Shown here: one piece after another, positions 1 to 64,000 of the stretch
How positions within the stretch are numbered: the stretch's first letter is position 1
How the letters are laid out: every line of letters begins with the position of its first letter
Assembly: GCF_003576245.1 (NCBI RefSeq)
Contig: NZ_QWGA01000003.1
Span: forward strand, 620,001 to 684,000
Origin: Henriciella algicola
Lineage (GTDB): Bacteria > Pseudomonadota > Alphaproteobacteria > Caulobacterales > Hyphomonadaceae
Length of the DNA: 64,000 bases
Direction: 5' to 3'
The notes under the pieces: model-generated
What the model was told of the DNA's origin: nothing
Database searches by the model: none
The model's input: the letters and a program-made list of their open reading frames with translations, nothing else
Position numbers and translations under genes: made by a program

Positions 1-199
1 CCGCATAATCGTAATGCACGCGCGCGCCAGCATCACCATCATCATTGATCCCGAAGCGGGTCTCAATGGACTGCTCACCGTCGGATATGCCAGCAGAGCC
101 AACATTACCGGTAAGGGACTGAGCTTCGGCAGCTTGCGATATGAGGAATGCGCCAACAGCAAGCATGGAGGGCGCGAATAGAAGGTTGAACTTCGACAT
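1..199 (-). CDS. Secreted protein of unknown function, partial
   Basis: Reading the minus strand from ATG at 199 gives 66 residues with no stop before the window edge, so only the N-terminus is present. It has a clear Sec signal peptide: basic start (MSKFN), hydrophobic core and an AEAQ|S cleavage site near residue 27. The following mature segment is acidic and polar (GINDDGDAGARVHYDYA) with no recognised motif. It lies downstream of the NTF2-like gene on the same strand but is separated from it by a strong terminator, so it is probably transcribed on its own. It could be a periplasmic or outer-membrane protein; no family can be named from this fragment. Confidence 0.6.
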   Translation of the reverse strand, partial: MSKFNLLFAPSMLAVGAFLISQAAEAQSLTGNVGSAGISDGEQSIETRFGINDDGDAGARVHYDYA

Positions 200-215
200 T
201 TCAGATTTTGACCTC

Positions 216-265
216 AACAAAAAAGGCGCGCCAGTGTGCGAGTGAGGGGAACACTCTGGCGCGCC
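216..265 (-). terminator. Rho-independent terminator
   Basis: An inverted repeat with a 10-bp perfect core (GGCGCGCCAG at 225-234 against CTGGCGCGCC at 256-265), extended inward by 3 more pairs after one mismatch, is followed on the minus strand by TTTTTTGTT (224-216). It would end transcription of the NTF2-like gene at 292-870. Confidence 0.85.
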
Positions 266-291
266 GAGTTCTCAGGGATGAAAGGTGCTAA

Positions 292-870
292 TTATTCTGG
301 AGCATATGGCAGTGAGGAATGGTGAAGAACGATCTTCAGATCGCCCTCATTGTCGCGCACATAGCCGAAGCTGTACTCAACTTTCACTTCCTCACCGCTG
401 GTACGGGTGAAGTAGTAGTTGCCCATGGCCATCGCGCTGTCGGAGTCGACGAAGGTTGCCTCATTCTCCCAGCGCACATCGGTGTAAGGGGCGATCGCAA
501 ATCCATTGTCCTCGTCGATAGAGCCACCAACGAAGTAGGACAGTGCACCATCAAAGTCGCCGCGGAACTGTTCCTCGGCCGCGAGGGTCGGCTTGAAGAG
601 GACCGGGTGCGAGCCGTAGGCATAAAAACGCTCAATGTGCGCTTCAGCGGCTTCGGTGTAGTCGTCGCCCTCCGAGAAAGCTTTGCCGATGGTAACGATA
701 CCCTCGCCCCAGGCCTGTTGCGCTTCGGCAACGTCAGCCTTCGTAATCGGTGCGGCAGAAGCCGTTGAAGCGCTCGAGCTGATTGCCTGGGTCTGAGCGC
801 AAGCAGGGAAGGCAATTGCCAGCGGAGCTGCGATAAGCGCGGTCTTCGGGATTGATTTAATCATGGTCAT
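292..870 (-). CDS. Secreted NTF2-like/SnoaL-like protein
   Basis: The product is 192 aa from ATG 870, chosen because AGGCGAG lies just upstream; a longer reading to 936 adds an uncleavable basic N-terminus. It begins with a signal peptide (TALIAAPLAIAFPACAQ), possibly with a lipobox-like PAC. The mature part has the pattern of the NTF2-like superfamily related to the calcium/calmodulin-kinase association domain: a helical start (AEAQQAWGEGIVTIGKAFSEG), then strands with AHIERFYAYG, VRWENEATFVDSDSAMAMGNYYFT and a C-terminal VRDNEGDLKIVLHHSSLPY. Such secreted proteins are common in proteobacteria without a defined substrate, and some are annotated misleadingly as phosphoribosyl-AMP cyclohydrolase. 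It is transcribed divergently from the NarL-type kinase gene. Confidence 0.7.
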   Translation of the reverse strand: MTMIKSIPKTALIAAPLAIAFPACAQTQAISSSASTASAAPITKADVAEAQQAWGEGIVTIGKAFSEGDDYTEAAEAHIERFYAYGSHPVLFKPTLAAEEQFRGDFDGALSYFVGGSIDEDNGFAIAPYTDVRWENEATFVDSDSAMAMGNYYFTRTSGEEVKVEYSFGYVRDNEGDLKIVLHHSSLPYAPE

Positions 871-981
871 TACTCGCCTTTTGTTTCTGACGGCGCACGG
901 CCCATGCCGTTGCTGCCGATCTCTGGCGGGCTTCATTGCCCGTGGCGAAGAAATGGCTTTTTGGACCTTCGTTGAATTCGG

Positions 982-1019
982 CTAGGTAGCAGGTCTCGCG
1001 GCCTAGGCCGAATGGCCTA
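982..1019. promoter_or_regulatory. Candidate regulator binding region in divergent promoter
   Basis: The region between the NTF2-like gene and the sensor kinase holds CTAGGTAG (982-989) and a perfect dyad TAGGCC-GAAT-GGCCTA (1004-1019). An AGGCCGAATGG core followed by a similar GC-rich stretch, plus CTAGGTAG, recurs at 28762-28805 upstream of the acyl-CoA dehydrogenase. The kinase/regulator pair next door is NarL-type, so autoregulation is plausible. This is inference from symmetry, recurrence and position. Confidence 0.35.
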
Positions 1020-1052
1020 TGCGTTTGCGCCAGGCCGACCTAGATTACCCGG

Positions 1053-2144
1053 GTGTCCAAGCAGACTTCATCTTTCTCCGGCCAACCTGAAACAGTTGCC
1101 GAAATGCGAGACCTATACAGGTCAGCCGAGGCTCGGGCCGCCCGTCTGCGACTGTTGGTCGAAGCGAGCAGGGACCTGTCAGCGGCAGAGGCCAGTACGC
1201 TGTCGGATACGCTTCAGCAAAGCGCGATGCGCGCCGCTCATTTCGCAGGCAGCCGTGAAGGTAAAGTGTCGGATGACCTTGACGCAGGGGGCATTGCCCT
1301 CATTGCACCGGGCACTACAGATGAGAGGGTCGGCACGCTTTGTCTGTCAGAGCTCGAGAGCCTTGATGCGCTCGCCGACGAAGAAGACCGCCAGGCCCTT
1401 GCTCTTTTATGTCAGTTGATGGCGTCCGCGATCCAACGCGTTGCCAAGCAGCAGGAGAATGACGTTCTGCTGGACGCTGTACAGGAGCGAGAGAGACGTC
1501 TGGAGCATGTGATCGGCAATCTGTTCAATGCGCAGGAAGAGGAACGTCGCCGGGTGTCGAGAGACCTGCATGACGGTGTCGCGCAGACGGCAGGCGCCCT
1601 GTTTCGCCGCCTCGAGGCCGTTCCAACCAGTGAAGCAATTTCTCCCGATGATCGCTCTCAACTGATTTCAATGTCGCAGGGTCTCATACGCGAACTTCGT
1701 GCCGTGATCGCAGGACTAAGGCCGACTGCGCTAGACGATCTTGGTCTGGCCTCCGCGTTAAAGGTGATGAGTGACCAGATGAGAGGTGAGGGCTTCGACA
1801 TTTCCGTCGAGACCAGTTCTGACCATGATTGGCCGACCGGCCTCACAACGGCCTATTATCGGATCGCCCAAGAAGCCTTGATGAATGTCCGCAAGCATGC
1901 TGGCGGTGCGTGCCGGGTAGATATCACACTGAAGTCGGATCCCGCTGACGGACGCTGGACCATGACCGTCCGCGATTATGGCATAGGCCTGAAAAAGGGC
2001 GAAGCGCCCTCCAACCTCCCCGGCGAGCGTGTCGGCATAGAGATGATGAAAGAGAGAATGCTGGCGATTGGCGGAACGCTTGATGTCGCCGAGATGGCCG
2101 GCGGCGGCGTTCGCGTCCGCGCCGAAATCGAGGGCATTCGATGA
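1053..2144 (+). CDS. NarL-type sensor histidine kinase
   Basis: The product is 363 aa, starting at GTG 1053 without a good Shine-Dalgarno; ATG 1104 is an alternative. There are no membrane segments, so it is probably cytoplasmic. An N-terminal region with GAF-like features (about residues 25-130, ending in the helix DEEDRQALALLCQLMASAIQRV) precedes a coiled coil and a HisKA_3 dimerisation domain with phospho-acceptor His173 in RRRVSRDLHDGVAQT. The C-terminal HATPase_c has the N-box EALMNVRKHAGG and the G-box DYGIGLKKG. It overlaps the next gene by 4 nt (ATGA), and the partner is a NarL-family regulator, so the two form a cognate pair. The signal is unknown. Confidence 0.9.
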   Translation: MSKQTSSFSGQPETVAEMRDLYRSAEARAARLRLLVEASRDLSAAEASTLSDTLQQSAMRAAHFAGSREGKVSDDLDAGGIALIAPGTTDERVGTLCLSELESLDALADEEDRQALALLCQLMASAIQRVAKQQENDVLLDAVQERERRLEHVIGNLFNAQEEERRRVSRDLHDGVAQTAGALFRRLEAVPTSEAISPDDRSQLISMSQGLIRELRAVIAGLRPTALDDLGLASALKVMSDQMRGEGFDISVETSSDHDWPTGLTTAYYRIAQEALMNVRKHAGGACRVDITLKSDPADGRWTMTVRDYGIGLKKGEAPSNLPGERVGIEMMKERMLAIGGTLDVAEMAGGGVRVRAEIEGIR

Positions 2145-2791
2145 GCGCTCCAATTCGGCTTCTTATTGTCGACGATCATGAATTGGCGCGCGAAGGGCTG
2201 AAATCGGCTTTCATCCGCGGCGGAATGGACGTGGTCGCAGCGGCGAAAGACGGGCCAGAAGCGCTAGACATGATTAACGAGCATGGGCCTGACCTGGTCG
2301 TTCTCGATATCAGGCTCGGCGAGGGCATGGACGGGCTTGGCGTTGCAAGGGAGGTATCCAAACTGCCGAATGCACCTCGGATCATGATGCTGACCCTGCA
2401 CGACGATCCGGACTATGTGCGCGCCGCACTGGACGCTGGCGCGACCGGATACGTTCTCAAGGATGCCTCACTGGATGAACTTTGCGAAGCAGCGAGGCAG
2501 GTCATGGCGGGCGGCACCGCGATCCCCGCAGCGCTATTATCCTCGCTTCTCGCCAGACCTGATCGGCGTCGTGATGATGATGAAGCGGCGCTGGAGCGAC
2601 TGACGCCCCGAGAAAGCGCTGTGCTGGACCTTGTCGCAGAAGGAATGACGAACAAGACGATTGCGCGGGAACTTTCGATAAGTCCCGCCACCGTCAAGGC
2701 GCATGTGGAACGCCTCATCGCCAAGCTAGGCGTGGCCGATCGCACCCAGGCAGCGGTTCTTGCAACACGCTGGCGCGAAAGGCAGGGCTGA
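2141..2791 (+). CDS. NarL/FixJ-family response regulator
   Basis: The product is 216 aa. The receiver domain (about 5-125) has the acidic pair D11-D12 and phospho-acceptor D56 in LVVLDIRLG. The LuxR/GerE helix-turn-helix (about 150-210) carries LTPRESAVLDLVAEGMTNKTIA and ISPATVKAHVERLIAKLGV. It is translationally coupled to the upstream kinase through ATGA and is followed after 3 nt by a second kinase gene, so all four signalling genes at 1053-5232 probably form one transcript. Its DNA target is not known; the dyad and the CTAGGTAG element upstream of the kinase gene are candidates. Confidence 0.92.
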   Translation: MSAPIRLLIVDDHELAREGLKSAFIRGGMDVVAAAKDGPEALDMINEHGPDLVVLDIRLGEGMDGLGVAREVSKLPNAPRIMMLTLHDDPDYVRAALDAGATGYVLKDASLDELCEAARQVMAGGTAIPAALLSSLLARPDRRRDDDEAALERLTPRESAVLDLVAEGMTNKTIARELSISPATVKAHVERLIAKLGVADRTQAAVLATRWRERQG

Positions 2792-2794
2792 ACG

Positions 2795-4780
2795 ATGTCT
2801 AAAGGGCCTGCACGCAAGTCGGGAATCGGTTGCTACTGGGCCGACCTTTCCCTTCCTTTCAAGGGTCTCGTCCTCGTCGCCCTGCCGCTCGTCATTCTCA
2901 TCGGATCGCTCGGCAGCCTCTATATTGCGAGCGATGCGGAAGCACGGGCCGAGGATGATGTCCGACGGGCGTTCGCCATTCAGCGCGACATCTATCAAGT
3001 ACATGCCCTGCTCGCTGAAGCCGCAAGTGGCGTGCGTGGCTATCTTCTTACAGATCAGAACCGGTTTCTTGAGCCATTCTACAAGGCTGAACGCGAATTA
3101 CCTCTGACGCTGGCGAGGCTGGATGACGCGATCGAAGATGAAGGCGTGCGGCTGGAGTTCGAGCGATTTCTGGAGATAACCGAAAGAAAACAGTCTGGCC
3201 TCGACGCCCTGATCGCCTTGGCCCGCAGCGAGGGTGAACGTCCAGCGCGGTCCGACGCCGTACTTTCAGCGCTGATCGCGAACAAGGCCGTTCTGGATGA
3301 GCTGCGCAGCCAGATCGAAGAAATTCAGCGCCAGGAAGGCATTCTGCTCGACGCCAGACGCGCGCGGGTCGATACCGTTCGCGCCCGCTTTCTCGCCCTG
3401 ACCGCCATCAGCGCTGTGGTCGGCCTTCTGGGCAGCTTGGCCGCGGTCTTCCTCTTTTCCACTGGCGTCGTGCGCCGCATCCGGATGCTTCAGGCGAATG
3501 CGGAGAAGCTGCAAGCTGGCGACCCGCTGAATCCGTTTCCCGATGAGCGCGATGAGATTGGCAGGCTGGCCAAGAAAGTCGACCGTGCAAGCGAGCTATT
3601 GCGGGCGCGTGAGCGCGATCTCCGCGAAGGTGAAGAGCGCTTCCGGTTGGTCGTGGAAGGCGTGCGCGATTACGGGATTTTCGCACTCGACCCGGACGGC
3701 AATGTGACCAGCTGGAACACGGGCGCAGAGCGTATCAAGGGCTGGCGCGCCGAGGAGATACTGGGCAGGTTCTTCGGCACCTTCTATCCCGAAGAAACGC
3801 GCGATTACCTTCCAAGGGAAATCCTCGAACGGGCGCGGCGCGATGGAACGACAGAGGATGAAGGCTGGCGCATGCGCAAGGATGGCACGCGCTTCTGGGC
3901 CAACGTCGTCGTGACTGCGCTTCGCGACGAAACCGGCAGGCTTCGAGGGTTTGCAAAGGTCACGCGCGACATGACAGAGCGCAAGCGCGCCGAAGAGTTT
4001 CTGAAACTGGCGCGCGAGCAAGCCGTCGCCGCGAGCGTTGCCAAAAGCGAATTTCTATCTCGCACCAGCCACGAGCTTCGCACGCCAATGAGCGCAATTC
4101 TCGGCTTCGCACAGGTGTTGGAACTTGACCGGGAGGAACTCTCTGAGACGCACCAGACGTCTGTCGATCAGATTCTGAAGGCTGGACGCCACCTTCTTTC
4201 ACTCATCAATGATCTGCTCGACATCTCCAGTATCGAAGCGGGCGGCGCTGAACTGAAGGAAGAAGCACTCAGCATTAATGACGTTCTCGCTGAAGCCTAT
4301 GATCTATCAGGTCCGATCCTGCGGACAGCAAACCTCGATTATGACCTGTCTCTCCTGCCGGAGGACGCGCTGATTATGGGAGACCGCCGCCGCATCATTC
4401 AGGTGATCCTGAATCTTGTCTCAAATGCCGCGAAATATAATCGCGAGGGCACCTCTGTTCGGATTACCGCCGAGCGGGTTGAAAACGCGGTGCGCGTCCA
4501 TGTTCTCGATGATGGTACGGGCGTAAAAGACGCCGATATCTCTCGCCTGTTCACGCCATTTGACCGCCTGGGTCGACAAAAGATCAAGGGCGTCGAGGGG
4601 ACCGGTCTTGGGCTCGCGCTTTCAAAGCGGTTAGTCGAGTCGATGGGCGGCGAAATCGGATACACTCATCGCACCGACATTCCGAAAGGTGCCGATTTCT
4701 GGTTCACACTAGGATTGGCCCGCGCTGAAGCAGCACCTCGCAAAGTCCCGTCAGCCGAGACGTCTGAAGAGCAACCATGA
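2795..4780 (+). CDS. Membrane CHASE3-PAS sensor histidine kinase
   Basis: The product is 661 aa. A transmembrane helix (about 24-46) is followed by a periplasmic CHASE3 domain with the typical VHALLAEAASGVRGYLLTDQ signature, a second membrane helix (about 192-218), a HAMP linker, and a PAS/PAC domain (about 285-400, ending in FAKVTRDMTERKRAEE). HisKA has His426 in FLSRTSHELRTPMSA. HATPase_c has the N-box LNLVSNAAKYN and the G boxes DDGTG and GTGLGLALSK. It overlaps the following receiver gene by 4 nt and probably phosphorylates that receiver. The ligand is unknown. Confidence 0.92.
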   Translation: MSKGPARKSGIGCYWADLSLPFKGLVLVALPLVILIGSLGSLYIASDAEARAEDDVRRAFAIQRDIYQVHALLAEAASGVRGYLLTDQNRFLEPFYKAERELPLTLARLDDAIEDEGVRLEFERFLEITERKQSGLDALIALARSEGERPARSDAVLSALIANKAVLDELRSQIEEIQRQEGILLDARRARVDTVRARFLALTAISAVVGLLGSLAAVFLFSTGVVRRIRMLQANAEKLQAGDPLNPFPDERDEIGRLAKKVDRASELLRARERDLREGEERFRLVVEGVRDYGIFALDPDGNVTSWNTGAERIKGWRAEEILGRFFGTFYPEETRDYLPREILERARRDGTTEDEGWRMRKDGTRFWANVVVTALRDETGRLRGFAKVTRDMTERKRAEEFLKLAREQAVAASVAKSEFLSRTSHELRTPMSAILGFAQVLELDREELSETHQTSVDQILKAGRHLLSLINDLLDISSIEAGGAELKEEALSINDVLAEAYDLSGPILRTANLDYDLSLLPEDALIMGDRRRIIQVILNLVSNAAKYNREGTSVRITAERVENAVRVHVLDDGTGVKDADISRLFTPFDRLGRQKIKGVEGTGLGLALSKRLVESMGGEIGYTHRTDIPKGADFWFTLGLARAEAAPRKVPSAETSEEQP

Positions 4781-5232
4781 CCTCCATCGCCGTCCCCTAT
4801 GAGGAAATCCTGCAACGCCGGATCCTCGTCATCGATGATGAAGAAGCAAACCTCCTGCTTCTGGAAACTCTGCTGAAGCGAGAGGGATACTCCCACATCC
4901 ACTGCCTGTCTGACCCCTCACAGGCCATCGAGAAACTCGTTGAGGTCGATCCGCACATCATACTTCTGGACCTGATGATGCCAGACATCGATGGTTATCA
5001 GCTCCTCGATTCCTTCCGGCGGCAGAGCCGTCCAGATGAATTCCGGCCCGTGCTCGTGCTAACGGCTGACACGACTCTGCAAGCCCGCCGCCGCGCCCTT
5101 TCGCTTGGCGCTAAGGATTTCGTGTCCAAGCCATTCGATGTAATCGAGATTGCTCTGCGCATCTCCAATCTGCTGGAGACGCAGATCCTGTATGAGCGCG
5201 TTCAAGGCCAGCCAAGCGACGCCTCAGGCTGA
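4777..5232 (+). CDS. Single-domain response regulator (receiver only)
   Basis: The product is 151 aa with one receiver domain: acidic residues D20/D21, phospho-acceptor D65 in IILLDLMMPD, switch Thr in LVLTADT and Lys118 in VSKPFD. No DNA-binding or enzymatic output domain follows, so it must act by protein-protein contact or as a relay intermediate. ATGA overlap with the CHASE3 kinase indicates that kinase as its partner. It ends 15 nt before the convergent TetR gene. Confidence 0.9.
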   Translation: MTSIAVPYEEILQRRILVIDDEEANLLLLETLLKREGYSHIHCLSDPSQAIEKLVEVDPHIILLDLMMPDIDGYQLLDSFRRQSRPDEFRPVLVLTADTTLQARRRALSLGAKDFVSKPFDVIEIALRISNLLETQILYERVQGQPSDASG

Positions 5233-5247
5233 GGCATCACTACAGAG

Positions 5248-5967
5248 TTAGAGCGTTTCCGGCGCGCGCTCGCTCGCTTTTGGGCCGGCTTTGGAAAGCT
5301 TGGCTTGATAGGCCTCAATTCTCTCCTGTAGCAGGTTGAGGCCTTGCGCGGTCGCTGATCCCTTCAGGCATAGCGCATAGCCAATGCCCACAGTCGCCGT
5401 CAGCGCCGAGGTCGGTAGCCCTCCCATCGCCCACGAAAGAAGCGCGCCGCCCGTGACGTGCGCCATGGACTGCATGATCAGCTCTGCCGGAATATCTTCC
5501 GCCAGATAGCCATCACGAACGGCGTTGCTGACAAGGCCGAGCCAGATCGCGCGCGTCTGGGCGAGCCGCTCTGGTGTCGCGAGTCCGGTATCATCCTGCC
5601 CCGATGTCGACAGCAGCGCGCGCCAGAGCGTGCGATAGAATTCCGGGTCGCTTGTATAATAGCTGAAAGCAAGGTCGTGGGCGCCGAAGATGCGGTCGAC
5701 GCTGTTGCCGCTATCGAGCTTACGGAAACGCTCAGCGAAATCGCGCTCATCCTCAAGGACGGCCAGCACGACAGCGCGCTTAGACCCGAACAGATTATAG
5801 GGCGTCGACAGGCTGACACCTGCACGTTGGGCCAGCGTCCGCATGGAGAGGTCGGTTTCGCCTGTCTCGCGGATGAGGTCGCGCGCCGCACGCACAATAT
5901 CAGTACGCCGCCGCGCCTTGGCCTGCTCGCGCTTGCCCAAGTCTTCCACGGTTTGAAGCCCCTTCAC
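5248..5967 (-). CDS. TetR-family transcriptional regulator
   Basis: The product is 239 aa from GTG 5967, preferred because a GAGG lies upstream and it begins 11 nt after the monooxygenase stop; an in-frame start at 6000 would overlap that gene by 23 nt. The N-terminal TetR HTH reads RRTDIVRAARDLIRETG, then MRTLAQRAGVSLSTPYNLFGSKRAVVLAVL. The C-terminal ligand domain (FYRTLWRALLSTSG) is of the general TetR kind. It is the last gene of the six-gene operon starting at 10655. A palindrome matching the KstR-type operator core covers the operon's promoter, so it likely represses its own operon, relieved by a pathway intermediate. Confidence 0.88.
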   Translation of the reverse strand: MKGLQTVEDLGKREQAKARRRTDIVRAARDLIRETGETDLSMRTLAQRAGVSLSTPYNLFGSKRAVVLAVLEDERDFAERFRKLDSGNSVDRIFGAHDLAFSYYTSDPEFYRTLWRALLSTSGQDDTGLATPERLAQTRAIWLGLVSNAVRDGYLAEDIPAELIMQSMAHVTGGALLSWAMGGLPTSALTATVGIGYALCLKGSATAQGLNLLQERIEAYQAKLSKAGPKASERAPETL

Positions 5968-5977
5968 TGCCGATCCC

Positions 5978-7498
5978 TCAGGCCGCAAGTCCGGCCTCAA
6001 CGGGTGTCTGGCGCATATCGGCCTTCGGGTCGAGTTTAAGTGCCACCATCATCTGCTGGCGCTCGGGCCCGGGCTTGGGGGGATAGGCCGCCGCATTCCG
6101 TTTCTTTCCGCGCGACCAGTACCAGAGCACGCGTCCAAAATTTGCAGGTTTGCCCAGCCATTTGTTGGGGTGTTCCAGCATGTGGAAGCCCCGCATGGCC
6201 TGACGAAGAAGATCGACGTCAGAGCGCAGCGCGATCCGCACGCCATCCTCGAAGAAGCTTTCTACCAGTTTGCCGCGCCAGCTCTTCTTGTAGCCCGGCG
6301 TCAGGGCCGCTTCAGCCCGTTTGATCGCAGAGCGATCCTGCGCGCGCTGGTTCATGTAATAGGGCCGAAGCTCCGTACGTAGCTTTGCATGATAGATGCG
6401 CTGCCGCTCGGTCGCGTCCGACGTTTCTTCCAGCGTCTCGCGCAACATTTCTGCACTTACCGCAGCGAATGAACACCCCCGGCCATAGAGCGGGTTAGTT
6501 CGCACCAGCGTATCGCCGAGCGGATAATAGTTGTACGTCGCCGGAACATTATCGACCACCATGTCCCGCCAGCGGCTATGAAGGTCCCCCATGCCGTGCA
6601 CCTTGCCGCGTGGTTCGGACCGGCTGTCATTGGTCCATGGCTTAATTCCCGGAAGCTGAAGCGTAATCGCGTGGAAGACGTCGGGGTTCATAATCGCCTT
6701 GCGAAGCTCAAGCTCAACCTCGGGCACAGAGATCGTCACGGAGAAACAGCCATTGTCGCCGGGAAACACACCGAACTTGATATAACCAAGATCACCGCTG
6801 GCCGGCGGGTTCTCCGTCCGCGATGGTTCATCTTGGCCGGGCCGCAGGCGATAGTGGCGCGTGAAGTAGAGAATACCCGCCGTCTCGCTCTCTTCAGCGA
6901 TTGCCGCGCCTTCATCCATCAGCTGCTTGATCAGGAATCCAGACTTGCCGCTAGCATCCACAACAATGTCTGCCGAAAGCGCCGCCGGCTTCTCGCCTTC
7001 TTCACCGCTAACGCCGCAAACCTTGATGACACCCTTCTCAGCCATTTGCGTCGTCAGTTTGCGCACAAAAAAGCCGGATCGGATCGTGACGTTCTCGAGC
7101 CCCTCAACATAACGACGAATGGCAAGCTCAAGCGTCGTCCGGCGGCTGGTGATGATCGTTAGATCAGCATCCTCCGGTAGCGGCTCATACTGATCCCGCT
7201 GCTGCTCCGTCAACATCATGTCGAAAGTGAGATCGCGGGTGCCGAGGGCCTTCAGCTCTTCAAGCAGGTCTGGGTGATGCTGTTTGATGATGTTGCGAAG
7301 TCGGGCTAGAAAGGCATGGCTCTGGCGAACATGCCCTGCCCCCCGCCGGTGCCAGTCGAGGAAGACGACATCTGGGTCATCGGCTGGCGGCGGCGCGTCG
7401 CGCTCCAGCACCGTGATCTGTCGGCCGGTTGGCGCAAGTGACAGCGCGGTACAGAGACCGCCGATGCCAGCGCCGATTACGAGAACTGTTTCAGTCAT
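5978..7498 (-). CDS. FAD-dependent monooxygenase/oxidoreductase
   Basis: The product is 506 aa. The N-terminal Rossmann dinucleotide fold has GAGIGGLCTALSLA (about 8-21), then a later DASGKSGF that fits the second FAD motif of group A flavin monooxygenases and related halogenase-like hydroxylases, and YGRGCSFAAVSAEML near the third FAD motif. There is no signal peptide, so it is cytoplasmic. It shares 4 nt with the epoxide-hydrolase-like gene upstream; a monooxygenase beside an epoxide hydrolase suggests sequential oxygenation and hydrolysis of an organic substrate. The substrate cannot be read from sequence. Confidence 0.8.
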   Translation of the reverse strand: MTETVLVIGAGIGGLCTALSLAPTGRQITVLERDAPPPADDPDVVFLDWHRRGAGHVRQSHAFLARLRNIIKQHHPDLLEELKALGTRDLTFDMMLTEQQRDQYEPLPEDADLTIITSRRTTLELAIRRYVEGLENVTIRSGFFVRKLTTQMAEKGVIKVCGVSGEEGEKPAALSADIVVDASGKSGFLIKQLMDEGAAIAEESETAGILYFTRHYRLRPGQDEPSRTENPPASGDLGYIKFGVFPGDNGCFSVTISVPEVELELRKAIMNPDVFHAITLQLPGIKPWTNDSRSEPRGKVHGMGDLHSRWRDMVVDNVPATYNYYPLGDTLVRTNPLYGRGCSFAAVSAEMLRETLEETSDATERQRIYHAKLRTELRPYYMNQRAQDRSAIKRAEAALTPGYKKSWRGKLVESFFEDGVRIALRSDVDLLRQAMRGFHMLEHPNKWLGKPANFGRVLWYWSRGKKRNAAAYPPKPGPERQQMMVALKLDPKADMRQTPVEAGLAA

Positions 7499-8457
7499 CC
7501 ATCCACCTCCTTCAGGAAGCGGAGAATGACCTCATTGGTCTTCTCGGGCGCTTCCTGCTGCGTCCAGTGCCCGATTCCAGGGATGAGCTCATTGATGCGC
7601 AGATCGCGCACATAAGTCGGCATCGCCTGATAGGCCTCAGCGGCCATCATGATCACGCCGTCATTTGCGCCGCCAAGAAAGAAGGCCGGCTGTCCAATAT
7701 GCTCAGGCGCGCCTTCGGTCAGCTTCCAGGCAAGGTCATGATTGCGATAATAGTTGAGAGGCCCGCGCATACCTGACCGCCCGAACTCGCCAGCATAAAA
7801 GTCGAGGTCTTCCTCGCTCAACCAAGGTGGAAGCGTTTCAGGGTCTGGCAGACTACTGAACATGTCGTCGTCCGGGCCTTTCGGCGTGAGTTGTGTAAGG
7901 TCCGTCTCACCGCCCGCAAGAACCAGAAATTTCTTCAGAGACGTACGGATGTCAGCTTCGAATTCAGCCTCGGCGACGCCCGGTTCAAAGAAGTAGAGCT
8001 GGTAAAAGAACTGGCCCTTGAACATCTCGCGCATGGCCGGCATCGGCTGGACTGGAGAGCGCGGCATGAAGGGCACAGACAGCGCCCCCACCGCACGCAC
8101 CTTGTCTGGATGGTGGAGCGCCGTCGCCCACGCCGTCGGCGCGCCCCAGTCATGACCGATGACGATCGCCTCATCATAGCCCAGCGCTGGGATCAGACCG
8201 ATGATGTCCTTGCGGACTTCAACCTGATTGTACGCCTCGATCTCATGCGGCTTGTCGGACTTGCCATAGCCGCGCATGTCCGGTGCCACGACATGGTAGC
8301 CAGCATCAGCAATCGGTTTGAACTGATGGCGCCAGGAATACCACGACTCCGGAAAGCCATGCAGAAGCAGGACAAGAGGCCCCTCGCCTGCTTCTGCGAT
8401 ATTGAGCTCAATCCCGTTCGTTGCGACACGGCGCTCACTCACCCCCGGCCAGCTCAT
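7495..8457 (-). CDS. Alpha/beta hydrolase, epoxide hydrolase-like
   Basis: The product is 320 aa, usual for microbial epoxide hydrolases. Visible features are the oxyanion motif HGFPESWYSWRHQ (about 34-46), the Asp nucleophile in VIGHDWGAPTAW (about 98-109), cap-domain tyrosines around FFYQLYFFEPG, and the C-terminal base in GIGHWTQQEAPE. The Asp nucleophile points to an epoxide hydrolase or haloalkane dehalogenase rather than a serine esterase, and the HGFPE form favours epoxide hydrolase. It overlaps both neighbours by 4 nt in the operon. The substrate is unknown. Confidence 0.82.
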   Translation of the reverse strand: MSWPGVSERRVATNGIELNIAEAGEGPLVLLLHGFPESWYSWRHQFKPIADAGYHVVAPDMRGYGKSDKPHEIEAYNQVEVRKDIIGLIPALGYDEAIVIGHDWGAPTAWATALHHPDKVRAVGALSVPFMPRSPVQPMPAMREMFKGQFFYQLYFFEPGVAEAEFEADIRTSLKKFLVLAGGETDLTQLTPKGPDDDMFSSLPDPETLPPWLSEEDLDFYAGEFGRSGMRGPLNYYRNHDLAWKLTEGAPEHIGQPAFFLGGANDGVIMMAAEAYQAMPTYVRDLRINELIPGIGHWTQQEAPEKTNEVILRFLKEVDG

Positions 8458-10151
8458 TCGGCTGCGACCAGCTCAGGCTGCCGGGACGTCTCGCCCGGCA
8501 GGACAGCGCCGCGAGCTTCCTGATAGCCGCCCTTCGCCGACCAGGCGATGCCACCGCTTACGATGACCGTATCGACGCCGCGGGAGTCGCGCACATAGCG
8601 GCTGCCATCACCCGGCACGTCCTGGACGAACTTCTCAACGCCGCGATCAACCGTTTGCGGATCGAAGACAGCGATATCTGCGATATAGCCCGGCTGAAGC
8701 AGGCCCCGCTCCGGAATGCCCCAGATGGAGGCCGTGTCAGACGTTACCTTCTTCACCGCATCCTCAAGCCGCATGGTCTTCAGATTGCGCACGAAGTGGC
8801 CGAACAGGTAGCCCGTATCGCCATAGGTCGAGAATGACAGGATGTGCGCCCCGCCATCGCTCGCGCCGATATGGACGCGAGGATGCTTCAGCAGGCTGAC
8901 GACCTTGTCGTCATTGTTGTGCCCCATGTCAGCCGCAAGGAAATGCGCCTCGAGGTCCTCTTCAACCGAAATATCGATCATGGCTTCGACCGGTGTGACA
9001 CCGCGCTCGGCAGCGATTCCAGCGAGCGTCTTGCCGACATACTTCTGGTTGGCGTCGGTCTTGACCTGACGCAGCACCAGGCGCGGCCAGAGGTCCTTGG
9101 CGTCTGCAACCTCAGCGGCTCGCGCCTTGCGGTTTTCCGGATCGGCAAAGTGCGCCTTGATTTCTTCCGGGGTGCCAAAGCGCATGATCCGGTACCAGTT
9201 CGGGTAGCGGATGAAGAGGAGGCTTGGAACGGCAAAGGAGAATGAAATGTCGATCGGGCGCGTCTGGACTTGCGGCCACACACGGGCACCGCGCGCAAAC
9301 TGCTCATCGACGCGGTTCATCACCTTGTCCACAGCGTCGACATTGTCCGAGTTCACGAAGAGCGGCGAGAAGGTCGTCGGAATCTGATACTTGATCGACA
9401 TTTCTGCCAGCTGGTCGAGACGCGCAATCGTGAGGTCCGGCTCGTAGAATTCCGGGACGATCTGCAGCATGCGGCCATACTCACCGAGAACAGCTGCGAG
9501 CGCATCAACTTCGCGCGCATCGGCATAGCGGCTCGGCACGGGCTGAAGCGTCTCGTCCATGTCGACATAGCTGGTGGAAAGGCCCGCCGCGCCAGCGTCG
9601 AGACATTCGCGCAGGACGTCCTGCATCTCCGCAATTTCCGCGTCCGTCGCCGTCCGCTCTGTCGCCGCATCATTCATAACCCAGAGACGGATGACACTGT
9701 GGCCGACGAGTGGCGCGACATTGATCGCGAGGCCCTTGCGGATGCGCGTGATATATTCGGAGAAGGTTTCCCAGTCCCAGACCACACCTTCGCGGAAAGC
9801 CTTGTACGGCATTTCCTCAATCTGGTTGAACATGCCAACGAGGCGCATGCGGTGGTCAGCTTTCAGCGGCGCCAGCGAGAGAGAGCAATTGCCCGGAACG
9901 ATGGTGGTCACGCCATGCGACAGCGCAGGCTTTGCCGCACCATCCCAGAGAAGCTGCGCATCGAAGTGCGTGTGGGGGTCGATGAAGCCTGGCGCGACAA
10001 CCTTGCCGGCCGCATCGACTTCCTTGTCTGCGGTCTCAGCAATCTTGCCGATCTTGGCGATGCGGTTGCCTTTGACGGCGACGTCGGCCTGATAGCCTGG
10101 GAGGCCGGAGCCATCGACGACAGTGCCGTTGCGGATAATGAGATCATACAT
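8454..10151 (-). CDS. Amidohydrolase, N-acyl-D-amino-acid deacylase family
   Basis: The product is 565 aa from ATG 10151, which has GAGGGAAA upstream. It begins with the amidohydrolase beta-sandwich segment MYDLIIRNGTVVDGSGLPG and has the metal-binding PGFIDPHTHFD (about 60-70). Later conserved parts include VGHSVIR, GASDGGAHI (metal-ligand Asp region) and a C-terminal ADIAVFDPQTV sandwich. This is the D-aminoacylase/dihydroorotase-like family, whose members often hydrolyse substrates other than N-acyl-D-amino acids. It overlaps the epoxide-hydrolase-like gene by 4 nt and the small upstream gene by 8 nt. Confidence 0.85.
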   Translation of the reverse strand: MYDLIIRNGTVVDGSGLPGYQADVAVKGNRIAKIGKIAETADKEVDAAGKVVAPGFIDPHTHFDAQLLWDGAAKPALSHGVTTIVPGNCSLSLAPLKADHRMRLVGMFNQIEEMPYKAFREGVVWDWETFSEYITRIRKGLAINVAPLVGHSVIRLWVMNDAATERTATDAEIAEMQDVLRECLDAGAAGLSTSYVDMDETLQPVPSRYADAREVDALAAVLGEYGRMLQIVPEFYEPDLTIARLDQLAEMSIKYQIPTTFSPLFVNSDNVDAVDKVMNRVDEQFARGARVWPQVQTRPIDISFSFAVPSLLFIRYPNWYRIMRFGTPEEIKAHFADPENRKARAAEVADAKDLWPRLVLRQVKTDANQKYVGKTLAGIAAERGVTPVEAMIDISVEEDLEAHFLAADMGHNNDDKVVSLLKHPRVHIGASDGGAHILSFSTYGDTGYLFGHFVRNLKTMRLEDAVKKVTSDTASIWGIPERGLLQPGYIADIAVFDPQTVDRGVEKFVQDVPGDGSRYVRDSRGVDTVIVSGGIAWSAKGGYQEARGAVLPGETSRQPELVAAE

Positions 10152-10416
10152 GGGGCGTTTCCCTCTGGTCTTGTTCTTTTTCGTTGAGATATCGGGCCGA
10201 AGAGGCGGCGAGTGCGTCGCGCACATGCTCCCACCCGGTTCCAGTGAGGTCTTCCGGCTGGTCTGCGCCGGTCGACTCCATCAGTTGGCTTGTCGCGTAC
10301 TCATCAAGCGTCACGAGTGACTGCCCGCCATTTTCAAAAGCGAGCGTCACAATCAGTTCGGCGATACCATCATGGGCGGCGGCGATCTGGACGTGTTTGA
10401 TGATTGCGCTGCTCAT
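10144..10416 (-). CDS. Small conserved-looking protein, unknown
   Basis: The product is 90 aa, with no signal peptide or membrane helix. It contains a beta-rich AELIVTLAFENGGQSLVTLDEYATSQLME followed by GWEHVRDALAASSARYLNE. I do not recognise the family. It overlaps the upstream 80-aa gene by 4 nt and the amidohydrolase by 8 nt, so it is translationally coupled and is probably a functional member of the operon, for example an accessory subunit or chaperone. That role is a guess. Confidence 0.7.
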   Translation of the reverse strand: MSSAIIKHVQIAAAHDGIAELIVTLAFENGGQSLVTLDEYATSQLMESTGADQPEDLTGTGWEHVRDALAASSARYLNEKEQDQRETPHV

Positions 10417-10655
10417 GCGGCCGCCATGGGTGGCTCGATGAAGATCACGTCGCTCGGCAGGATCGGATTGCCGGCGCGCGGGCTGCCTTCCGGGGCCGGT
10501 GCGCGCATATAAACGTGAAGGTTCCAGCTCTGCAGGCTGGAGACCCCATCTTCGGTTTTCAACTTTGGCAATTCCCGCTCGGCAATCGTGGCCCAGCTGT
10601 CGCCAGCCTGTGGCCTGATGGATTTCCGGACGACCGATAGTATGGTGTCAGACAT
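10413..10655 (-). CDS. Small LysM-like protein, first gene of operon
   Basis: The product is 80 aa from ATG 10655 with a GGAG 7 nt upstream. The sequence GDSWATIAERELP, then LQSWNLHVYMRAP and LPSDVIFIEPP, resembles a LysM-type fold (start helix, Asn-His, final strand ending in PP). There is no signal peptide, so it would be a cytoplasmic LysM-like protein and is unlikely to bind peptidoglycan. It is the promoter-proximal gene of the amidohydrolase operon and overlaps the next gene by 4 nt. Its function is unknown; the fold assignment is by pattern only. Confidence 0.65.
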   Translation of the reverse strand: MSDTILSVVRKSIRPQAGDSWATIAERELPKLKTEDGVSSLQSWNLHVYMRAPAPEGSPRAGNPILPSDVIFIEPPMAAA

Positions 10656-10682
10656 GTTTCGCTCCCGTCAAATTTTGAGAAA

Positions 10683-10711
10683 ATTAGAACACGTTCTGAT
10701 ATTGTGCACAA
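10683..10711 (-). promoter_or_regulatory. Promoter with KstR/TetR-like operator
   Basis: On the minus strand, TTGTGC (10711-10706) and TCTAAT (10688-10683) are spaced by 17 nt and fit -35/-10 elements for the operon beginning at 10655. The -10 lies within a palindrome at 684-699 of this kb with arms AGAAC (10686-10690) and GTTCT (10693-10697), matching the AAC-N2-GTT core of the KstR TetR-family operator. The TetR encoded at the end of the operon is the natural candidate to bind here. Confidence 0.65.
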
Positions 10712-10797
10712 GCGTTTTCGCCGGGTCAGAGCCACGACCAAACTTGTCCGCTCGCGGCACGAGACGTGACCACAGGCTGAACGGCGAGCTCCGGCTT

Positions 10798-10823
10798 GGT
10801 TAAGTGCCAGGCTCCTAGACAGG
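10798..10823 (+). promoter_or_regulatory. Conserved upstream element of curlin gene 1
   Basis: GGTTAAGTGC (10798-10807) and CCTAGACAGG (10814-10823) recur with identical 16-nt offset at 11540-11565, in both cases about 75 nt before the curlin start codon. This is likely a shared promoter or activator site; no regulator can be named. Confidence 0.5.
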
Positions 10824-10873
10824 CATCACTGCGCGTTGCCAGCGCGCCTTTGACCCTGAAAGGAAAACCGAAA

Positions 10874-11386
10874 ATGAAATTCCGCCTGCTTCTTGCCGCT
10901 TCAGCAAGCCTTGCCTCTGTTGCCGCTGCCGCCCCACTCGCCGACGCACAGCCACGCAGTCAGATCCGCATCGAACAGACCGGCACCAATAACCAGATCG
11001 CAGGCCGTCAGAGCGGCTATCAGGTTTCGCTCTCTGTAAAGCAGGACGGATATGGGCAATATATTCAGGCGGCCCAGCGAGGCGCCCGAACCGTCGCTGC
11101 AATCCGCCAGTATGGCGGTCGAAACGAAGCGGCCCTGACGCAGGACGGTTGGCGCAACCGGTCATTCATCGGTCAGCTCGGCGCCTATAATCGCAACAGC
11201 ACCTACCAGTCCGGCAGCAACAACATTACCGGCGTCGCCCAGATAGGGTCGAACAACACGGCCGTGACAACGCAGACCGGATCCTACAGCGCGCTCGGTG
11301 TCATTCAGGTCGGCAATGGCCAGACGACCAACGTCACCCAGACGCGGGACGGTGAAGTGAAGCTCGTCATTCAAGGCGGCTTCTGA
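10874..11386 (+). CDS. Curlin-repeat amyloid protein
   Basis: The product is 170 aa from ATG 10874; an upstream in-frame start at 10796 would hide the signal peptide. The signal peptide (LLLAASASLASVAAAAPLADAQ) is followed by curlin-type units with regularly spaced Gln and Asn: QTGTNNQIAGRQ, QYGGRNEAALTQDG, QLGAYNRNSTYQSG, QIGSNNTAVTTQTG. These are the CsgA/CsgB amyloid pattern, expected to be exported to the cell surface as an extracellular fibre. No CsgG/E/F secretion genes are in the window. The gene is followed by its own terminator and by a paralogue of identical length. Which copy is nucleator and which is major subunit cannot be told. Confidence 0.85.
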   Translation: MKFRLLLAASASLASVAAAAPLADAQPRSQIRIEQTGTNNQIAGRQSGYQVSLSVKQDGYGQYIQAAQRGARTVAAIRQYGGRNEAALTQDGWRNRSFIGQLGAYNRNSTYQSGSNNITGVAQIGSNNTAVTTQTGSYSALGVIQVGNGQTTNVTQTRDGEVKLVIQGGF

Positions 11387-11415
11387 ACAGACTGCGAAAA
11401 TCAGACTGCTTCGAC

Positions 11416-11447
11416 AAAGCAGGAAAGGCCCCGCCTTTCCTGCTTTT
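11416..11447 (+). terminator. Rho-independent terminator
   Basis: A perfect hairpin GCAGGAAAGGC-CCC-GCCTTTCCTGC (11419-11443) is followed by TTTTT; AAA/TTT pairs extend the stem. It ends the first curlin transcript. Confidence 0.92.
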
Positions 11448-11539
11448 TGCGTTTGAACGGGCCGGAAACATTCACAAGATCAGCAGCCCAGACACCCGAT
11501 CTTCTTGGTGAGCGGAAGGTGAACGCCCCACTCCGTTTT

Positions 11540-11565
11540 GGTTAAGTGCGGGCTTCCTAGACAGG
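11540..11565 (+). promoter_or_regulatory. Conserved upstream element of curlin gene 2
   Basis: This is the second copy of GGTTAAGTGC (11540-11549) and CCTAGACAGG (11556-11565), with the same spacing as at 10798-10823. It suggests that the two curlin genes are co-regulated and that the duplication included the promoter. Confidence 0.5.
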
Positions 11566-11614
11566 GATCTGTGACGCGGTCATCGCGCGCACTTGACCCT
11601 GAAAGGACCAGAAA

Positions 11615-12127
11615 ATGAACCTCCGTATTCTTCTCGCCGCATCGCTCAGCGTTGTCTCCGTCGCCGCCACCGTTTCGACCGCCGACGCCCAGTCGCGCAA
11701 CAATGTGCGCATCAACCAGTCCGGTTACTCGAACGAGATCGCTGGCCGTCAAACCGGCTACCAGCAGTCGCTGTCGGTCCGTCAGAACGGCTATGGCCAG
11801 TTCATCAGCACCTATCAGAACGGCGCACGCAACGGCGCGACGGTTGGCCAGTACGGCAGAAGCAATGACGCCATCGTGGCCCAGCATGGCCGCCGCAACT
11901 CCACGGTCGTTGGCCAGAACGGTGCCTACAACTACGCCGACACCTATCAGAACGCCTATGCCAGCACGACAGGTGTCGCCCAGATCGGCAACGGCCACAC
12001 CGCCGTCACCACGCAGACCGGCGCCTATAACGGCCTCGGCGTCATTCAGGTTGGCGAAGGCCAGACCGCCAATGTCCGCCAGTCTGGTCGCGGCAATGTC
12101 ACGCTTGTGATCCAGGGCGACCACTAA
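11615..12127 (+). CDS. Curlin-repeat amyloid protein, paralogue
   Basis: The product is 170 aa, the same length as the upstream copy. It has a signal peptide (LLAASLSVVSVAATVSTADAQ) and curlin units such as QSGYSNEIAGRQ, QYGRSNDAIVAQHG, QNGAYNYADTYQN, QIGNGHTAVTTQTG, and ends with VTLVIQGDH where the first copy ends VKLVIQGGF. AAAGGA upstream supports the start. The two are clearly tandem duplicates that have diverged. It has its own terminator downstream, so the two genes are separate transcription units. Confidence 0.87.
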   Translation: MNLRILLAASLSVVSVAATVSTADAQSRNNVRINQSGYSNEIAGRQTGYQQSLSVRQNGYGQFISTYQNGARNGATVGQYGRSNDAIVAQHGRRNSTVVGQNGAYNYADTYQNAYASTTGVAQIGNGHTAVTTQTGAYNGLGVIQVGEGQTANVRQSGRGNVTLVIQGDH

Positions 12128-12149
12128 CTGATTAACTAGCCTAACAAAG

Positions 12150-12185
12150 ACGGCCGGAAGCTTTGCCCGCTTCCGGCCGTTTTTT
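12150..12185 (+). terminator. Rho-independent terminator
   Basis: A hairpin with arms ACGGCCGGAAGC (12150-12161) and GCTTCCGGCCGT (12169-12180) is followed by a T-run. It ends the second curlin transcript. Confidence 0.93.
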
Positions 12186-12331
12186 AGTGCGCGAACCGAC
12201 AGTCGGCGCAGCCTCGCTGTGTAATGGCTGCATCAGAAGCGGGCACATTGCCGCTCCCGGCTTGTGGGCCTCCGATTGGGCGGATATCGAATAGTTTCAT
12301 TTGCATCCTTTTGCCCAAACCGGAGCTATTC

Positions 12332-14542
<2,211 letters not shown>

Positions 14543-14589
14543 ACTCGCCCGAATATAGACGCCCGGCCTCGCGCGGTAGCCTCTTTCGA

Positions 14590-15525
14590 CTAGTCGATAA
14601 AGATGTTGCGGATCACATTGCGGATCCAGCGCAGGCCGGGGTCATCATTCTTGTCACTAGACCAGGACAGGAACATCTTGAATTTCGGATAATCGAAGGG
14701 CGCCGGCAGAACCCGAAGCCGGTAGAATGGCGCCACCAGCGTCGCAAAACGCTTCGGAACGGCCGCGATCAGGTCAGTGGTCGCAATTGTCAGCGCCAGA
14801 TCCGACGCATTCGGTAGAATGCAGACCTCCCTGCGCTTCAGCTGCTCGGCCATCAACATGTGAGGCACCTGCAGGCGCTGCTGGATTGGCGTTTGCAACA
14901 CTGCGTGCCCCAGCGTTTCGAAATGCTCTCTCGTCATCTCATGCGTCACGACGGGATGACCTTCGCGAACGATATATGATGCTTCCACATCCGTGATCGG
15001 CTCAAACACAAGGCCCGGCGTCTTTACCGGGTACACATCCAGCATGAGATCGGCTTCGCCATTCGTCAGCGCGTCATGCGGGCGCTGCCAGTCCGGCGTA
15101 ATGACCTCCAGCTTGCAGCTGGATTCGCGATGATCCAGCAGCTTCAGAAGCGGCGGCAGGACGGACGGCACGCTGTAATCATGCAGGATGAGTTTGAAAT
15201 GACGGTTGGCCGTTGCAACGTCGAAGTCAGCTTCTGCCTGTAGGCCGCTCCGCAGAAGATTAAGCGCATCCGAGATCGGACCAGCAAGGCTCAAGGCAAG
15301 TGGCGTCGGACGGACCCCCCGATCAGAGCGCACGAACAAGCGGTCGGAAAACTGCTCCCGCAACCGGTTGAGCGCGTTGCTGACGGTCGGCTGCGCCATA
15401 CCAAGCGTCTGGGCGGCCTGGCTGACACTCTCGGCTTTGAAGATCGCCTCGAAGACCAGGAGCAAGTTAAGATCGATACGCCGCAAATCGCGGATATGCC
15501 GGTCAGCTACAACTTCTTTAGCCAT
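14590..15525 (-). CDS. LysR-family transcriptional regulator
   Basis: The product is 311 aa from ATG 15525; an in-frame ATG at 15543 gives 317 aa. The opening DLRRIDLNLLLVFEAIFKAESVSQAA and the HTH LGMAQPTVSNALNRLREQFSDRLFVRS are those of the NodD/NahR-like branch. The rest is a periplasmic-binding-like effector domain. A 10-bp inverted repeat lies 30-57 nt upstream of its start (15555-15582), a typical autoregulatory arrangement. It is convergent with the S46 peptidase and divergent from the first giant autotransporter, which it may control. The effector is unknown. Confidence 0.9.
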   Translation of the reverse strand: MAKEVVADRHIRDLRRIDLNLLLVFEAIFKAESVSQAAQTLGMAQPTVSNALNRLREQFSDRLFVRSDRGVRPTPLALSLAGPISDALNLLRSGLQAEADFDVATANRHFKLILHDYSVPSVLPPLLKLLDHRESSCKLEVITPDWQRPHDALTNGEADLMLDVYPVKTPGLVFEPITDVEASYIVREGHPVVTHEMTREHFETLGHAVLQTPIQQRLQVPHMLMAEQLKRREVCILPNASDLALTIATTDLIAAVPKRFATLVAPFYRLRVLPAPFDYPKFKMFLSWSSDKNDDPGLRWIRNVIRNIFID

Positions 15526-15554
15526 TGTTAAATCATTCCCCAAACGAATAAACG

Positions 15555-15582
15555 ATAACCTATAACCCCCTCTATAGGTTAT
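15555..15582. promoter_or_regulatory. Inverted repeat, probable LysR operator
   Basis: Perfect arms ATAACCTATA (15555-15564) and TATAGGTTAT (15573-15582) are separated by 8 nt and lie just upstream of the LysR start. Interrupted AT-rich dyads with a T-N11-A-like core are the usual LysR-family binding site. Confidence 0.6.
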
Positions 15583-15639
15583 TCAGCGGTACGCAATATA
15601 CTGTACAGTTTGCACGCGAATTGGGCGCCCCCTAAGCCT

Positions 15640-15670
15640 CATATTCAATTTTAAAATATTTCATATTCAA
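15640..15670. repeat. Direct repeat CATATTCAA spaced 22 bp, in the 15526-15852 gap
   Basis: CATATTCAA occurs at 15640-15648 and 15662-15670, two helical turns apart, in an AT-rich stretch unusual for this GC-rich DNA. A 10-bp palindrome ACTGTACAGT lies at 15600-15609. This 327-nt gap between the LysR and autotransporter genes holds no convincing gene; it appears to be regulatory DNA for the autotransporter. The spacing suits a response regulator dimer, but no factor is identified. Confidence 0.4.
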
Positions 15671-15852
15671 ATACTGGCCATTGCCGTGACGCGCCCGTCC
15701 GGTTCATTTCCCGCACGGTAGACGACCTCAAGTAGCGATGGCGCGCGTGAGCTCAAATGCCGCCTGAACCACCGGGTGAACCCTGTCTGCTCGATCCGCA
15801 CGACCGGTTTCCGCCACATTCGGCGCCTGCCCCCAGCATCTGAGGACCAGAA

Positions 15853-18800
15853 ATGACCGCACGCACCACCAAGGCCGTCAAAGGCCGCCTTATGATAACG
15901 ACCGCGCTTGCGGCTATTGTTGCCATCCTTCCTGCCGGGCTCGCGCATGCCGAAAAGGGCGGTGATGGTGGTGGCGGTGGCGGTGGGGGACAAAGCAGAA
16001 CGCTCGGCACAGGTCAGACAGGTCAAAGAGGACCGTTTGCAGACCACGGCGGCGGTGGTGCCGGGGAAGTTGGCGGCGACGGCGCAGGAGACGCTTTCAG
16101 GGCAGGCGGCCAAGGCGGCCAGACAGCGGGCGCCGACGGCGGGCGCGGCGAAAATGGTACTACCAGTGGCGGGGGCGGAGGAGGCGGAGCGCATGGCGGC
16201 GTTGGGGCTGGCCTTCCCGTTGCGACTTTCACCGGTGGTGATGGGGGCGATGGTGGAAACGCTACGGGCTCCGGCAATGGCGGCGGCGGCGGAGCTGGTG
16301 GGTATGGCTATGTCGTCACAGGTACTGGAAATCTCGGCAACCTTGCGGCGGATGCATACGGCGGAACGGGGGGCAATGGTGGCAATGGTGCAAATGGCTT
16401 TTCCGGCGGGCGCGGCGGCGATGGCGGCAAGGGGCTTGTCTTCTCTGACGCGGCAGGCGCAACCTTTACGATTGCATCCGGCACCACCGTTTCTGGCGGC
16501 AACGGCGGCACCAATGGCGGACCTTATGCGGGCGCAGGCGGCTCCGGCGGCACCGGTCTGGAAGGCTCCAACCTCAATGTTACGCTCGCAGGGACCGTAT
16601 CTGGCGGACTGAATGGCATTGGAAGCGCGACAGCAAACGCCTTCAACTTCACCGGCGGCACGAACACGCTCTCCATTACATCTACAGGGGTTATCACGGG
16701 CGGCATCCGCACCGACGGCGATCTAGACATCGCCCACGATGATGCGACCTACACGCTTTCAAACGTGATCTCTGGAACGGGCTCTATTTCCAAATCTGAT
16801 ACGGGAACACTAACGCTTACCGGGGCTAACACATATTCCGGCGGCACTACCATCTCAGGCGGTACGCTCTCAGTCTCTGCCGACAACAATCTCGGCGCAT
16901 CGTCTGGCACGCTGACTTTGGGCGGCGGCACGCTGGCAACAACAGCAAGCTTTGCTTCTGCTCGTGACATAACACTCCTGATCGGCAGCGGTATGGACGA
17001 TATCAATGTTGCCGCCTCAACTGAGCTCGCGCTTTCGGGTGAAATTTCGGGTGGCTTCGGCTTTGCAAAGACGGGGGAAGGTACACTTGTCCTCAGCGGC
17101 GATAATACCTTCCTCGGTTTTCTAAATATTCGCGAGGGCGTCGTGAACATCCGCAGCGATCAGGCTCTGGGCGGGGCATTTGAAACCGCGGTGAGAAACG
17201 GCGCAGCACTTGAGCTTGAAGGCAATATCACGACCGGCGAAACAGTGGTGCTTTTCGGAGATGGCGTTTCCAGCGACGGGGCGATCCGTAATGCTTCGGG
17301 GGCGAATACAATCTCAGGCGATCTCGTGCTGAACGCGGATTCTCGCGTCAACTCTGAAGCTGGAACCTTGACCCTCGCCGGTGAAATCAATGGTGAAACG
17401 GGGGGTGGCAGCCCGCTGAACGCCGATCTCGCACTCGGTGGTGCAGGAAATGGGGTCGTAAGTGGGACTTTTGGCTCACAGATCATTGAGCTTCTGAAGG
17501 ATGGCGCCGGCACCTGGACGCTCAGCGGCAATAATCTTCATACCGGACAGACGACCATACGGGCAGGCGCGTTGCGTGCTGAAAGTGACGCTGCACTCGG
17601 TAGCGCGGCGCAAGGCACGCTCGTGCAGAGCGGCGGCGCTCTGGAACTCGCAGGCGGGATCAACATTACGGGCGAAGCGCTCACTCTCAACGGTACCGGC
17701 GTGTCAAACGGCGGCGCGCTGCGGAATATCTCAGGCAACAACGCCTATGGCGGTGACATCACCGTCGCCGATGCGCGGATCAATTCCGACGCTGACCGCC
17801 TGACGCTAACGGGCAACATCGACGGCACCGGCACTGTATATTTCGGTGGTGCAGGCGACGGGACATTTTTCGGCGCATTCGACAATGCGATTGCTGTCAG
17901 AAAAGACGGCGCAGGCACTTGGACTTTCACTGGCGCTGACAAAACCATCAACAACTTCCGGATATCGGAAGGCGAACTTATCGTCGACAATTCGGCCGTG
18001 ATACAGAATGGCTTCCAAACCATTGTTGGTTTGGGCACGACAGTTTCCACCCTTACAATCAATGGGCCGAATGCGAGCTGGACAGGCGCGAGAGACTTTT
18101 CCGTTGGCGCCGCCGGTGGACAAGGCCGCCTTGAAATCCTGGGCGGTGGCACGCTGTCCACGGACTCTTCCAATATAGGCAATGGCGGGCCTTCAAGCGG
18201 AAGCGCCCTTGTAAGTGGCAGTGGGTCAAGCTGGACCGCAACTGATACTTTCTTCCACGGCCTTTCGACTATCGCAGACTTGACCGTAGCTGATGGTGGG
18301 GAGGTTTCGGCAAACACCTTCCACATCGCGCTGAATGGTGGCTCTCAGGCAACGACACTCGTCACCGGAGCGAATTCTGAGATCTCTTCTTCAGGTGACT
18401 TCACCCTCGGTTATGGCGGGCAAGGTTCCCTGACGGTTGCCGAAGGCGGCAACGTATCCGTTGCCGGTGGCGCAGGACCTTTGATTATCGCAAGAGATGC
18501 AGGGTCCGAAGGCACACTGAACATCGGTGCCGCTGCAGGTGATGCAGCCGCCGGCGTCGGCACAGTATCGGCTGGGTCAATTCAGTTCGGCGCGGGTGAT
18601 GGTGAAATCGTTTTCAATCACACCGACGCTGGATACACGTTTGCGCTTGATATCGACGGCGATGGTGAAGTTCGTCAGATTGCCGGCACAACCATCCTGA
18701 CTGGCGCCAACACCTATGCTGGCGGGACGCTCATTTCGGGCGGTACGCTTCAAATCGGCAATGGTGGCACCACCGGCTCGATCCTCGGTGATGTGGTCAA

Positions 18801-21800
18801 TAATAGTTCGCTCGTTTTCAGCCGTAGTGACGACCTTAACTATAACGGCATCATCTCCGGCAATGGCAGCGTTACCAAGGTAAGCGCAGGCACGCTTCGC
18901 TTGCTGGGCGCTAACACTTATTCAGGCCTCACGACCGTCTCTGACGGCGCGCTTGTCGTTGATGGCTCAATCGCTGGCGACGCCAATGTCAGCACCGGCG
19001 CACGCCTCTCTGGCAATGGCAGTGTCGGCGGGCTTGTCACCATCGCGGATGGCGGCACGCTGGAGGGTAGCAGCGGCGAAAGCCTTTCGATGGGTTCCCT
19101 GTCGCTTTCAAGCGGATCAAGCATCGACGTCGCACTTGGTGCGCCCTCGGACACGGCTCTTTTCGACGTCACAGGCGACCTTACCCTGGACGGCACCGTC
19201 AACGCGACCGATGCAGGCGGCTATGGCGACGGCGTCTATCGCCTCATGAGCTATGGCGGCAACCTCACAGACAATGGACTGGAAGTCGGCTCAACACCGG
19301 CAGGTAGCAGCGATGTCGTCGTTCAGACCGCGCTGGCCAATCAGGTCAATCTGGTCGTTGGTGGGACGCCGCCACCGCCGCCCCCTCCTCCACCTCCTGC
19401 AGGTCCAGGGCCCACGCCGGATCCAACCCCGGGCCCGACACCGACTCCCTATATCCAGTTCTGGGATGGCTCGCAGACCAGCGCGAATGGCGCGATCGAC
19501 GGCGGCTCTGGTACCTGGACGCTGGATCAGACCAACTGGACACGTGCCGACGGCAATACGAATGATGAATGGGACGGCGGCTTCGCGGTATTCCAGGGTC
19601 CGGCTGGCACTATCAATATCGACAACTCCAACGGCGCGATCACCATTGGCGGCATGCAGTTCGCCAATACCGGCACGACCGTGGAAGGCGATGTACTGAC
19701 ACTGGCAGGCGCGAATGGGGGAACCGTCATCCGTGTTGGTGACGGCACCGCGGCCGGAGCTTCGATGACGGCTACGATTTCATCGGTGATCACCGGCGCG
19801 AGCGAACTCGTCAAATCGGACCTCGGGACGCTCGTTCTCTCGGGCGATAATACCTATACCCGGGGCACCGATATCGCGTCAGGAGCTCTGTCGGTTTCGT
19901 CCGACAGCAATCTCGGGGCGACGTCCGGCGCACTGACACTGTCGGGCGGCACGCTTGCCACAACAGCGAGTTTCGACAGTGCACGGGCGGTGTTTCTGGA
20001 GGCCAGTGGCGGTGTAGACGTCGCGGCCGATACCAGCCTCGGTCTATCCGGCACGGTGAGCGGCACTGGACGTCTCATCAAGCTCGGAAATGGCACGCTG
20101 CGCCTGACTGGCACGAACACCTATACAGGTGGCACAGAGATCACTGCAGGCACGCTGATAGGTAACACCACCTCCATTCGCGGCGACGTCGCCAATGCGG
20201 GTGAGCTGGTCTTCGATCAGGACGCTGCAGGCGCGTTCGCTAACCGGATTTCCGGCACGGGAAGCCTCGTCAAAAGCGGCGACGGTATCCTGACGCTCTC
20301 AGGCGCCAACTCGTACACTGGCGGCACGCGCCTCCAGGCCGGAAGCCTCTCTATCTCAGCCAACAACAATCTTGGCGGCGCCAGCAGCACGCTGACTTTT
20401 GCTGGCGGCACACTCATCACGACCGGCTCGTTCGAAAGCGAGCGCAGCGTCGTGCTCGAGAGCGACGGCAAAGTCAGCACCGACGCCGACACCGAACTCG
20501 CTCTGAACGGCGAAGTTTCGGGCGCAGGTAAACTGACCAAGAGCGGCGACGGCACGCTGCGCCTTGCTGGCACCAACACCTATCAAGGCGGAACAGAGAT
20601 TGCTGGCGGTATTCTCTCGATCTCTGCCGATGAAAATCTCGGTGCTGACGCAGGCGCGCTGACCTTCAACGGCGGCACGCTGGCAACGACAGCCAGCTTC
20701 GAGTCTGCCCGCTCATTCGCCCTCAATGCCGACGGCAATATCGACGTCGCTGGCGATACCGAACTCGACCTCACCAGCGCCATTGAAGGCGCTGGCGCCC
20801 TCATCAAGCTCGGAGATGGCAGCCTGCGCCTCAGCGCGGCGAACAGCTATGCTGGCGGCACGCAGGTCCTCGCGGGGACGCTGATCGGCAACACCACGTC
20901 GCTTTCGGGCAGGATCACCAATGAGGCCTCGCTCATTTTCGATCAGGATGAAGACGGCGCCTTCGACGGCACGCTTTCCGGCTCCGGCTCGCTTGAGAAG
21001 GCGGGAAGCGGGACGGTCACGCTTGACGGGCTCCATCCTTTCTCCGGCGACACGATGATCTCTGACGGCATGCTTGTCGTGAATGGTGGCAGCGCCGATG
21101 AAGCCGGGCTAGGCGGGACAGTGACCGTCAGTGAGAATGGCGTGCTCGGCGGTAGCGGCTCCGTTGGCGACCTCGTGGTCAATGGCACGATCAAGCCGGG
21201 CAACTCCATCGGCACTCTAACCGTAGCGGGCGATGCGAGCTTCGGCGCCGGGTCTGTCTATGAAGTGGAAGTTGACCCTGCCAGCACCGCAAGCGATCTG
21301 ATTGCCGTCTCGGGCAGCGCCAATATCGATAGCGGCGCATCTGTTCGCCATATCGGTCTAGATGGCGTCTACGCACCGACCAGCACCTATACGATCCTGA
21401 CTGCTGATGGCGGGGTCAACGGCACGTTCGGCAGCGTCGATACCGACTTTGCCTTCCTCGACGCGGCGCTTGGCTATGACGCCAATTCGGTCGCGCTGAC
21501 CCTCACGCGCAATGACATCGACCTGGCGGACGTCGCCCAGACGATGAACCAGCGCGCTGCAGCGGGCAGCGTTGAGAGCCTCGGTTTCGGAAACGCGCTC
21601 TACGGCGCCATCCTCGTCCAGAATGAGGTGTCGGCCCGCGCATCATACGACATGGTCTCGGGCGAGGTTTACGCCTCGCGCAAGACCGCCCTCATCAATG
21701 ACAGCCGCCATACGCGTGACGCAGCGAGCCTGCGCCTGCGCTCACAGACTGCCCAGCCAGAGAACGGTCAGGGCTTCACCGGCTGGGCTCACGCTTTTGG

Positions 21801-22593
21801 CGGCTGGGGCACCGTTGATGGAGAGGGCAATACCGCGACGATGGACAACCACACTGACGGCGTCCTGTTCGGCCTCGACCGCACGTTCGCTTCAGGCTGG
21901 CAGGCCGGCATCATGGGCGGCGTCAGCCATTCTGGCCACGATGTGGACCAACGCGCCTCTTCTGCGAAGAGCGACAATGTCCACCTCGGCGTGTATGGCG
22001 GCAAGGCGTGGGGCATGATCTCGCTGCGCGGCGGCGCTGACTATTCGTGGCACGATATCTCGACCAGCCGCCGTATCCTCAGCGCGAACCTGTTCGACCG
22101 TGCACGGTCCGGCGCCGATGCCACCACCTCGCAGGTCTATGGAGAAATCGCCTATGACATGAGCACCGGCGTGGCTCAGATCGAGCCGTTCCTCAATGTC
22201 GCTTACGTCAATATTGATCTCGACGGGGTCAGCGAGGTCGGTGGGCCAAGCTCCCTTACGGTGAATGGCAGTTCCGCAGACAGCACGCTCACCACGCTCG
22301 GAACGCGCCTGTCCTATCCATTCGCAGTGGCCGGCGTGACCGGCCGCCTGAAAGGCTCAATCGGATGGCAACACGCTTTTGGCGACGTGCGCAGCTTCTC
22401 GACTAATCGTCTCAGCGGCGGTGATGCCTTTACAGTCGAAGGCGTCACCCTGGCCCGCGACACAGGCGTGGTCGAAACCGGCGTCGATTTCGACCTGTCG
22501 CGCTCGGCGAAGCTCGGCATCACCTATCAGGGCCAGTTCGACGACGGCTCAAACCAGCAAAGCGTGAACGCCCGCGTCGCCTTCGCTTTCTGA
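15853..22593 (+). CDS. Giant autotransporter with Gly-rich N-terminus
   Basis: The product is 2246 aa; GAGGA precedes ATG 15853. The signal peptide ends near residue 33 (PAGLAHA|E). Residues about 34-250 are very glycine-rich (GGDGG, GGNGG motifs). The passenger is built of passenger-associated beta-helix repeats, each like GTLTLTGANTYSGGTTISGGTL, about 300-1150 and 1270-1850. The halves are divided at about 1172-1199 by a proline-rich stretch and an FWDGSQTSANGAIDGGSGTW module. A translocator beta-barrel fills about 1970-2246 and ends in Phe (VAFAF). It belongs to the type Va secretion class: a surface-exposed beta-helix, likely an adhesin or biofilm factor. A terminator follows, and a paralogue lies next. 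Confidence 0.92.
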   Translation: MTARTTKAVKGRLMITTALAAIVAILPAGLAHAEKGGDGGGGGGGGQSRTLGTGQTGQRGPFADHGGGGAGEVGGDGAGDAFRAGGQGGQTAGADGGRGENGTTSGGGGGGGAHGGVGAGLPVATFTGGDGGDGGNATGSGNGGGGGAGGYGYVVTGTGNLGNLAADAYGGTGGNGGNGANGFSGGRGGDGGKGLVFSDAAGATFTIASGTTVSGGNGGTNGGPYAGAGGSGGTGLEGSNLNVTLAGTVSGGLNGIGSATANAFNFTGGTNTLSITSTGVITGGIRTDGDLDIAHDDATYTLSNVISGTGSISKSDTGTLTLTGANTYSGGTTISGGTLSVSADNNLGASSGTLTLGGGTLATTASFASARDITLLIGSGMDDINVAASTELALSGEISGGFGFAKTGEGTLVLSGDNTFLGFLNIREGVVNIRSDQALGGAFETAVRNGAALELEGNITTGETVVLFGDGVSSDGAIRNASGANTISGDLVLNADSRVNSEAGTLTLAGEINGETGGGSPLNADLALGGAGNGVVSGTFGSQIIELLKDGAGTWTLSGNNLHTGQTTIRAGALRAESDAALGSAAQGTLVQSGGALELAGGINITGEALTLNGTGVSNGGALRNISGNNAYGGDITVADARINSDADRLTLTGNIDGTGTVYFGGAGDGTFFGAFDNAIAVRKDGAGTWTFTGADKTINNFRISEGELIVDNSAVIQNGFQTIVGLGTTVSTLTINGPNASWTGARDFSVGAAGGQGRLEILGGGTLSTDSSNIGNGGPSSGSALVSGSGSSWTATDTFFHGLSTIADLTVADGGEVSANTFHIALNGGSQATTLVTGANSEISSSGDFTLGYGGQGSLTVAEGGNVSVAGGAGPLIIARDAGSEGTLNIGAAAGDAAAGVGTVSAGSIQFGAGDGEIVFNHTDAGYTFALDIDGDGEVRQIAGTTILTGANTYAGGTLISGGTLQIGNGGTTGSILGDVVNNSSLVFSRSDDLNYNGIISGNGSVTKVSAGTLRLLGANTYSGLTTVSDGALVVDGSIAGDANVSTGARLSGNGSVGGLVTIADGGTLEGSSGESLSMGSLSLSSGSSIDVALGAPSDTALFDVTGDLTLDGTVNATDAGGYGDGVYRLMSYGGNLTDNGLEVGSTPAGSSDVVVQTALANQVNLVVGGTPPPPPPPPPPAGPGPTPDPTPGPTPTPYIQFWDGSQTSANGAIDGGSGTWTLDQTNWTRADGNTNDEWDGGFAVFQGPAGTINIDNSNGAITIGGMQFANTGTTVEGDVLTLAGANGGTVIRVGDGTAAGASMTATISSVITGASELVKSDLGTLVLSGDNTYTRGTDIASGALSVSSDSNLGATSGALTLSGGTLATTASFDSARAVFLEASGGVDVAADTSLGLSGTVSGTGRLIKLGNGTLRLTGTNTYTGGTEITAGTLIGNTTSIRGDVANAGELVFDQDAAGAFANRISGTGSLVKSGDGILTLSGANSYTGGTRLQAGSLSISANNNLGGASSTLTFAGGTLITTGSFESERSVVLESDGKVSTDADTELALNGEVSGAGKLTKSGDGTLRLAGTNTYQGGTEIAGGILSISADENLGADAGALTFNGGTLATTASFESARSFALNADGNIDVAGDTELDLTSAIEGAGALIKLGDGSLRLSAANSYAGGTQVLAGTLIGNTTSLSGRITNEASLIFDQDEDGAFDGTLSGSGSLEKAGSGTVTLDGLHPFSGDTMISDGMLVVNGGSADEAGLGGTVTVSENGVLGGSGSVGDLVVNGTIKPGNSIGTLTVAGDASFGAGSVYEVEVDPASTASDLIAVSGSANIDSGASVRHIGLDGVYAPTSTYTILTADGGVNGTFGSVDTDFAFLDAALGYDANSVALTLTRNDIDLADVAQTMNQRAAAGSVESLGFGNALYGAILVQNEVSARASYDMVSGEVYASRKTALINDSRHTRDAASLRLRSQTAQPENGQGFTGWAHAFGGWGTVDGEGNTATMDNHTDGVLFGLDRTFASGWQAGIMGGVSHSGHDVDQRASSAKSDNVHLGVYGGKAWGMISLRGGADYSWHDISTSRRILSANLFDRARSGADATTSQVYGEIAYDMSTGVAQIEPFLNVAYVNIDLDGVSEVGGPSSLTVNGSSADSTLTTLGTRLSYPFAVAGVTGRLKGSIGWQHAFGDVRSFSTNRLSGGDAFTVEGVTLARDTGVVETGVDFDLSRSAKLGITYQGQFDDGSNQQSVNARVAFAF

Positions 22594-22616
22594 GGCTCTC
22601 GGCGCATCCACCAAAT

Positions 22617-22651
22617 CAGGCCCTCTCCCAAGATCGGGAGGGGGCTTTTTC
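22617..22651 (+). terminator. Rho-independent terminator
   Basis: CCCTCTCCC pairs with GGGAGGGGG around a short loop and is followed by CTTTTT. It separates the two autotransporter genes. A similar hairpin follows the second gene. Confidence 0.85.
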
Positions 22652-22815
22652 TCATGACCATTGCGAATATTGAGAGCACAAGCCGTCTCGCGCCGATCTG
22701 AATTGGCTTGCATTCTATTTCTGGGTGATAGACCGTCTCCCCTCTAGATGACGATTTGTCGTGCGCTACGGGATTACCTGTCGCGTTGCGCCAGAAATTC
22801 GCGATGGAGGGGACC

Positions 22816-25800
22816 ATGACAAAACGATCCACGAAGGCTGTCAGAGGCCAGTTGATGAAATCGACTGCGCTACTGGTCCTTATAGTTGCGCTTCCCGTCG
22901 GCCTTGCCCACGCGGAGAGGGGTGGCGATGGCGGCGGTGCCAACGCCGGAGAGGGCGGTCAAAGCGTCGCCACGGGCAGCGGCAACAATGGAACGGCGGG
23001 GTCTGGGACATCGGGCGGCGGTGGCGGCGGTGCCGGAGAGGTCGGCGGCGATGGGGGTGATGGCTCTGGTGCAAGCCCCGCATCAGGCGGCGATGGCGGT
23101 GCACATGGTGGTGTGGGGACTAGCCTGCCCACCGCATCCGTTACCGGCACCAATGGCGGGAATGGCGAACACGGCGGAGCCAGTTCCGGCGGTGGGGGCG
23201 GCGGCGCTGGCGGCTATGGTTATGTTGTCACCGGCTCAGGCTCCCTCGGTACACTGTCAGCAAGTGTAACCGGCGGGAATGGCGGCCTTGGCGGGAGCGG
23301 ACAGCCCGCTGGCCGCGGCGGAGATGGCGGCAAGGGCCTCGTTTTTACCGATCCATCCGAAAAATCCGTGACGATCGCTGCCGGCTCTATAATCAGCGGC
23401 GGCGATGGCGGCGCTGATGGCGACGGCGCAGGTGGTGGGGGTGCTGGCGGGACCGGAATGGAAGGCGCAAATCTGGATGTCACGCTTGCCGGCACGGTGG
23501 CAGGCGGTTCCAACGGCGCAGGCACGGAAACGGCAAACGCATTCCACTTTACGGGCGGCACAAATTCGCTGTCCCTTGACCGGACCGGCGTGATTACGGG
23601 CGGTATCTGGACCGATGGAGCGCTCGATATATCAACTGAGGAAACCTACACGCTCTCAAACGAAATCTCCGGATCGGGATCCATTTCGAAGTCGGGCACA
23701 GGCATCCTGAGGCTTTCTGGTAACAACACCTATACTGGCAATACTTCTATTTCCGGCGGCACGATCGTCGCTCAGAGCGACAATTCGCTTGGTGCCGCAT
23801 CGGGCAGCGTCGATGTTTTATCTGACGGGAGGCTATTGCTTCGGGGTGGCGTCACAATCGACAAGCAGGCGCTCAACTCCATCGGTGACAATACGGCGTT
23901 AGCGCTTCTTCAAAGCGACACCGGCGACAACTCTTTTTCCGGTGTGGTCAATCTTGGTGGCTCTGCGGATATCCTGTCCTTCAACGGATCCTTGACCCTG
24001 TCTGGCGGAGTGACGGGAAATGGGGCTGACCAGCAACTCACCATTCGGGGAGATGGCGACACAACGATCAATGGGCTGTCGAATATCAGCACGCTGGAAA
24101 AAGAAGAGGATGGAACGCTCACCCTGACAGGGAGCAGCACACTTAGCGATGATTTTATTGTCACTGGGGGTGACGTCATCATCGACAATACAACACTGAC
24201 GACTGCGTCGAGAATGTCCATCAATGGCGGCGAAGTCATCGTTAAAAATGGCACGCTGTCCAGCCCATCCGGCTTCGACCGGATCGGCGTATCCGAGTTT
24301 CCTGGAGATATTAGCCGCGGCGGCGGCGTGACAGTGACCGGTAGCGGCGCTTCATACCATACGAATTCGGTGAGTCTCAGCGGTGGATCGCTAAAAGTTC
24401 TCGATGGCGGCACCGTCACCGCCAACAGAATAATTGCTGGTGGCTTTGACCCGTTCGAATCTGCGTGGATCTCCGTCAGTGGCGCAGGGACTTCGATAAC
24501 TACGTCTACCCTCGGTATCGGACGAGTGGAAGCTCGAGGGTATCTCGACATCATCGATGGCGGTGTTGTCGAAGCAACCAACGTTGTAATCAGCAACGGG
24601 GAGGCGACAGTCTCTGGCGAAAACTCGCTTCTTTCAGCCGCGAACACTTTCGGGATCAGCGACAGCAGCTGGCTGACAGTCAGCGAGGGCGCGACCATTT
24701 CCGCGGGTGATGGCGCTGGAACGATCAAGATTGGTGGAGAGGGTGGTACACTCTATATCGGCTCAGTTTCAGGAGCCGCAGGTGCCGGCAATGTAGATGC
24801 CGCCGCTATTGTCGTGACAGGCGAGCGGAGTGCAGTTTCACTCAGCCACTCTGAAGACGACTATATTCTCTCAGCGGACATCAGCGGACGTGGCGTAATC
24901 CGGCAGTTCGCAGGCACGACGATATTGACGGGTGAAAATACCCATACTGGGGGTACATCAATTGATGGTGGCACCCTCCAGATCGGCGATGGCGGCACAA
25001 GCGGTTCCATCACCGGAGTTGTCACCAATGATGGCTCGTTGATTTTCAGCCGAAGCGACGCGCTAACATTTGACGGGCAAATCATCGGGAGCGGAAGCGT
25101 CTTGAAAACAGGCGTCGGTGCTCTGCGCCTGACTGGCAATCATCGACACTCAGGCGGCACAACCGTCGCGAACGGCACGCTGATCGTCGATGGCTCAATA
25201 GAAGGTGATGCCGATGTCAGCACAGGCGCCAGTCTTTCGGGTGCTGGCAGCGTGGGGGGACTGGTGACCATCGCAGATGGTGGCACACTAGAAGGCAATA
25301 CTGGCCAAACTCTTTCAATGGGGAGCCTCACACTGTCAGAGGGCTCAAATGTAGATGTTGCCCTCGGCACGCCTTCAGACACTGCCCTGTTCGACATATC
25401 TGGCGATCTGACACTTGATGGCACGGTAAACGTTGCCGACGCAGGCCAATTCGGTCCCGGCGTGTATCGCCTGATGGATTTTGGCGGGTCTCTCACCGAC
25501 AATGGACTGGAGGTTGGTTCGGTGCCGGCCGGCACAAACAATGTCATCGTTCAGACTGCGCTAGCCAACCGCATCAATCTAGTTGTCGACACGGCTGCTC
25601 CGGGTCCAGACCCCGATGTCCTCACGGTTCAATTCTGGGATGGGACGCAGACTGAGGCGAATGGCGCAATCGATACAGGATCTGGCACCTGGAGCCTTGG
25701 GCAGACCAACTGGACCCGGCCTGACGGGAATACGAATGATGAATGGCAAGGCGGTTTTGCTGTCATTCAGGGCCGGGACATCACGATCACTGTCGATAAT

Positions 25801-28689
25801 TCGAACGGCGAGATCTCTACATCCGGCATGCAGTTCGCCAGTGATGGCATCCTGGTTCAGGGCGACGCGCTAAGGCTTGCTGGTTCGAACGGCCAGAACA
25901 TATTCAGGGTTGGCGACGGATCGGGCGATCCAGATATGACCGCAACCATCTCGTCTAGTCTCACCGGACACGCGAGCCTGATAAAGAGAGAGGCTGGCAC
26001 TCTTATCCTTGCGGGCCAGAATACCTATACAGGTACAACTCGTATCGAAGGCGGCACCGTTTCAGTTTCGTCTGACGCCAATCTTGGGGATAGCCACGGA
26101 AGCCTACGGCTTTATGGCGGCACGTTGGCAACGACGGAGAGCTTCGAAAGCGCGCGCTCCGTGTTAATCTCGACGAACGGCAGCGTGAATGTCGCTGCCG
26201 ACACCGAACTCCACCTTTCGGGCCGGCTGACTGGTTCAGGAAAGTTCCGGAAACTCGGAGGCGGTACGCTGCGCCTGACCGGCGCGAATGGGGTCTTCAA
26301 CCACGAAATTGTCGAAGGCACGCTGATTGGCAACTCATCCTCTATCCGGGGCGACGTCGCAAATTCGGGCGAGCTCGTCTTCGACCAGAGTGCCAGCCGT
26401 CGATATGGGTATAACGTGTCGGGCAGCGGCACCTTCATCAAACGTGGCGACGGTGTCCTCAGCCTTCTGGGCAATAACACTTACACCGGCGGCACGATCA
26501 TCGAAGCGGGTACCTTGCTGGTAACCGAGGACCGCAACCTTGGTGACGTAGCCAGCGAACTGGTCCTCGCTGGCGGTAGGCTCTTTACCACCGCGACCTT
26601 TGACACCGACCGAAAAGTCATCCTGACCGCCGATAGCATTGTCGATGTGGCCAACGGAACTGAACTTGGATTTACCAATAGCGTTGAGGGCGAAGGCGGT
26701 GTCATCAAGACTGGCGACGGTCGTCTGCGGCTCAGCGGGTTCAATACCTACACAGGCGTCACGGAAATTCGCGAAGGCACACTCATCATCGACTCCAGCA
26801 GGCTGGTCGGCCCGATCGTCAATGACAGCGTACTGATCTTCGATCAGGGCATAGATAATGAGTATAGCGGCGATCTTTCCGGCTCTGGCGTTCTAATCAA
26901 ACAGGGGAATGCGCGCCTGCGCCTCAGCGGGAAAAATACGCATTTGGGCGGTACGCAGATCCTGGCAGGTACATTGATCGGCGATACCGATTCCCTGTTC
27001 GGCGATATTGCGAACGCAAGCGCGCTCATCTTTGATCAGGATGGTGATGGCGACTTCAACGGTACGCTGTCAGGAGACGGCTCCCTTGAGAAAACGGGCA
27101 GCGGCGCTGTCACATTGAACGGCCTGCATCCTTTCTCCGGCAACACGCTGATCTCCGAGGGCACGCTTATTATCAATGGCGGCGATGCAACCACGCCTGG
27201 ACTAGGCGGCGACATCACCATCGGCGAAAATGGCGCGCTTGAAGGGAGCGGGTCACTTGGCAGTCTGGATGTCAGCGGCACCATCGCGCCGGGCAACTCA
27301 ATTGGAACGCTGACCGTCGCGGGCGATGCAAGCTTTGGCGCGGGGGCCGTCTATGAAGTCGAAGTGGACCCGGCGGGCTCTGCAAGTGACCTGATTGCGG
27401 TTTCCGGCACTGCCACCATCGATAGCGGTACGTCGGTCCAGCACATCGGCTTAGACGGCATCTACGCGCCGACGAGCACATACACCATCCTGACGGCTGA
27501 TGGTGGGGTAAACGGAACGTTTGGCGGCGTCACGTCAGACTTCGCTTTCCTTGACGCTTCTCTCAGCTATGGCGCGAACTCCGTTGCTCTAACGCTTACC
27601 CGAAATGGTGTTGCGCTGACGGATGTCGCCCAGACGGCGAACCAGCTCTCCGTCGCAACCAGCCTTGCAGGTCTCGCGACCAGCGATGCCCTCTTCGGCG
27701 CAGTCATCGTGCAGGATGCTTCGGTTGCGCGCGCCTCGTATGATCTTCTGTCCGGTGAGATCTACGCCTCACGAAAAGCTGCCTACATCGCGCAAAGTCG
27801 CCTGACCCGCGACGCGGTAAACCTTCGTTTGCGCGCCCCTGTCGACCAGACAGGCAGCGCCTCGGTGGATGCCGTCTGGTCAACAGTATTGGGCGGATGG
27901 GGCAATACGGACGGAACCGACAACATTGCTTCCCTCGACACCGATGCCGCAGGGGTGTTGCTGGGCGCAGATCGAGCTTTCTCTAATGGCTGGCGCGCCG
28001 GCGTCATGGGCAGCTTCAGCCAGTCAGGTCATGATGTCGAGGCGCTCGCGTCATCGGGTGACAGCAACAATGTCCATCTTGGCGTCTATGGCGGCAAGAC
28101 TTGGGGGGCTTTGTCACTTCGCACCGGCGCAGCCTATAGCTGGCACGACAGCGAGGTTTCACGCCGCATCGTCAGCGCAAACCTGAACGATCGCACAAAG
28201 GGCAGCACAGACGCACGGACGGCGCAAGCCTTCGGGGAGATCGGATACAGCTTTGCGACGGGAGGCATCGAAATCGAGCCTTTCGCGAATGTCGCCTACG
28301 TCAATCTAGAGACGGACGGCTTCACCGAAAATGGCGGGCCAAGTGCACTTACTGTGGAAGGCGACACAGTTGACACGACCCTCACCACACTCGGCGCACG
28401 GCTGTCCTCCTCTGCCTTCAATCTCTCGAATATGACGGGCAGATTCCACGCCTCAGCCGGGTGGCAGCGTGCCCATGGCGACCTTGATACCTTCTCGACC
28501 AACAGGTTCGCGAACAGCGTTGCTTTCACGGTTCAGGGCGTGACCGCTGCGCGCGATGCAGCGGTGGTCGATGCTGGGCTCGATCTGGATATTTCGTCCG
28601 CTGCGACATTAGGCTTTGGCTATCAAGGTCAGTTTGGCGACGGAACAGAGCAGCAAAGCGTGAATGCCCGCATCGCCATCGCTTTCTGA
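22816..28689 (+). CDS. Giant autotransporter, paralogue of upstream gene
   Basis: The product is 1957 aa from ATG 22816, chosen because GGAGGGGA lies directly upstream and the N-terminus (MTKRSTKAVRGQLMKST) then matches the paralogue (MTARTTKAVKGRLMITT). It has a signal peptide to about residue 33, a glycine-rich region to about residue 235, beta-helix repeats (LRLSGNNTYTGNTSISGGTI), the QFWDGTQTEANGAIDTGSGTW module at about 937, more repeats, and a C-terminal beta-barrel from about 1690 ending in AIAF. It lacks the long proline run of the first copy. The repeats and barrel are close to the first copy, so this is a tandem duplication; the middle of the passenger has diverged most. Confidence 0.9.
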   Translation: MTKRSTKAVRGQLMKSTALLVLIVALPVGLAHAERGGDGGGANAGEGGQSVATGSGNNGTAGSGTSGGGGGGAGEVGGDGGDGSGASPASGGDGGAHGGVGTSLPTASVTGTNGGNGEHGGASSGGGGGGAGGYGYVVTGSGSLGTLSASVTGGNGGLGGSGQPAGRGGDGGKGLVFTDPSEKSVTIAAGSIISGGDGGADGDGAGGGGAGGTGMEGANLDVTLAGTVAGGSNGAGTETANAFHFTGGTNSLSLDRTGVITGGIWTDGALDISTEETYTLSNEISGSGSISKSGTGILRLSGNNTYTGNTSISGGTIVAQSDNSLGAASGSVDVLSDGRLLLRGGVTIDKQALNSIGDNTALALLQSDTGDNSFSGVVNLGGSADILSFNGSLTLSGGVTGNGADQQLTIRGDGDTTINGLSNISTLEKEEDGTLTLTGSSTLSDDFIVTGGDVIIDNTTLTTASRMSINGGEVIVKNGTLSSPSGFDRIGVSEFPGDISRGGGVTVTGSGASYHTNSVSLSGGSLKVLDGGTVTANRIIAGGFDPFESAWISVSGAGTSITTSTLGIGRVEARGYLDIIDGGVVEATNVVISNGEATVSGENSLLSAANTFGISDSSWLTVSEGATISAGDGAGTIKIGGEGGTLYIGSVSGAAGAGNVDAAAIVVTGERSAVSLSHSEDDYILSADISGRGVIRQFAGTTILTGENTHTGGTSIDGGTLQIGDGGTSGSITGVVTNDGSLIFSRSDALTFDGQIIGSGSVLKTGVGALRLTGNHRHSGGTTVANGTLIVDGSIEGDADVSTGASLSGAGSVGGLVTIADGGTLEGNTGQTLSMGSLTLSEGSNVDVALGTPSDTALFDISGDLTLDGTVNVADAGQFGPGVYRLMDFGGSLTDNGLEVGSVPAGTNNVIVQTALANRINLVVDTAAPGPDPDVLTVQFWDGTQTEANGAIDTGSGTWSLGQTNWTRPDGNTNDEWQGGFAVIQGRDITITVDNSNGEISTSGMQFASDGILVQGDALRLAGSNGQNIFRVGDGSGDPDMTATISSSLTGHASLIKREAGTLILAGQNTYTGTTRIEGGTVSVSSDANLGDSHGSLRLYGGTLATTESFESARSVLISTNGSVNVAADTELHLSGRLTGSGKFRKLGGGTLRLTGANGVFNHEIVEGTLIGNSSSIRGDVANSGELVFDQSASRRYGYNVSGSGTFIKRGDGVLSLLGNNTYTGGTIIEAGTLLVTEDRNLGDVASELVLAGGRLFTTATFDTDRKVILTADSIVDVANGTELGFTNSVEGEGGVIKTGDGRLRLSGFNTYTGVTEIREGTLIIDSSRLVGPIVNDSVLIFDQGIDNEYSGDLSGSGVLIKQGNARLRLSGKNTHLGGTQILAGTLIGDTDSLFGDIANASALIFDQDGDGDFNGTLSGDGSLEKTGSGAVTLNGLHPFSGNTLISEGTLIINGGDATTPGLGGDITIGENGALEGSGSLGSLDVSGTIAPGNSIGTLTVAGDASFGAGAVYEVEVDPAGSASDLIAVSGTATIDSGTSVQHIGLDGIYAPTSTYTILTADGGVNGTFGGVTSDFAFLDASLSYGANSVALTLTRNGVALTDVAQTANQLSVATSLAGLATSDALFGAVIVQDASVARASYDLLSGEIYASRKAAYIAQSRLTRDAVNLRLRAPVDQTGSASVDAVWSTVLGGWGNTDGTDNIASLDTDAAGVLLGADRAFSNGWRAGVMGSFSQSGHDVEALASSGDSNNVHLGVYGGKTWGALSLRTGAAYSWHDSEVSRRIVSANLNDRTKGSTDARTAQAFGEIGYSFATGGIEIEPFANVAYVNLETDGFTENGGPSALTVEGDTVDTTLTTLGARLSSSAFNLSNMTGRFHASAGWQRAHGDLDTFSTNRFANSVAFTVQGVTAARDAAVVDAGLDLDISSAATLGFGYQGQFGDGTEQQSVNARIAIAF

Positions 28690-28714
28690 GGCTCCCGGAG
28701 CATCTACTAAATTA

Positions 28715-28746
28715 GGCCCCCTCCCCTCACCGGGAGGGGGCCTTTT
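28715..28746 (+). terminator. Rho-independent terminator
   Basis: GGCCCCCTCCC (28715-28725) pairs with GGGAGGGGGCC (28732-28742) and is followed by TTTT. It is nearly the same hairpin as at 22617-22651, so the duplication seems to have included the 3' end. Confidence 0.9.
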
Positions 28747-28761
28747 CGTTGGGGGCGGCAT

Positions 28762-28805
28762 AAGGCCGAATGGACTGCGCGTGCGCCTGACGCCGCGCTA
28801 GGTAG
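28762..28805. promoter_or_regulatory. Second copy of AGGCCGAATGG / CTAGGTAG region
   Basis: AAGGCCGAATGG (28762-28773), a GC-rich stretch and CTAGGTAG (28798-28805) resemble the region at 982-1042. It lies about 70-115 nt upstream of the acyl-CoA dehydrogenase start, a plausible promoter position. The binding factor is not known. Confidence 0.35.
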
Positions 28806-28875
28806 TGTTCCTCATTGGCGATTGTCCTCATGACGCGTCTGCTGGGCGCACGCTGAAACGTGAGGGCCCTTGCCC

Positions 28876-30021
28876 ATGGATGGATCATTTTCTTCGCAGT
28901 TTAGCCAGACAGCGACCGATACAGATCGCGGCGCAACGGAGCGTTTCCGGCGCGAGGTCGACCGCTTTCTAATGCAAGAATTGACGCCGGAGCTGAGAGA
29001 CGCCGGACGCGCAACGACCGGACTCAAATCACCCTCATGGGCGTGCAAGGAATGGCGCCAGAAGCTGTTCGACAAGGGATGGCTCGCGCCAAGCTGGCCA
29101 AAGATGCATGGCGGCGCAGGCTGGTCGACGGCGGAGCGGCTCTACTTTGAGCAGGCCTGCGCCGCCAATGATGCGCCCCTCATCATGTCGTCCGGCATCC
29201 GCACTATCGGACCACTGCTGATGCAGGAAGGCACGCCAGCCCAGAAGGCCCGCTACCTGCCGCGCATCCTGACCGGCGAGCATGAATGGTGTCAGGGCTT
29301 CTCCGAGGCCGGTGCCGGATCAGACCTCCCTGCCCTATCGATGAAGGCAGAGCTGACCGGTGACCATTTCCTGCTGAATGGCACCAAGCTCTGGACGAGC
29401 TTCGCCCAGATGGCGACGCATATGTATATGCTGGCCCGCAGTGAGCCGGGCTCAAGCGGCCGCGACGGGCTCGTCTTCCTCCTGCTGGACATGTCGCTCC
29501 CCGGCATCAAGGTCCGCCCGATCCGCTGTATCGACGGCTCGGAAGAGATTTGCGAAGTCCACTTCGACAATGTGAAGGCGCCTGCAAGTAGCGCGCTCGG
29601 CAAGGCCGGCGATGGCTGGCGCATCGCGCGCGTCCTTATGAAGATCGCCCGCTCAAACAACACGACCACAGGGACGCTGAGACAGGCCTGGCGCGCTGCA
29701 TCGCGGTTCGTGGTCGCAGCAGAGAATGACCCTGACCTCAAGCGCCGTCTGGACGTGCTCGAGGCAGACATCACCGGGTTCGAGGCGCTGGAGGCACGGC
29801 TCTCAAAGGAGCACGTCCAACTCAACGACGCCGCCCGCTCCGCAATGATGAAACTACGCGCCAGCGAGCTGCATCAGGAGATCACCGAAGTCGCGCTCGA
29901 AGCTGCGCCGCACGATGAAAAAGCACTCGCGAAATACTTCTTTACCCGCGCCGCGACGATCTATTCCGGCACGAGCGAAATTCACCGCAACAGCCTCGCG
30001 CGCGCTATCGGCTGCCCCTGA
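28876..30021 (+). CDS. Acyl-CoA dehydrogenase family protein
   Basis: The product is 381 aa from ATG 28876, with GAGGG upstream; a TTG two codons earlier is possible. Typical acyl-CoA dehydrogenase parts are present: the N-terminal helical domain (FRREVDRFLMQELTPELR), the FAD-binding middle domain with WCQGFSEAGAGSDLPAL and NGTKLWTSFAQMATHMYMLAR, and the C-terminal YSGTSEIHRNSLARAIG. The sequence resembles FadE-type enzymes encoded among short-operon lipid or sterol catabolic genes. No CoA partner genes are adjacent, so the substrate is open. It is convergent with hemN. Confidence 0.88.
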   Translation: MDGSFSSQFSQTATDTDRGATERFRREVDRFLMQELTPELRDAGRATTGLKSPSWACKEWRQKLFDKGWLAPSWPKMHGGAGWSTAERLYFEQACAANDAPLIMSSGIRTIGPLLMQEGTPAQKARYLPRILTGEHEWCQGFSEAGAGSDLPALSMKAELTGDHFLLNGTKLWTSFAQMATHMYMLARSEPGSSGRDGLVFLLLDMSLPGIKVRPIRCIDGSEEICEVHFDNVKAPASSALGKAGDGWRIARVLMKIARSNNTTTGTLRQAWRAASRFVVAAENDPDLKRRLDVLEADITGFEALEARLSKEHVQLNDAARSAMMKLRASELHQEITEVALEAAPHDEKALAKYFFTRAATIYSGTSEIHRNSLARAIGCP

Positions 30022-30051
30022 ATTCCTGAATACTGAAAAGCCGCTCAGCGC

Positions 30052-31398
30052 CTAGCCCGCAATGGCGTGGCGCTTGGCAGCCTGGACGAGACGCGGGTCG
30101 AGGGCCGCCGCCACATTGCGGATAAGGAGGCGCGCGGTCTCAGGCACGCTGACTTTCAGACCATCGATGACGCAAAGGTCATGCGCCTCAAGCTGGCGCA
30201 TCCGCGCTAGCGCGGCGTCGAACTCATGGCGGTCATAGCCGAAGCGATGCAGCACATCGCCCAGATCGACTTTCAGATCGCAGAGCAGCCGCTCGATCGC
30301 ATAAGCCCGCATCTCATCCTTGCCCGTCTTCGCAATGCCGCGTGCGATGGGCAGCTCGCCGTCCAGCACGCTATTGCGCCATTCCAGAAGGCCCTTCTGG
30401 CCCTGGGCATAGCCTCGCGGGAAGCCTGAGATCGCTGTCTGCCCGATACCGATGAGGTAGCGGCTCTGATCGTCCGTATAACCCTGAAAATTGCGCCGCA
30501 GCCGTCCGTCGGCCGCCGCGATAGCAAGACTGTCCGTCGGCAGGGCATAATGGTCAAAGCCGATGCTCGAATAGCCTGCCTTCTCGAAAATGCGTTCTGC
30601 GACCTCAGCCTGGCGCATACGTTCAGCGAGCCCCGGCAGGTCCGCCTCGGCGATGGCGCGCTGATGCTTGGCGAACCACGGCACGTGCGCATAGCCGAAG
30701 ACCGAAATGCGATTGATACCGGTCTCAGCGCAATAGTCGGCTGCTTCCGCAACATCGGCTTCGGTCTGAAGGGGCAAGCCATACATGAGGTCAGCATTCA
30801 GCGCCCGGATGCCGACCCGTCGAAGCGATGCGATATGCCGGGTGATCATCGAGCGCGGCTGGATCCGGTTGATGGCCTTCTGGACAGGCAGGCTCAGCGT
30901 CTGAACGCCCAGGCTGGCGCGCGTCACACCGCTATCGGCCATCGCTTCGATCATCCCGTCACTCAGGACGCGGGGGTCGAGCTCAACCGAGAACTCTGCA
31001 TCTGCTGCAACTCGGAACCGTGAACGGATATGCCGAGTGAGGCGCCGGAAATCGTCTGGCGACAGCGCGTTCGGTGTGCCGCCGCCAAAATGAAGATGAC
31101 GGACCTTGCCCTCACCGATCTGCTCCGACCAGAGATCGACCTCTTTCAGAAGGACGTCGAAATAGGAAGCGATCCGGTCATAACCGTTCGGGACAGAGGT
31201 CGCGCAGCCGCAATACCAGCAGAGCTTCCGGCAGAACGGGATATGGACATAGACCGAGAGGCCTTCGCCTTCCTCGATTGCAGACAGCCATGACTTCACG
31301 GTTTCAGCGGTCACGGATGAATCGAAATCAACCGCGGTCGGATAGCTTGTATAGCGGGGCACCTGCGCGCCAGCGAACTCGATCCAGTCGTCTCTCAT
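30052..31398 (-). CDS. hemN: Oxygen-independent coproporphyrinogen III dehydrogenase HemN
   Basis: The product is 448 aa, as usual for HemN. The radical SAM cluster motif is C56-x3-C60-x2-C63 in VHIPFCRKLCWYCGC, followed by GGGTPNALSPDDF. The N-terminal PRYTSYPTA and C-terminal HemN domain are present. It converts coproporphyrinogen III to protoporphyrinogen IX without O2, supplying heme when oxygen is low. ATG 31398 is chosen over the TTG three codons earlier; AAGGGA lies upstream. It sits directly after the cco operon on the same strand with its own candidate FixJ-type site, consistent with heme demand of the cbb3 oxidase. Confidence 0.95.
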   Translation of the reverse strand: MRDDWIEFAGAQVPRYTSYPTAVDFDSSVTAETVKSWLSAIEEGEGLSVYVHIPFCRKLCWYCGCATSVPNGYDRIASYFDVLLKEVDLWSEQIGEGKVRHLHFGGGTPNALSPDDFRRLTRHIRSRFRVAADAEFSVELDPRVLSDGMIEAMADSGVTRASLGVQTLSLPVQKAINRIQPRSMITRHIASLRRVGIRALNADLMYGLPLQTEADVAEAADYCAETGINRISVFGYAHVPWFAKHQRAIAEADLPGLAERMRQAEVAERIFEKAGYSSIGFDHYALPTDSLAIAAADGRLRRNFQGYTDDQSRYLIGIGQTAISGFPRGYAQGQKGLLEWRNSVLDGELPIARGIAKTGKDEMRAYAIERLLCDLKVDLGDVLHRFGYDRHEFDAALARMRQLEAHDLCVIDGLKVSVPETARLLIRNVAAALDPRLVQAAKRHAIAG

Positions 31399-31459
31399 GC
31401 CTGCCAATCCCTTGTTTCGGTCTTGGCAGAAAACTAGCTGCGGCGAGGCTGAGGGTCTT

Positions 31460-31476
31460 TAGGTAGACCTACTTAC
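31460..31476. promoter_or_regulatory. Candidate FixJ-type site upstream of hemN
   Basis: On the minus strand this reads GTAAGTAGGTCTACCTA, containing GTAAGTAG, which fits the FixJ consensus GTAMGTAG as I recall it, and a TAGGT-AG-ACCTA dyad. It lies 62-78 nt upstream of the hemN start and overlaps the last codons of ccoS. A shared ACCCTCAGCC / ATCCCTCAGCC sequence lies next to both this site and the one before ccoN. Confidence 0.45.
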
Positions 31477-31633
31477 AGGCCTGTTCGGCGGGGTGATCCT
31501 CATCGATCAGGATGCGGGCTGCGGCGCCGTCCGGGTCATCGAACTGGCCTTCGCGGACTGCCCAGATGAAGCTGACGAGGCCAACCAGACCCAGCATCAG
31601 AGCAACGGGAATAAGAAAGGCGAGCATTTCCAT
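31469..31633 (-). CDS. ccoS: cbb3 oxidase maturation protein CcoS
   Basis: The product is 54 aa. It has one membrane helix (LIPVALMLGLVGLVSFIWAV) followed by the family signature REGQFDDPDGAAARILID. ATG 31633 follows the ccoI stop by one base and has GGAAGAGA upstream; a longer reading from 31666 would overlap ccoI. CcoS is needed for cofactor assembly of cbb3 oxidases. It is the last gene of the ccoGHIS part of the operon. Confidence 0.93.
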   Translation of the reverse strand: MEMLAFLIPVALMLGLVGLVSFIWAVREGQFDDPDGAAARILIDEDHPAEQACK

Positions 31634-31634
31634 A

Positions 31635-33845
31635 TCAGAATCTCTTCCAGCCGGGGCGAAGCGCATTCAGCGTTACAATGATGGACGACCCGGACATGGC
31701 GATCGCTGCGACCAGCGGCGTCGCAAAACCTGCCACCGCAATCGGCACCGCGATGAAATTATAGATCGCAGCCAGTGAGAAGTTCTGCACCATCCGGCGC
31801 CGGGCAAGGCTCGACGCGTCGATCATGGTCAGGATCGCGCCGAGGCCCGCTCCTGTATAGACACCATCACTCGCAGACTGGCTGACATCCATGGCACCGC
31901 CCGGCGCGAGCGAGGCATGCGCCAGCGAAAGCGAGGCAGCGTCATTGAGGCCGTCGCCGATCATCAGAACCTTGCGGCCTTCAGCGCGCAACTGTTCCAG
32001 TCGCTCAACCTTGTCGGCCGGGCTTGCGCCCGCACGCCAATCGGTCACCGACAGCGCCGATGCAATCGTGGCCACAGCATCTTGGCGATCGCCCGACAGG
32101 ATCTCGACGCCAATGCCGCGGCGACGCAGCGTTTCGACGACATCGCCCGCGCCGGGGCGCAGCGCATCCTCGAACAGGAAGCGATGTGGGGACGAATCGC
32201 CCTCAACATACCAGAGCTGAAGACTGGTGGTGGCAGCAGAGGCTTCCTCGCCCACCCATTCGGCAGACCCAAGACGGCAGCGCACGCCATTAATCTCAGC
32301 CTCAAGACCTAGCCCTGGATGTTCCTTCACGTGGGCGGCCACGCTGCCTGCGCCAGCCGCAGCGACGAGCGCGCGTGACAGCGGATGGCGGGAGGCGCGC
32401 GCAAGACGGGCTGCGCGCTGAAGTTTGTCCTGGTCATGGGGACTGCGCACAAGTTCAGGCTCTCCGAGGGTCAGCGTGCCGGTCTTGTCGAAGACGACGT
32501 GATCGCACTCTGCAATGCGTTCAAGCGCATCGCCGGAGCGAAGGAAGACGCCCTTGCGGAACAGGCGACCGGCGGCGACCACCTGTACGACAGGCGCAGC
32601 CAGCGCGAGCGCACACGGACAGGTAATGATCAGCGTCGAGACAGCGATCATGATCGCTTCACGCACCCCTGCCCCGGCCAGAAGCCAGCCGATCAGGGTC
32701 AGCGCAGCGGTTGTATGAACCAGCGGAATATAGAGCGAGACCGCCTTGTCTGCGATGCGGCGATACTTTGAACGACGCTGCTCACCTGCCTCGAGCATAC
32801 GCGCGATGTCGGCGAGCAGGGAGTCGCTTGCGGCTGAGATTGCGCGCCCACGCAGGGGCTGCGTCAGGTTGATTGAACCCGCAAAGAGCCGCGCTCCGGG
32901 CGCAACGGCACGCGGCAGGCTCTCACCGCTGACAAGGCTCTCATCAGCTTCGCTGACGCCGTCCAGCACGTCGATATCGACGGTGAGGCGCTCACCCGGT
33001 GCGACCAGCACGATATCGCCCGCGATGATCTCATCGGCACGCACAGAGCGCGCTTCAGTGCCTTCCAGACGGGTCACGGTACGCGCCTGCAGGGCCGCCA
33101 GATCCTGCGCGGCGGCATGGGTCCGTCTGCGGAGGCGCGCATCAAGGAAGCGACCGATCAGCAGGAAGAAGAGCAGCATGACGGCGGCGTCGAAATAGGC
33201 ATGCTCGCCGCCCCGGATCGTCTCGGTGACACTCACGCCGAGCGCGAGCAGAACGGCGAGCGAGATCGGCACGTCCATGTTCGCATGGCCCCGGCGAAGC
33301 ACTGACCAAGCCGACTGGAAGAAGATGCGGCCCGAAAACAGCGCCGCCGGAAGCGCAATGGCGCCAGAAATCGCATGCATGACCCGCCGGGTCGTCTCAC
33401 CCATCTCTCCATGACCCGACCAGATCGAAACAGAGAGCAGCATGACATTCGCTGCCGCGAAAGCTGCGACGGCCATCGCGATAAGAAGTTTGCGCTCCTC
33501 GCTCTTGGCGGCGCTGTCTGCGGCGTCGGGTGCGAATGGCGCGACCCCATACCCGAGCGCAGACACCGTTCCTGCGACGTCGTTTGCCGAAAGGTCACCG
33601 CGCCAGCGCACGTCGAAGCGGCCATTGGAAAGGTTGAGCCGCGCCTGCGTCACCCCGGGCAGGGCCTGCACGCTCTTCTCGATCTTGGAAAGGCAGCCAG
33701 CGCATTTTGCGCCACGCACCGTCAGCTGGAGCGTATTGCCTTCAGGCGAGCGGCGGACGAACGCGCTGATGTCGCTCGCATGCGCCTGTTCAGCGGGCGC
33801 GAGCCCTCTGGGACAGCCTGCAGAGGGATTTCCCGCAGCGGTCAC
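31635..33845 (-). CDS. ccoI: Copper-transporting P1B-ATPase CcoI
   Basis: The product is 736 aa from GTG 33845, chosen because its GTGA overlaps the ccoH stop and GAGGG precedes it; an ATG at 33920 would overlap ccoH by 79 nt. It has an N-terminal heavy-metal domain with GAKCAGC, eight expected membrane helices, the phosphatase-loop SGESLP, the transport motif TCPCALALAAP, the phosphorylation motif DKTGTLT and the hinge GDGLNDA. CcoI supplies copper for the CuB centre of cbb3 oxidase. Its place between ccoH and ccoS is the classical fixGHIS order. Confidence 0.95.
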   Translation of the reverse strand: MTAAGNPSAGCPRGLAPAEQAHASDISAFVRRSPEGNTLQLTVRGAKCAGCLSKIEKSVQALPGVTQARLNLSNGRFDVRWRGDLSANDVAGTVSALGYGVAPFAPDAADSAAKSEERKLLIAMAVAAFAAANVMLLSVSIWSGHGEMGETTRRVMHAISGAIALPAALFSGRIFFQSAWSVLRRGHANMDVPISLAVLLALGVSVTETIRGGEHAYFDAAVMLLFFLLIGRFLDARLRRRTHAAAQDLAALQARTVTRLEGTEARSVRADEIIAGDIVLVAPGERLTVDIDVLDGVSEADESLVSGESLPRAVAPGARLFAGSINLTQPLRGRAISAASDSLLADIARMLEAGEQRRSKYRRIADKAVSLYIPLVHTTAALTLIGWLLAGAGVREAIMIAVSTLIITCPCALALAAPVVQVVAAGRLFRKGVFLRSGDALERIAECDHVVFDKTGTLTLGEPELVRSPHDQDKLQRAARLARASRHPLSRALVAAAGAGSVAAHVKEHPGLGLEAEINGVRCRLGSAEWVGEEASAATTSLQLWYVEGDSSPHRFLFEDALRPGAGDVVETLRRRGIGVEILSGDRQDAVATIASALSVTDWRAGASPADKVERLEQLRAEGRKVLMIGDGLNDAASLSLAHASLAPGGAMDVSQSASDGVYTGAGLGAILTMIDASSLARRRMVQNFSLAAIYNFIAVPIAVAGFATPLVAAIAMSGSSIIVTLNALRPGWKRF

Positions 33846-34348
33846 GGCACCCTCACATCCTTGCGCGCTTCGATTGTGACGTCGCCGGACATATCCGTAG
33901 CGGTGACGATCATCTCCCACTGACCGCTCTCAAGCTCTGGCAGGTCGGCGCGGTAGAGGCCGGGCGCGCCAGCAGCAGTGAGCGAGACGGTCACATCCTG
34001 CGCTCCCGTCGCAAGACGGCGCAGCTTCGCCTCAACGCTGAGGCCACCGACAGGCGCGCCGTCTGCATCTGCGACCTGCACAGCAACCGCTTCCAGCCCC
34101 GACAGGCCTGCCCGCACTGTCCAGCCAAGCTCTGCCTGCGCACGGCGGGCTTCGAGTGTCTGATTATAATTGAGGCCCTGAAGATAGGACTTCTCGACAT
34201 CCTCACCGGGGAAACTGGTGATCGCCGAATAGAGAAAGAAGCCGTTCACCGTGAACATGACGCCGAAGAAGGCGAGCATGATCAGGAGGACGTGCCAGCC
34301 CTTGAGCTGGCGTTCACGCGGGGCGTCGATGAGCGTTGCAGTGGTCAT
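33842..34348 (-). CDS. ccoH: cbb3 oxidase assembly protein CcoH
   Basis: The product is 168 aa: an N-terminal membrane helix (WHVLLIMLAFFGVMFTVNGFFLYSA) and a periplasmic FixH domain (YNQTLEARRAQAELGWTVRAG) ending in SGQWEMIVTATDMSGDV. FixH/CcoH stabilises cbb3 oxidase subunits during assembly. It is separated from ccoG by 3 nt and overlaps ccoI by 4 nt. Confidence 0.93.
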   Translation of the reverse strand: MTTATLIDAPRERQLKGWHVLLIMLAFFGVMFTVNGFFLYSAITSFPGEDVEKSYLQGLNYNQTLEARRAQAELGWTVRAGLSGLEAVAVQVADADGAPVGGLSVEAKLRRLATGAQDVTVSLTAAGAPGLYRADLPELESGQWEMIVTATDMSGDVTIEARKDVRVP

Positions 34349-34351
34349 GAT

Positions 34352-35809
34352 CTAGTCTCCCGGCGCCATGAAACTCGTGCGGTTTCCATGGAGCTCGCCT
34401 GTGGCAGTGTCCTGAAGAAGAAGGGTGAAGTGGTCGCGCCCGCCTGCGGTTTCCTGCGGCACGGTCACGAAGATGCGGTAACGGTCCACGCCATGCGCTG
34501 CGACCGGCAGGAAGATACGGCCTGCCTCAGTGGCTTCGAGACCGATCACTTCCAGCTCAAGCCCATCAATGCCATTGGCTTCAAGGCTCATTTCGCGCGC
34601 CTCGCCGGACTTGTTGACCAGCTTCAGCGTATAGCCGTTGCGGACATCGCCGCCAGACAGGCGCACATAAGGCGGCGAGCGGTCCTTCAGCACATTGACC
34701 TCGAACGTGCCGCGATTGAGCAGCCCCCAGGCCATTAGCACCGCAATGGCCACCATCAGCGCCGCGTAGAGCACGGTCCGGGCACGGATCAGGCGGTACT
34801 GCGCCGGCATGCCCGCTGCACGCCGCGCAACCGCAATGTCCGTATCATAAGCAATGAGACCTGTCGGGCGCTCGACCTTCTTCATCATCTCGTCGCAGGC
34901 ATCGATGCACAGCGCGCAGTGGATGCACTCCAGCTGCGCGCCATCGCGGATATCGATCCCCATCGGGCAGACCTGAACGCACTGCTTGCAGTCGATACAA
35001 TCACCGCGCCCCTCCCAGCTCTCACCCTTGCGGTGAGGCCCGCGCGGCTCCCCCCGGTCATAGCGATAGGTGACGTTGAGGGCGTGCTCATCGGTCAGCG
35101 CGGCCTGGATACGCGGCCACGGGCAGAGATAGGTGCAGACCTGCTCACGCATGGTCCCGGCGAGCGCATAGGTCGTCCCCGTCAGGATGGCAGCAAACCA
35201 GTAGGCCGAGAGCGGCGCCTCGCCGATAAAGAAGGTCTGCGCGATCATCTGGGCGTCATGGAAGTAGAGAATGAACGCGCCGCCCGTCACGAAGGCGATA
35301 AGCAGCCAGACCGCATGCTTGCCAACTTTCCGCCAGGCCTTGTTGAAGCTCACGGGCTTGGCATCGAGCCGCATACGCGCCGCCCGGTCGCCCTCAAACG
35401 CCCGCTCGACCCAGATATAGAGGTCGGTCCACACCGTCTGCGGGCAGGCATAGCCGCACCAGACCCGCCCGAACAGCGATGTCACGAGGAACAGGCCAAG
35501 CGCGGCAAGGATCATCAGGCCTGCGAGATAATAAGCCTCCTGCGGCCAGATCTCGATCCCGAAAAAGAAGAACCGCTCACCCGCAAAGTCCGCCAGCACC
35601 GCCTGGTCAGGAACCCCTGCCCCGCGGTCCCAGCGCAGCCATGGCACCAGGTAATAAATGCCCAGCATCCCCGCCATGGCGACCCATTTCACCGTCCGGA
35701 ACTTGCCGTGGGCAAGCTTCGGATAGATCTGCTTGCGCTTGGCATAGAGATCCTGCGGCGGAGGGGCCGGTGGCGGAGACTTTGGCGTTATGAGGGTGAC
35801 ACGGCTCAT
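34352..35809 (-). CDS. ccoG: Ferredoxin-like assembly protein CcoG (FixG)
   Basis: The product is 485 aa. It has several membrane helices, the polyferredoxin-type CGYACPQTVW, two 4Fe-4S clusters (CIDCKQCVQVCP and CIHCALCIDACD), and a C-terminal immunoglobulin-like periplasmic domain. CcoG is an oxidoreductase of the cbb3 oxidase biogenesis set, linked to copper reduction in other bacteria. It lies 11 nt downstream of ccoP in the same operon. Confidence 0.95.
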   Translation of the reverse strand: MSRVTLITPKSPPPAPPPQDLYAKRKQIYPKLAHGKFRTVKWVAMAGMLGIYYLVPWLRWDRGAGVPDQAVLADFAGERFFFFGIEIWPQEAYYLAGLMILAALGLFLVTSLFGRVWCGYACPQTVWTDLYIWVERAFEGDRAARMRLDAKPVSFNKAWRKVGKHAVWLLIAFVTGGAFILYFHDAQMIAQTFFIGEAPLSAYWFAAILTGTTYALAGTMREQVCTYLCPWPRIQAALTDEHALNVTYRYDRGEPRGPHRKGESWEGRGDCIDCKQCVQVCPMGIDIRDGAQLECIHCALCIDACDEMMKKVERPTGLIAYDTDIAVARRAAGMPAQYRLIRARTVLYAALMVAIAVLMAWGLLNRGTFEVNVLKDRSPPYVRLSGGDVRNGYTLKLVNKSGEAREMSLEANGIDGLELEVIGLEATEAGRIFLPVAAHGVDRYRIFVTVPQETAGGRDHFTLLLQDTATGELHGNRTSFMAPGD

Positions 35810-35820
35810 TGGCTCTGCCC

Positions 35821-36705
35821 CTACTCCCCGCCGCCAAGCGAGTGGACATAGACCGCCAGCGACTTGATCGTCGCTTCGTCGAGACGCTCACCCCAGGCAG
35901 GCATGTGCGCATTTCGGGCGTTGTAGACGGTGTTGTAGACATCACGGTACTCGCCGCCGAACACCCAGATATCGTCCGTCAGATTCGGCGCACCGACAGT
36001 GCGGTCACCGGTCCCGTTTGCGCCGTGGCAGGAAGCACATTGCGCGGCGAAGATGTCGGCGCCGCGTTTGCTCGCTGCCTCATCCACCTCGCGACCAGAC
36101 AGCGACAGGACATGATTGACGACATCGTCGATCTGCTGGCGCTCCAGAAGCCGGTCGCGGCCAAAGGCTGGCATCAGGGAGAACCGGGTGTCCGCATCCT
36201 CTTCATGCCGAATGCCGTGCTGGAGTGTGTACTCGATGCCCTCAAGCGTACCTGACCAGAGCCAGGAATCGTCGGCGAGCGTCGGATAGCCCTTGGCACC
36301 CCGGCCGCCAGCGCCGTGACAGGTGGCGCAATTGTCGCCAAAGGCGCTCTCGCCAGATGCCATCGCAAACTGCTGCAGCTCACGGTCCGTCTCGATTTCT
36401 TCGAGGCTCGCCGTCAACAGGGCTGCGCCAGATGCGCTACGCTGCGACCGCAGGCTTTCGACCTGCTCAGCCACCGCGATCCGGTCAGATTGGCCTGCAA
36501 GGCCACGCGTATTGGTGCCAAGACCCGGCAGGGCCGGAATGGCTGGCATGACGACCATATAGCCAATCGAGAAGGCGATGGTGCCGTACCAGATATAGAG
36601 CCACCAGCGCGGGAGCGGATTGTTCAGCTCCTTGATGCCATCCCATTCATGGCCCGTGGTCTCTACGCCGGTTGGCTGGTCGATATCCTTGTGGTGTTCA
36701 CTCAT
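35821..36705 (-). CDS. ccoP: cbb3 cytochrome c oxidase diheme subunit CcoP
   Basis: The product is 294 aa. An N-terminal membrane helix (WWLYIWYGTIAFSIGYMVVMP) is followed by two cytochrome c domains with heme sites C126-x2-C129-H130 (CATCHG) and C223-x2-C226-H227 (CASCHG). The motif TTGHEWDGIKELNNPLPRWW is typical of CcoP. It overlaps ccoQ by 8 nt. It passes electrons from soluble cytochrome c to CcoO/CcoN. Confidence 0.96.
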   Translation of the reverse strand: MSEHHKDIDQPTGVETTGHEWDGIKELNNPLPRWWLYIWYGTIAFSIGYMVVMPAIPALPGLGTNTRGLAGQSDRIAVAEQVESLRSQRSASGAALLTASLEEIETDRELQQFAMASGESAFGDNCATCHGAGGRGAKGYPTLADDSWLWSGTLEGIEYTLQHGIRHEEDADTRFSLMPAFGRDRLLERQQIDDVVNHVLSLSGREVDEAASKRGADIFAAQCASCHGANGTGDRTVGAPNLTDDIWVFGGEYRDVYNTVYNARNAHMPAWGERLDEATIKSLAVYVHSLGGGE

Positions 36706-36859
36706 CTCCCGGCTCCCGGTCTGAAAGTGGAAGGCTTGCCGCCTTGTCGAATTTTTTCTGGTTTTTGGGCCAGAGCGCGTAGGCCAGAACGGCGGCGAAA
36801 ATCGCCACGAAGTAGATCAGGCCACCGGTCTGGGCGAAGCTGGACAGTCGTTCGTACAT
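36698..36859 (-). CDS. ccoQ: cbb3 oxidase small subunit CcoQ
   Basis: The product is 53 aa, read from ATG 36859 on the minus strand. It has one membrane helix (GGLIYFVAIFAAVLAYALWP) followed by a charged tail (KNQKKFDKAASLPLSD), the normal form of CcoQ/FixQ. It lies between ccoO (12-nt gap) and ccoP (8-nt overlap), completing ccoNOQP. CcoQ stabilises interaction of CcoP with the core. Confidence 0.92.
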   Translation of the reverse strand: MYERLSSFAQTGGLIYFVAIFAAVLAYALWPKNQKKFDKAASLPLSDREPGDE

Positions 36860-36871
36860 GTCACTTTCTCC

Positions 36872-37639
36872 CTAGCGCGCGTTCATCAGGTCTTCGGCTT
36901 CGTAGGTGGAGAAATCCACCAGCGTGCCGGTCATCTGCAGATAGGCGACGAGCGCATCCATCTCGGTGATCCGGTCTGGATCCTGGTCGAAGTCGCGGAT
37001 CTGGACGGTGCCTTCGCGGCCGGATGCTTCGGTGTAGCGAGCCACCAGCGCGTCCTGCTCATCGAAATAGATGTCGGGGTCCACCTGGGCCCGAAGGTCC
37101 ATGCTGGCATTCTCGATCATCTCGTCGGTGTAGGGAACGCCGACCGCACGAAGCGCTTTCAGGTCATCCTGGATATTGCGGAAGTCGAGCGACTTCTCCG
37201 CCAGGAAGGCATAGGGCGGCATGATCGATTCCGGCACTAGGGCACGGGGGTCGATCAGGTGATCGACATGCCATTCGTCGGAATACTTGCCGCCGACGCG
37301 GGCAAGGTCAGGCCCTGTCCGCTTCGAGCCCCATTGAAACGGGTGGTCGTACATCGACTCTGCCGCCAGAGAGTAGTGGCCATAGCGCTCCACCTCGTCG
37401 CGAAGCGGGCGCACCATCTGGCTGTGGCAGACATAGCAGCCTTCGCGCAGATAGATGTTGCGGCCAGCCACTTCGAGCGGGGTGTAGGGGCGCATGCCTT
37501 CCACCTTCTCGATGGTGTTCTCCATGTAGAAGAGCGGTGCCATCTGGATAAGCCCACCGATCGAGACCGTGATCAGGATGCCGATCGTCAGGATGAGCGA
37601 GTGGCGTTCGAACACGCCGTGTTTGTTGAGCAGTCCCAT
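36872..37639 (-). CDS. ccoO: cbb3 cytochrome c oxidase monoheme subunit CcoO
   Basis: The product is 255 aa, slightly long for the family. There is one N-terminal membrane helix ([24 protein letters not shown]), then the c-heme site C68-x2-C71-H72 in [13 protein letters not shown] and the conserved [13 protein letters not shown]. CcoO carries electrons from CcoP to the CcoN active site. The gene is 14 nt downstream of ccoN. Confidence 0.96.
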
Positions 37640-37653
37640 TGTTTTCGACGCTC

Positions 37654-39333
37654 CTATTCGGCCGGCTGCAGCTCAGCGGCTGCCGGTGGTTGGCTTACGG
37701 GATTTGCATCGGCGGGCTGGTTGATGCGCTCATGGCCCATCGCGGTGCGGATCAGGTTGTAGGACATGATCACAGCGCCGCTGAGGTAGAGCAGACCGCC
37801 CACCATGCGGATGATGTAGCTGATATGCTTGGCCTCGACCGTTTCCACGAAGCTGTATTCAAGGAAGCCGAAGTCGTTATAGGCGCGCCACATCAGGCCT
37901 TCCATGATGCCCGCGAACCACATCGACACGATGTAGAAGACGATACCGATCGTCGCGAGCCAGAAGTGCCACTCGACCAGAGCCATCGAGTAGAGGCTCT
38001 TGCGCTTGTACAGCCACTGGGTGAGGCAGTAGAGCGCCCCGAAGGAAATGAAGCCAACCCAGCCGAGTGCACCGGAATGCACGTGGCCAATGCCCCATTC
38101 AGTATAGTGGCTGAGCGAGTTCACCGCCCGTACCGACATGAGAGGACCTTCAAAGGTCGACATGCCGTAGAAGGCGAGCGAGACGACCATCATGCGGACT
38201 ACAGGGTCGGTGCGCAGCTTGTCCCAGGCGCCTGACAGGGTCATCACGCCGTTGATCATGCCGCCCCAGCTTGGCATCCACAGCATGATCGAGAAGGTCA
38301 TGCCGAGGGTCTGCGCCCACTGCGGAAGAGCGGTGTAGTGAAGGTGATGCGGACCTGCCCAGATATAGATGAAGATCAGCGACCAGAAGTGCACGATCGA
38401 CAGGCGGTAGGAATAGACCGGGCGGTCCACGCGCTTGGGAATGTAATAATACATGATGGCGAGGAAGCCGGTCGTCAGGAAGAAGCCGACGGCGTTGTGG
38501 CCATACCACCACTGGGTCAGTGCATCCTGCACACCCGCGAACAGCTGATAGCTTTTCGACGATCCGAGCGAGACCGGCAGCGAAAGGTTGTTCACGATGT
38601 GCAGCATCGCGATGGTCACGATGAAAGACAGGTAGAACCAGTTTGCCACATAGATATGTGGCTCTTTCCGCTTCCAGAGCGTGCCGAGGAAGATGATAAG
38701 ATAGGCGACCCAGACGATGGTCAGCCAGAGGTCGGCATACCATTCTGGTTCGGCATATTCCTTCGACTGGGTGATGCCCATCAGATAGCCGGTCGCGGCG
38801 ATCACGATGAAGAGCTGATAACCCCAGAAAACAAACCATGGCCACATGCCGCCGAACAGGCGTGCGCGCGTGGTGCGCTGGACGACGTGGAAGCTGGTGG
38901 CGAGAAGGACGTTGCCACCAAAGGCAAAGATCACGGCGGACGTATGGAGCGGACGTAGCCTGCCAAAGTTCGTCCAGCCGAGCTCCTCGACATAGAAGAG
39001 ATTTGGCCAGGTCAGCTGACACGCAATGAGAACGCCGACCAGAAGGCCTGCGAGCCCCCAGAACATGGCAGCGGCCACACCGAATTTGACGAGCGTGTCC
39101 TCATACAGGGTCTCGTCAAAGGGATTGCGGTCGCCGAGCTTGCCGGCCCAGAGCGCAATCCCCACCAGCCAGGCGATGATTGCGGAAAAGAACAGGAGCG
39201 CGTGAACGCCCATCAGATTGTCTGCTGCGTTACCGGCGATCAGGATCGCCAGGACAGCGAAGACGCAAAGGAAAGCCGACACCATTCCGGTGCTGCTGTC
39301 CCTTGCCCCTCTCTTAAGGATGTTGGTGCTCAA
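37654..39333 (-). CDS. ccoN: cbb3 cytochrome c oxidase catalytic subunit CcoN
   Basis: The product is 559 aa, starting at TTG 39333 with AGGGG upstream; no better ATG is present before the conserved part. It is a polytopic heme-copper oxidase subunit I with conserved histidines ([77 protein letters not shown]). It reduces O2 to water with high affinity. It is the first gene of ccoNOQPGHIS, with a TTACGTAA palindrome 65-72 nt upstream of the start codon, fitting control by the neighbouring FixLJ. Confidence 0.97.
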
Positions 39334-39397
39334 TTTGCCTACCCCTCAACATTCAGACGCCACCGGAAGCGGCGGCTGCCTCATCACGGCTGAGGGA

Positions 39398-39441
39398 TTA
39401 CGTAAGGACCGGGATGTCCGGTATACGGGCTCATACGTATG
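39398..39441. promoter_or_regulatory. Two palindromes, candidate FixJ sites in the divergent cco promoter
   Basis: TTACGTAA (39398-39405) and CATACGTATG (39432-39441) have centres 35 bp apart in the region between ccoN and the small plus-strand gene. Both share TACGTA, as expected for dimer-binding NarL/FixJ-family regulators. No FNR/FixK-type TTGAT-N4-ATCAA box is seen here, so direct FixJ control is more likely than a FixK relay. This is inference. Confidence 0.5.
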
Positions 39442-39491
39442 GGCCAGCCTGTCGCAGACACAGTAGGTTGCGGGCAATAGGAGGCCCCCGC

Positions 39492-39755
39492 ATGAACCGT
39501 GTCATCATCTTCACCGTCGGATTGGCCATTGCGATGATCGCGTGGCCACAAGTCCAGTCGCATCACCTGCGCGATGAGTTGCTGCAGCTTGCCTGGTGCT
39601 CATCGTCAGGCCAGGCGCCGGGCACGCAAAGCCTTTTCGGAATGCACTGCGTGTGGTGCCCGGTTTTCGTCTCCGGTATCGCCGTCATGATCGTCAGCCC
39701 CTTCCTTCAGCATGCACGGATGCTGGCGGAGCGACTGGCCCGGGTCATGCCATGA
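39492..39755 (+). CDS. Small CxxC membrane protein, unknown
   Basis: The product is 87 aa from ATG 39492, which has a perfect AGGAGG 7 nt upstream; longer readings from 39414 lack it. There is an N-terminal hydrophobic helix (VIIFTVGLAIAMIAWP), a short periplasmic part, then GMHCVWCPVFVSGIAVMIV with a Cys-x2-Cys motif at the start of a second helix. It lies between the divergent cco promoter and fixLJ, so it probably shares the low-oxygen regulation. Possible roles are copper or heme handling for oxidase assembly, or redox sensing next to FixL. I do not recognise the family. Confidence 0.72.
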   Translation: MNRVIIFTVGLAIAMIAWPQVQSHHLRDELLQLAWCSSSGQAPGTQSLFGMHCVWCPVFVSGIAVMIVSPFLQHARMLAERLARVMP

Positions 39756-39869
39756 GAATTCAACACCTCCCGTCACGCTACTTGTTGACCTCCCGGCCCT
39801 GCCTGTCGCATTGCGAATGTGCAGACGGACGGGGTGTGAACACTGAAAAGCCGGGACCTAATCTACGAT

Positions 39870-40994
39870 ATGGCGGAGATGGACGTTGATGCGCTCCATC
39901 AGCACTTCCGGTCCATCCTCCAATCGGTGCCGGATGCCATGGTCGTCATCAATGACGCCGGGATCATCACGGCTGTCAGCAAGGCGGCAGAGACCCTGTT
40001 CGGCTACGAAGCGGACCAGCTGCTCGGCCGCAATGTCAGCATCCTCATGTCGCCAACCGACAAGTCGCAGCATGACGGCTATATTTCGCGCTATCTTCGC
40101 ACCGGCGAGCGCCAGATCATCGGCATTGGCCGTACGGTTACCGCAAGGCGCTCAGACGGCTCCCTGTTTCCCATCGACCTCAAGATCGGCGAAGCCAAGA
40201 TCGGCGATCACTATCTCTTCACGGCATTCATGCGGGACCTGACCGAGCAGCGGCGTAATGAAACGCGCATGAAGGCCCTGCAGGCCGAGCTCGTCCATTT
40301 CTCGAGATTGAGTTCCGTTGGCACGATGGCATCTGCCCTCGCACATGAGCTGAACCAGCCGCTCACCGTCGTGACCAATTACCTCGAAGCTGCCCGCGAC
40401 CTGCTCGACGCGCCGGACGAAGAAACCATGAAGATGGTGCAGGAAGCGCTGAGCGAGGCAGCGAAACAGTCTGTTCGTGCAGGCCAGATCGTCCGTAAGC
40501 TGCGGGATTATGTCTCTCGCGGCGAAGTCGAGAAGCGTCCGACAGATCTTGTCCCACTGCTCGGCGACGCCGTCGCCCTCGTCCAGACCGAAATGAGCAC
40601 AGCAACAGGTGCCATCTCGGTCAGCGTGGCGGAAAGCACGCCGCATGTGATGATCGACCCGATCCAGATTCAGCAGGTTATCATCAACATCGTGCGCAAC
40701 GCCATTGAGGCGATGGGGACGCAAATCGATCCGAAGATCGAAATCCGCGCGATGATCGGCGGCAATGGCATGGTCCTCGTTACCATTGAAGATAATGGCC
40801 CAGGCATAGACCGGGAGGTGTCCGAACACCTCTTCCGCCCGCTTGCCAGCTCCAAATCCACTGGCATGGGCCTTGGCCTCTCCATCTGCCGTACCATCGT
40901 CGAAGCCCATGGCGGCACCATCGAGGCAATGCCCGCAGGCGACACGGGAACGCGTTTCGCCTTCACGCTTGAACCTGTAGAAACCGACGCATGA
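39870..40994 (+). CDS. fixL: Oxygen-sensing heme-PAS histidine kinase FixL
   Basis: The product is 374 aa with no membrane helix, as in Bradyrhizobium-type soluble FixL but shorter, with a single PAS domain. That PAS carries the heme-binding signature: proximal His68 in QHDGYISRYL and Arg88 in IIGIGRTVTARRSDG, matching the heme ligand and the O2-contacting arginine of FixL. HisKA has His159 in SALAHELNQPLTVV; HATPase_c has IVRNAIEAMG and GMGLGLSICRTIVEAHGG. When O2 leaves the heme, the kinase phosphorylates FixJ. It overlaps fixJ by 4 nt. Confidence 0.95.
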   Translation: MAEMDVDALHQHFRSILQSVPDAMVVINDAGIITAVSKAAETLFGYEADQLLGRNVSILMSPTDKSQHDGYISRYLRTGERQIIGIGRTVTARRSDGSLFPIDLKIGEAKIGDHYLFTAFMRDLTEQRRNETRMKALQAELVHFSRLSSVGTMASALAHELNQPLTVVTNYLEAARDLLDAPDEETMKMVQEALSEAAKQSVRAGQIVRKLRDYVSRGEVEKRPTDLVPLLGDAVALVQTEMSTATGAISVSVAESTPHVMIDPIQIQQVIINIVRNAIEAMGTQIDPKIEIRAMIGGNGMVLVTIEDNGPGIDREVSEHLFRPLASSKSTGMGLGLSICRTIVEAHGGTIEAMPAGDTGTRFAFTLEPVETDA

Positions 40995-41617
40995 CCGATT
41001 CAGAAAAGCCACTCGTCCACCTCGTCGACGATGACGAAGCCATCCGTCATTCCGCCAGCTTCATGCTGCGCCTCGCAGGCTACCGCGTGCAGACCCATCC
41101 GGATGGCGTGAGCTTTCTGGCCAAGCTCGACGATCTGGAATCAGGCTGCGTGCTTCTCGACGTCCAGATGCCGCAGATGAACGGCCTCGCCGTGCAAAAG
41201 GCCTTGAATGAACGCGGCTGCGAAATGCCGATCATCGTCCTCACCGGGCATGGCGACGTGTCTGTCGCAGTGCAGGCCATGAAGGCCGGCGCGGTGAACT
41301 TCGTCGAAAAGCCTTATGAGAAGCAGGTCCTGCTTCAGGCGATCAATGAAGGCTTCGAACACCTCGCCAGCCTCCATCAGGGCGCAGTCCAGAAAGCCGA
41401 GGCCGAAAAGCGCCTCGCGCATCTCAGCCCGCGTGAACGCGACATCCTCGATGGCCTCGTCGACGGACTGACCAATAAGGGTATCGCCAACTCGCTCGAT
41501 ATCTCACCGCGCACGGTAGAGATTCACCGGGCCAACATGATGGACAAGCTGGGCGTCGATAGCCTTTCTGCCGCCCTTCGTATCGCTTTCGCCGCCGGAC
41601 TTGGGGCTAGCAGCTAG
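40991..41617 (+). CDS. fixJ: Response regulator FixJ
   Basis: The product is 208 aa. The receiver domain has acidic D13-D15, phospho-acceptor D57 in CVLLDVQMPQMNG, T85 and K107 (EKPYE). The LuxR-type HTH reads LSPRERDILDGLVDGLTNKGIA and ISPRTVEIHRANMMDKLGV. The form and length match FixJ. It is translationally coupled to FixL and likely activates the cco operon and hemN through the TACGTA/GTAAGTAG sites. No fixK gene is in the window. Confidence 0.94.
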   Translation: MTDSEKPLVHLVDDDEAIRHSASFMLRLAGYRVQTHPDGVSFLAKLDDLESGCVLLDVQMPQMNGLAVQKALNERGCEMPIIVLTGHGDVSVAVQAMKAGAVNFVEKPYEKQVLLQAINEGFEHLASLHQGAVQKAEAEKRLAHLSPRERDILDGLVDGLTNKGIANSLDISPRTVEIHRANMMDKLGVDSLSAALRIAFAAGLGASS

Positions 41618-41631
41618 GGGAACTGCCCCGG

Positions 41632-44600
41632 CTACCAGATACCCCGCATTTCGCCGCCGCTGCAGCCAGACTGGCTCGCAAACGCGCTATGCACGCCGCC
41701 GCCCGGCACGTCGCAGCGTCCGCCCATACCCATAGTGGCCGGGCCGAAGGCCATCTGCTGGACACCCTGGGCCAGACCGCCAGATCCAAATGGGATACGG
41801 ATCTCAAGCCGCGCCGTCTCCGCCCGGAAGTCTCCGGCGCCCACACCTGCGATCCCAACCTCAAGACGCACCAGCGGGCCCCACTTGGTCTGCGCCGCCA
41901 CACCGATCCGCGCATCTGCACGAAGGTCGGTATCATCCCTGCTCAGGAAGCCGCGCTCAGTCAGTAGGTCCGCGCTGTCATAGTCCCAGATAGCGTCCAA
42001 CCGGCCGCTCAGCTGAAGCCAGCTGCCATCCCGGAACTCATTGCGCCACGCCACTTCAGGCCCCGCCCGGAAGCGGCCAAGGCTGATATCCTGCGACGGG
42101 ATCTTGATGCCGAGGCTGTCGGTGTAGGCAGATTGCGTTTCCTTGTACTGGGTGATGCCTGCCTGCGGACGCACCGTCCACGGGCCAGAGCGCATCTCCC
42201 CCGTCACATTGGCCTGAACCATGTAGCGCTCTGTCTCGAAATCATCGCTATAGAGGCCGAGCGGGTTCACGCGGTTGTCGGATTCCCCGAACATGGCGAG
42301 GCCGTCGACGGTCAGGCTGTCTTTCACCCGCCAGACGGCATATGGACCCGCCATCCAGCCCGTGCCCTGCACCTGCGCCCCCCGCACCGCGCCAGCATCG
42401 GTGAACACTTCGCGCGCCTCATCCTCCATCCAGTCATACTGCGCCATCGCACCGACAATCAGGTCCTCACCGACCAGATAGTCCACGCCAAGCTGCACGG
42501 CCGCGAAGTCGGTCTTGGACCGCTCACCGGCCCTGTCATCGCGCACGCCAGAAGCCTCAGCCGCCAGCCAGATGTCCCAGCCATCAAGGAAAGGCGCATC
42601 CGCATTGCCGAACCGCGCCCCCGTGTCAGCCTCCTCAGCAGCGACAGCGTTGCGGGCGCCAGCCAGCGAGACACTGAAGTCCATTTGGTAGAAGCCTGCC
42701 CCCGATGCATTGGCCGACATGCCGCCCCGCTGGGCTGAGTTACGGTCAGCGAAACGGCGCGAGAGTTTCGGCGCGGCATCGATGATGCGGTCAGCCCGGC
42801 GGAACATGAAGTTGCGGATCGCGCGCTGCGTCGCGAGCCTCACGGCATCCTCATCGCGCACATTCTCAAACACGCAGACAATGCTCTCACCTGGATCGAC
42901 ATCCACAGTTGCCGTGTCAGTCGCCGCGTCATAGCGCGTCGCACCATCCAGATCGCCCGAACAGTTGAACGCCTTCACCCGCCAGCCCGGAGGCGCCGTC
43001 TGGGTGATGTCATAGCTGCCGAACAGGATGTCGCCGCTACTGGCGCTCGCCCGGTTATTGCGTGTCGAAAGCGTGAGACCGTCAAAGGCTGGCACGTCGG
43101 AGGTATAGGTAAAGCTCGCCTCGCCAGACGGCCCTGCCTCTGTCGCCGCAATCAGCTGCACATTACCGAAGCGTTCCTGCACGGCGACATTCACCGGCAG
43201 CTCTACCAGGATCGTACCTGCCGTCAGGCCGACGCCAACCGCGCCGCCACCGCCGGACTGAACAGGCTGACCATTAGCGCCGCCGAGCGAAGCGAGCGCA
43301 ACAGGCGCATCGCCCACCGTCACCGTGACCGTGCCGACATAGTCGCCCGCACCGAGGCTGTTCACCTCATCATTGAGGCTGACCGACAGGTCGAACGTAC
43401 CAAGCGGTGAAATCGTGCCAGATAGCGGCGTCACCGTAATCCACGGCACATCGACCTGCACGGTGAACGGCAAAGGCGCGCTGCCCGGATTGGAAATGGT
43501 CGCAACCGTCGCGGCCTGTTCAGGGTCAGCGATGTTGGAACTTAGGTCGATGACCACTTCAGGAATTTCGGAAACAGCGGCCAGAGACACACTCGCCTCC
43601 AGGCTATCATTACCCGCCGCATCGACACCCGCCGCTGCCGCGACCGCGATGCTGACGGTCCCTGGCGCCGATGGCGTGACCAGCGCCGTATAAACTGATC
43701 CGCTGGTCGCCGAGAAATTGCTCGCCGCTGCGTTCCCGAAAACGATATCCGCCAGCTCGAAACCCGTCACGTCCTCGGTGAAAGTAAACGTCGCTGTGAA
43801 AGCGCCTGTCGTTTCAGCGTCAGGGAAGGTGATGGAAAGGCCAGGCGGTGTTGCGTCCGCGAGGATCGAGAATTGAGCTGCCACCTTGTTGCCATTGCCC
43901 GCCGCATCCGTTGCCACATTGGCCGCGATGTTGAGCGTTACCTCACCATCGGCCGACGGCGTTATATCGGCTGTGAACACCTTCGCGCTGGTTGAGGCGA
44001 AATTCGCGAGGCTTGCGTTGCCGACTGTCACATCCTCTGCGGCAAATCCGGTGACATCTTCAGTGAAGGTGAATGTCACCGGGAAGACGCCCGGCACCGG
44101 CCCCGTTGTTGAGCTTGAGATGACGATCGATGGCCCGATGGAGTCATTGTCTACGACGATCTGATTGTTGTTCGTCCCTGTCGGCGTCTTGCTGGCGAGC
44201 CCATTGCCTGCCGCGTCCAGAAGCCCGCTTCCATCTGCGACAGCAAGCGTCACCGTCCCATTCAGATCGGCAAGGTTACCGCCCGCAAGTGTCAGCTTGT
44301 AATAATCTGCACTGATCGCTTCGAGGCTGAGCGTTGCCGTCGTACCAGAGATACTGAAGTCGGCCGCACCGACTGACGCGCTTTCCATTGGCTCGCTGAA
44401 ACGCACGCCCCAGGCCAGGGTGTCGGCATCGGTCGGACTCTGCGTCCCTTCAAAAAGGTCGATGCTGGTGATGGTCGGTGCCGTATTGTCCAGCGTATAG
44501 CTGTTCTCATTCGTGCCTGACGGCTCACCGCTGAGCAGGGCATTGCCGAACTCATCCGTTGAGCCAGCCTTCATCGTGATCGTGACAGGGCCGTTCACGC

Positions 44601-46575
44601 TCGCAAGGTCGCCGCCCGATGCCGTCACATAAAATCCGATGCTGTAGCGTTCGACGGACAGCGTCGCCGTCGTCCCTGTCAGCGTGAATTCGCTCGTCTT
44701 CACATTATAGAGCGGCGAGATATTGCTGAACTGGAAGTCCCAGACCAGCGTATCGGCATTGGTGAATTCGTTCGTTGGAGCAGACCGCGTAATGGAAGCG
44801 AGAACAGGTCCACTATTGTCGACGGTGTATGTTTCGTCCGTGGCCGGTTCGCCCGTCAGCAGCGCGTTGCCGGAGAGGTCGGTAACGCCGAAAACGATCG
44901 GCGCTGGTGGTGCATCATCACGCGCGTCCGTGGCCCCACCGCCAAACGCCAAGTCAAGACCGACAACGCCATTATAGGACGCCAGATTCCCGCCTGAGAC
45001 GGTTAGCAGGAAGCTCTCACCGGTTAGGCCCCGAAACCCTATGCGCTGCTTCTGGACCATCATGCCCATATCGCCGCCGAGTTCTCCCTTGCCTCCAAAG
45101 GTCGCGAGTGCCGTGCCTGTCGCCGTCGTACCCGTCACCTGAAAGCTACCCGTACCTACATTGCGAACGGTTTCACTGAACGTGATCTTGAAGACCAGCT
45201 CATCGGCATTGGTGTTTTCATCCAGCGGTGTGTAGCGCTCGAAAGCCGTCACCATTGGCGGGGTGGTATCATTGACCAGATCGTAAGTGTCCTGCCTGAT
45301 GGCCGTTGGGTTGAAGCTGACCAGGACATTGCCAGCCACATCTGCAATGGATGATGGCGAATTGAATCCCAAAGTAACTGTCCCGTTGTAATCGGGCAGG
45401 TTCCCGCCGCTCGCGCGCACTTCAACTTGCGTCCCGCTCACATTCACTATGGTAAGGCCTGCCGTGACTGCTTCAGCCGACGCGGTGAGCGAGAACTGGT
45501 CGGATGTAATTGTTGCGAGGTCCATCGCCTCGGTGAAGGTAATCCTCCAGGTGAGTTCGTCGGAACTGGTCGTGGCACCCGATGGGTCCGCACGCTCAAT
45601 AGCTTGCACGCGCGGCGCGGTCTCATCGGTCACCGTCAGCGTGCCCGATGCCGTTCCACTATTGCCTTTTGATGAGGTGAGATCGCCTGTTGTTTCGTTG
45701 TAAGTGCCCGCCTGATCCGAACTCACCAGAAGCTGCACCGTGCAGGAAGCGCCGGCCGCGACGGAGCCGCCAGAATAAGAAATGGAGCTACTGCCCGCCA
45801 CCGCAGTCAGCGTGCCGCCCGTACATGTCGTCGACGCATTCGGCGAGCTATGAACAACAAGGTTGGGGCTGAGATTGTGCGCGAAGTCCAATGCTGTGGT
45901 CGCAGTTGAATTTAGCACGTTACCGATCGTGTAAGTAATCTGAGCGCTGTCATTATCGCTCGTCGAAGACGGGTTGATCGCCATGCTGAATGTTGGTGGG
46001 CTGGAAGGGGTGAAAACGCCGCCCGATAGCGTGTGGGACTCCATCGTGAATGACCCACCAGCCACCGAAAAGGAACCGCTCACCACATCGCTGTTCTGAT
46101 CCTGAAAAGAATAGGAAACCGCGCAACTTGAAGACGGTCCGCCATAGGTACTGCAAGGGATCACCTGCGCGGTACCGCTGGCAGCCCCGCAACCATCGCC
46201 TGTGCAGGTCCAGCTCCAGCCCGCCGGTGTACCGCTCCCACCCGAAGTGGATTGGGTGGCGCTTACTTGAGTGTAGTCGCGCAAGTTATTGCCGAAAACA
46301 ATATAGGGGACGGGATTTACGCCCTTTTCATCAAACTCGGAACAGGTAAGCGTCACCTCACTCGCGATTGTTCGAAACCCATTTCCTGCGTCTGGGCAGC
46401 TTACCTGTGCAGATGCTGCCTGTGGCAACGCAAGACTAGAAAGCGCTGCCACTAGCGAAAGGCCGACCAGGCGTTTCGGCGAAACAAGGCGTTTCAATCT
46501 GCTTAGACCCGAGGCTAGCCGATCCACCGCCGACACCCTGATCAGCCCTGCTCGTTCAGTTTCAGAGTTGGACAT
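41632..46575 (-). CDS. Autotransporter with Ig-like repeat passenger
   Basis: The product is 1647 aa from ATG 46575, with GGGGGGA upstream. An extended signal region ends about residue 57 (LPQAASAQ). A Cys-containing N-terminal domain (CPDAG, CTGDGCG, CSTYGG, SSSCAVSYSF) is followed by tandem bacterial Ig-like modules, each with TxDNTAPTITSI-like linkers and ADELVFKITFSETV strands. Two later modules share VTFTFTEDVTGF, and then comes a BACON-like segment (VPWITVTPLSGTISP). The C-terminal beta-barrel begins near residue 1330 (GWDIWLAAEASG) and ends in Trp (MRGIW) rather than Phe. It is probably a surface adhesin. It is convergent with fixJ, only 14 nt away. Confidence 0.87.
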   Translation of the reverse strand: MSNSETERAGLIRVSAVDRLASGLSRLKRLVSPKRLVGLSLVAALSSLALPQAASAQVSCPDAGNGFRTIASEVTLTCSEFDEKGVNPVPYIVFGNNLRDYTQVSATQSTSGGSGTPAGWSWTCTGDGCGAASGTAQVIPCSTYGGPSSSCAVSYSFQDQNSDVVSGSFSVAGGSFTMESHTLSGGVFTPSSPPTFSMAINPSSTSDNDSAQITYTIGNVLNSTATTALDFAHNLSPNLVVHSSPNASTTCTGGTLTAVAGSSSISYSGGSVAAGASCTVQLLVSSDQAGTYNETTGDLTSSKGNSGTASGTLTVTDETAPRVQAIERADPSGATTSSDELTWRITFTEAMDLATITSDQFSLTASAEAVTAGLTIVNVSGTQVEVRASGGNLPDYNGTVTLGFNSPSSIADVAGNVLVSFNPTAIRQDTYDLVNDTTPPMVTAFERYTPLDENTNADELVFKITFSETVRNVGTGSFQVTGTTATGTALATFGGKGELGGDMGMMVQKQRIGFRGLTGESFLLTVSGGNLASYNGVVGLDLAFGGGATDARDDAPPAPIVFGVTDLSGNALLTGEPATDETYTVDNSGPVLASITRSAPTNEFTNADTLVWDFQFSNISPLYNVKTSEFTLTGTTATLSVERYSIGFYVTASGGDLASVNGPVTITMKAGSTDEFGNALLSGEPSGTNENSYTLDNTAPTITSIDLFEGTQSPTDADTLAWGVRFSEPMESASVGAADFSISGTTATLSLEAISADYYKLTLAGGNLADLNGTVTLAVADGSGLLDAAGNGLASKTPTGTNNNQIVVDNDSIGPSIVISSSTTGPVPGVFPVTFTFTEDVTGFAAEDVTVGNASLANFASTSAKVFTADITPSADGEVTLNIAANVATDAAGNGNKVAAQFSILADATPPGLSITFPDAETTGAFTATFTFTEDVTGFELADIVFGNAAASNFSATSGSVYTALVTPSAPGTVSIAVAAAAGVDAAGNDSLEASVSLAAVSEIPEVVIDLSSNIADPEQAATVATISNPGSAPLPFTVQVDVPWITVTPLSGTISPLGTFDLSVSLNDEVNSLGAGDYVGTVTVTVGDAPVALASLGGANGQPVQSGGGGAVGVGLTAGTILVELPVNVAVQERFGNVQLIAATEAGPSGEASFTYTSDVPAFDGLTLSTRNNRASASSGDILFGSYDITQTAPPGWRVKAFNCSGDLDGATRYDAATDTATVDVDPGESIVCVFENVRDEDAVRLATQRAIRNFMFRRADRIIDAAPKLSRRFADRNSAQRGGMSANASGAGFYQMDFSVSLAGARNAVAAEEADTGARFGNADAPFLDGWDIWLAAEASGVRDDRAGERSKTDFAAVQLGVDYLVGEDLIVGAMAQYDWMEDEAREVFTDAGAVRGAQVQGTGWMAGPYAVWRVKDSLTVDGLAMFGESDNRVNPLGLYSDDFETERYMVQANVTGEMRSGPWTVRPQAGITQYKETQSAYTDSLGIKIPSQDISLGRFRAGPEVAWRNEFRDGSWLQLSGRLDAIWDYDSADLLTERGFLSRDDTDLRADARIGVAAQTKWGPLVRLEVGIAGVGAGDFRAETARLEIRIPFGSGGLAQGVQQMAFGPATMGMGGRCDVPGGGVHSAFASQSGCSGGEMRGIW

Positions 46576-46727
46576 GTGCGTCCCCCCACCCAGTCTGGTC
46601 CCGAGTGCGAGGCTAGAGGCCCGGAACGAGGCGTGCATCACCCGAACGGGTGGTCGGAGGGGATTAATCTCGCCATTCGTGCACTGAGCACATGGCAGAC
46701 GTGTTCGGCGTTAAGGCGAAGGTCGAG

Positions 46728-46757
46728 GGCCGCGCCGTCGAAATCGAAGGCGCGGCC
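46728..46757 (-). terminator. GC-rich hairpin, possible desaturase terminator
   Basis: GGCCGCGCC (46728-46736) and GGCGCGGCC (46749-46757) form a 9-bp stem with a 12-nt loop just after the desaturase stop. There is no T-run on the minus strand, so it may act weakly or as an mRNA end stabiliser. The same bases also lie inside a 22-codon plus-strand reading frame (46692-46760) beginning MADVFGVKAKVEG; no ribosome site supports that frame. Confidence 0.35.
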
Positions 46758-46766
46758 TAAGCTTGT

Positions 46767-47684
46767 CTATTCGGCAGCAACCATCTTTGGCTCATCGGGC
46801 CGGACCGCCCGGCGGATCACGTCGAAATAATCCTTCGAGATACAGTCATAGCCATCATAATAGCCGCGCTCACTGAGCAGCCTGTGCAAGCGGCCGAGCC
46901 TGTAGGGCGGCACGCTAGCAAGCAGGTGATGCTCGAGGTGATAATTCACATCATTCGGAGCTACGATCACGCGCTGCCAGAGTGGCGCGACCGTCGTGCC
47001 GGTATTCAGCCGGGCATCGAGGCTGGTGCGGTCCAGCGCCGTGCCATGCTCGCCAATCTGGCGAAGACGCACGATGGCCGGAAACACAAAGAGGCGCGCC
47101 GCCCACCACATGAGATATGCCCAAGGCGCACCAACCAGTGTGAGTGTGCCGAGCAACGCAATGTGAAACATCAACCAGGGATAATTGCGCGAAAGCTTGA
47201 ACTTTCTGAGGTCATTCATCGTGTCGCGAAAACCGGTCTGGCCGGTGAAATCACGGATGAATTTGCGCTTCAGGCTCGACTTGGAGACCGGGTAGTTCTT
47301 CACAAAGCCGATGTCCGGATCGTTCGGCGTGCCCGCAAACTTGTGGTGCTTCAAATGGTAGGCGCGGTAAGCCTTGAGCGAGGTGTTCATGGGTGCGCCG
47401 GCAAGCCAGTGTCCGACGAACTCATCGACTTTCGGGCTTTTGAAGAAAGCGTGGTGGGCGCAGTCATGGTTCAGAACGCCGAGGCCAAGCTGGCGCCCAC
47501 CAAGGAGGATAATTCCAGCAAGGATCGTCAGCGGGTTCGGCCAGATAATCGCAATCGCGAATGCAAAGACGATCATGCCCCAATTGAAGGCAAGGCCGCC
47601 AAGGGCCCGCAAATTCGATTTCTTCTGAAAGGCACGCAGCTCACTCTTTGACAGCGCTTGCGAAAGCTTCATTCCCTGTTGCAT
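46767..47684 (-). CDS. Membrane fatty acid desaturase
   Basis: The product is 305 aa from ATG 47684 with AGGAG 8 nt upstream; a reading from 47744 is longer but lacks this. Three histidine boxes of the diiron desaturase/hydroxylase superfamily are present: H73DCAHH78, H110LKHH114 and H249LEHH253. Hydrophobic segments lie about 31-68 and 170-205. It is an integral membrane enzyme that likely introduces a double bond or hydroxyl into acyl chains or carotenoid-like substrates. It is divergent from a PaaX-like regulator. Confidence 0.88.
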   Translation of the reverse strand: MQQGMKLSQALSKSELRAFQKKSNLRALGGLAFNWGMIVFAFAIAIIWPNPLTILAGIILLGGRQLGLGVLNHDCAHHAFFKSPKVDEFVGHWLAGAPMNTSLKAYRAYHLKHHKFAGTPNDPDIGFVKNYPVSKSSLKRKFIRDFTGQTGFRDTMNDLRKFKLSRNYPWLMFHIALLGTLTLVGAPWAYLMWWAARLFVFPAIVRLRQIGEHGTALDRTSLDARLNTGTTVAPLWQRVIVAPNDVNYHLEHHLLASVPPYRLGRLHRLLSERGYYDGYDCISKDYFDVIRRAVRPDEPKMVAAE

Positions 47685-47733
47685 GAGCGGACTCCTGATA
47701 CCTAGCCTTTCACGTTTGTTACATATATAAGAA

Positions 47734-47777
47734 GTTTCTGTCAAATGTCGTATTATTTTAAACCTCTCGACAGAAAC
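47734..47777. promoter_or_regulatory. Inverted repeat in the desaturase/PaaX divergent promoter
   Basis: GTTTCTGTC (47734-47742) and GACAGAAAC (47769-47777) form a perfect 9-bp inverted repeat with a 26-nt spacer. It covers the likely promoter zone between the desaturase and the PaaX-like gene and the latter's possible start codons (47745 or 47781). It is the natural candidate operator for the regulator. Confidence 0.5.
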
Positions 47778-48557
47778 AACATGACGGCCCGCGCGATGGT
47801 GCTGTCCCTGCTCTCAAGCCGACGAAGCGAGCCAGAGACGATTTCGCGTCTCATACAAGCGGCGAGCCTTTTCGATATCGAAGCTTCCACCCTGCGCGTC
47901 GCGGTCACCCGGCTTATCAAGGACGGCCTTCTCGAAAGCCCATCGCGCGGCCTCTATCAGCCCGGTCCGAAATCGCGCTCACTCGTGCGCCGGTTGCAGG
48001 ACTGGCAGAATGTGGACAGCAAGATTGTGCGCTGGGATGGCGGCTGGCTTATTGCGCTGACCCAGCATCTTGGACGGACTGATCGCAAGCAGCTCACCGC
48101 CCGCGAGCGTGCATTGGGCCTTTCAGGCTATAGACGCACGCCCGAAGGGGTCTGGGCGCGCCCGGCAAACCTGTCACAGCCTCTGGATGAGCATAGGCGC
48201 GAGCTTATCGCTATCGGCGCGGATGAAGACATTCTGTTGCTCCATGCCGACGCAATTGAAATGCCAGATGCATCCGTATGGCCAGATCTCTGGTCAGCTG
48301 ATGAGCTTGCCGCAACCTATGTCGAGGCGACACGCGCCATGAAGGACAGCCTCGAGCGGCTTGGGGCCCTCCCAGTGCCGGACGCTGCCCGTGAGTCCCT
48401 GCTCATCGGGCAGGCCGTCATCCGCCTAATTAACTATGACCCGCTTCTGCCACCGGAATTGGTGGACCAGAAGGGGTTCCTCAACATGGTCGAGACCATG
48501 CGCCGGTATAATGAGGCGGGCCAGAAGAGCTGGCAGGCCTTCTTCGCGATGGCCTGA
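47745..48557 (+). CDS. PaaX-like transcriptional regulator
   Basis: The product is 270 aa from ATG 47745; ATG 47781 is an alternative that would leave the inverted repeat upstream of the gene. The N-terminal winged helix (MTARAMVLSLLSSRR; IEASTLRVAVTRLIKDGLLES) is that of PaaX-family repressors, followed by the PaaX central and C-terminal parts (GWLIALTQHL; LDEHRRELIAIG). PaaX proteins repress aromatic or acyl-CoA catabolic genes and respond to CoA thioesters. Divergent pairing with a fatty acid desaturase suggests an acyl-CoA ligand. It is convergent with the zinc protease, 3 nt apart. Confidence 0.82.
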   Translation: MSYYFKPLDRNNMTARAMVLSLLSSRRSEPETISRLIQAASLFDIEASTLRVAVTRLIKDGLLESPSRGLYQPGPKSRSLVRRLQDWQNVDSKIVRWDGGWLIALTQHLGRTDRKQLTARERALGLSGYRRTPEGVWARPANLSQPLDEHRRELIAIGADEDILLLHADAIEMPDASVWPDLWSADELAATYVEATRAMKDSLERLGALPVPDAARESLLIGQAVIRLINYDPLLPPELVDQKGFLNMVETMRRYNEAGQKSWQAFFAMA

Positions 48558-48560
48558 GGT

Positions 48561-50960
48561 CTAGTCGCAGTGCCAGCAGGTCGCATAAGGCGTGTAACCG
48601 ATTGGCCCGCCCGGTGGCAGCGCCTTCGCGGTCACAGCTGGCGGATCGATATCGGCCGGGGCGTCGAGGAAATCCTCAATGCGGCCACTGAGCCAGACCG
48701 CATGACTATCGCGCCTGCTTTCAAGCGCCCCTAAAAGATCCTCCAGGCCGGCAGAAGCAGACGCCTTTACGACGGCCGTCGTGTCGGCACCTGCAAGGTC
48801 CATCAGGGCGAAGGCGTAGCGCGCCCGAACGGCTTCAGCGATGGGCCGCGTTCGCGCCGAGTTGGGTGTTGCGATCACCGCCTGCTGGATGCGCGCGAAC
48901 ACGTCGCTTGCCCCCGGGTTTGCAGGATCGCGGCGGTTGAACTCGATCAGGCGCGCAACGCGCTGCGGCTCCAGAAGGATGCCGAATGTCGTCGCGGCGG
49001 CGGTATCGGCTGCGGCGATCAGATCGAAGGCGGGGCTCGCCGATCCGGCGAACTGTTCGCGGTCCCAATCGGCCAGCGCATAATTCGCCATGCCAGGCGT
49101 CAGCAGGTTTAGAACCTCGTCACTAAGATCAAGACGCGAGGGCGCCACTGTTTCCAGAAGCACATCCAGTGCCTCCAGCTGGCGTTCCGGCGAGACGATC
49201 TCTGCCGCAGGCTGGCCATCGCCGCGCTCTCCATAATTGAAGCTCATACCGCCAACGAGCTTGGCCGCGGCGGCCGTCTGATAGCGGTGATAGAGGTAGA
49301 TGGGCACGATCACATCGTTGAGGTCAGACAGGGGCTGGCCTTGTTGCACGCGGTCCTCGCCGAAATTCTCCAGTGCGATGCGCCTGATTTCCAGCGTCTC
49401 ACGGAGCGCGGCGACTGGGTCTGGCCCGTTGTCCCAGATATTGCCGAGGGGGTGGCCAGTAGACGCGCTCCGCGCATCCTGGTCGGCGACATAGATAAGG
49501 CCATTGGACCGCGCCTCCAGGACGAGGTTATCGCGCTCCTGCTCGGTCAGGTCGCCATAGAGCCACGTCGCCGTGAACTTGTCCCAGCTGCCAATGCCGA
49601 CACCGTAGACATTGCTGAAGTCCAGCGCGCCGCGCCGGACCCGAACATCAGGGGCCGGATAGTCCATGACAGAGCCTTTGCCATAAGTGCTTGCCGCAAA
49701 ATTGTGCTGGAAGCCGAGCGCATGGCCGATCTCGTGGGCCGAGAGCTGGCGGATGCGGGCAAGGGCAAGCTCGACAGGGTCGGTTTCAGATCCCGTGCCC
49801 GTCTCTCCGGTCCCCGTCAGGCCTTCAAAGATCATCCGGTCCTGTCGCACGCGCAGCGAGCCAAGAATGACATGGCCTTTTAGCATCTCCCCTGTGCGCG
49901 GGTCGGAAATGCCACCACCATAGGACCAGCCGCGCGTCTGGCGGTGGACCCACTGGACGACATTGTAGCGGATATCGAGCGGGTGCGCGTCTTCAGGCAG
50001 AACTTCGACGCGGTAGCCGTCTGGGTAGCCAGCGGCTGCGAACGCATCAGCCCACCAGCGGGCGCCGTCGAGAAGCGCGTCCTGTATCTGGGGCGGCGCG
50101 CCGCTATCGATGTAGAAGACGATCGGATTGATTGTCTCGCCTGCGTCATTCTTCTGCAGGCGGTAGCGCCGGGCCAGCCGCGTGACGACCGGCTCTGCAA
50201 GGCCTGCGCTATAATCGAAGCGAACCTGATCAATGATGCCTGCACGCGGGTCGGACTCGATCGGCGTGTAGCCCTCTTCGGGCAGGCGTACGAAGGAGTG
50301 ATGCTGGACCAGTGTCATGTCGGTCCCGTTGGCTGCCGTGGTTGCGACCTCGCGCCCGGGATCGCTGCTCGACAGGGTCAGGAACACGTCGATTTCGACA
50401 TTGTCCGGAAAAGCGAGGATGCCGTCCGGATCGACCATTGAACGGTCTTCCTTCAGGCTGAATGTGCCTTGGCCAGCATCCTTCAAATGCTGGACGAGGT
50501 TCAGCCGGTCGCCGGTTAGAAAGCCGGTCATGTCGAAGGAAACAGAGCCCGCGCTCTGCGAGGTAATGTCTGCAGCGGCGACGAACGAATTTGCAAAGCT
50601 CTCAGCCACGGCCCGCGCTTCCAGCGGATTTTCAGGGTTTGCCCGATAGGTCTGGTTTTCGACCTCCAGAACGACCCGGTTGCCGATCTTGCGGAAGACG
50701 AGGATTTCGCCGCTGGAGCCCCATCCCCGGTCGAGTCCTACCGGGTTGGACCCAAGGCCAGCTTTCAGCCTGACGGCATGGATCATCCGCAGCATGACGC
50801 CGTCATCGCCGGGCGGAGGCAGCGTCGCGATGACCTTGTTCTCATCATTGATCGCCAGGTCGAAGAAGCCGTTGCCGTCGCCGCCGCCCGACTGCGCGCC
50901 TGCGGGCGGCGACAGGGCAAGTATCAGAGCTGCGAGTAATCCGGTCACGATCTGGCGCAA
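48561..50960 (-). CDS. Secreted zinc metalloprotease, DUF4953/DUF5117 type
   Basis: The product is 799 aa from TTG 50960, which has AGAAGGAGA upstream; an ATG at 51044 lacks that and would hide the signal peptide (IVTGLLAALILALSPPAGAQS). After an N-terminal DUF5117-like region comes the metzincin zinc motif H409EIGHALGFQH419 (HExxHxxGxxH), with MDYPAPD a little further on as a Met-turn candidate. It is a large extracytoplasmic protease of a family common in Bacteroidetes and proteobacteria with no known substrate. The protein ends in CWHCD, a CxxC of unknown purpose. Confidence 0.88.
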   Translation of the reverse strand: MRQIVTGLLAALILALSPPAGAQSGGGDGNGFFDLAINDENKVIATLPPPGDDGVMLRMIHAVRLKAGLGSNPVGLDRGWGSSGEILVFRKIGNRVVLEVENQTYRANPENPLEARAVAESFANSFVAAADITSQSAGSVSFDMTGFLTGDRLNLVQHLKDAGQGTFSLKEDRSMVDPDGILAFPDNVEIDVFLTLSSSDPGREVATTAANGTDMTLVQHHSFVRLPEEGYTPIESDPRAGIIDQVRFDYSAGLAEPVVTRLARRYRLQKNDAGETINPIVFYIDSGAPPQIQDALLDGARWWADAFAAAGYPDGYRVEVLPEDAHPLDIRYNVVQWVHRQTRGWSYGGGISDPRTGEMLKGHVILGSLRVRQDRMIFEGLTGTGETGTGSETDPVELALARIRQLSAHEIGHALGFQHNFAASTYGKGSVMDYPAPDVRVRRGALDFSNVYGVGIGSWDKFTATWLYGDLTEQERDNLVLEARSNGLIYVADQDARSASTGHPLGNIWDNGPDPVAALRETLEIRRIALENFGEDRVQQGQPLSDLNDVIVPIYLYHRYQTAAAAKLVGGMSFNYGERGDGQPAAEIVSPERQLEALDVLLETVAPSRLDLSDEVLNLLTPGMANYALADWDREQFAGSASPAFDLIAAADTAAATTFGILLEPQRVARLIEFNRRDPANPGASDVFARIQQAVIATPNSARTRPIAEAVRARYAFALMDLAGADTTAVVKASASAGLEDLLGALESRRDSHAVWLSGRIEDFLDAPADIDPPAVTAKALPPGGPIGYTPYATCWHCD

Positions 50961-51106
50961 GGGGGCGTCTCCTTCTGGCTGGTGGCCGACCCTAAGGTCA
51001 TTGGCGACGAGATGTCGAGCGCCTGCCGCGCGGGAAAGCGCCACGGCAGATTGTCATGGGCAAGGCTTCCTGCGAACTTGCCGCCAGACACAGGGAGACA
51101 GAGCAG

Positions 51107-51856
51107 ATGGCAGACCTCGCAAGCAGGCTATTCGATTTTACCGGCAAGACGGTCCTGGTGACGGGCGGCAGCCGTGGGCTTGGCTACCAGATGGTGAAAG
51201 CCTTTGCTGAGCAGGGCGCCGATACGATCATCGTCAGCCGCAAGCTCGACGCCTGCGAAGAAGTTGCCGAAGAGGTCCGCAGTCTCGGACGCAAGGCTCT
51301 GGCCCTGAGCGCCCATTGCGGCAAGTGGGAAGAGATCGACCCAATGATCGACAAGGCCTATGACGCCTTTGGCAAGATCGACATCCTCATCAACAATGCG
51401 GGCATGAGCCCGCGCGTGCCGAGCCACGAGGTCGAGGAAAGTCTGTTCGACAGCGTGCTGAACCTCAACTTCAAGGGCCCCTTCCGGATCGGCGCGAAGA
51501 TCGGCAAGCGCATGGCCGACGGTGATGGCGGATCAATCATCAACATCTCCTCGACCGGCGCGCTCATGCCTCTTCCGCAGGTCGTTCCCTATAGCGGCGC
51601 GAAGGCCGCGCTGAACGCGATGACGGTCTCCTTTGCCCGCGAGTACGGGCCGAAAGTGCGCGTGAATACGATTTCTGCCGGCCCGTTCCTGACCGACATT
51701 TCGAAGGCGTGGCCCGAAGAGATGCGCCAGTCTGCTGACAATGCGCTCGGACGCCCCGGCAAGCCCGAAGAGATCGTCACCGCCGCGCTCTGCCTCGCAA
51801 GCGATGCATCGAGCTTTACGACGGGGACGATCCTGCGCGTCGACGGCGGCAGCTAG
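51107..51856 (+). CDS. Short-chain dehydrogenase/reductase
   Basis: The product is 249 aa from ATG 51107 with GGAGA upstream. Classical SDR features are present: the cofactor motif TGGSRGLGYQM, the structural NNAGMSPR, the catalytic Ser in NISSTGAL and YSGAK (Tyr-x3-Lys), and the C-terminal TTGTILRVDGGS. The basic residue after the strand (VSRK) favours NADP(H). It is an oxidoreductase of unknown substrate. It is divergent from the metalloprotease across 146 nt and followed after 79 nt by the transporter gene. Confidence 0.92.
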   Translation: MADLASRLFDFTGKTVLVTGGSRGLGYQMVKAFAEQGADTIIVSRKLDACEEVAEEVRSLGRKALALSAHCGKWEEIDPMIDKAYDAFGKIDILINNAGMSPRVPSHEVEESLFDSVLNLNFKGPFRIGAKIGKRMADGDGGSIINISSTGALMPLPQVVPYSGAKAALNAMTVSFAREYGPKVRVNTISAGPFLTDISKAWPEEMRQSADNALGRPGKPEEIVTAALCLASDASSFTTGTILRVDGGS

Positions 51857-51935
51857 GACAGGCGGGCACTCCAGCCATATCGACAAATCAGGCTGCTCCG
51901 TGCAGGCTCTGCCCCATGACGCTGCGGGGCACGAC

Positions 51936-53147
51936 ATGAAACTATCCTTCGGGCCTGGCGCACTTGTCGCCGCCGCCTTTATCGGGCCGGGCACGGTCAC
52001 TGCCTGCACCGTTGCCGGGGCGAGTTTCGGGCATGCGCTCGTCTGGGCGCTGGTCTTTGCGACGCTTGCGACCATTGTGCTGCAGGACATGGCGGCGCGG
52101 CTTGGCGCAGGCGCGCGGCGCGGTCTCGGCGAAGCGCTGATGGCCAGCGTCAGCGGCCCCATCGGCAAGGCGGGCGCAGCGGTTCTGGTCCTGCTCGCGA
52201 TTGGCGTCGGCAATGCGGCCTATGAAGGCGGCAACCTCGCAGGCGGTGTCATGGGGCTGGAAGCGCTGCTTGGTGAGGGCACGCGGCGGCTTCTGGTGGC
52301 AGGTCTCGCCATCATCGCGGCAGGCGTGTTGCTGATCGGTGCCTACAAGCCCATCGAGCGTATCCTGATCGGGCTCGTCCTCGTGATGAGCCTCGCCTTC
52401 ATCATCTCGGCCATTCTCGTGCGACCGGACCTTTCGACTTTTGCAGCGGGCCTTGTGCCATCGATACCGGACGGCGCGCAGCTCACAGCCGTTGCGCTGA
52501 TCGGCACGACGATCGTGCCCTACAACCTTTTCCTGCACGCGGCGGCGGCGCGAAACCACTGGACCGATGCCAGCAAGCTCAGCGAGGCGCGGCGCGACTC
52601 TGCCATTTCCATCGGGCTCGGCGGGCTTGTCTCCATCCTGATCCTGTCGACAGCAGCGGGTAGCCTGTTCGTGGCGGGCATGGAGGTCAGCAATGCGCGC
52701 GACATGGCGATCGCGCTGGAACCGGCTTTCGGTCCGACGGCGCGCTATCTCGTTGGCATCGGCCTCTTCGCAGCTGGCCTCACCTCAGCCATCACAGCCC
52801 CGATGGCGACCGCCTATGCCATCACCGAGATGTTTCCGGCCAAATCGGAAAGCGGACAAACCGGACGCTTCCGCGCGATCGCCCTGACCATTGTCGCCAT
52901 CGGCGCGGCTATCTCACTGCTTGGTATCGATGCGGTTTCCCTGATTGTGACTGCGCAGGCAGCCAATGGACTGCTCCTGCCAATCATCGCGGTATTTCTT
53001 CTCTATGTGATGAACCGCAAGGCTCTGCTCGGCGATAGCGTGAACGGGCTCGCGGCCAACATTGCGGGCGGGCTGGTCATCCTGATCACGCTGATGATCG
53101 GCCTTCGCGGCATCTGGAGAGCACTCAGCACGGTGCTTGGCGCATGA
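51936..53147 (+). CDS. Divergent NRAMP-family transporter
   Basis: The product is 403 aa from ATG 51936. It has about 11 hydrophobic segments and the NRAMP opening GPGTVTACTVAGASFG, but the canonical DPGN metal-binding motif of helix 1 is missing. The helix 6 MPH motif is replaced by VPY (194-196, GTTIVPYNLFLH). These are key metal ligands in true Mn/Fe transporters, so transition-metal transport is doubtful. The stop overlaps the start of the 5-oxoprolinase by 4 nt. In Bacillus an NRAMP-like gene (ycsG) also lies with 5-oxoprolinase genes. Import of 5-oxoproline or a counter-ion is therefore a reasonable hypothesis. Confidence 0.85.
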   Translation: MKLSFGPGALVAAAFIGPGTVTACTVAGASFGHALVWALVFATLATIVLQDMAARLGAGARRGLGEALMASVSGPIGKAGAAVLVLLAIGVGNAAYEGGNLAGGVMGLEALLGEGTRRLLVAGLAIIAAGVLLIGAYKPIERILIGLVLVMSLAFIISAILVRPDLSTFAAGLVPSIPDGAQLTAVALIGTTIVPYNLFLHAAAARNHWTDASKLSEARRDSAISIGLGGLVSILILSTAAGSLFVAGMEVSNARDMAIALEPAFGPTARYLVGIGLFAAGLTSAITAPMATAYAITEMFPAKSESGQTGRFRAIALTIVAIGAAISLLGIDAVSLIVTAQAANGLLLPIIAVFLLYVMNRKALLGDSVNGLAANIAGGLVILITLMIGLRGIWRALSTVLGA

Positions 53148-56100
53148 GTGGCTGGCAGTTCTGGATTGATCGGGGCGGCACGTTCACCGACATCGTCGCT
53201 CGCACACCCCAGGGACGCTATGAGCTTCTGAAGCTCCTCAGTGAAAATCCCGGCGCCTATGAGGACGCCGCCATTGAGGGCATCCGGCGGTCGCTCAATG
53301 CGCCGGAAGGACGGCCACTCCCCTTCCACGAAATCGATCAGGTCCGCATGGGCACGACCGTTGCCACCAATGCGCTGCTGGAGCGGAAAGGCGCGCCGAC
53401 CCTCTTCGTCGTGAATGAGGGGTTCGGCGACCTGCTGATCATCGGGCGCCAGTCGAGACCGCGTCTGTTTGACCTCGATATCCAGCGCCCCGCCCCGCTC
53501 AATGACGACGTCCTCGAAATCGGCGCTCGCATCGATCTTGATGGCGACTTCCTGCAGCCGCTGGATGAAAAAGCCGTTGCGAAAGCCCTGTCAGAGGCGC
53601 GCCAGCGCGGCCTCGAGACTTGCGCAATTTCTCTGCTTCACGCATGGAAACACCTAGAACTTGAGCAGCAGGTGGGCGCACTCGCCCGGCAGGCCGGGTT
53701 CGAGACGGTGACGCTCAGCCATGAAGCCGACCCGCTGGCGGGCTATGTCGCGCGCTCTGCCACCGCCGTGGCTGACGCTTACCTCACCCCGGTCCTGCAA
53801 CGCTATGTAGATCAGGTGGCAAGCCGTCTTGGCGACGCATCGCTTCATTTCATGCAGTCTAATGGAGGCCTGATGGAAGCGAGCCGCTTCCGGGGGCGCG
53901 ATGCGGTCCTGTCAGGTCCCGCTGGCGGCGTCGTTGGCGCGGCAAAGACCGCAGCCGCGCTAGGTCATGACCGGATCATCGGCTTCGATATGGGCGGCAC
54001 ATCAACCGATATCTCTGTCTATGATGGGCAGTTTGAGCGCGTCACCGAAACCGAAGTTGCCGGTGCGCCGCTCCGCGTGCCCATGATGGACATTCATACC
54101 GTTGCCGCAGGCGGCGGATCGGTCCTTCGCTTTGATCAGGGCCAGCTGCAGGCAGGTCCGCAAAGCGCAGGCGCAAATCCTGGCCCTGCTGCCTACAGGC
54201 GGGGTGGCCCGCTGACCGTCACCGATGCAAACATCCTGCTTGGCCGGATCCAGCCAAGCGCCTTTCCGCCCGTCTTCGGGCCGGAGCAGGATCAGCCGCT
54301 CGAGCTTGATGCGGTGCGCACCGGCTTCGATCAGATGGCGCGGGAAGTTGAGGCAGAAACAGGGCTCGCCCGATCCCCGGAAGAGCTTGCAGCCGGTTTC
54401 CTGCAGATCGCGGTCGCAAACATGGCTCGCGCGATCCGTAAGGTGACGCTGGAAAAAGGCCGCGACCCAGCCGACTTTGCGCTGCAGGCTTTCGGCGGCG
54501 CTGGCGGCCAGCATGCCTGTCTCGTTGCGGATGAACTCGACATACAGACCGTCATTATCCACCCCCTGGCAGGCGTCCTGTCAGCGCTTGGCATCGGCCT
54601 TTCAGATGAAATCGATATTGCCCGGGCCTCCGTCGAAGAAACGCTCAATGACCAGTCGCTCGAGCGCGCCCACACGCGGATCGAAGGCCTGAAGGGCCAG
54701 CAGCGCGAAAGACTTGGCGCTGGCGAACTTTTTTGGACCGTCAGTGCGGCAATCCGCTATGCCGGGACCGATACGAGCCTGCCTGTAGAGTTTGGCGACC
54801 TGGCCTCAATGCGAGAGGCATTCGAGACGCTTCACGAAGCGCGTTTCGGCTTCAGGACCGCTGGGCGCGAAATGGTCCTCGAATCCCTCACCTGCGAAGC
54901 GCGCCGCCCGGCTCCCGCGTTTGAGAAGGCGCCGCCAGAAGCGAGTAGCGCACCCGGCGAGCAGAAAACGGTCAAGCTCTGGAGCCGCGGCGAGGAGGTC
55001 GATGCGCCTATGATTGCGCGTGCCGCCCTGTCACCCGGCAGGGAGATCGAAGGCCCCGCCCTCATCACAGAAGAAACCGGCACGACCGTCATCGACGCCG
55101 GCTGGTCGGCACGCGTCGCGCCCGGCGGCGAAATCATCATGAAGCGGAGTGGCGCCGCAAGGCGAGAGCTGGTCCAGGCCACCGACACACCAGACCCGGT
55201 GCTCCTGTCGCTGTTCAACAACATGTTCATGGCAATCGCAGAGCGGATGGGCGCGGTGCTGCGCGACACAGCGACCAGCGTGAACATCAAGGAGCGGCTG
55301 GACTTCTCATGCGCCGTCTTTGACGAGCAGGGCCGCCTCCTCGCCAATGCGCCTCATATGCCGGTTCACCTGGGCGCGATGGGCGAAAGCGTCCGAACCG
55401 TCCTCAAAAGCCGCGGGGCGAGCCTGAAGCCCGGCGACATGATCTGCCTCAACAATCCGTTCAACGGCGGCACGCACCTGCCAGACATTACCGTCATCGC
55501 GCCAGTGTTCGACAAGGACGGAAAGGACATTCGCTTCTTTGTCGCCAATCGCGGACATCACGCTGACATTGGCGGGCTGACCCCCGGGTCGACTCCGGCG
55601 CGCGCCACGAAACTGGAAGAGGAAGGCGTCGTCATCGACGATTTCCTACTGCTCAGCGAAGGCGAGTTTCGCGAAGATGCCCTGCGCCAGATGCTCAGCG
55701 ATGCGCTATGGCCTGCCCGCAAACCGGATCAGAACGTCGCCGACCTCCGCGCACAGATGGCCGCAAATATCGCTGGCGCGAAGGACCTGCTCGCCATGAT
55801 CGATCGGTATGGCCGCAAAGGCGTCACCTCCTATGCAGGCCACGTCCTCGACAATGCCGAAGAGAGCGTGCGCCGGGTTATCGACCGGCTGAGCGATGGC
55901 GAGATGCAGATCACGATGGATGATGGCCTGCCGCTCTGCGTCTCGATCAAGGTCGACAGAGAGGCCCGGTCAGCGACAATCGATTTCACTGGCACGGGCC
56001 CACAGCGTCCCGGCAATTTCAACGCCCCGCCCGTGGTATGCCGCTCTGCTGTGCTCTACGCGTTCCGCTGCCTTGTGGCAGATGAATTGCCGCTCAATGA

Positions 56101-56728
56101 GGGCTGCATGCGCCCCCTGGAGCTGGTGATACCGGAAGGGTCTTTCCTGTCTCCGTCGCATGGCGCGGCCGTCGTGGCAGGTAATACGGAAGTCAGCCAG
56201 GCGGTCTGCAATGTATTGTTCGGCGCCATGGGCGTCAGCGCGGCAGCGCAAGGCACGATGAACAATCTGCTCTTCGGCAATGATGACTACCAATACTACG
56301 AAACGATCTGCGGCGGCAGCGGCGCAGGACCGGGCTTCAACGGCACGTCCGGCGTACACACGCACATGACAAATACCCGCATCACCGATCCTGAAATCAT
56401 GGAGATGACCTACCCGCTGCGTCTTGAGCGCTTCTCATTGCGTCGCGGCTCCGGCGGAAATGGCGAACATCGCGGCGGAGACGGCGTCGTACGCACCATC
56501 CGCGCGCTGTCCGAGACAGTCTGCACGCTCGTCTCTTCGTCGCGCCAGACCGCACCTTTCGGCCTCGAAGGGGGCGGGGATGCAAGTTGCGGACGTCAAT
56601 GGATCGTGCGGGCTGATGGCCGCCGCGACACGATTGAAGGCATCGTCACACAAGACATGCAAGCTGGCGACACGATCACGATCGAGACTCCAGGCGGCGG
56701 CGGCTATGGCCGCCTCAAGCAGAATTGA
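53144..56728 (+). CDS. Fused hydantoinase A/B, 5-oxoprolinase
   Basis: The product is 1194 aa. The N-terminal half (about 1-680) is HyuA-like: [31 protein letters not shown], the ATPase-fold [14 protein letters not shown]. The C-terminal half (about 690-1190) is HyuB-like: [37 protein letters not shown], and glycine-rich ends ([28 protein letters not shown]). The fused arrangement and length match ATP-dependent 5-oxoprolinase of the eukaryotic OPLAH type, which converts 5-oxo-L-proline to glutamate. An ATP-dependent hydantoinase is the alternative. It is coupled to the NRAMP-like transporter by a 4-nt overlap. Confidence 0.9.
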
Positions 56729-56770
56729 TCGATTTTTTTGGTCAACTCTCTGGCAGGCCACCGCCAAGCG

Positions 56771-56845
56771 GACTAGTCTAACCCATGTTAAGGCCCGGAT
56801 GAGGGGGGCCGCAGCCATCGTGGCACAGGCCAAGCCTGACTAGTC
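56771..56845. promoter_or_regulatory. Paired GACTAGTC palindromes upstream of Mo/Sox operon
   Basis: GACTAGTC occurs at 56771-56778 and 56838-56845, centres 67 bp apart, in the 188-nt region before the iorA-like gene. A third copy lies at 14588-14595 within a 12-bp palindrome. This may be an operator pair; no convincing -35/-10 could be assigned. Confidence 0.3.
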
Positions 56846-56916
56846 GGCTCGCGCGCTCAGCAAGCGTCCATCGCTTCGAACCGGTGTCTTTCGCAGTGCG
56901 AGAGGAGGATCAGCGC

Positions 56917-57372
56917 ATGGCAGAACTCAAGGTCAACGGGCAAACCGTAAGCGTCGACGCAGAAGAGAACACACCGCTTCTCTGGGTGCTGCGTGAACAT
57001 CTGGGGCTGACGGGCGCAAAATATGGATGCGGCATCGCCCAATGCGGCACGTGCACGATCCACATTGATGGCCAGCCTGTCCGCTCCTGTACCTACCCGG
57101 TCGGCGCGCTCTCGGGCGAAGAGGAAATCACCACGATTGAGGGCCTGTCCGAAGATGGCAGCCACCCTGTGCAGCAGGCATGGGTCGAACTCGACATTCC
57201 TCAATGCGGTTACTGCCAGCCCGGCATGATCATGGCGGTCGCAGGCCTCCTGAACAACACGCCGGACCCAACCGATGAGGACATCGACGCGCAGGTCACG
57301 AATATCTGCCGCTGCGGGACGCTCGCACGGGTGCGCAAAGGCATCCACCTCGCCAAGACGAAAAAAGCCTGA
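56917..57372 (+). CDS. 2Fe-2S subunit of molybdenum hydroxylase (IorA-like)
   Basis: The product is 151 aa from ATG 56917 with GAGAGGAGG upstream. It has the plant-type 2Fe-2S cluster cysteines C38, C43, C46 and C58 (CGIAQCGTC...C) and the second 2Fe-2S cluster C97, C100, C131 and C133 (CGYCQPG...CRC). This is the small electron-transfer subunit of xanthine-oxidase-family enzymes, closest in form to isoquinoline 1-oxidoreductase alpha. It lacks a signal peptide, so it is probably exported with its TAT partner. It is 14 nt before the large subunit. Confidence 0.94.
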
Positions 57373-57386
57373 GGGAGGGCTGACAC

Positions 57387-59591
57387 ATGGCTGATACGAT
57401 CAAGCTCTCACGCCGCAATTTCATTATCGGCACCGGCGCTGCCGGTCTGACCATCGGTATTCTGGCTTCGTGTTCGAACAATAGTGAGGATGGCACCGAA
57501 GCAGACCAGGCCGCAAATGCCGAACCAAACCCCGAAGTGAATGCCTGGGTGCACATCGCCCCCGATGATACGGTCACGATCCGTATTGCCCGCTCTGAAA
57601 TGGGTCAGGGCACGCTGACTGGTCTCGCCCAGCTGGTCGCCGACGAACTCGACTGCGACTGGGACAAGGTCACCACCGAATATCCGACGCCCGGCGAGAA
57701 CCTTGCCCGTGACCGCGTCTGGCGCGACTTCTCCACGGGCGGCTCACGCGGCATTCGTGGCAGCGTGGAATACGTCCGCGAGGGCGGCGCCGTTGCGCGT
57801 GCCATGCTCATCCAGGCCGCCGCGAACCAGTGGGAAGTCCCCGTCAGCGAATGTTCTGTCGAGAAGGGTGTCATCACGCATGGGCCGAGCGGCAATACGC
57901 TGCGCTATGGCGAAGTGGCAGAGGCCGCCAGCGCCCTGACGCCGCCAACTGGTGTGCAAGTGAAGGACCCGTCCGAGTGGAAGATCATCGGCCAGCCGGT
58001 CAAACGCCTCGATACGGCCGACAAGGTCACCGGCGCCCAGAAGTATGGCGCTGACCTCCAGATGGACGGCATGCTGAATGCCGCCATCAAACAGGCCCCG
58101 AAGCGCGGCGGCACGCTCGCTTCCTTTGATGCCGATGCCGTCATGTCGATGCCGGGCGTGCGCAAGGTCGTACAGGTCGACGATACCGCCGTGGCCGTTG
58201 TCGCCGACAGGTGGTGGCAAGCGAAGACCGCGCTCGACGCCCTCCCCGTCGAATGGACGGACGGCGAAGGCGCTGACTATTCAAGCGCCGCCTTTGAAAC
58301 CGAGCTTGAAAACGCGCTAACCGCAGACGACGCGTCCGTCGCCAATATGAGCGGCGAAGTCGACGCAGCGTTCGCCAACGCAGCCCAGACGGTCGAAGCG
58401 ACCTATCGCGTCCCGCATCAGAACCATGCCTGCATGGAGCCGATGAACGCCACGGCGATCTGGACCGAGGACAAGTGCGAAGTCTGGTGCCCGACACAGA
58501 ATGGTGAGGCCGCGCTCGGTGCCGCCTCTGAAGCGGCTGGCCTGCCGATTGAGCAGTGTGACGTCTACAAGCTCCTGCTCGGTGGCGGTTTCGGCCGGCG
58601 CGGCATGAGCGACTATGTCAGCCAGGTCGTGAAGATCGCCAAGGAGATGCCTGGCACGCCGATCAAGCTTCTCTGGACGCGCGAAGAAGACATGCAGCAT
58701 GGCTTCTACCACCCGACCACGCGGGCACGTTGCGAAGGCGCGCTGGACGCCGATGGCAATCTCACCGCCATCAAGATCCGCATCGCGGGCCAGTCCATTC
58801 TGGCTGGTCTGATGCCACAGGCACTTCAGAATGGGATGGACCCGTTTGCTTTCCAGGGCCTCCTGCCAAGTGGCCTCGATGAGCGTGTCGAGGACCAGAC
58901 GCTGAAATACACCTTCCCGGCCCTCAAGTTCGACCACGCCATGCGTAATCCGCCTGTGCGTCCGGGCTTCTGGCGCGGCGTGAACGCGAACCAGAACGCG
59001 GTCTACCTGGAATGCTTCATGGACGAGCTTGCCCATGCAGCCGGAAAGGACCCGCTGGAGTTCCGCCTCGCCTATATGGGTGACGCGCCTGAGCTGGCCG
59101 CCGTCCTGCGCGCTGCAGCGGAAGGGTCTGGCTGGGGCAATGATGACGGCAAGTCGCGTGGCCTATGCGCCTTCTACTCGTTCGGCGCCTATACCGCCGC
59201 ATGCGCCGAAGTGACGGTGGACGATGCGGGCCAGCTGAAGATCCACCGCATCGTTGCCGCGACCGACCCGGGCTACGCCGTCAATCCACAGCAGGTCGAT
59301 GCGCAGGTCGCTGGCTCCTTCGTCTATGGTCTCTCGGCTGCTCTCTTCGAGGAGATCACCTTCGAAAATGGTGAGGTGCAGGAGCGCAACTTCGACACCT
59401 ATAACTCCATGCGACTGCGGGACATGCCGGAAGTCGAGACGATCGTCATGCCATCGGGCGGGTTCTGGGGCGGTGTCGGTGAGCCGACCATTGCCGTGGC
59501 CGCGCCAGCCGTGCTGAACGCAATCTATGCAGCCACCGGCAAGCGGATCCGCAACCTGCCGATCAAGGATCAGAGCCTGAGGGACGCGTGA
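57387..59591 (+). CDS. TAT-exported molybdenum hydroxylase large subunit (IorB-like)
   Basis: The product is 734 aa. The twin-arginine signal SRRNFIIGTGAAGLTIGILASCSN also has a lipobox-like LASC, so it may be membrane-anchored. Cofactor and active-site parts of the xanthine oxidase family are present: GQGTLTGLAQLVADEL, HQNHACMEPMNATAIW, LLLGGGFGRRG, RPGFWRGVNANQNA and catalytic Glu699 in WGGVGEPT. There is no FAD subunit gene, so electrons must go to a cytochrome, likely the lipoprotein cytochrome c encoded next with GTGA overlap. The substrate may be an aldehyde or N-heterocycle; it cannot be told. Confidence 0.92.
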   Translation: MADTIKLSRRNFIIGTGAAGLTIGILASCSNNSEDGTEADQAANAEPNPEVNAWVHIAPDDTVTIRIARSEMGQGTLTGLAQLVADELDCDWDKVTTEYPTPGENLARDRVWRDFSTGGSRGIRGSVEYVREGGAVARAMLIQAAANQWEVPVSECSVEKGVITHGPSGNTLRYGEVAEAASALTPPTGVQVKDPSEWKIIGQPVKRLDTADKVTGAQKYGADLQMDGMLNAAIKQAPKRGGTLASFDADAVMSMPGVRKVVQVDDTAVAVVADRWWQAKTALDALPVEWTDGEGADYSSAAFETELENALTADDASVANMSGEVDAAFANAAQTVEATYRVPHQNHACMEPMNATAIWTEDKCEVWCPTQNGEAALGAASEAAGLPIEQCDVYKLLLGGGFGRRGMSDYVSQVVKIAKEMPGTPIKLLWTREEDMQHGFYHPTTRARCEGALDADGNLTAIKIRIAGQSILAGLMPQALQNGMDPFAFQGLLPSGLDERVEDQTLKYTFPALKFDHAMRNPPVRPGFWRGVNANQNAVYLECFMDELAHAAGKDPLEFRLAYMGDAPELAAVLRAAAEGSGWGNDDGKSRGLCAFYSFGAYTAACAEVTVDDAGQLKIHRIVAATDPGYAVNPQQVDAQVAGSFVYGLSAALFEEITFENGEVQERNFDTYNSMRLRDMPEVETIVMPSGGFWGGVGEPTIAVAAPAVLNAIYAATGKRIRNLPIKDQSLRDA

Positions 59592-59956
59592 GCCCGAAAG
59601 CTCTGAAATCAATCTCCATCGCCGCCACCAGTGCGGCGATGACCTTTACTTTCGCCGGATGCAGCGCTGGGGACACCAAAGCTGAAACGCCAGCAGAGGC
59701 GGCTGAGACCTCTTTAGCCAATGGCGACATGTTGAGAGGCCAGACACTCGCCCTCACCTGCTCTGGCTGCCATGGCGGCGCTGGCGATGACATCCCGGAC
59801 TATAATGCTCTCGACCGCGCGACGCTTGAGGCACGCCTCCTCGCCTACAAGTCCGAAAGCGGCGGCACGACAGTCATGCATCGTCTGATGCGCGGCTATG
59901 GCGAGGCCGACATTGCCGCGGTCGCTGCCTATCTGACTGCGCCGGAGGAGGGGTGA
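59588..59956 (+). CDS. Lipoprotein cytochrome c (SoxE/FccA-like)
   Basis: The product is 122 aa, starting at GTG 59588 within the stop of the preceding gene. It has a lipoprotein signal with Cys25 in FAGC, a short Ala/Glu-rich linker and one class I cytochrome domain with C58-x2-C61-H62 (CSGCHG) and a Met candidate (HRLMRGYGEADIAAVAAYL). Position directly before the FCSD flavoprotein fits the heme subunit of flavocytochrome c; position directly after the Mo hydroxylase fits its electron acceptor. It may serve both. Only one heme is present. Confidence 0.85.
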   Translation: MSPKALKSISIAATSAAMTFTFAGCSAGDTKAETPAEAAETSLANGDMLRGQTLALTCSGCHGGAGDDIPDYNALDRATLEARLLAYKSESGGTTVMHRLMRGYGEADIAAVAAYLTAPEEG

Positions 59957-61230
59957 TGGCCTGGTCCCCAAAACGACGAGATGTGCTTGCTGGTCTTGCA
60001 GGAACAGCGTCACTACCGCTTCTCGGCTCCCCAGCAATTGCGCAGGCCCAACCAAAGATCGTGATCGTCGGCGGCGGCTTTGGCGGGGCAGCCGCCGCGC
60101 GCTTTGTGAAGACCTATGTGCCCGGTGCCTCAGTCACGCTGATCGAGCCGCAGGCGCACTACACTGCCTGCCCGTTCAGCAACCTCGTCATCGCAGGGCT
60201 TCGCAGTCTGGAGGCGCAGCAGTTTGGCTATGACGGCCTCAAGGCCATCGGCATCAAGGTCATTGGCGACAGGGCGGATGATGTGGACGCACCGGCCCGG
60301 ACGGTCACACTCAGCTCCGGCGACACGCTTTCCTATGACAAGCTGATCCTTTCGCCCGGCATCGACATTCGCTGGGGCGCGCTTGAAGGCTATGACGAAG
60401 CGGCGGCGAGCATCATGCCGCATGCCTGGAAGGCAGGCCCGCAAACCTCGCTCCTCCGCGAGCAGTTGGAAGCCATGCCCGATGGCGGCACGGTCATCAT
60501 GTCCGTTCCGACCGCGCCGTATCGTTGCCCACCCGGCCCCTATGAGCGCGCCAGCCTGATCGCCCATTACCTCAAGACGCAGAAGCCAGCCTCGAAGCTC
60601 ATCATTCTCGACGCCAAGGATGAGTTTTCCAAACAGCCACTCTTCCTTGAGGCATGGGCCGAACACTACCCGGATCACCTTGAATGGATTGGTGCGAGCG
60701 ACTTCGGGCGCGTCATATCGGTCGACCCGGGCGCCATGACGCTTTCGACCGATTTCGACACCTATGACGCCGATGTCGCCAATGTCATTCCACCGCAAAA
60801 GGCAGGTGAGATTGCCGCGCGCGCTGGCGTTGCGGACCAGACGGGCTGGTGCCCGATCAACCCGGTCGACTTCTCTTCCACGCTGCAGCCGGACGTTTAT
60901 GTGATCGGGGACGCGACCATCGCCGCGCCAATGCCGAAATCAGCCTTCTCAGCCAATCTGCAAGCCAAGCTTTGCGCGCTGCAGATTGCGCGGGAACTGA
61001 AGGGCGAAGCGCTCGCGCCAACCATCCTCGCCAACACCTGCTATTCCTATGTCACGCCGGGTGCGGCCGTCTCGATCACGGGCGTCTACAGCAATGAAGG
61101 CGGACAGCTTTCCAGCATCGAGGGCTCTGGCGGCCTCAGCCCGGCCGGCCCGGCGTCCAGCGTCCGCGCTGCAGAAGCTGCCGAAGCCGAAGCCTGGTTC
61201 CAGCAGATCACGCAGCAGACCTTTGGATGA
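59956..61230 (+). CDS. Flavocytochrome c sulfide dehydrogenase flavoprotein (SoxF/FccB)
   Basis: The product is 424 aa from ATG 59956 (GTG 59953 is possible), with GGAGGAG upstream. The TAT-like signal (KRRDVLAGLAGTASLPLL) is followed by FAD binding GGGFGGAAAARF (39-50), CPFSNLVIAG, the redox cysteines C191 (CPPGPYERA) and C362 (CYSYVTPG), and VIGDATIAAPMPKSA. These are the hallmarks of FccB/SoxF, which oxidises sulfide or protein persulfide in the periplasm and passes electrons to cytochrome c. It overlaps soxX by 4 nt. Confidence 0.92.
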   Translation: MAWSPKRRDVLAGLAGTASLPLLGSPAIAQAQPKIVIVGGGFGGAAAARFVKTYVPGASVTLIEPQAHYTACPFSNLVIAGLRSLEAQQFGYDGLKAIGIKVIGDRADDVDAPARTVTLSSGDTLSYDKLILSPGIDIRWGALEGYDEAAASIMPHAWKAGPQTSLLREQLEAMPDGGTVIMSVPTAPYRCPPGPYERASLIAHYLKTQKPASKLIILDAKDEFSKQPLFLEAWAEHYPDHLEWIGASDFGRVISVDPGAMTLSTDFDTYDADVANVIPPQKAGEIAARAGVADQTGWCPINPVDFSSTLQPDVYVIGDATIAAPMPKSAFSANLQAKLCALQIARELKGEALAPTILANTCYSYVTPGAAVSITGVYSNEGGQLSSIEGSGGLSPAGPASSVRAAEAAEAEAWFQQITQQTFG

Positions 61231-61685
61231 GACCGGCGCTTCCTGTCCTCACGATAGCGCTCCTCGCTGGATGCAGCGGCGAAACGACGTCGCGGCTCGC
61301 AACAGCCGTCGAGATAACAGGTGACGAGATCACGGCCCCACTTCTCGGCCTGCAAGGCGACGCGGCGCGCGGCGAAGCTGCGTTCGCAGAACGTGAGCAA
61401 GGCCACTGCGTGCTCTGCCACGCCGTCGAAGGTCTGGACGCTGAATTCCAGGGCAATGTCGGCCCCGCGCTCACCGGCGTTGGCGCCCGGCTGAGCGAGG
61501 GCCAGATCAGGCTTCGTATCGCCGACATCCAGCCCCTCTGGCCAGATACGCTGATGCCATCATATTATCGAACAGGCGGGCTGAACCAGGTCGCCCCGGC
61601 CTACGCGGGTGAGCCTGCACTTTCGGCCCAACAGATCGAGGACCTCGTTGCCTACCTCGGACAACTCGACGGTGAAAGCACATGA
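61227..61685 (+). CDS. soxX: Sulfur oxidation cytochrome c SoxX
   Basis: The product is 152 aa. The lipoprotein signal has Cys16 in LLAGCSG. The SoxX heme site is C61-x2-C64-H65 (GHCVLCHAVEG), followed by FQGNVGPALTGVGARLSEGQIRLRI and the Met ligand region TLMPSYYRTGGLNQV, characteristic of SoxX. In Sox systems SoxX pairs with SoxA to form the thiol-conjugating SoxXA. ATGA overlaps link it to both neighbours. Confidence 0.92.
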   Translation: MRPALPVLTIALLAGCSGETTSRLATAVEITGDEITAPLLGLQGDAARGEAAFAEREQGHCVLCHAVEGLDAEFQGNVGPALTGVGARLSEGQIRLRIADIQPLWPDTLMPSYYRTGGLNQVAPAYAGEPALSAQQIEDLVAYLGQLDGEST

Positions 61686-62152
61686 AGACCCCTAGCAGAC
61701 ACACAGCCCTCGCGAGGCGCAGCTTCCTCCAGCTTGGCGCCGCAGGTATCGCTGCAGCAGCGCTCCCTCTCCAGGCCGCCGCCGACGCAGCAGACGCAGA
61801 TGCGGCCATCCGCGAAATCTTCGGCGACAAGCCGCTCAATGAAGGGCGCGTGAGCGTGAAGCTTCCGCCGATCGCCGAAAATGGAAACTCCGTCGCCATT
61901 ACCGTGGCAGCAGAGAGCCTCATGTCACCTGACGATTATGTCCGCCGCATCGCGATCTTTTCGCCTCGCAACCCGATCGCCGAGGTCGCCTTGTTCAAGC
62001 TCGGCCCACGCGCAGGCAAGGCAGAGATTTCCACCCGCATCCGCATGGCTGGGACGCAGCGCATTCGCGCCGTCGCCGAGATGAGCGACGGCACTCTCTG
62101 GCATGGCTCAGCAAGCACGGTGGTCACGCTGGCTGCCTGCCTGATCGGATAG
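61682..62152 (+). CDS. soxY: Sulfur carrier protein SoxY, atypical C-terminus
   Basis: The product is 156 aa. The TAT signal (ARRSFLQLGAAGIAAAALPLQAAA) fits SoxY. The SoxY domain has VKLPPIAENGNSVAITVAAESLM, RIAIFSPRNPIAEVALFKLGPRAGKAEISTRIRMAGTQ and VVAEMSDG-like sequence. The carrier cysteine is present at position 153 but the tail is AACLIG, not the flexible GGCGG of well-studied SoxY. A bulkier swinging arm may change partners. It is expected to form SoxYZ with the next gene product. Confidence 0.9.
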   Translation: MKTPSRHTALARRSFLQLGAAGIAAAALPLQAAADAADADAAIREIFGDKPLNEGRVSVKLPPIAENGNSVAITVAAESLMSPDDYVRRIAIFSPRNPIAEVALFKLGPRAGKAEISTRIRMAGTQRIRAVAEMSDGTLWHGSASTVVTLAACLIG

Positions 62153-62163
62153 GAGAGCAACCC

Positions 62164-62484
62164 ATGGCGACCATACGTATAGCGGCCCCCGACACGGCGA
62201 GCGCTGGCGAAGTCATCGAACTGAAAGCGCTGATCCAGCATCCGATGGAAACAGGCTACCGTAGCGGCCCCGACGGGAAACGGATCGAGCGCGACATCAT
62301 CGAGAAATTCGAAGTCACCTATGACGGCGAAACCGTATTCGAGGCAGACCTCCAGCCCGGCATCGCCGCCAACCCGATCTTCACCTTCTACACCCGCGCG
62401 ACCGCCTCTGGCCCGATTGTCTTCAAGTGGACAGACCAGGACGGCGAAAGCTGGTCAGAGACGCACGACCTTACCGTGGAATGA
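62164..62484 (+). CDS. soxZ: Sulfur carrier partner SoxZ
   Basis: The product is 106 aa with no signal peptide, as expected for export with SoxY. The beta-sandwich SoxZ pattern is clear: ELKALIQHPMETGYRSGPDGKRI, FEVTYDGETVFEADLQPGIAANPIFTFYTRA, KWTDQDGESWSE. GGAGAG upstream gives its own ribosome site. It overlaps soxA by 4 nt. Confidence 0.94.
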   Translation: MATIRIAAPDTASAGEVIELKALIQHPMETGYRSGPDGKRIERDIIEKFEVTYDGETVFEADLQPGIAANPIFTFYTRATASGPIVFKWTDQDGESWSETHDLTVE

Positions 62485-63269
62485 AGGCGGGGCTCGCACT
62501 CCTTTCGGCGTTTTGCCTGACTGCGTGCGGAGATGTCGTGGCCGATACTAAATCGCCCCCGGCACAGCCTCAGCCCCTGCAATCTGGGTATGAATTCCTG
62601 CAGCCGCAGACGCAGGCCTTGCAGGATGATGACTTTGCCAATCCGGGCTTTCTCTGGATCGACCGGGGCGAGGCCCTGTTCTCTACAGCTACCGCTTCTG
62701 GCAGCGCATGCAGCGAGTGCCACACTGATGCGTCGCTGCCGCTCGCGGGCGCTGCCGCCCACTACCCCAAGATTGACGCCGAAAGCGGCGACCTCATCAA
62801 TCTGGAGGGGCGAATAAACCTCTGCCGGACGCGCCATCAGAACGAAGCGGCCTTCGAATATGAGAGCGATGAGCTTCTCTCGCTGACGGCCTATGTCGCT
62901 TACCTCTCGCGCGGCACGCCCATTTCTGTCGATATCGAAGGTGCCGCGGCAGACTGGTACGCCCGTGGACGCGACTATTTCGAAACACGGCGCGGCCAGT
63001 TCAATCTCTCCTGCACCCAGTGCCATGACGACAATTGGGGAAAGAAACTGCGCGGCGATACGATTAGCCAAGGCCACGGGACGGGATTTCCGGCCTACCG
63101 GCTTGAATGGCAGTCGCTCGGCTCGCTCCACCGGCGCCTGCGCGATTGCGATGCAGGTGTACGGGCAGAACCGCGCCCCTATGGATCGGACGATTATCTT
63201 GCCGTCGAACTCTATCTCGCAAAGCGCGCCGAAGGCCTTGAAATCGAAACGCCGGGGGTTCGTCGATGA
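62481..63269 (+). CDS. soxA: Diheme cytochrome SoxA
   Basis: The product is 262 aa from ATG 62481, overlapping soxZ by ATGA. It has a lipoprotein signal (Cys16, LTACGD), an N-terminal heme site C77-x2-C80-H81, a second heme site C178-x2-C181-H182, Cys115 in NLCRTRHQN and the active-site Cys223 in LRDCDAGVRAEP. This is a two-heme SoxA with the cysteine that carries the persulfide ligand intact, so SoxXA chemistry (oxidative joining of a sulfur compound to SoxY) should be possible. It overlaps the ModE-like gene by 4 nt. Confidence 0.93.
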   Translation: MKAGLALLSAFCLTACGDVVADTKSPPAQPQPLQSGYEFLQPQTQALQDDDFANPGFLWIDRGEALFSTATASGSACSECHTDASLPLAGAAAHYPKIDAESGDLINLEGRINLCRTRHQNEAAFEYESDELLSLTAYVAYLSRGTPISVDIEGAAADWYARGRDYFETRRGQFNLSCTQCHDDNWGKKLRGDTISQGHGTGFPAYRLEWQSLGSLHRRLRDCDAGVRAEPRPYGSDDYLAVELYLAKRAEGLEIETPGVRR

Positions 63270-63610
63270 ACGGGAAAGCAAAGCTTAGCGTGCGGATTGA
63301 CCTGCCCAATGGCGGGCGCTTTGGCCCAGGTAAGGCGACCCTCCTGCGCGCCATCGCAGAGCATGGCTCCATACGCAAAGCCGCAGCCGCATTGGCCATG
63401 TCCTATCCGCGCGCGCTCAAGCTGATTGATGAGATGAATGGCGACTTCGCCGCGCCGCTTATCGCGTCCACCCATGGCGGCGCCAGCGGTGGTGGCTCCG
63501 AGCTCACGCGAATGGGCGAAAACGTGCTGGCGCTCTATGCAGAGATAACTGACGCCGCCAGCACCGCCTCATCTGCAGCCATAGGCAAGCTTTGCAGCCT
63601 GCAGGAATAG
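63266..63610 (+). CDS. ModE-like/LysR-type winged-helix DNA-binding protein
   Basis: The product is 114 aa. It matches the N-terminal DNA-binding domain of ModE: LSVRIDLPNGGRFGPGKATLLRAIAEHGSIRKAAAALAMSYPRALKLIDEMN, then LTRMGENVLALYAEI. The C-terminal molybdate-binding MOP domains of full ModE are missing, as in many short ModE-like proteins. Its place in an operon with molybdenum enzymes suggests it controls this operon, perhaps through the inverted repeat just downstream. ATGA overlap with soxA. Confidence 0.88.
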   Translation: MNGKAKLSVRIDLPNGGRFGPGKATLLRAIAEHGSIRKAAAALAMSYPRALKLIDEMNGDFAAPLIASTHGGASGGGSELTRMGENVLALYAEITDAASTASSAAIGKLCSLQE

Positions 63611-63624
63611 AAGTCTGCTGGCAT

Positions 63625-63648
63625 CGTTCTAAATGATGGTTTAGAACG
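63625..63648. promoter_or_regulatory. Inverted repeat upstream of xdhC-like gene
   Basis: CGTTCTAAA (63625-63633) and TTTAGAACG (63640-63648) are a perfect 9-bp inverted repeat with a 6-nt spacer, between the ModE-like gene and the XdhC-like start at 63664. No T-run follows, so it is more likely an operator than a terminator. Confidence 0.45.
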
Positions 63649-63663
63649 GCGGGTATCGTGACG

Positions 63664-64000
63664 ATGCAACAAACCTATCCAGAACACCCCGAAGACGTGC
63701 TCAGTCAATGGCTGGACTGGCACGAGGCGGGTCCTGTGGCGCTCGTTATTGTCACCGGGATCGAGGGCGGCGCGGTGCGCGCACCGGGCGCCCTGATGGC
63801 GGTCCGCGAAGACGGCGCCATGGCGGGCTACATCTCTGGCGGCTGTATCGACTCCGACGTCGCCCTGCAGGCGCAGAACGCGTTGCGCGCCGGTAAGGCC
63901 AAACAGCTCCGCTATGGCGCAGGCTCTCCCTTCACAGACCTTCCCCTGCCCTGCGGCGGAGCGATCGAGGTCATCATCATTCCGGATGCGGACCGGAATG
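63664..64000 (+). CDS. XdhC/CoxI-family molybdenum cofactor maturation protein, partial
   Basis: 112 residues are visible before the window ends; the start is ATG 63664 or GTG 63658. The XdhC N-terminal domain is clear: GPVALVIVTGIEGGAVRAPGALMAV, GYISGGCIDSDVALQA and LPCGGAIEVII. XdhC proteins bind the molybdenum cofactor and help insert the sulfurated form into xanthine-oxidase-family enzymes, which fits the Mo hydroxylase genes at 56917-59591. The missing C-terminal part should hold the NAD-binding-like fold. An inverted repeat lies upstream. Confidence 0.9.
   Translation, partial: MQQTYPEHPEDVLSQWLDWHEAGPVALVIVTGIEGGAVRAPGALMAVREDGAMAGYISGGCIDSDVALQAQNALRAGKAKQLRYGAGSPFTDLPLPCGGAIEVIIIPDADRN

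What the first reader, a model, noticed from the sequence alone, without database searches (positions are those of the whole stretch)
56917..64000. Operon joining a periplasmic Mo hydroxylase to an FCSD-SoxXYZA module without soxB or soxCD
Ten consecutive genes (IorA-like, IorB-like, lipoprotein cytochrome c, FCSD flavoprotein, SoxX, SoxY, SoxZ, SoxA, ModE-like, XdhC) lie on one strand, mostly with 4-nt overlaps. Canonical thiosulfate oxidation needs SoxB to release sulfate, and none is here. A SoxYZ-like carrier associated with another dehydrogenase is known for quinoprotein dehydrogenases, so a molybdenum-enzyme counterpart is plausible: SoxYZ may carry a substrate- or sulfur-linked intermediate and the cytochromes may take electrons from the Mo enzyme. 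ModE-like and XdhC genes tie the whole set to molybdenum.
Basis: partly seen in the sequence, partly recalled or inferred. Interest (0 to 1): 0.82.

Follow-up and report, generated by a model that had tools for sequence, protein, structure and literature searches.

The report
Molybdenum hydroxylase wired to Sox carrier
Many bacteria keep a molybdenum enzyme together with the first half of the thiosulfate-burning machinery but without the parts that finish that job, which suggests an undescribed pathway in which a carrier protein holds a sulfur-linked substrate for the molybdenum enzyme.

Summary
The operon is real and its linkage is deeply conserved. iorA-iorB-(cyt c)-(FCSD)-soxXYZA recurs in Alpha-, Beta- and Gammaproteobacteria: 65 of the 80 best named IorB loci carry Sox genes nearby. 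The window's genome has no SoxB and no SoxC-type protein. In its family (81 genomes sampled) exactly the same 38 genomes hold this SoxY and this IorB, and none has SoxB over cut-off. The module's SoxY is not the thiosulfate type: it keeps the single carrier cysteine, but in an xAC arm (AAC in 77 of 91 readable arms, GGC in none) instead of GGCGG. SoxXA, FCSD and Mo-enzyme motifs look intact.

Best reading: one functional unit (about 0.9) in which SoxXA loads a sulfur compound, most likely an organic thiol, onto SoxYZ and the periplasmic Mo hydroxylase oxidises the bound carbon (about 0.4). No substrate is known. FCSD is optional and ModE is a local neighbour. None of nine literature searches listed a paper on the pairing. 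New variant of a known kind: SoxYZ carriers recruited by other dehydrogenases.

The parts
56917..57372 (+). iorA: [2Fe-2S] electron-transfer subunit of a xanthine-oxidase-family Mo hydroxylase
   Evidence: PF01799, PF00111; 8 cysteines kept in most relatives
57387..59591 (+). iorB: molybdenum-binding subunit with a Tat-type signal
   Evidence: PF02738, PF20256; GGGFGR at 399-404 and catalytic-type Glu699 in GVGEP (its catalytic role is recalled family knowledge); closest solved relative 8gy3_C, aldehyde dehydrogenase large subunit
59588..59956 (+). small lipoprotein cytochrome c, optional partner
   Evidence: PF00034; one CxxCH
59953..61230 (+). FCSD / SoxF-like flavoprotein, optional partner
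   Evidence: PF21706, PF09242; Cys192 and Cys363 in RCPPGPYER and NTCYS; that these are the redox cysteines is recalled
61227..61685 (+). soxX: monoheme cytochrome, probable lipoprotein
   Evidence: TIGR04485 76.7 bits, cut-off 61; CVLCH and MPSY
61682..62152 (+). soxY of the xAC-arm type; only cysteine is Cys153 (LAACLIG)
   Evidence: TIGR04487 170.6 bits, cut-off 172; TIGR04488 107.5, cut-off 125
62164..62484 (+). soxZ
   Evidence: TIGR04490 91.4 bits, cut-off 76
62481..63269 (+). soxA: diheme cytochrome with the conserved cysteine (Cys223 counted from ATG 62481), probable lipoprotein
   Evidence: TIGR04484 227 bits, cut-off 110; aligned to SoxA of 1h31 and 2c1d
63266..63610 (+). ModE-type DNA-binding protein without further domains; local neighbour, not part of the conserved core
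   Evidence: TIGR00637 65.3 bits, below cut-off 98.5; PF00126
63658..64000 (+). xdhC (start of an XdhC-MobA fusion that continues beyond the window); local neighbour
   Evidence: PF02625, PF13478, PF12804 on the whole gene

Best explanation
IorAB, SoxXA and SoxYZ form one periplasmic unit. SoxXA uses its cysteine-ligated heme to couple a reduced sulfur compound oxidatively to the single arm cysteine of SoxYZ; because the Mo enzyme belongs to a carbon-hydroxylating family, this is most likely an organic thiol or a sulfur-bearing aldehyde or heterocycle. The xAC arm, in place of GGCGG, presents the adduct to IorB and not to SoxB or SoxCD. IorB's Mo centre hydroxylates the bound carbon, and electrons leave through IorA to periplasmic cytochrome c. 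The oxidised carbon is released, and leftover sulfane or sulfide is taken by FCSD where that gene is present. Shown by computation: gene content, conserved motifs, arm type, absence of SoxB and SoxC from this genome, joint gain and loss of IorB and SoxY. Inferred: that the proteins act together, the order of the steps and the substrate class.
For: Same 38 of 81 family genomes hold IorB and SoxY, with 36 of 38 pairs on one contig. 30 of 31 class genomes with this IorB type have a SoxY. 65 of 80 named loci are linked to Sox. xAC arms in 91 of 91 readable linked loci, against GGCGG with SoxB in the same region in 8 of 8. 0 of 25 iorB regions hold a SoxB over cut-off, and 0 of 81 family genomes do. 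SoxXA, SoxY, IorB motifs conserved. IorB's closest solved relative is an aldehyde dehydrogenase. SoxXA is a sulfur-conjugating enzyme in the known system (PMC5371076, passages), so its retention argues for a sulfur-linked substrate.
Against: No substrate, no experiment. Exceptions: L196 has iorAB-soxX-soxA and no soxYZ, and no SoxY was found in that genome; L129 has iorAB-soxYZ with no soxXA beside it; type-I IorB without Sox nearby in G370 and G292, S. meliloti and Methylosinus plasmids, and a group of gamma loci. No conserved thiol-related neighbour. The recombinant Paracoccus Sox mixture only slightly lowered methyl mercaptan (PMC5371076, passages). Xanthine-oxidase-type enzymes usually attack sp2 carbon (recalled), which narrows the possible thiols.
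Confidence: 0.4

Rival explanations
1. Carbon carrier: the SoxY cysteine carries a carbon unit (thiohemiacetal to thioester of an aldehyde) that IorB oxidises, as a molybdenum counterpart of the SoxYZ-like carriers beside PQQ and XoxF alcohol dehydrogenases; sulfur is not the substrate.
For: SoxYZ fusions beside alcohol and methanol dehydrogenases are reported, with a suggested role in carbon metabolism (PMC11237559, section 24 part 1). IorB's closest solved relative is an aldehyde dehydrogenase. The arm differs from the thiosulfate type.
Against: It gives no role to SoxXA, which accompanies SoxYZ in 89 of 92 linked loci (soxA missing in L089, L129, L144, the last cut by the contig), nor to FCSD. 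No hydrolase of the SoxH kind is conserved beside it.
Confidence: 0.2
2. Inorganic sulfur: the SoxXYZA-FCSD part oxidises sulfide or thiosulfate part-way and IorAB either oxidises SoxY-bound sulfur in place of SoxCD or is only co-regulated.
For: SoxX, SoxZ and SoxA score over the thiosulfate-system cut-offs; FCSD-like hits lie within 9 kb in 62 of 92 linked loci.
Against: No SoxB or SoxC in this genome. SoxY is below the true-SoxY cut-off. FCSD is absent from 30 of 92 linked loci. Oxidation of sulfur by this Mo family is not known to me (recalled). In B. diazoefficiens only soxY1 of the locus I is needed for thiosulfate (PMC5748708, passages); I could not establish that the other, soxY2, is the ior-linked gene.
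Confidence: 0.18
3. Maintenance: SoxXA and SoxYZ carry sulfane sulfur that restores the sulfido ligand of the periplasmic Mo centre of IorB.
For: Tight co-occurrence of one IorB type with SoxYZ and the lack of conserved catabolic neighbours would fit an accessory role. That this enzyme family needs a sulfido ligand is recalled.
Against: XdhC-type sulfuration is thought to happen in the cytoplasm (recalled). 101 of 106 weaker IorB hits in the class have no SoxY within 8 kb (at most two IorB candidates per genome were scored). FCSD has no obvious place.
Confidence: 0.1

Closest known systems
Canonical Sox thiosulfate oxidation (SoxXA, SoxYZ, SoxB, SoxCD)
   Same: SoxX, SoxZ and SoxA over NCBI cut-offs; single SoxY carrier cysteine; heme and cysteine motifs kept
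   Different: xAC arm instead of GGCGG; no SoxB or SoxC in the genome; Mo hydroxylase in the operon
NCBI family TIGR04487, SoxY-related AACIE arm protein
   Same: Best model for the window SoxY and the name that NCBI's annotation gives in Methylobacterium sp. NMS14P and Neorhizobium galegae operons of the same layout
   Different: 170.6 bits against a cut-off of 172; arm AACLIG, not AACIE. The family's own description text was not seen
Quinoprotein-dehydrogenase-associated SoxYZ-like carriers (TIGR04557; SoxYZ-S2 and S4 of PMC11237559)
   Same: A SoxYZ-type carrier beside a carbon-oxidising dehydrogenase
   Different: There: fused SoxYZ, PQQ or XoxF enzymes, SoxH nearby. Here: separate SoxY and SoxZ, Mo hydroxylase, SoxXA present; TIGR04557 scores 68.5 and 50.0 against a cut-off of 140
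IorAB / aldehyde-oxidising periplasmic Mo hydroxylases
   Same: Two-subunit Mo/[2Fe-2S] enzyme without a FAD subunit, Tat-type signal, cytochrome c beside it
   Different: Separate clade, 57-82% identical to the window's IorB (whole copies), 32-35% to the two paralogs used as outgroup; mostly beside Sox genes. No NCBI equivalog cut-off is reached
FCSD / SoxF flavoprotein
   Same: Full-length match to solved FCSD flavoproteins, conserved cysteines
   Different: Stands in a Mo hydroxylase operon and is missing from about a third of the linked loci

Membership tests
Canonical Sox thiosulfate oxidation | SoxXA with heme motifs and the SoxA cysteine | tested here: met
Canonical Sox thiosulfate oxidation | SoxY with the GGCGG arm / true-SoxY score | tested here: not met
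   AACLIG; 107.5 bits against 125
Canonical Sox thiosulfate oxidation | SoxB in the genome | tested here: not met
   0 matches
Canonical Sox thiosulfate oxidation | SoxCD in the genome | tested here: not met
   SoxC fold PF00174: 0 matches; SoxD not searched
Canonical Sox thiosulfate oxidation | oxidises thiosulfate to sulfate | not testable with these tools
   needs an assay
TIGR04487 SoxY-related AACIE arm | score over the curated cut-off (172 bits) | tested here: inconclusive
   170.6, 170.2; 9 of 81 family genomes are over it
TIGR04487 SoxY-related AACIE arm | arm with a non-GGC motif and a carrier cysteine | tested here: met
   Cys153 in AACLIG
Quinoprotein-associated SoxYZ-like carrier TIGR04557 | fused SoxYZ over cut-off | tested here: not met
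   separate genes; 68.5 and 50.0 bits against 140
Xanthine-oxidase-family Mo hydroxylase, IorAB type | two [2Fe-2S] domains, two MoCoBD domains, GxGEP glutamate | tested here: met
Isoquinoline 1-oxidoreductase | acts on isoquinoline | not testable with these tools
   substrate unknown
Flavocytochrome c sulfide dehydrogenase, flavoprotein subunit | FCSD domains and conserved cysteines | tested here: met

The most novel reading that the evidence does not exclude
An undescribed periplasmic organosulfur oxidation pathway in which a xanthine-oxidase-family molybdenum hydroxylase works on a substrate covalently held by a SoxYZ carrier; it is widespread in heterotrophic Proteobacteria, many of them without SoxB, and more than one IorB subfamily has been recruited to SoxYZ.
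Probability: 0.38. Interest if true: 0.88.

Novelty: new variant of a known kind. Interest (0 to 1): 0.7.

Why it matters
soxX, soxY, soxZ and soxA are used as markers of thiosulfate oxidation in genomes and metagenomes (my general knowledge). Here a coherent group of those genes belongs with a molybdenum hydroxylase and often without SoxB, so such calls may be wrong for many heterotrophs. If the mechanism holds, it is a new way to oxidise carbon attached through sulfur, on a protein-bound substrate. The pairing can be tested by genetics and mass spectrometry in named, cultured relatives (Hyphomonas, Henriciella, Bradyrhizobium, Duganella).

Tried and rejected
Ordinary truncated Sox with SoxB elsewhere: rejected for this genome and for the 81 family genomes. 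Some other carriers do have SoxB: 4 of the first 25 iorB-linked genomes and 6 of 19 named ones, at another locus each time.

Accident of one genome: rejected by conservation.

Oxoprolinase and NRAMP genes upstream (51741-56728) as part of the unit: not supported. In relatives L074-L076 the window's two proteins had no match in the fetched flanks.

A conserved neighbour that would name the substrate: none beyond 12 of 56 hand-collapsed groups (the clusters include antisense reading frames, which I ignored).

Sox-linked IorB as one clade: not shown. The label needs 12-13 changes on the tree (shuffled mean about 16-18), and unlinked rows lie among linked ones. Ior-linked SoxA as one clade: not shown either; the SoxB-linked SoxA form a clade (8 rows) that nests among them in a midpoint-rooted tree (one further row, L155, is a remote 28% match).

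Literature: searches listed no paper on an iorAB-soxXYZA pairing (listings were capped at 15-30 of up to 252 papers); 'AACIE' gave nothing relevant. Masuda 2010 and a companion paper are not held.

Not run: structure prediction, fold search, promoter scan, SoxD search.

Selection and dropped rows: the 36 wide regions were chosen from the top's list, not at random. In one search the 17 weakest SoxY rows were not entered. One search scored at most two IorB candidates in most genomes, so its weaker hits are a lower bound. One search kept the best 80 of 591. One duplicate locus (L077 = L044) was dropped from the tree, IorB pieces under 600 aa were left out there, and most Bradyrhizobium rows were left out.

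Full report
OBSERVATION. The ten genes are there in the order and on the strand stated; six of nine junctions overlap by 4 nt. soxA probably starts at 62481. xdhC is an XdhC-MobA fusion that leaves the window and is followed by moaA, moaE, moaC and moeA. By eye, IorB, FCSD and SoxY have Tat-type RR motifs, and the small cytochrome, SoxX and SoxA have lipoboxes; IorA and SoxZ have no signal and would travel with IorB and SoxY (inference). The genome has 3.2 Mb. Its closest named relative by IorB is Henriciella mobilis (82% over 722 columns), so it is probably a member of the Hyphomonadaceae (inference).

NO SOXB OR SOXC. PF02872, TIGR04486 and PF00174 give no match in the own genome. The TIGR04487 search, which also picks up other SoxY types in other genomes, finds one SoxY there.

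SOXY IS A DIFFERENT TYPE. The window SoxY scores 170.6 bits with TIGR04487, 'SoxY-related AACIE arm protein' (cut-off 172), and 107.5 with the true SoxY model (cut-off 125). Its only cysteine, Cys153, sits in LAACLIG. Of 37 wide regions (36 chosen from the top's list, plus the window's), 25 hold iorB with soxY, and all 25 arms are xAC. Of the other 12, eight are GGCGG, one is GGCSV and three are AAC or SAC (L049, L059, L065); the genomes of these three carry this IorB on another contig, for L065 probably because of a contig break (IorB and FCSD stand near the end of the other contig). A SoxB over cut-off lies inside 8 of the 8 GGCGG regions and inside none of the 25 iorB regions. In 92 linked loci, 91 arms could be read: 77 AAC, 6 GAC, 5 PAC, 3 SAC, 0 GGC (one duplicate locus included; L089 ends oddly in GAGACG). 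A SoxXAYZ cluster of Indioceanicola without IorB in its 20 kb has GGCGG. A 2024 survey of SoxY deleted sequences without a 'GGC' motif (PMC11237559: passages, section 24 part 1), so this group was outside it.

CONSERVATION. A scan of named genomes with an IorB alignment (A1, 16 rows) kept the best 80 of 591 confirmed relatives; 65 of the 80 carry Sox genes in the fetched flank. They include Henriciella, Hyphomonas, many Bradyrhizobium (over-represented), Ancylobacter, Azospirillum, Skermanella, Duganella, Noviherbaspirillum and gammaproteobacterial MAGs. Several of the 15 unlinked loci end at contig edges; others, mainly gammaproteobacterial, have room for Sox genes and lack them. Two plasmids, of Methylobacterium sp. 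NMS14P and Neorhizobium galegae, show the operon with the annotators' own gene names. In 385 class genomes the IorB scores split into a group of 1186 bits or more and a group of 935 or less. 31 genomes have the first type (29 whole, two split or partial); 30 of them have a SoxY, and 24 of 32 hits have it within 8 kb. Of the four hits at 890-935 bits three have it within 8 kb, and of the 106 weaker ones (500-772 bits) five (the 17 weakest SoxY rows not entered; Fisher p 8e-19, not corrected for kinship). Unlinked first-type hits are partly contig breaks, but G370 and G292 are truly unlinked and have SoxYZ beside a second, different IorB instead. All 20 class genomes with a SoxY over the TIGR04487 cut-off have the first IorB type. 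In the window's own family the SoxY is found in 38 of 81 genomes and the IorB in the same 38, with presence and absence inside single genera, and SoxB over cut-off in 0 of 81 (sets compared); 36 of the 38 pairs lie on one contig. This joint gain and loss is the strongest evidence for one functional unit.

SOXB IN OTHER CARRIERS. Of the first 25 iorB-linked genomes, 4 (G361, G122, G011, G044) have a SoxB over cut-off, elsewhere. Of 19 named ones 6 do, also elsewhere (the twentieth genome searched, L135, has no Sox beside its IorB). In seven (Henriciella, Hyphomonas, two Duganella, Belnapia, Bosea, Noviherbaspirillum) the ior-linked SoxY is the only PF13501 match in the genome.

CORE AND OPTIONAL PARTS. 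Over 56 hand-collapsed groups of linked loci, clusters for the six core genes span 51-56 groups, FCSD 30, the small cytochrome 19, and the next clusters that are not antisense frames 12. By locus, an FCSD-like hit lies within 9 kb in 62 of 92. ModE beside the operon was seen only in L052 and L074-L076 besides the window (in L081 as a separate block); XdhC-type genes also follow IorB in L083-L085, L093 and L096 and in Methylosinus, all without Sox. The core is iorA-iorB-soxX-soxY-soxZ-soxA.

CATALYTIC PARTS. In the rows, SoxA keeps two CxxCH in all and the conserved cysteine pattern in all but L055; SoxX keeps CxxCH and MPx(Y/F); IorB keeps GVGEP or GIGEP in all and GGGFGR in all whole copies (L129, seen, has GSGFGR). 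FCSD motifs are complete in most, with one or more missing in L033, L051, L053 and L063. Closest solved relatives: aldehyde dehydrogenase large subunit for IorB, SoxAX of 1h31 and 2c1d, SoxY of 4uwq and 2ox5, FCSD.

TREES. The window-type IorB rows are separated from two paralogs used as outgroup by a long branch; linkage to Sox needs 12-13 changes. In the SoxA tree SoxB-linked SoxA form one clade (8 rows, SH-aLRT 99) that nests among the ior-linked rows; one ior row (L055, a more distant IorB) groups with the other subtypes.

VARIANTS. Other IorB subfamilies also stand beside SoxYZ: iorAB-soxYZA without soxX (L188, L190; L189 with part of soxA), iorAB-soxYZ...cytc-FCSD-soxX-soxA with an arm cysteine that is not near the C-terminus (L191, L192), soxYZ-iorAB (L193, L194), and a remote one (L203). 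Results against a fixed unit: L196 keeps iorAB-soxX-soxA without soxYZ; L129 has iorAB-soxYZ without soxXA beside it; S. meliloti and Methylosinus plasmids have iorAB without Sox beside it.

MECHANISM. In the known system SoxXA links the sulfur compound to the SoxY cysteine and SoxCD and SoxB work on the adduct (PMC5371076, passages; [quoted passage not shown] Without SoxB and SoxC, and with an enzyme family that hydroxylates carbon (recalled), the simplest reading is an organic sulfur compound held on SoxY and oxidised at carbon by IorB, electrons of both steps going to cytochrome c and FCSD taking leftover sulfide. Everything after 'these genes belong together' is inference. One result speaks against easy use of small thiols by ordinary Sox: the Paracoccus mixture only slightly lowered methyl mercaptan. 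In B. diazoefficiens two soxY homologs are reported and only soxY1 is needed for thiosulfate (PMC5748708, passages). I recall, without having seen it here, that a soxY2 mutant behaved like wild type; I could not establish that soxY2 is the ior-linked gene, and strain SZCCT0449 has a third, fused-type SoxY ('fused' is inferred from the long reading frame).

VERDICT. Observation confirmed; interpretation partly supported and sharpened. A coherent functional unit with unknown substrate, not described in any paper listed by searches.

Noticed in passing
L188, L189, L190, L203: IorAB of other subfamilies (46-49% and 28% identity) beside soxYZ and soxA with no soxX found; SoxY arm SGAC. Suggests that pairing of IorAB with SoxYZ is older or repeated.
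   Followed up: partly
L191:2353-10388, L192:3163-11166: iorAB-soxYZ...cytc-FCSD-soxX-soxA with a SoxY whose arm cysteine (YGAC, FGAC) is followed by a long C-terminal tail.
   Followed up: partly
L196:8308-11912 (G066): iorAB-soxX-soxA with intact-looking SoxX and SoxA but no soxYZ between them; no SoxY match in that genome.
   Followed up: partly
L184, L185: Sinorhizobium meliloti and Rhizobium gallicum plasmids carry soxYZ-cytochrome c-FCSD with an NGC arm and no clear SoxXA or IorAB beside it.
   Followed up: no
L083-L085, L093, L096: Gammaproteobacterial IorAB of the same clade followed by XdhC/MobA-type genes and without Sox beside it.
   Followed up: no
window 51741-56728: NRAMP-type transporter and a fused 5-oxoprolinase (hydantoinase A/B) stand just upstream of iorA on the same strand; no match in the flanks of close relatives L074-L076.
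   Followed up: partly
L129:4057-7048: iorAB-soxYZ in a MAG labelled Chitinophaga pinensis whose IorB groups with proteobacterial ones: probably a mislabelled bin.
   Followed up: no
L074:5543-8298: Henriciella mobilis has a second, distant iorAB pair (IorB 32%) directly upstream of the Sox-linked one.
   Followed up: no
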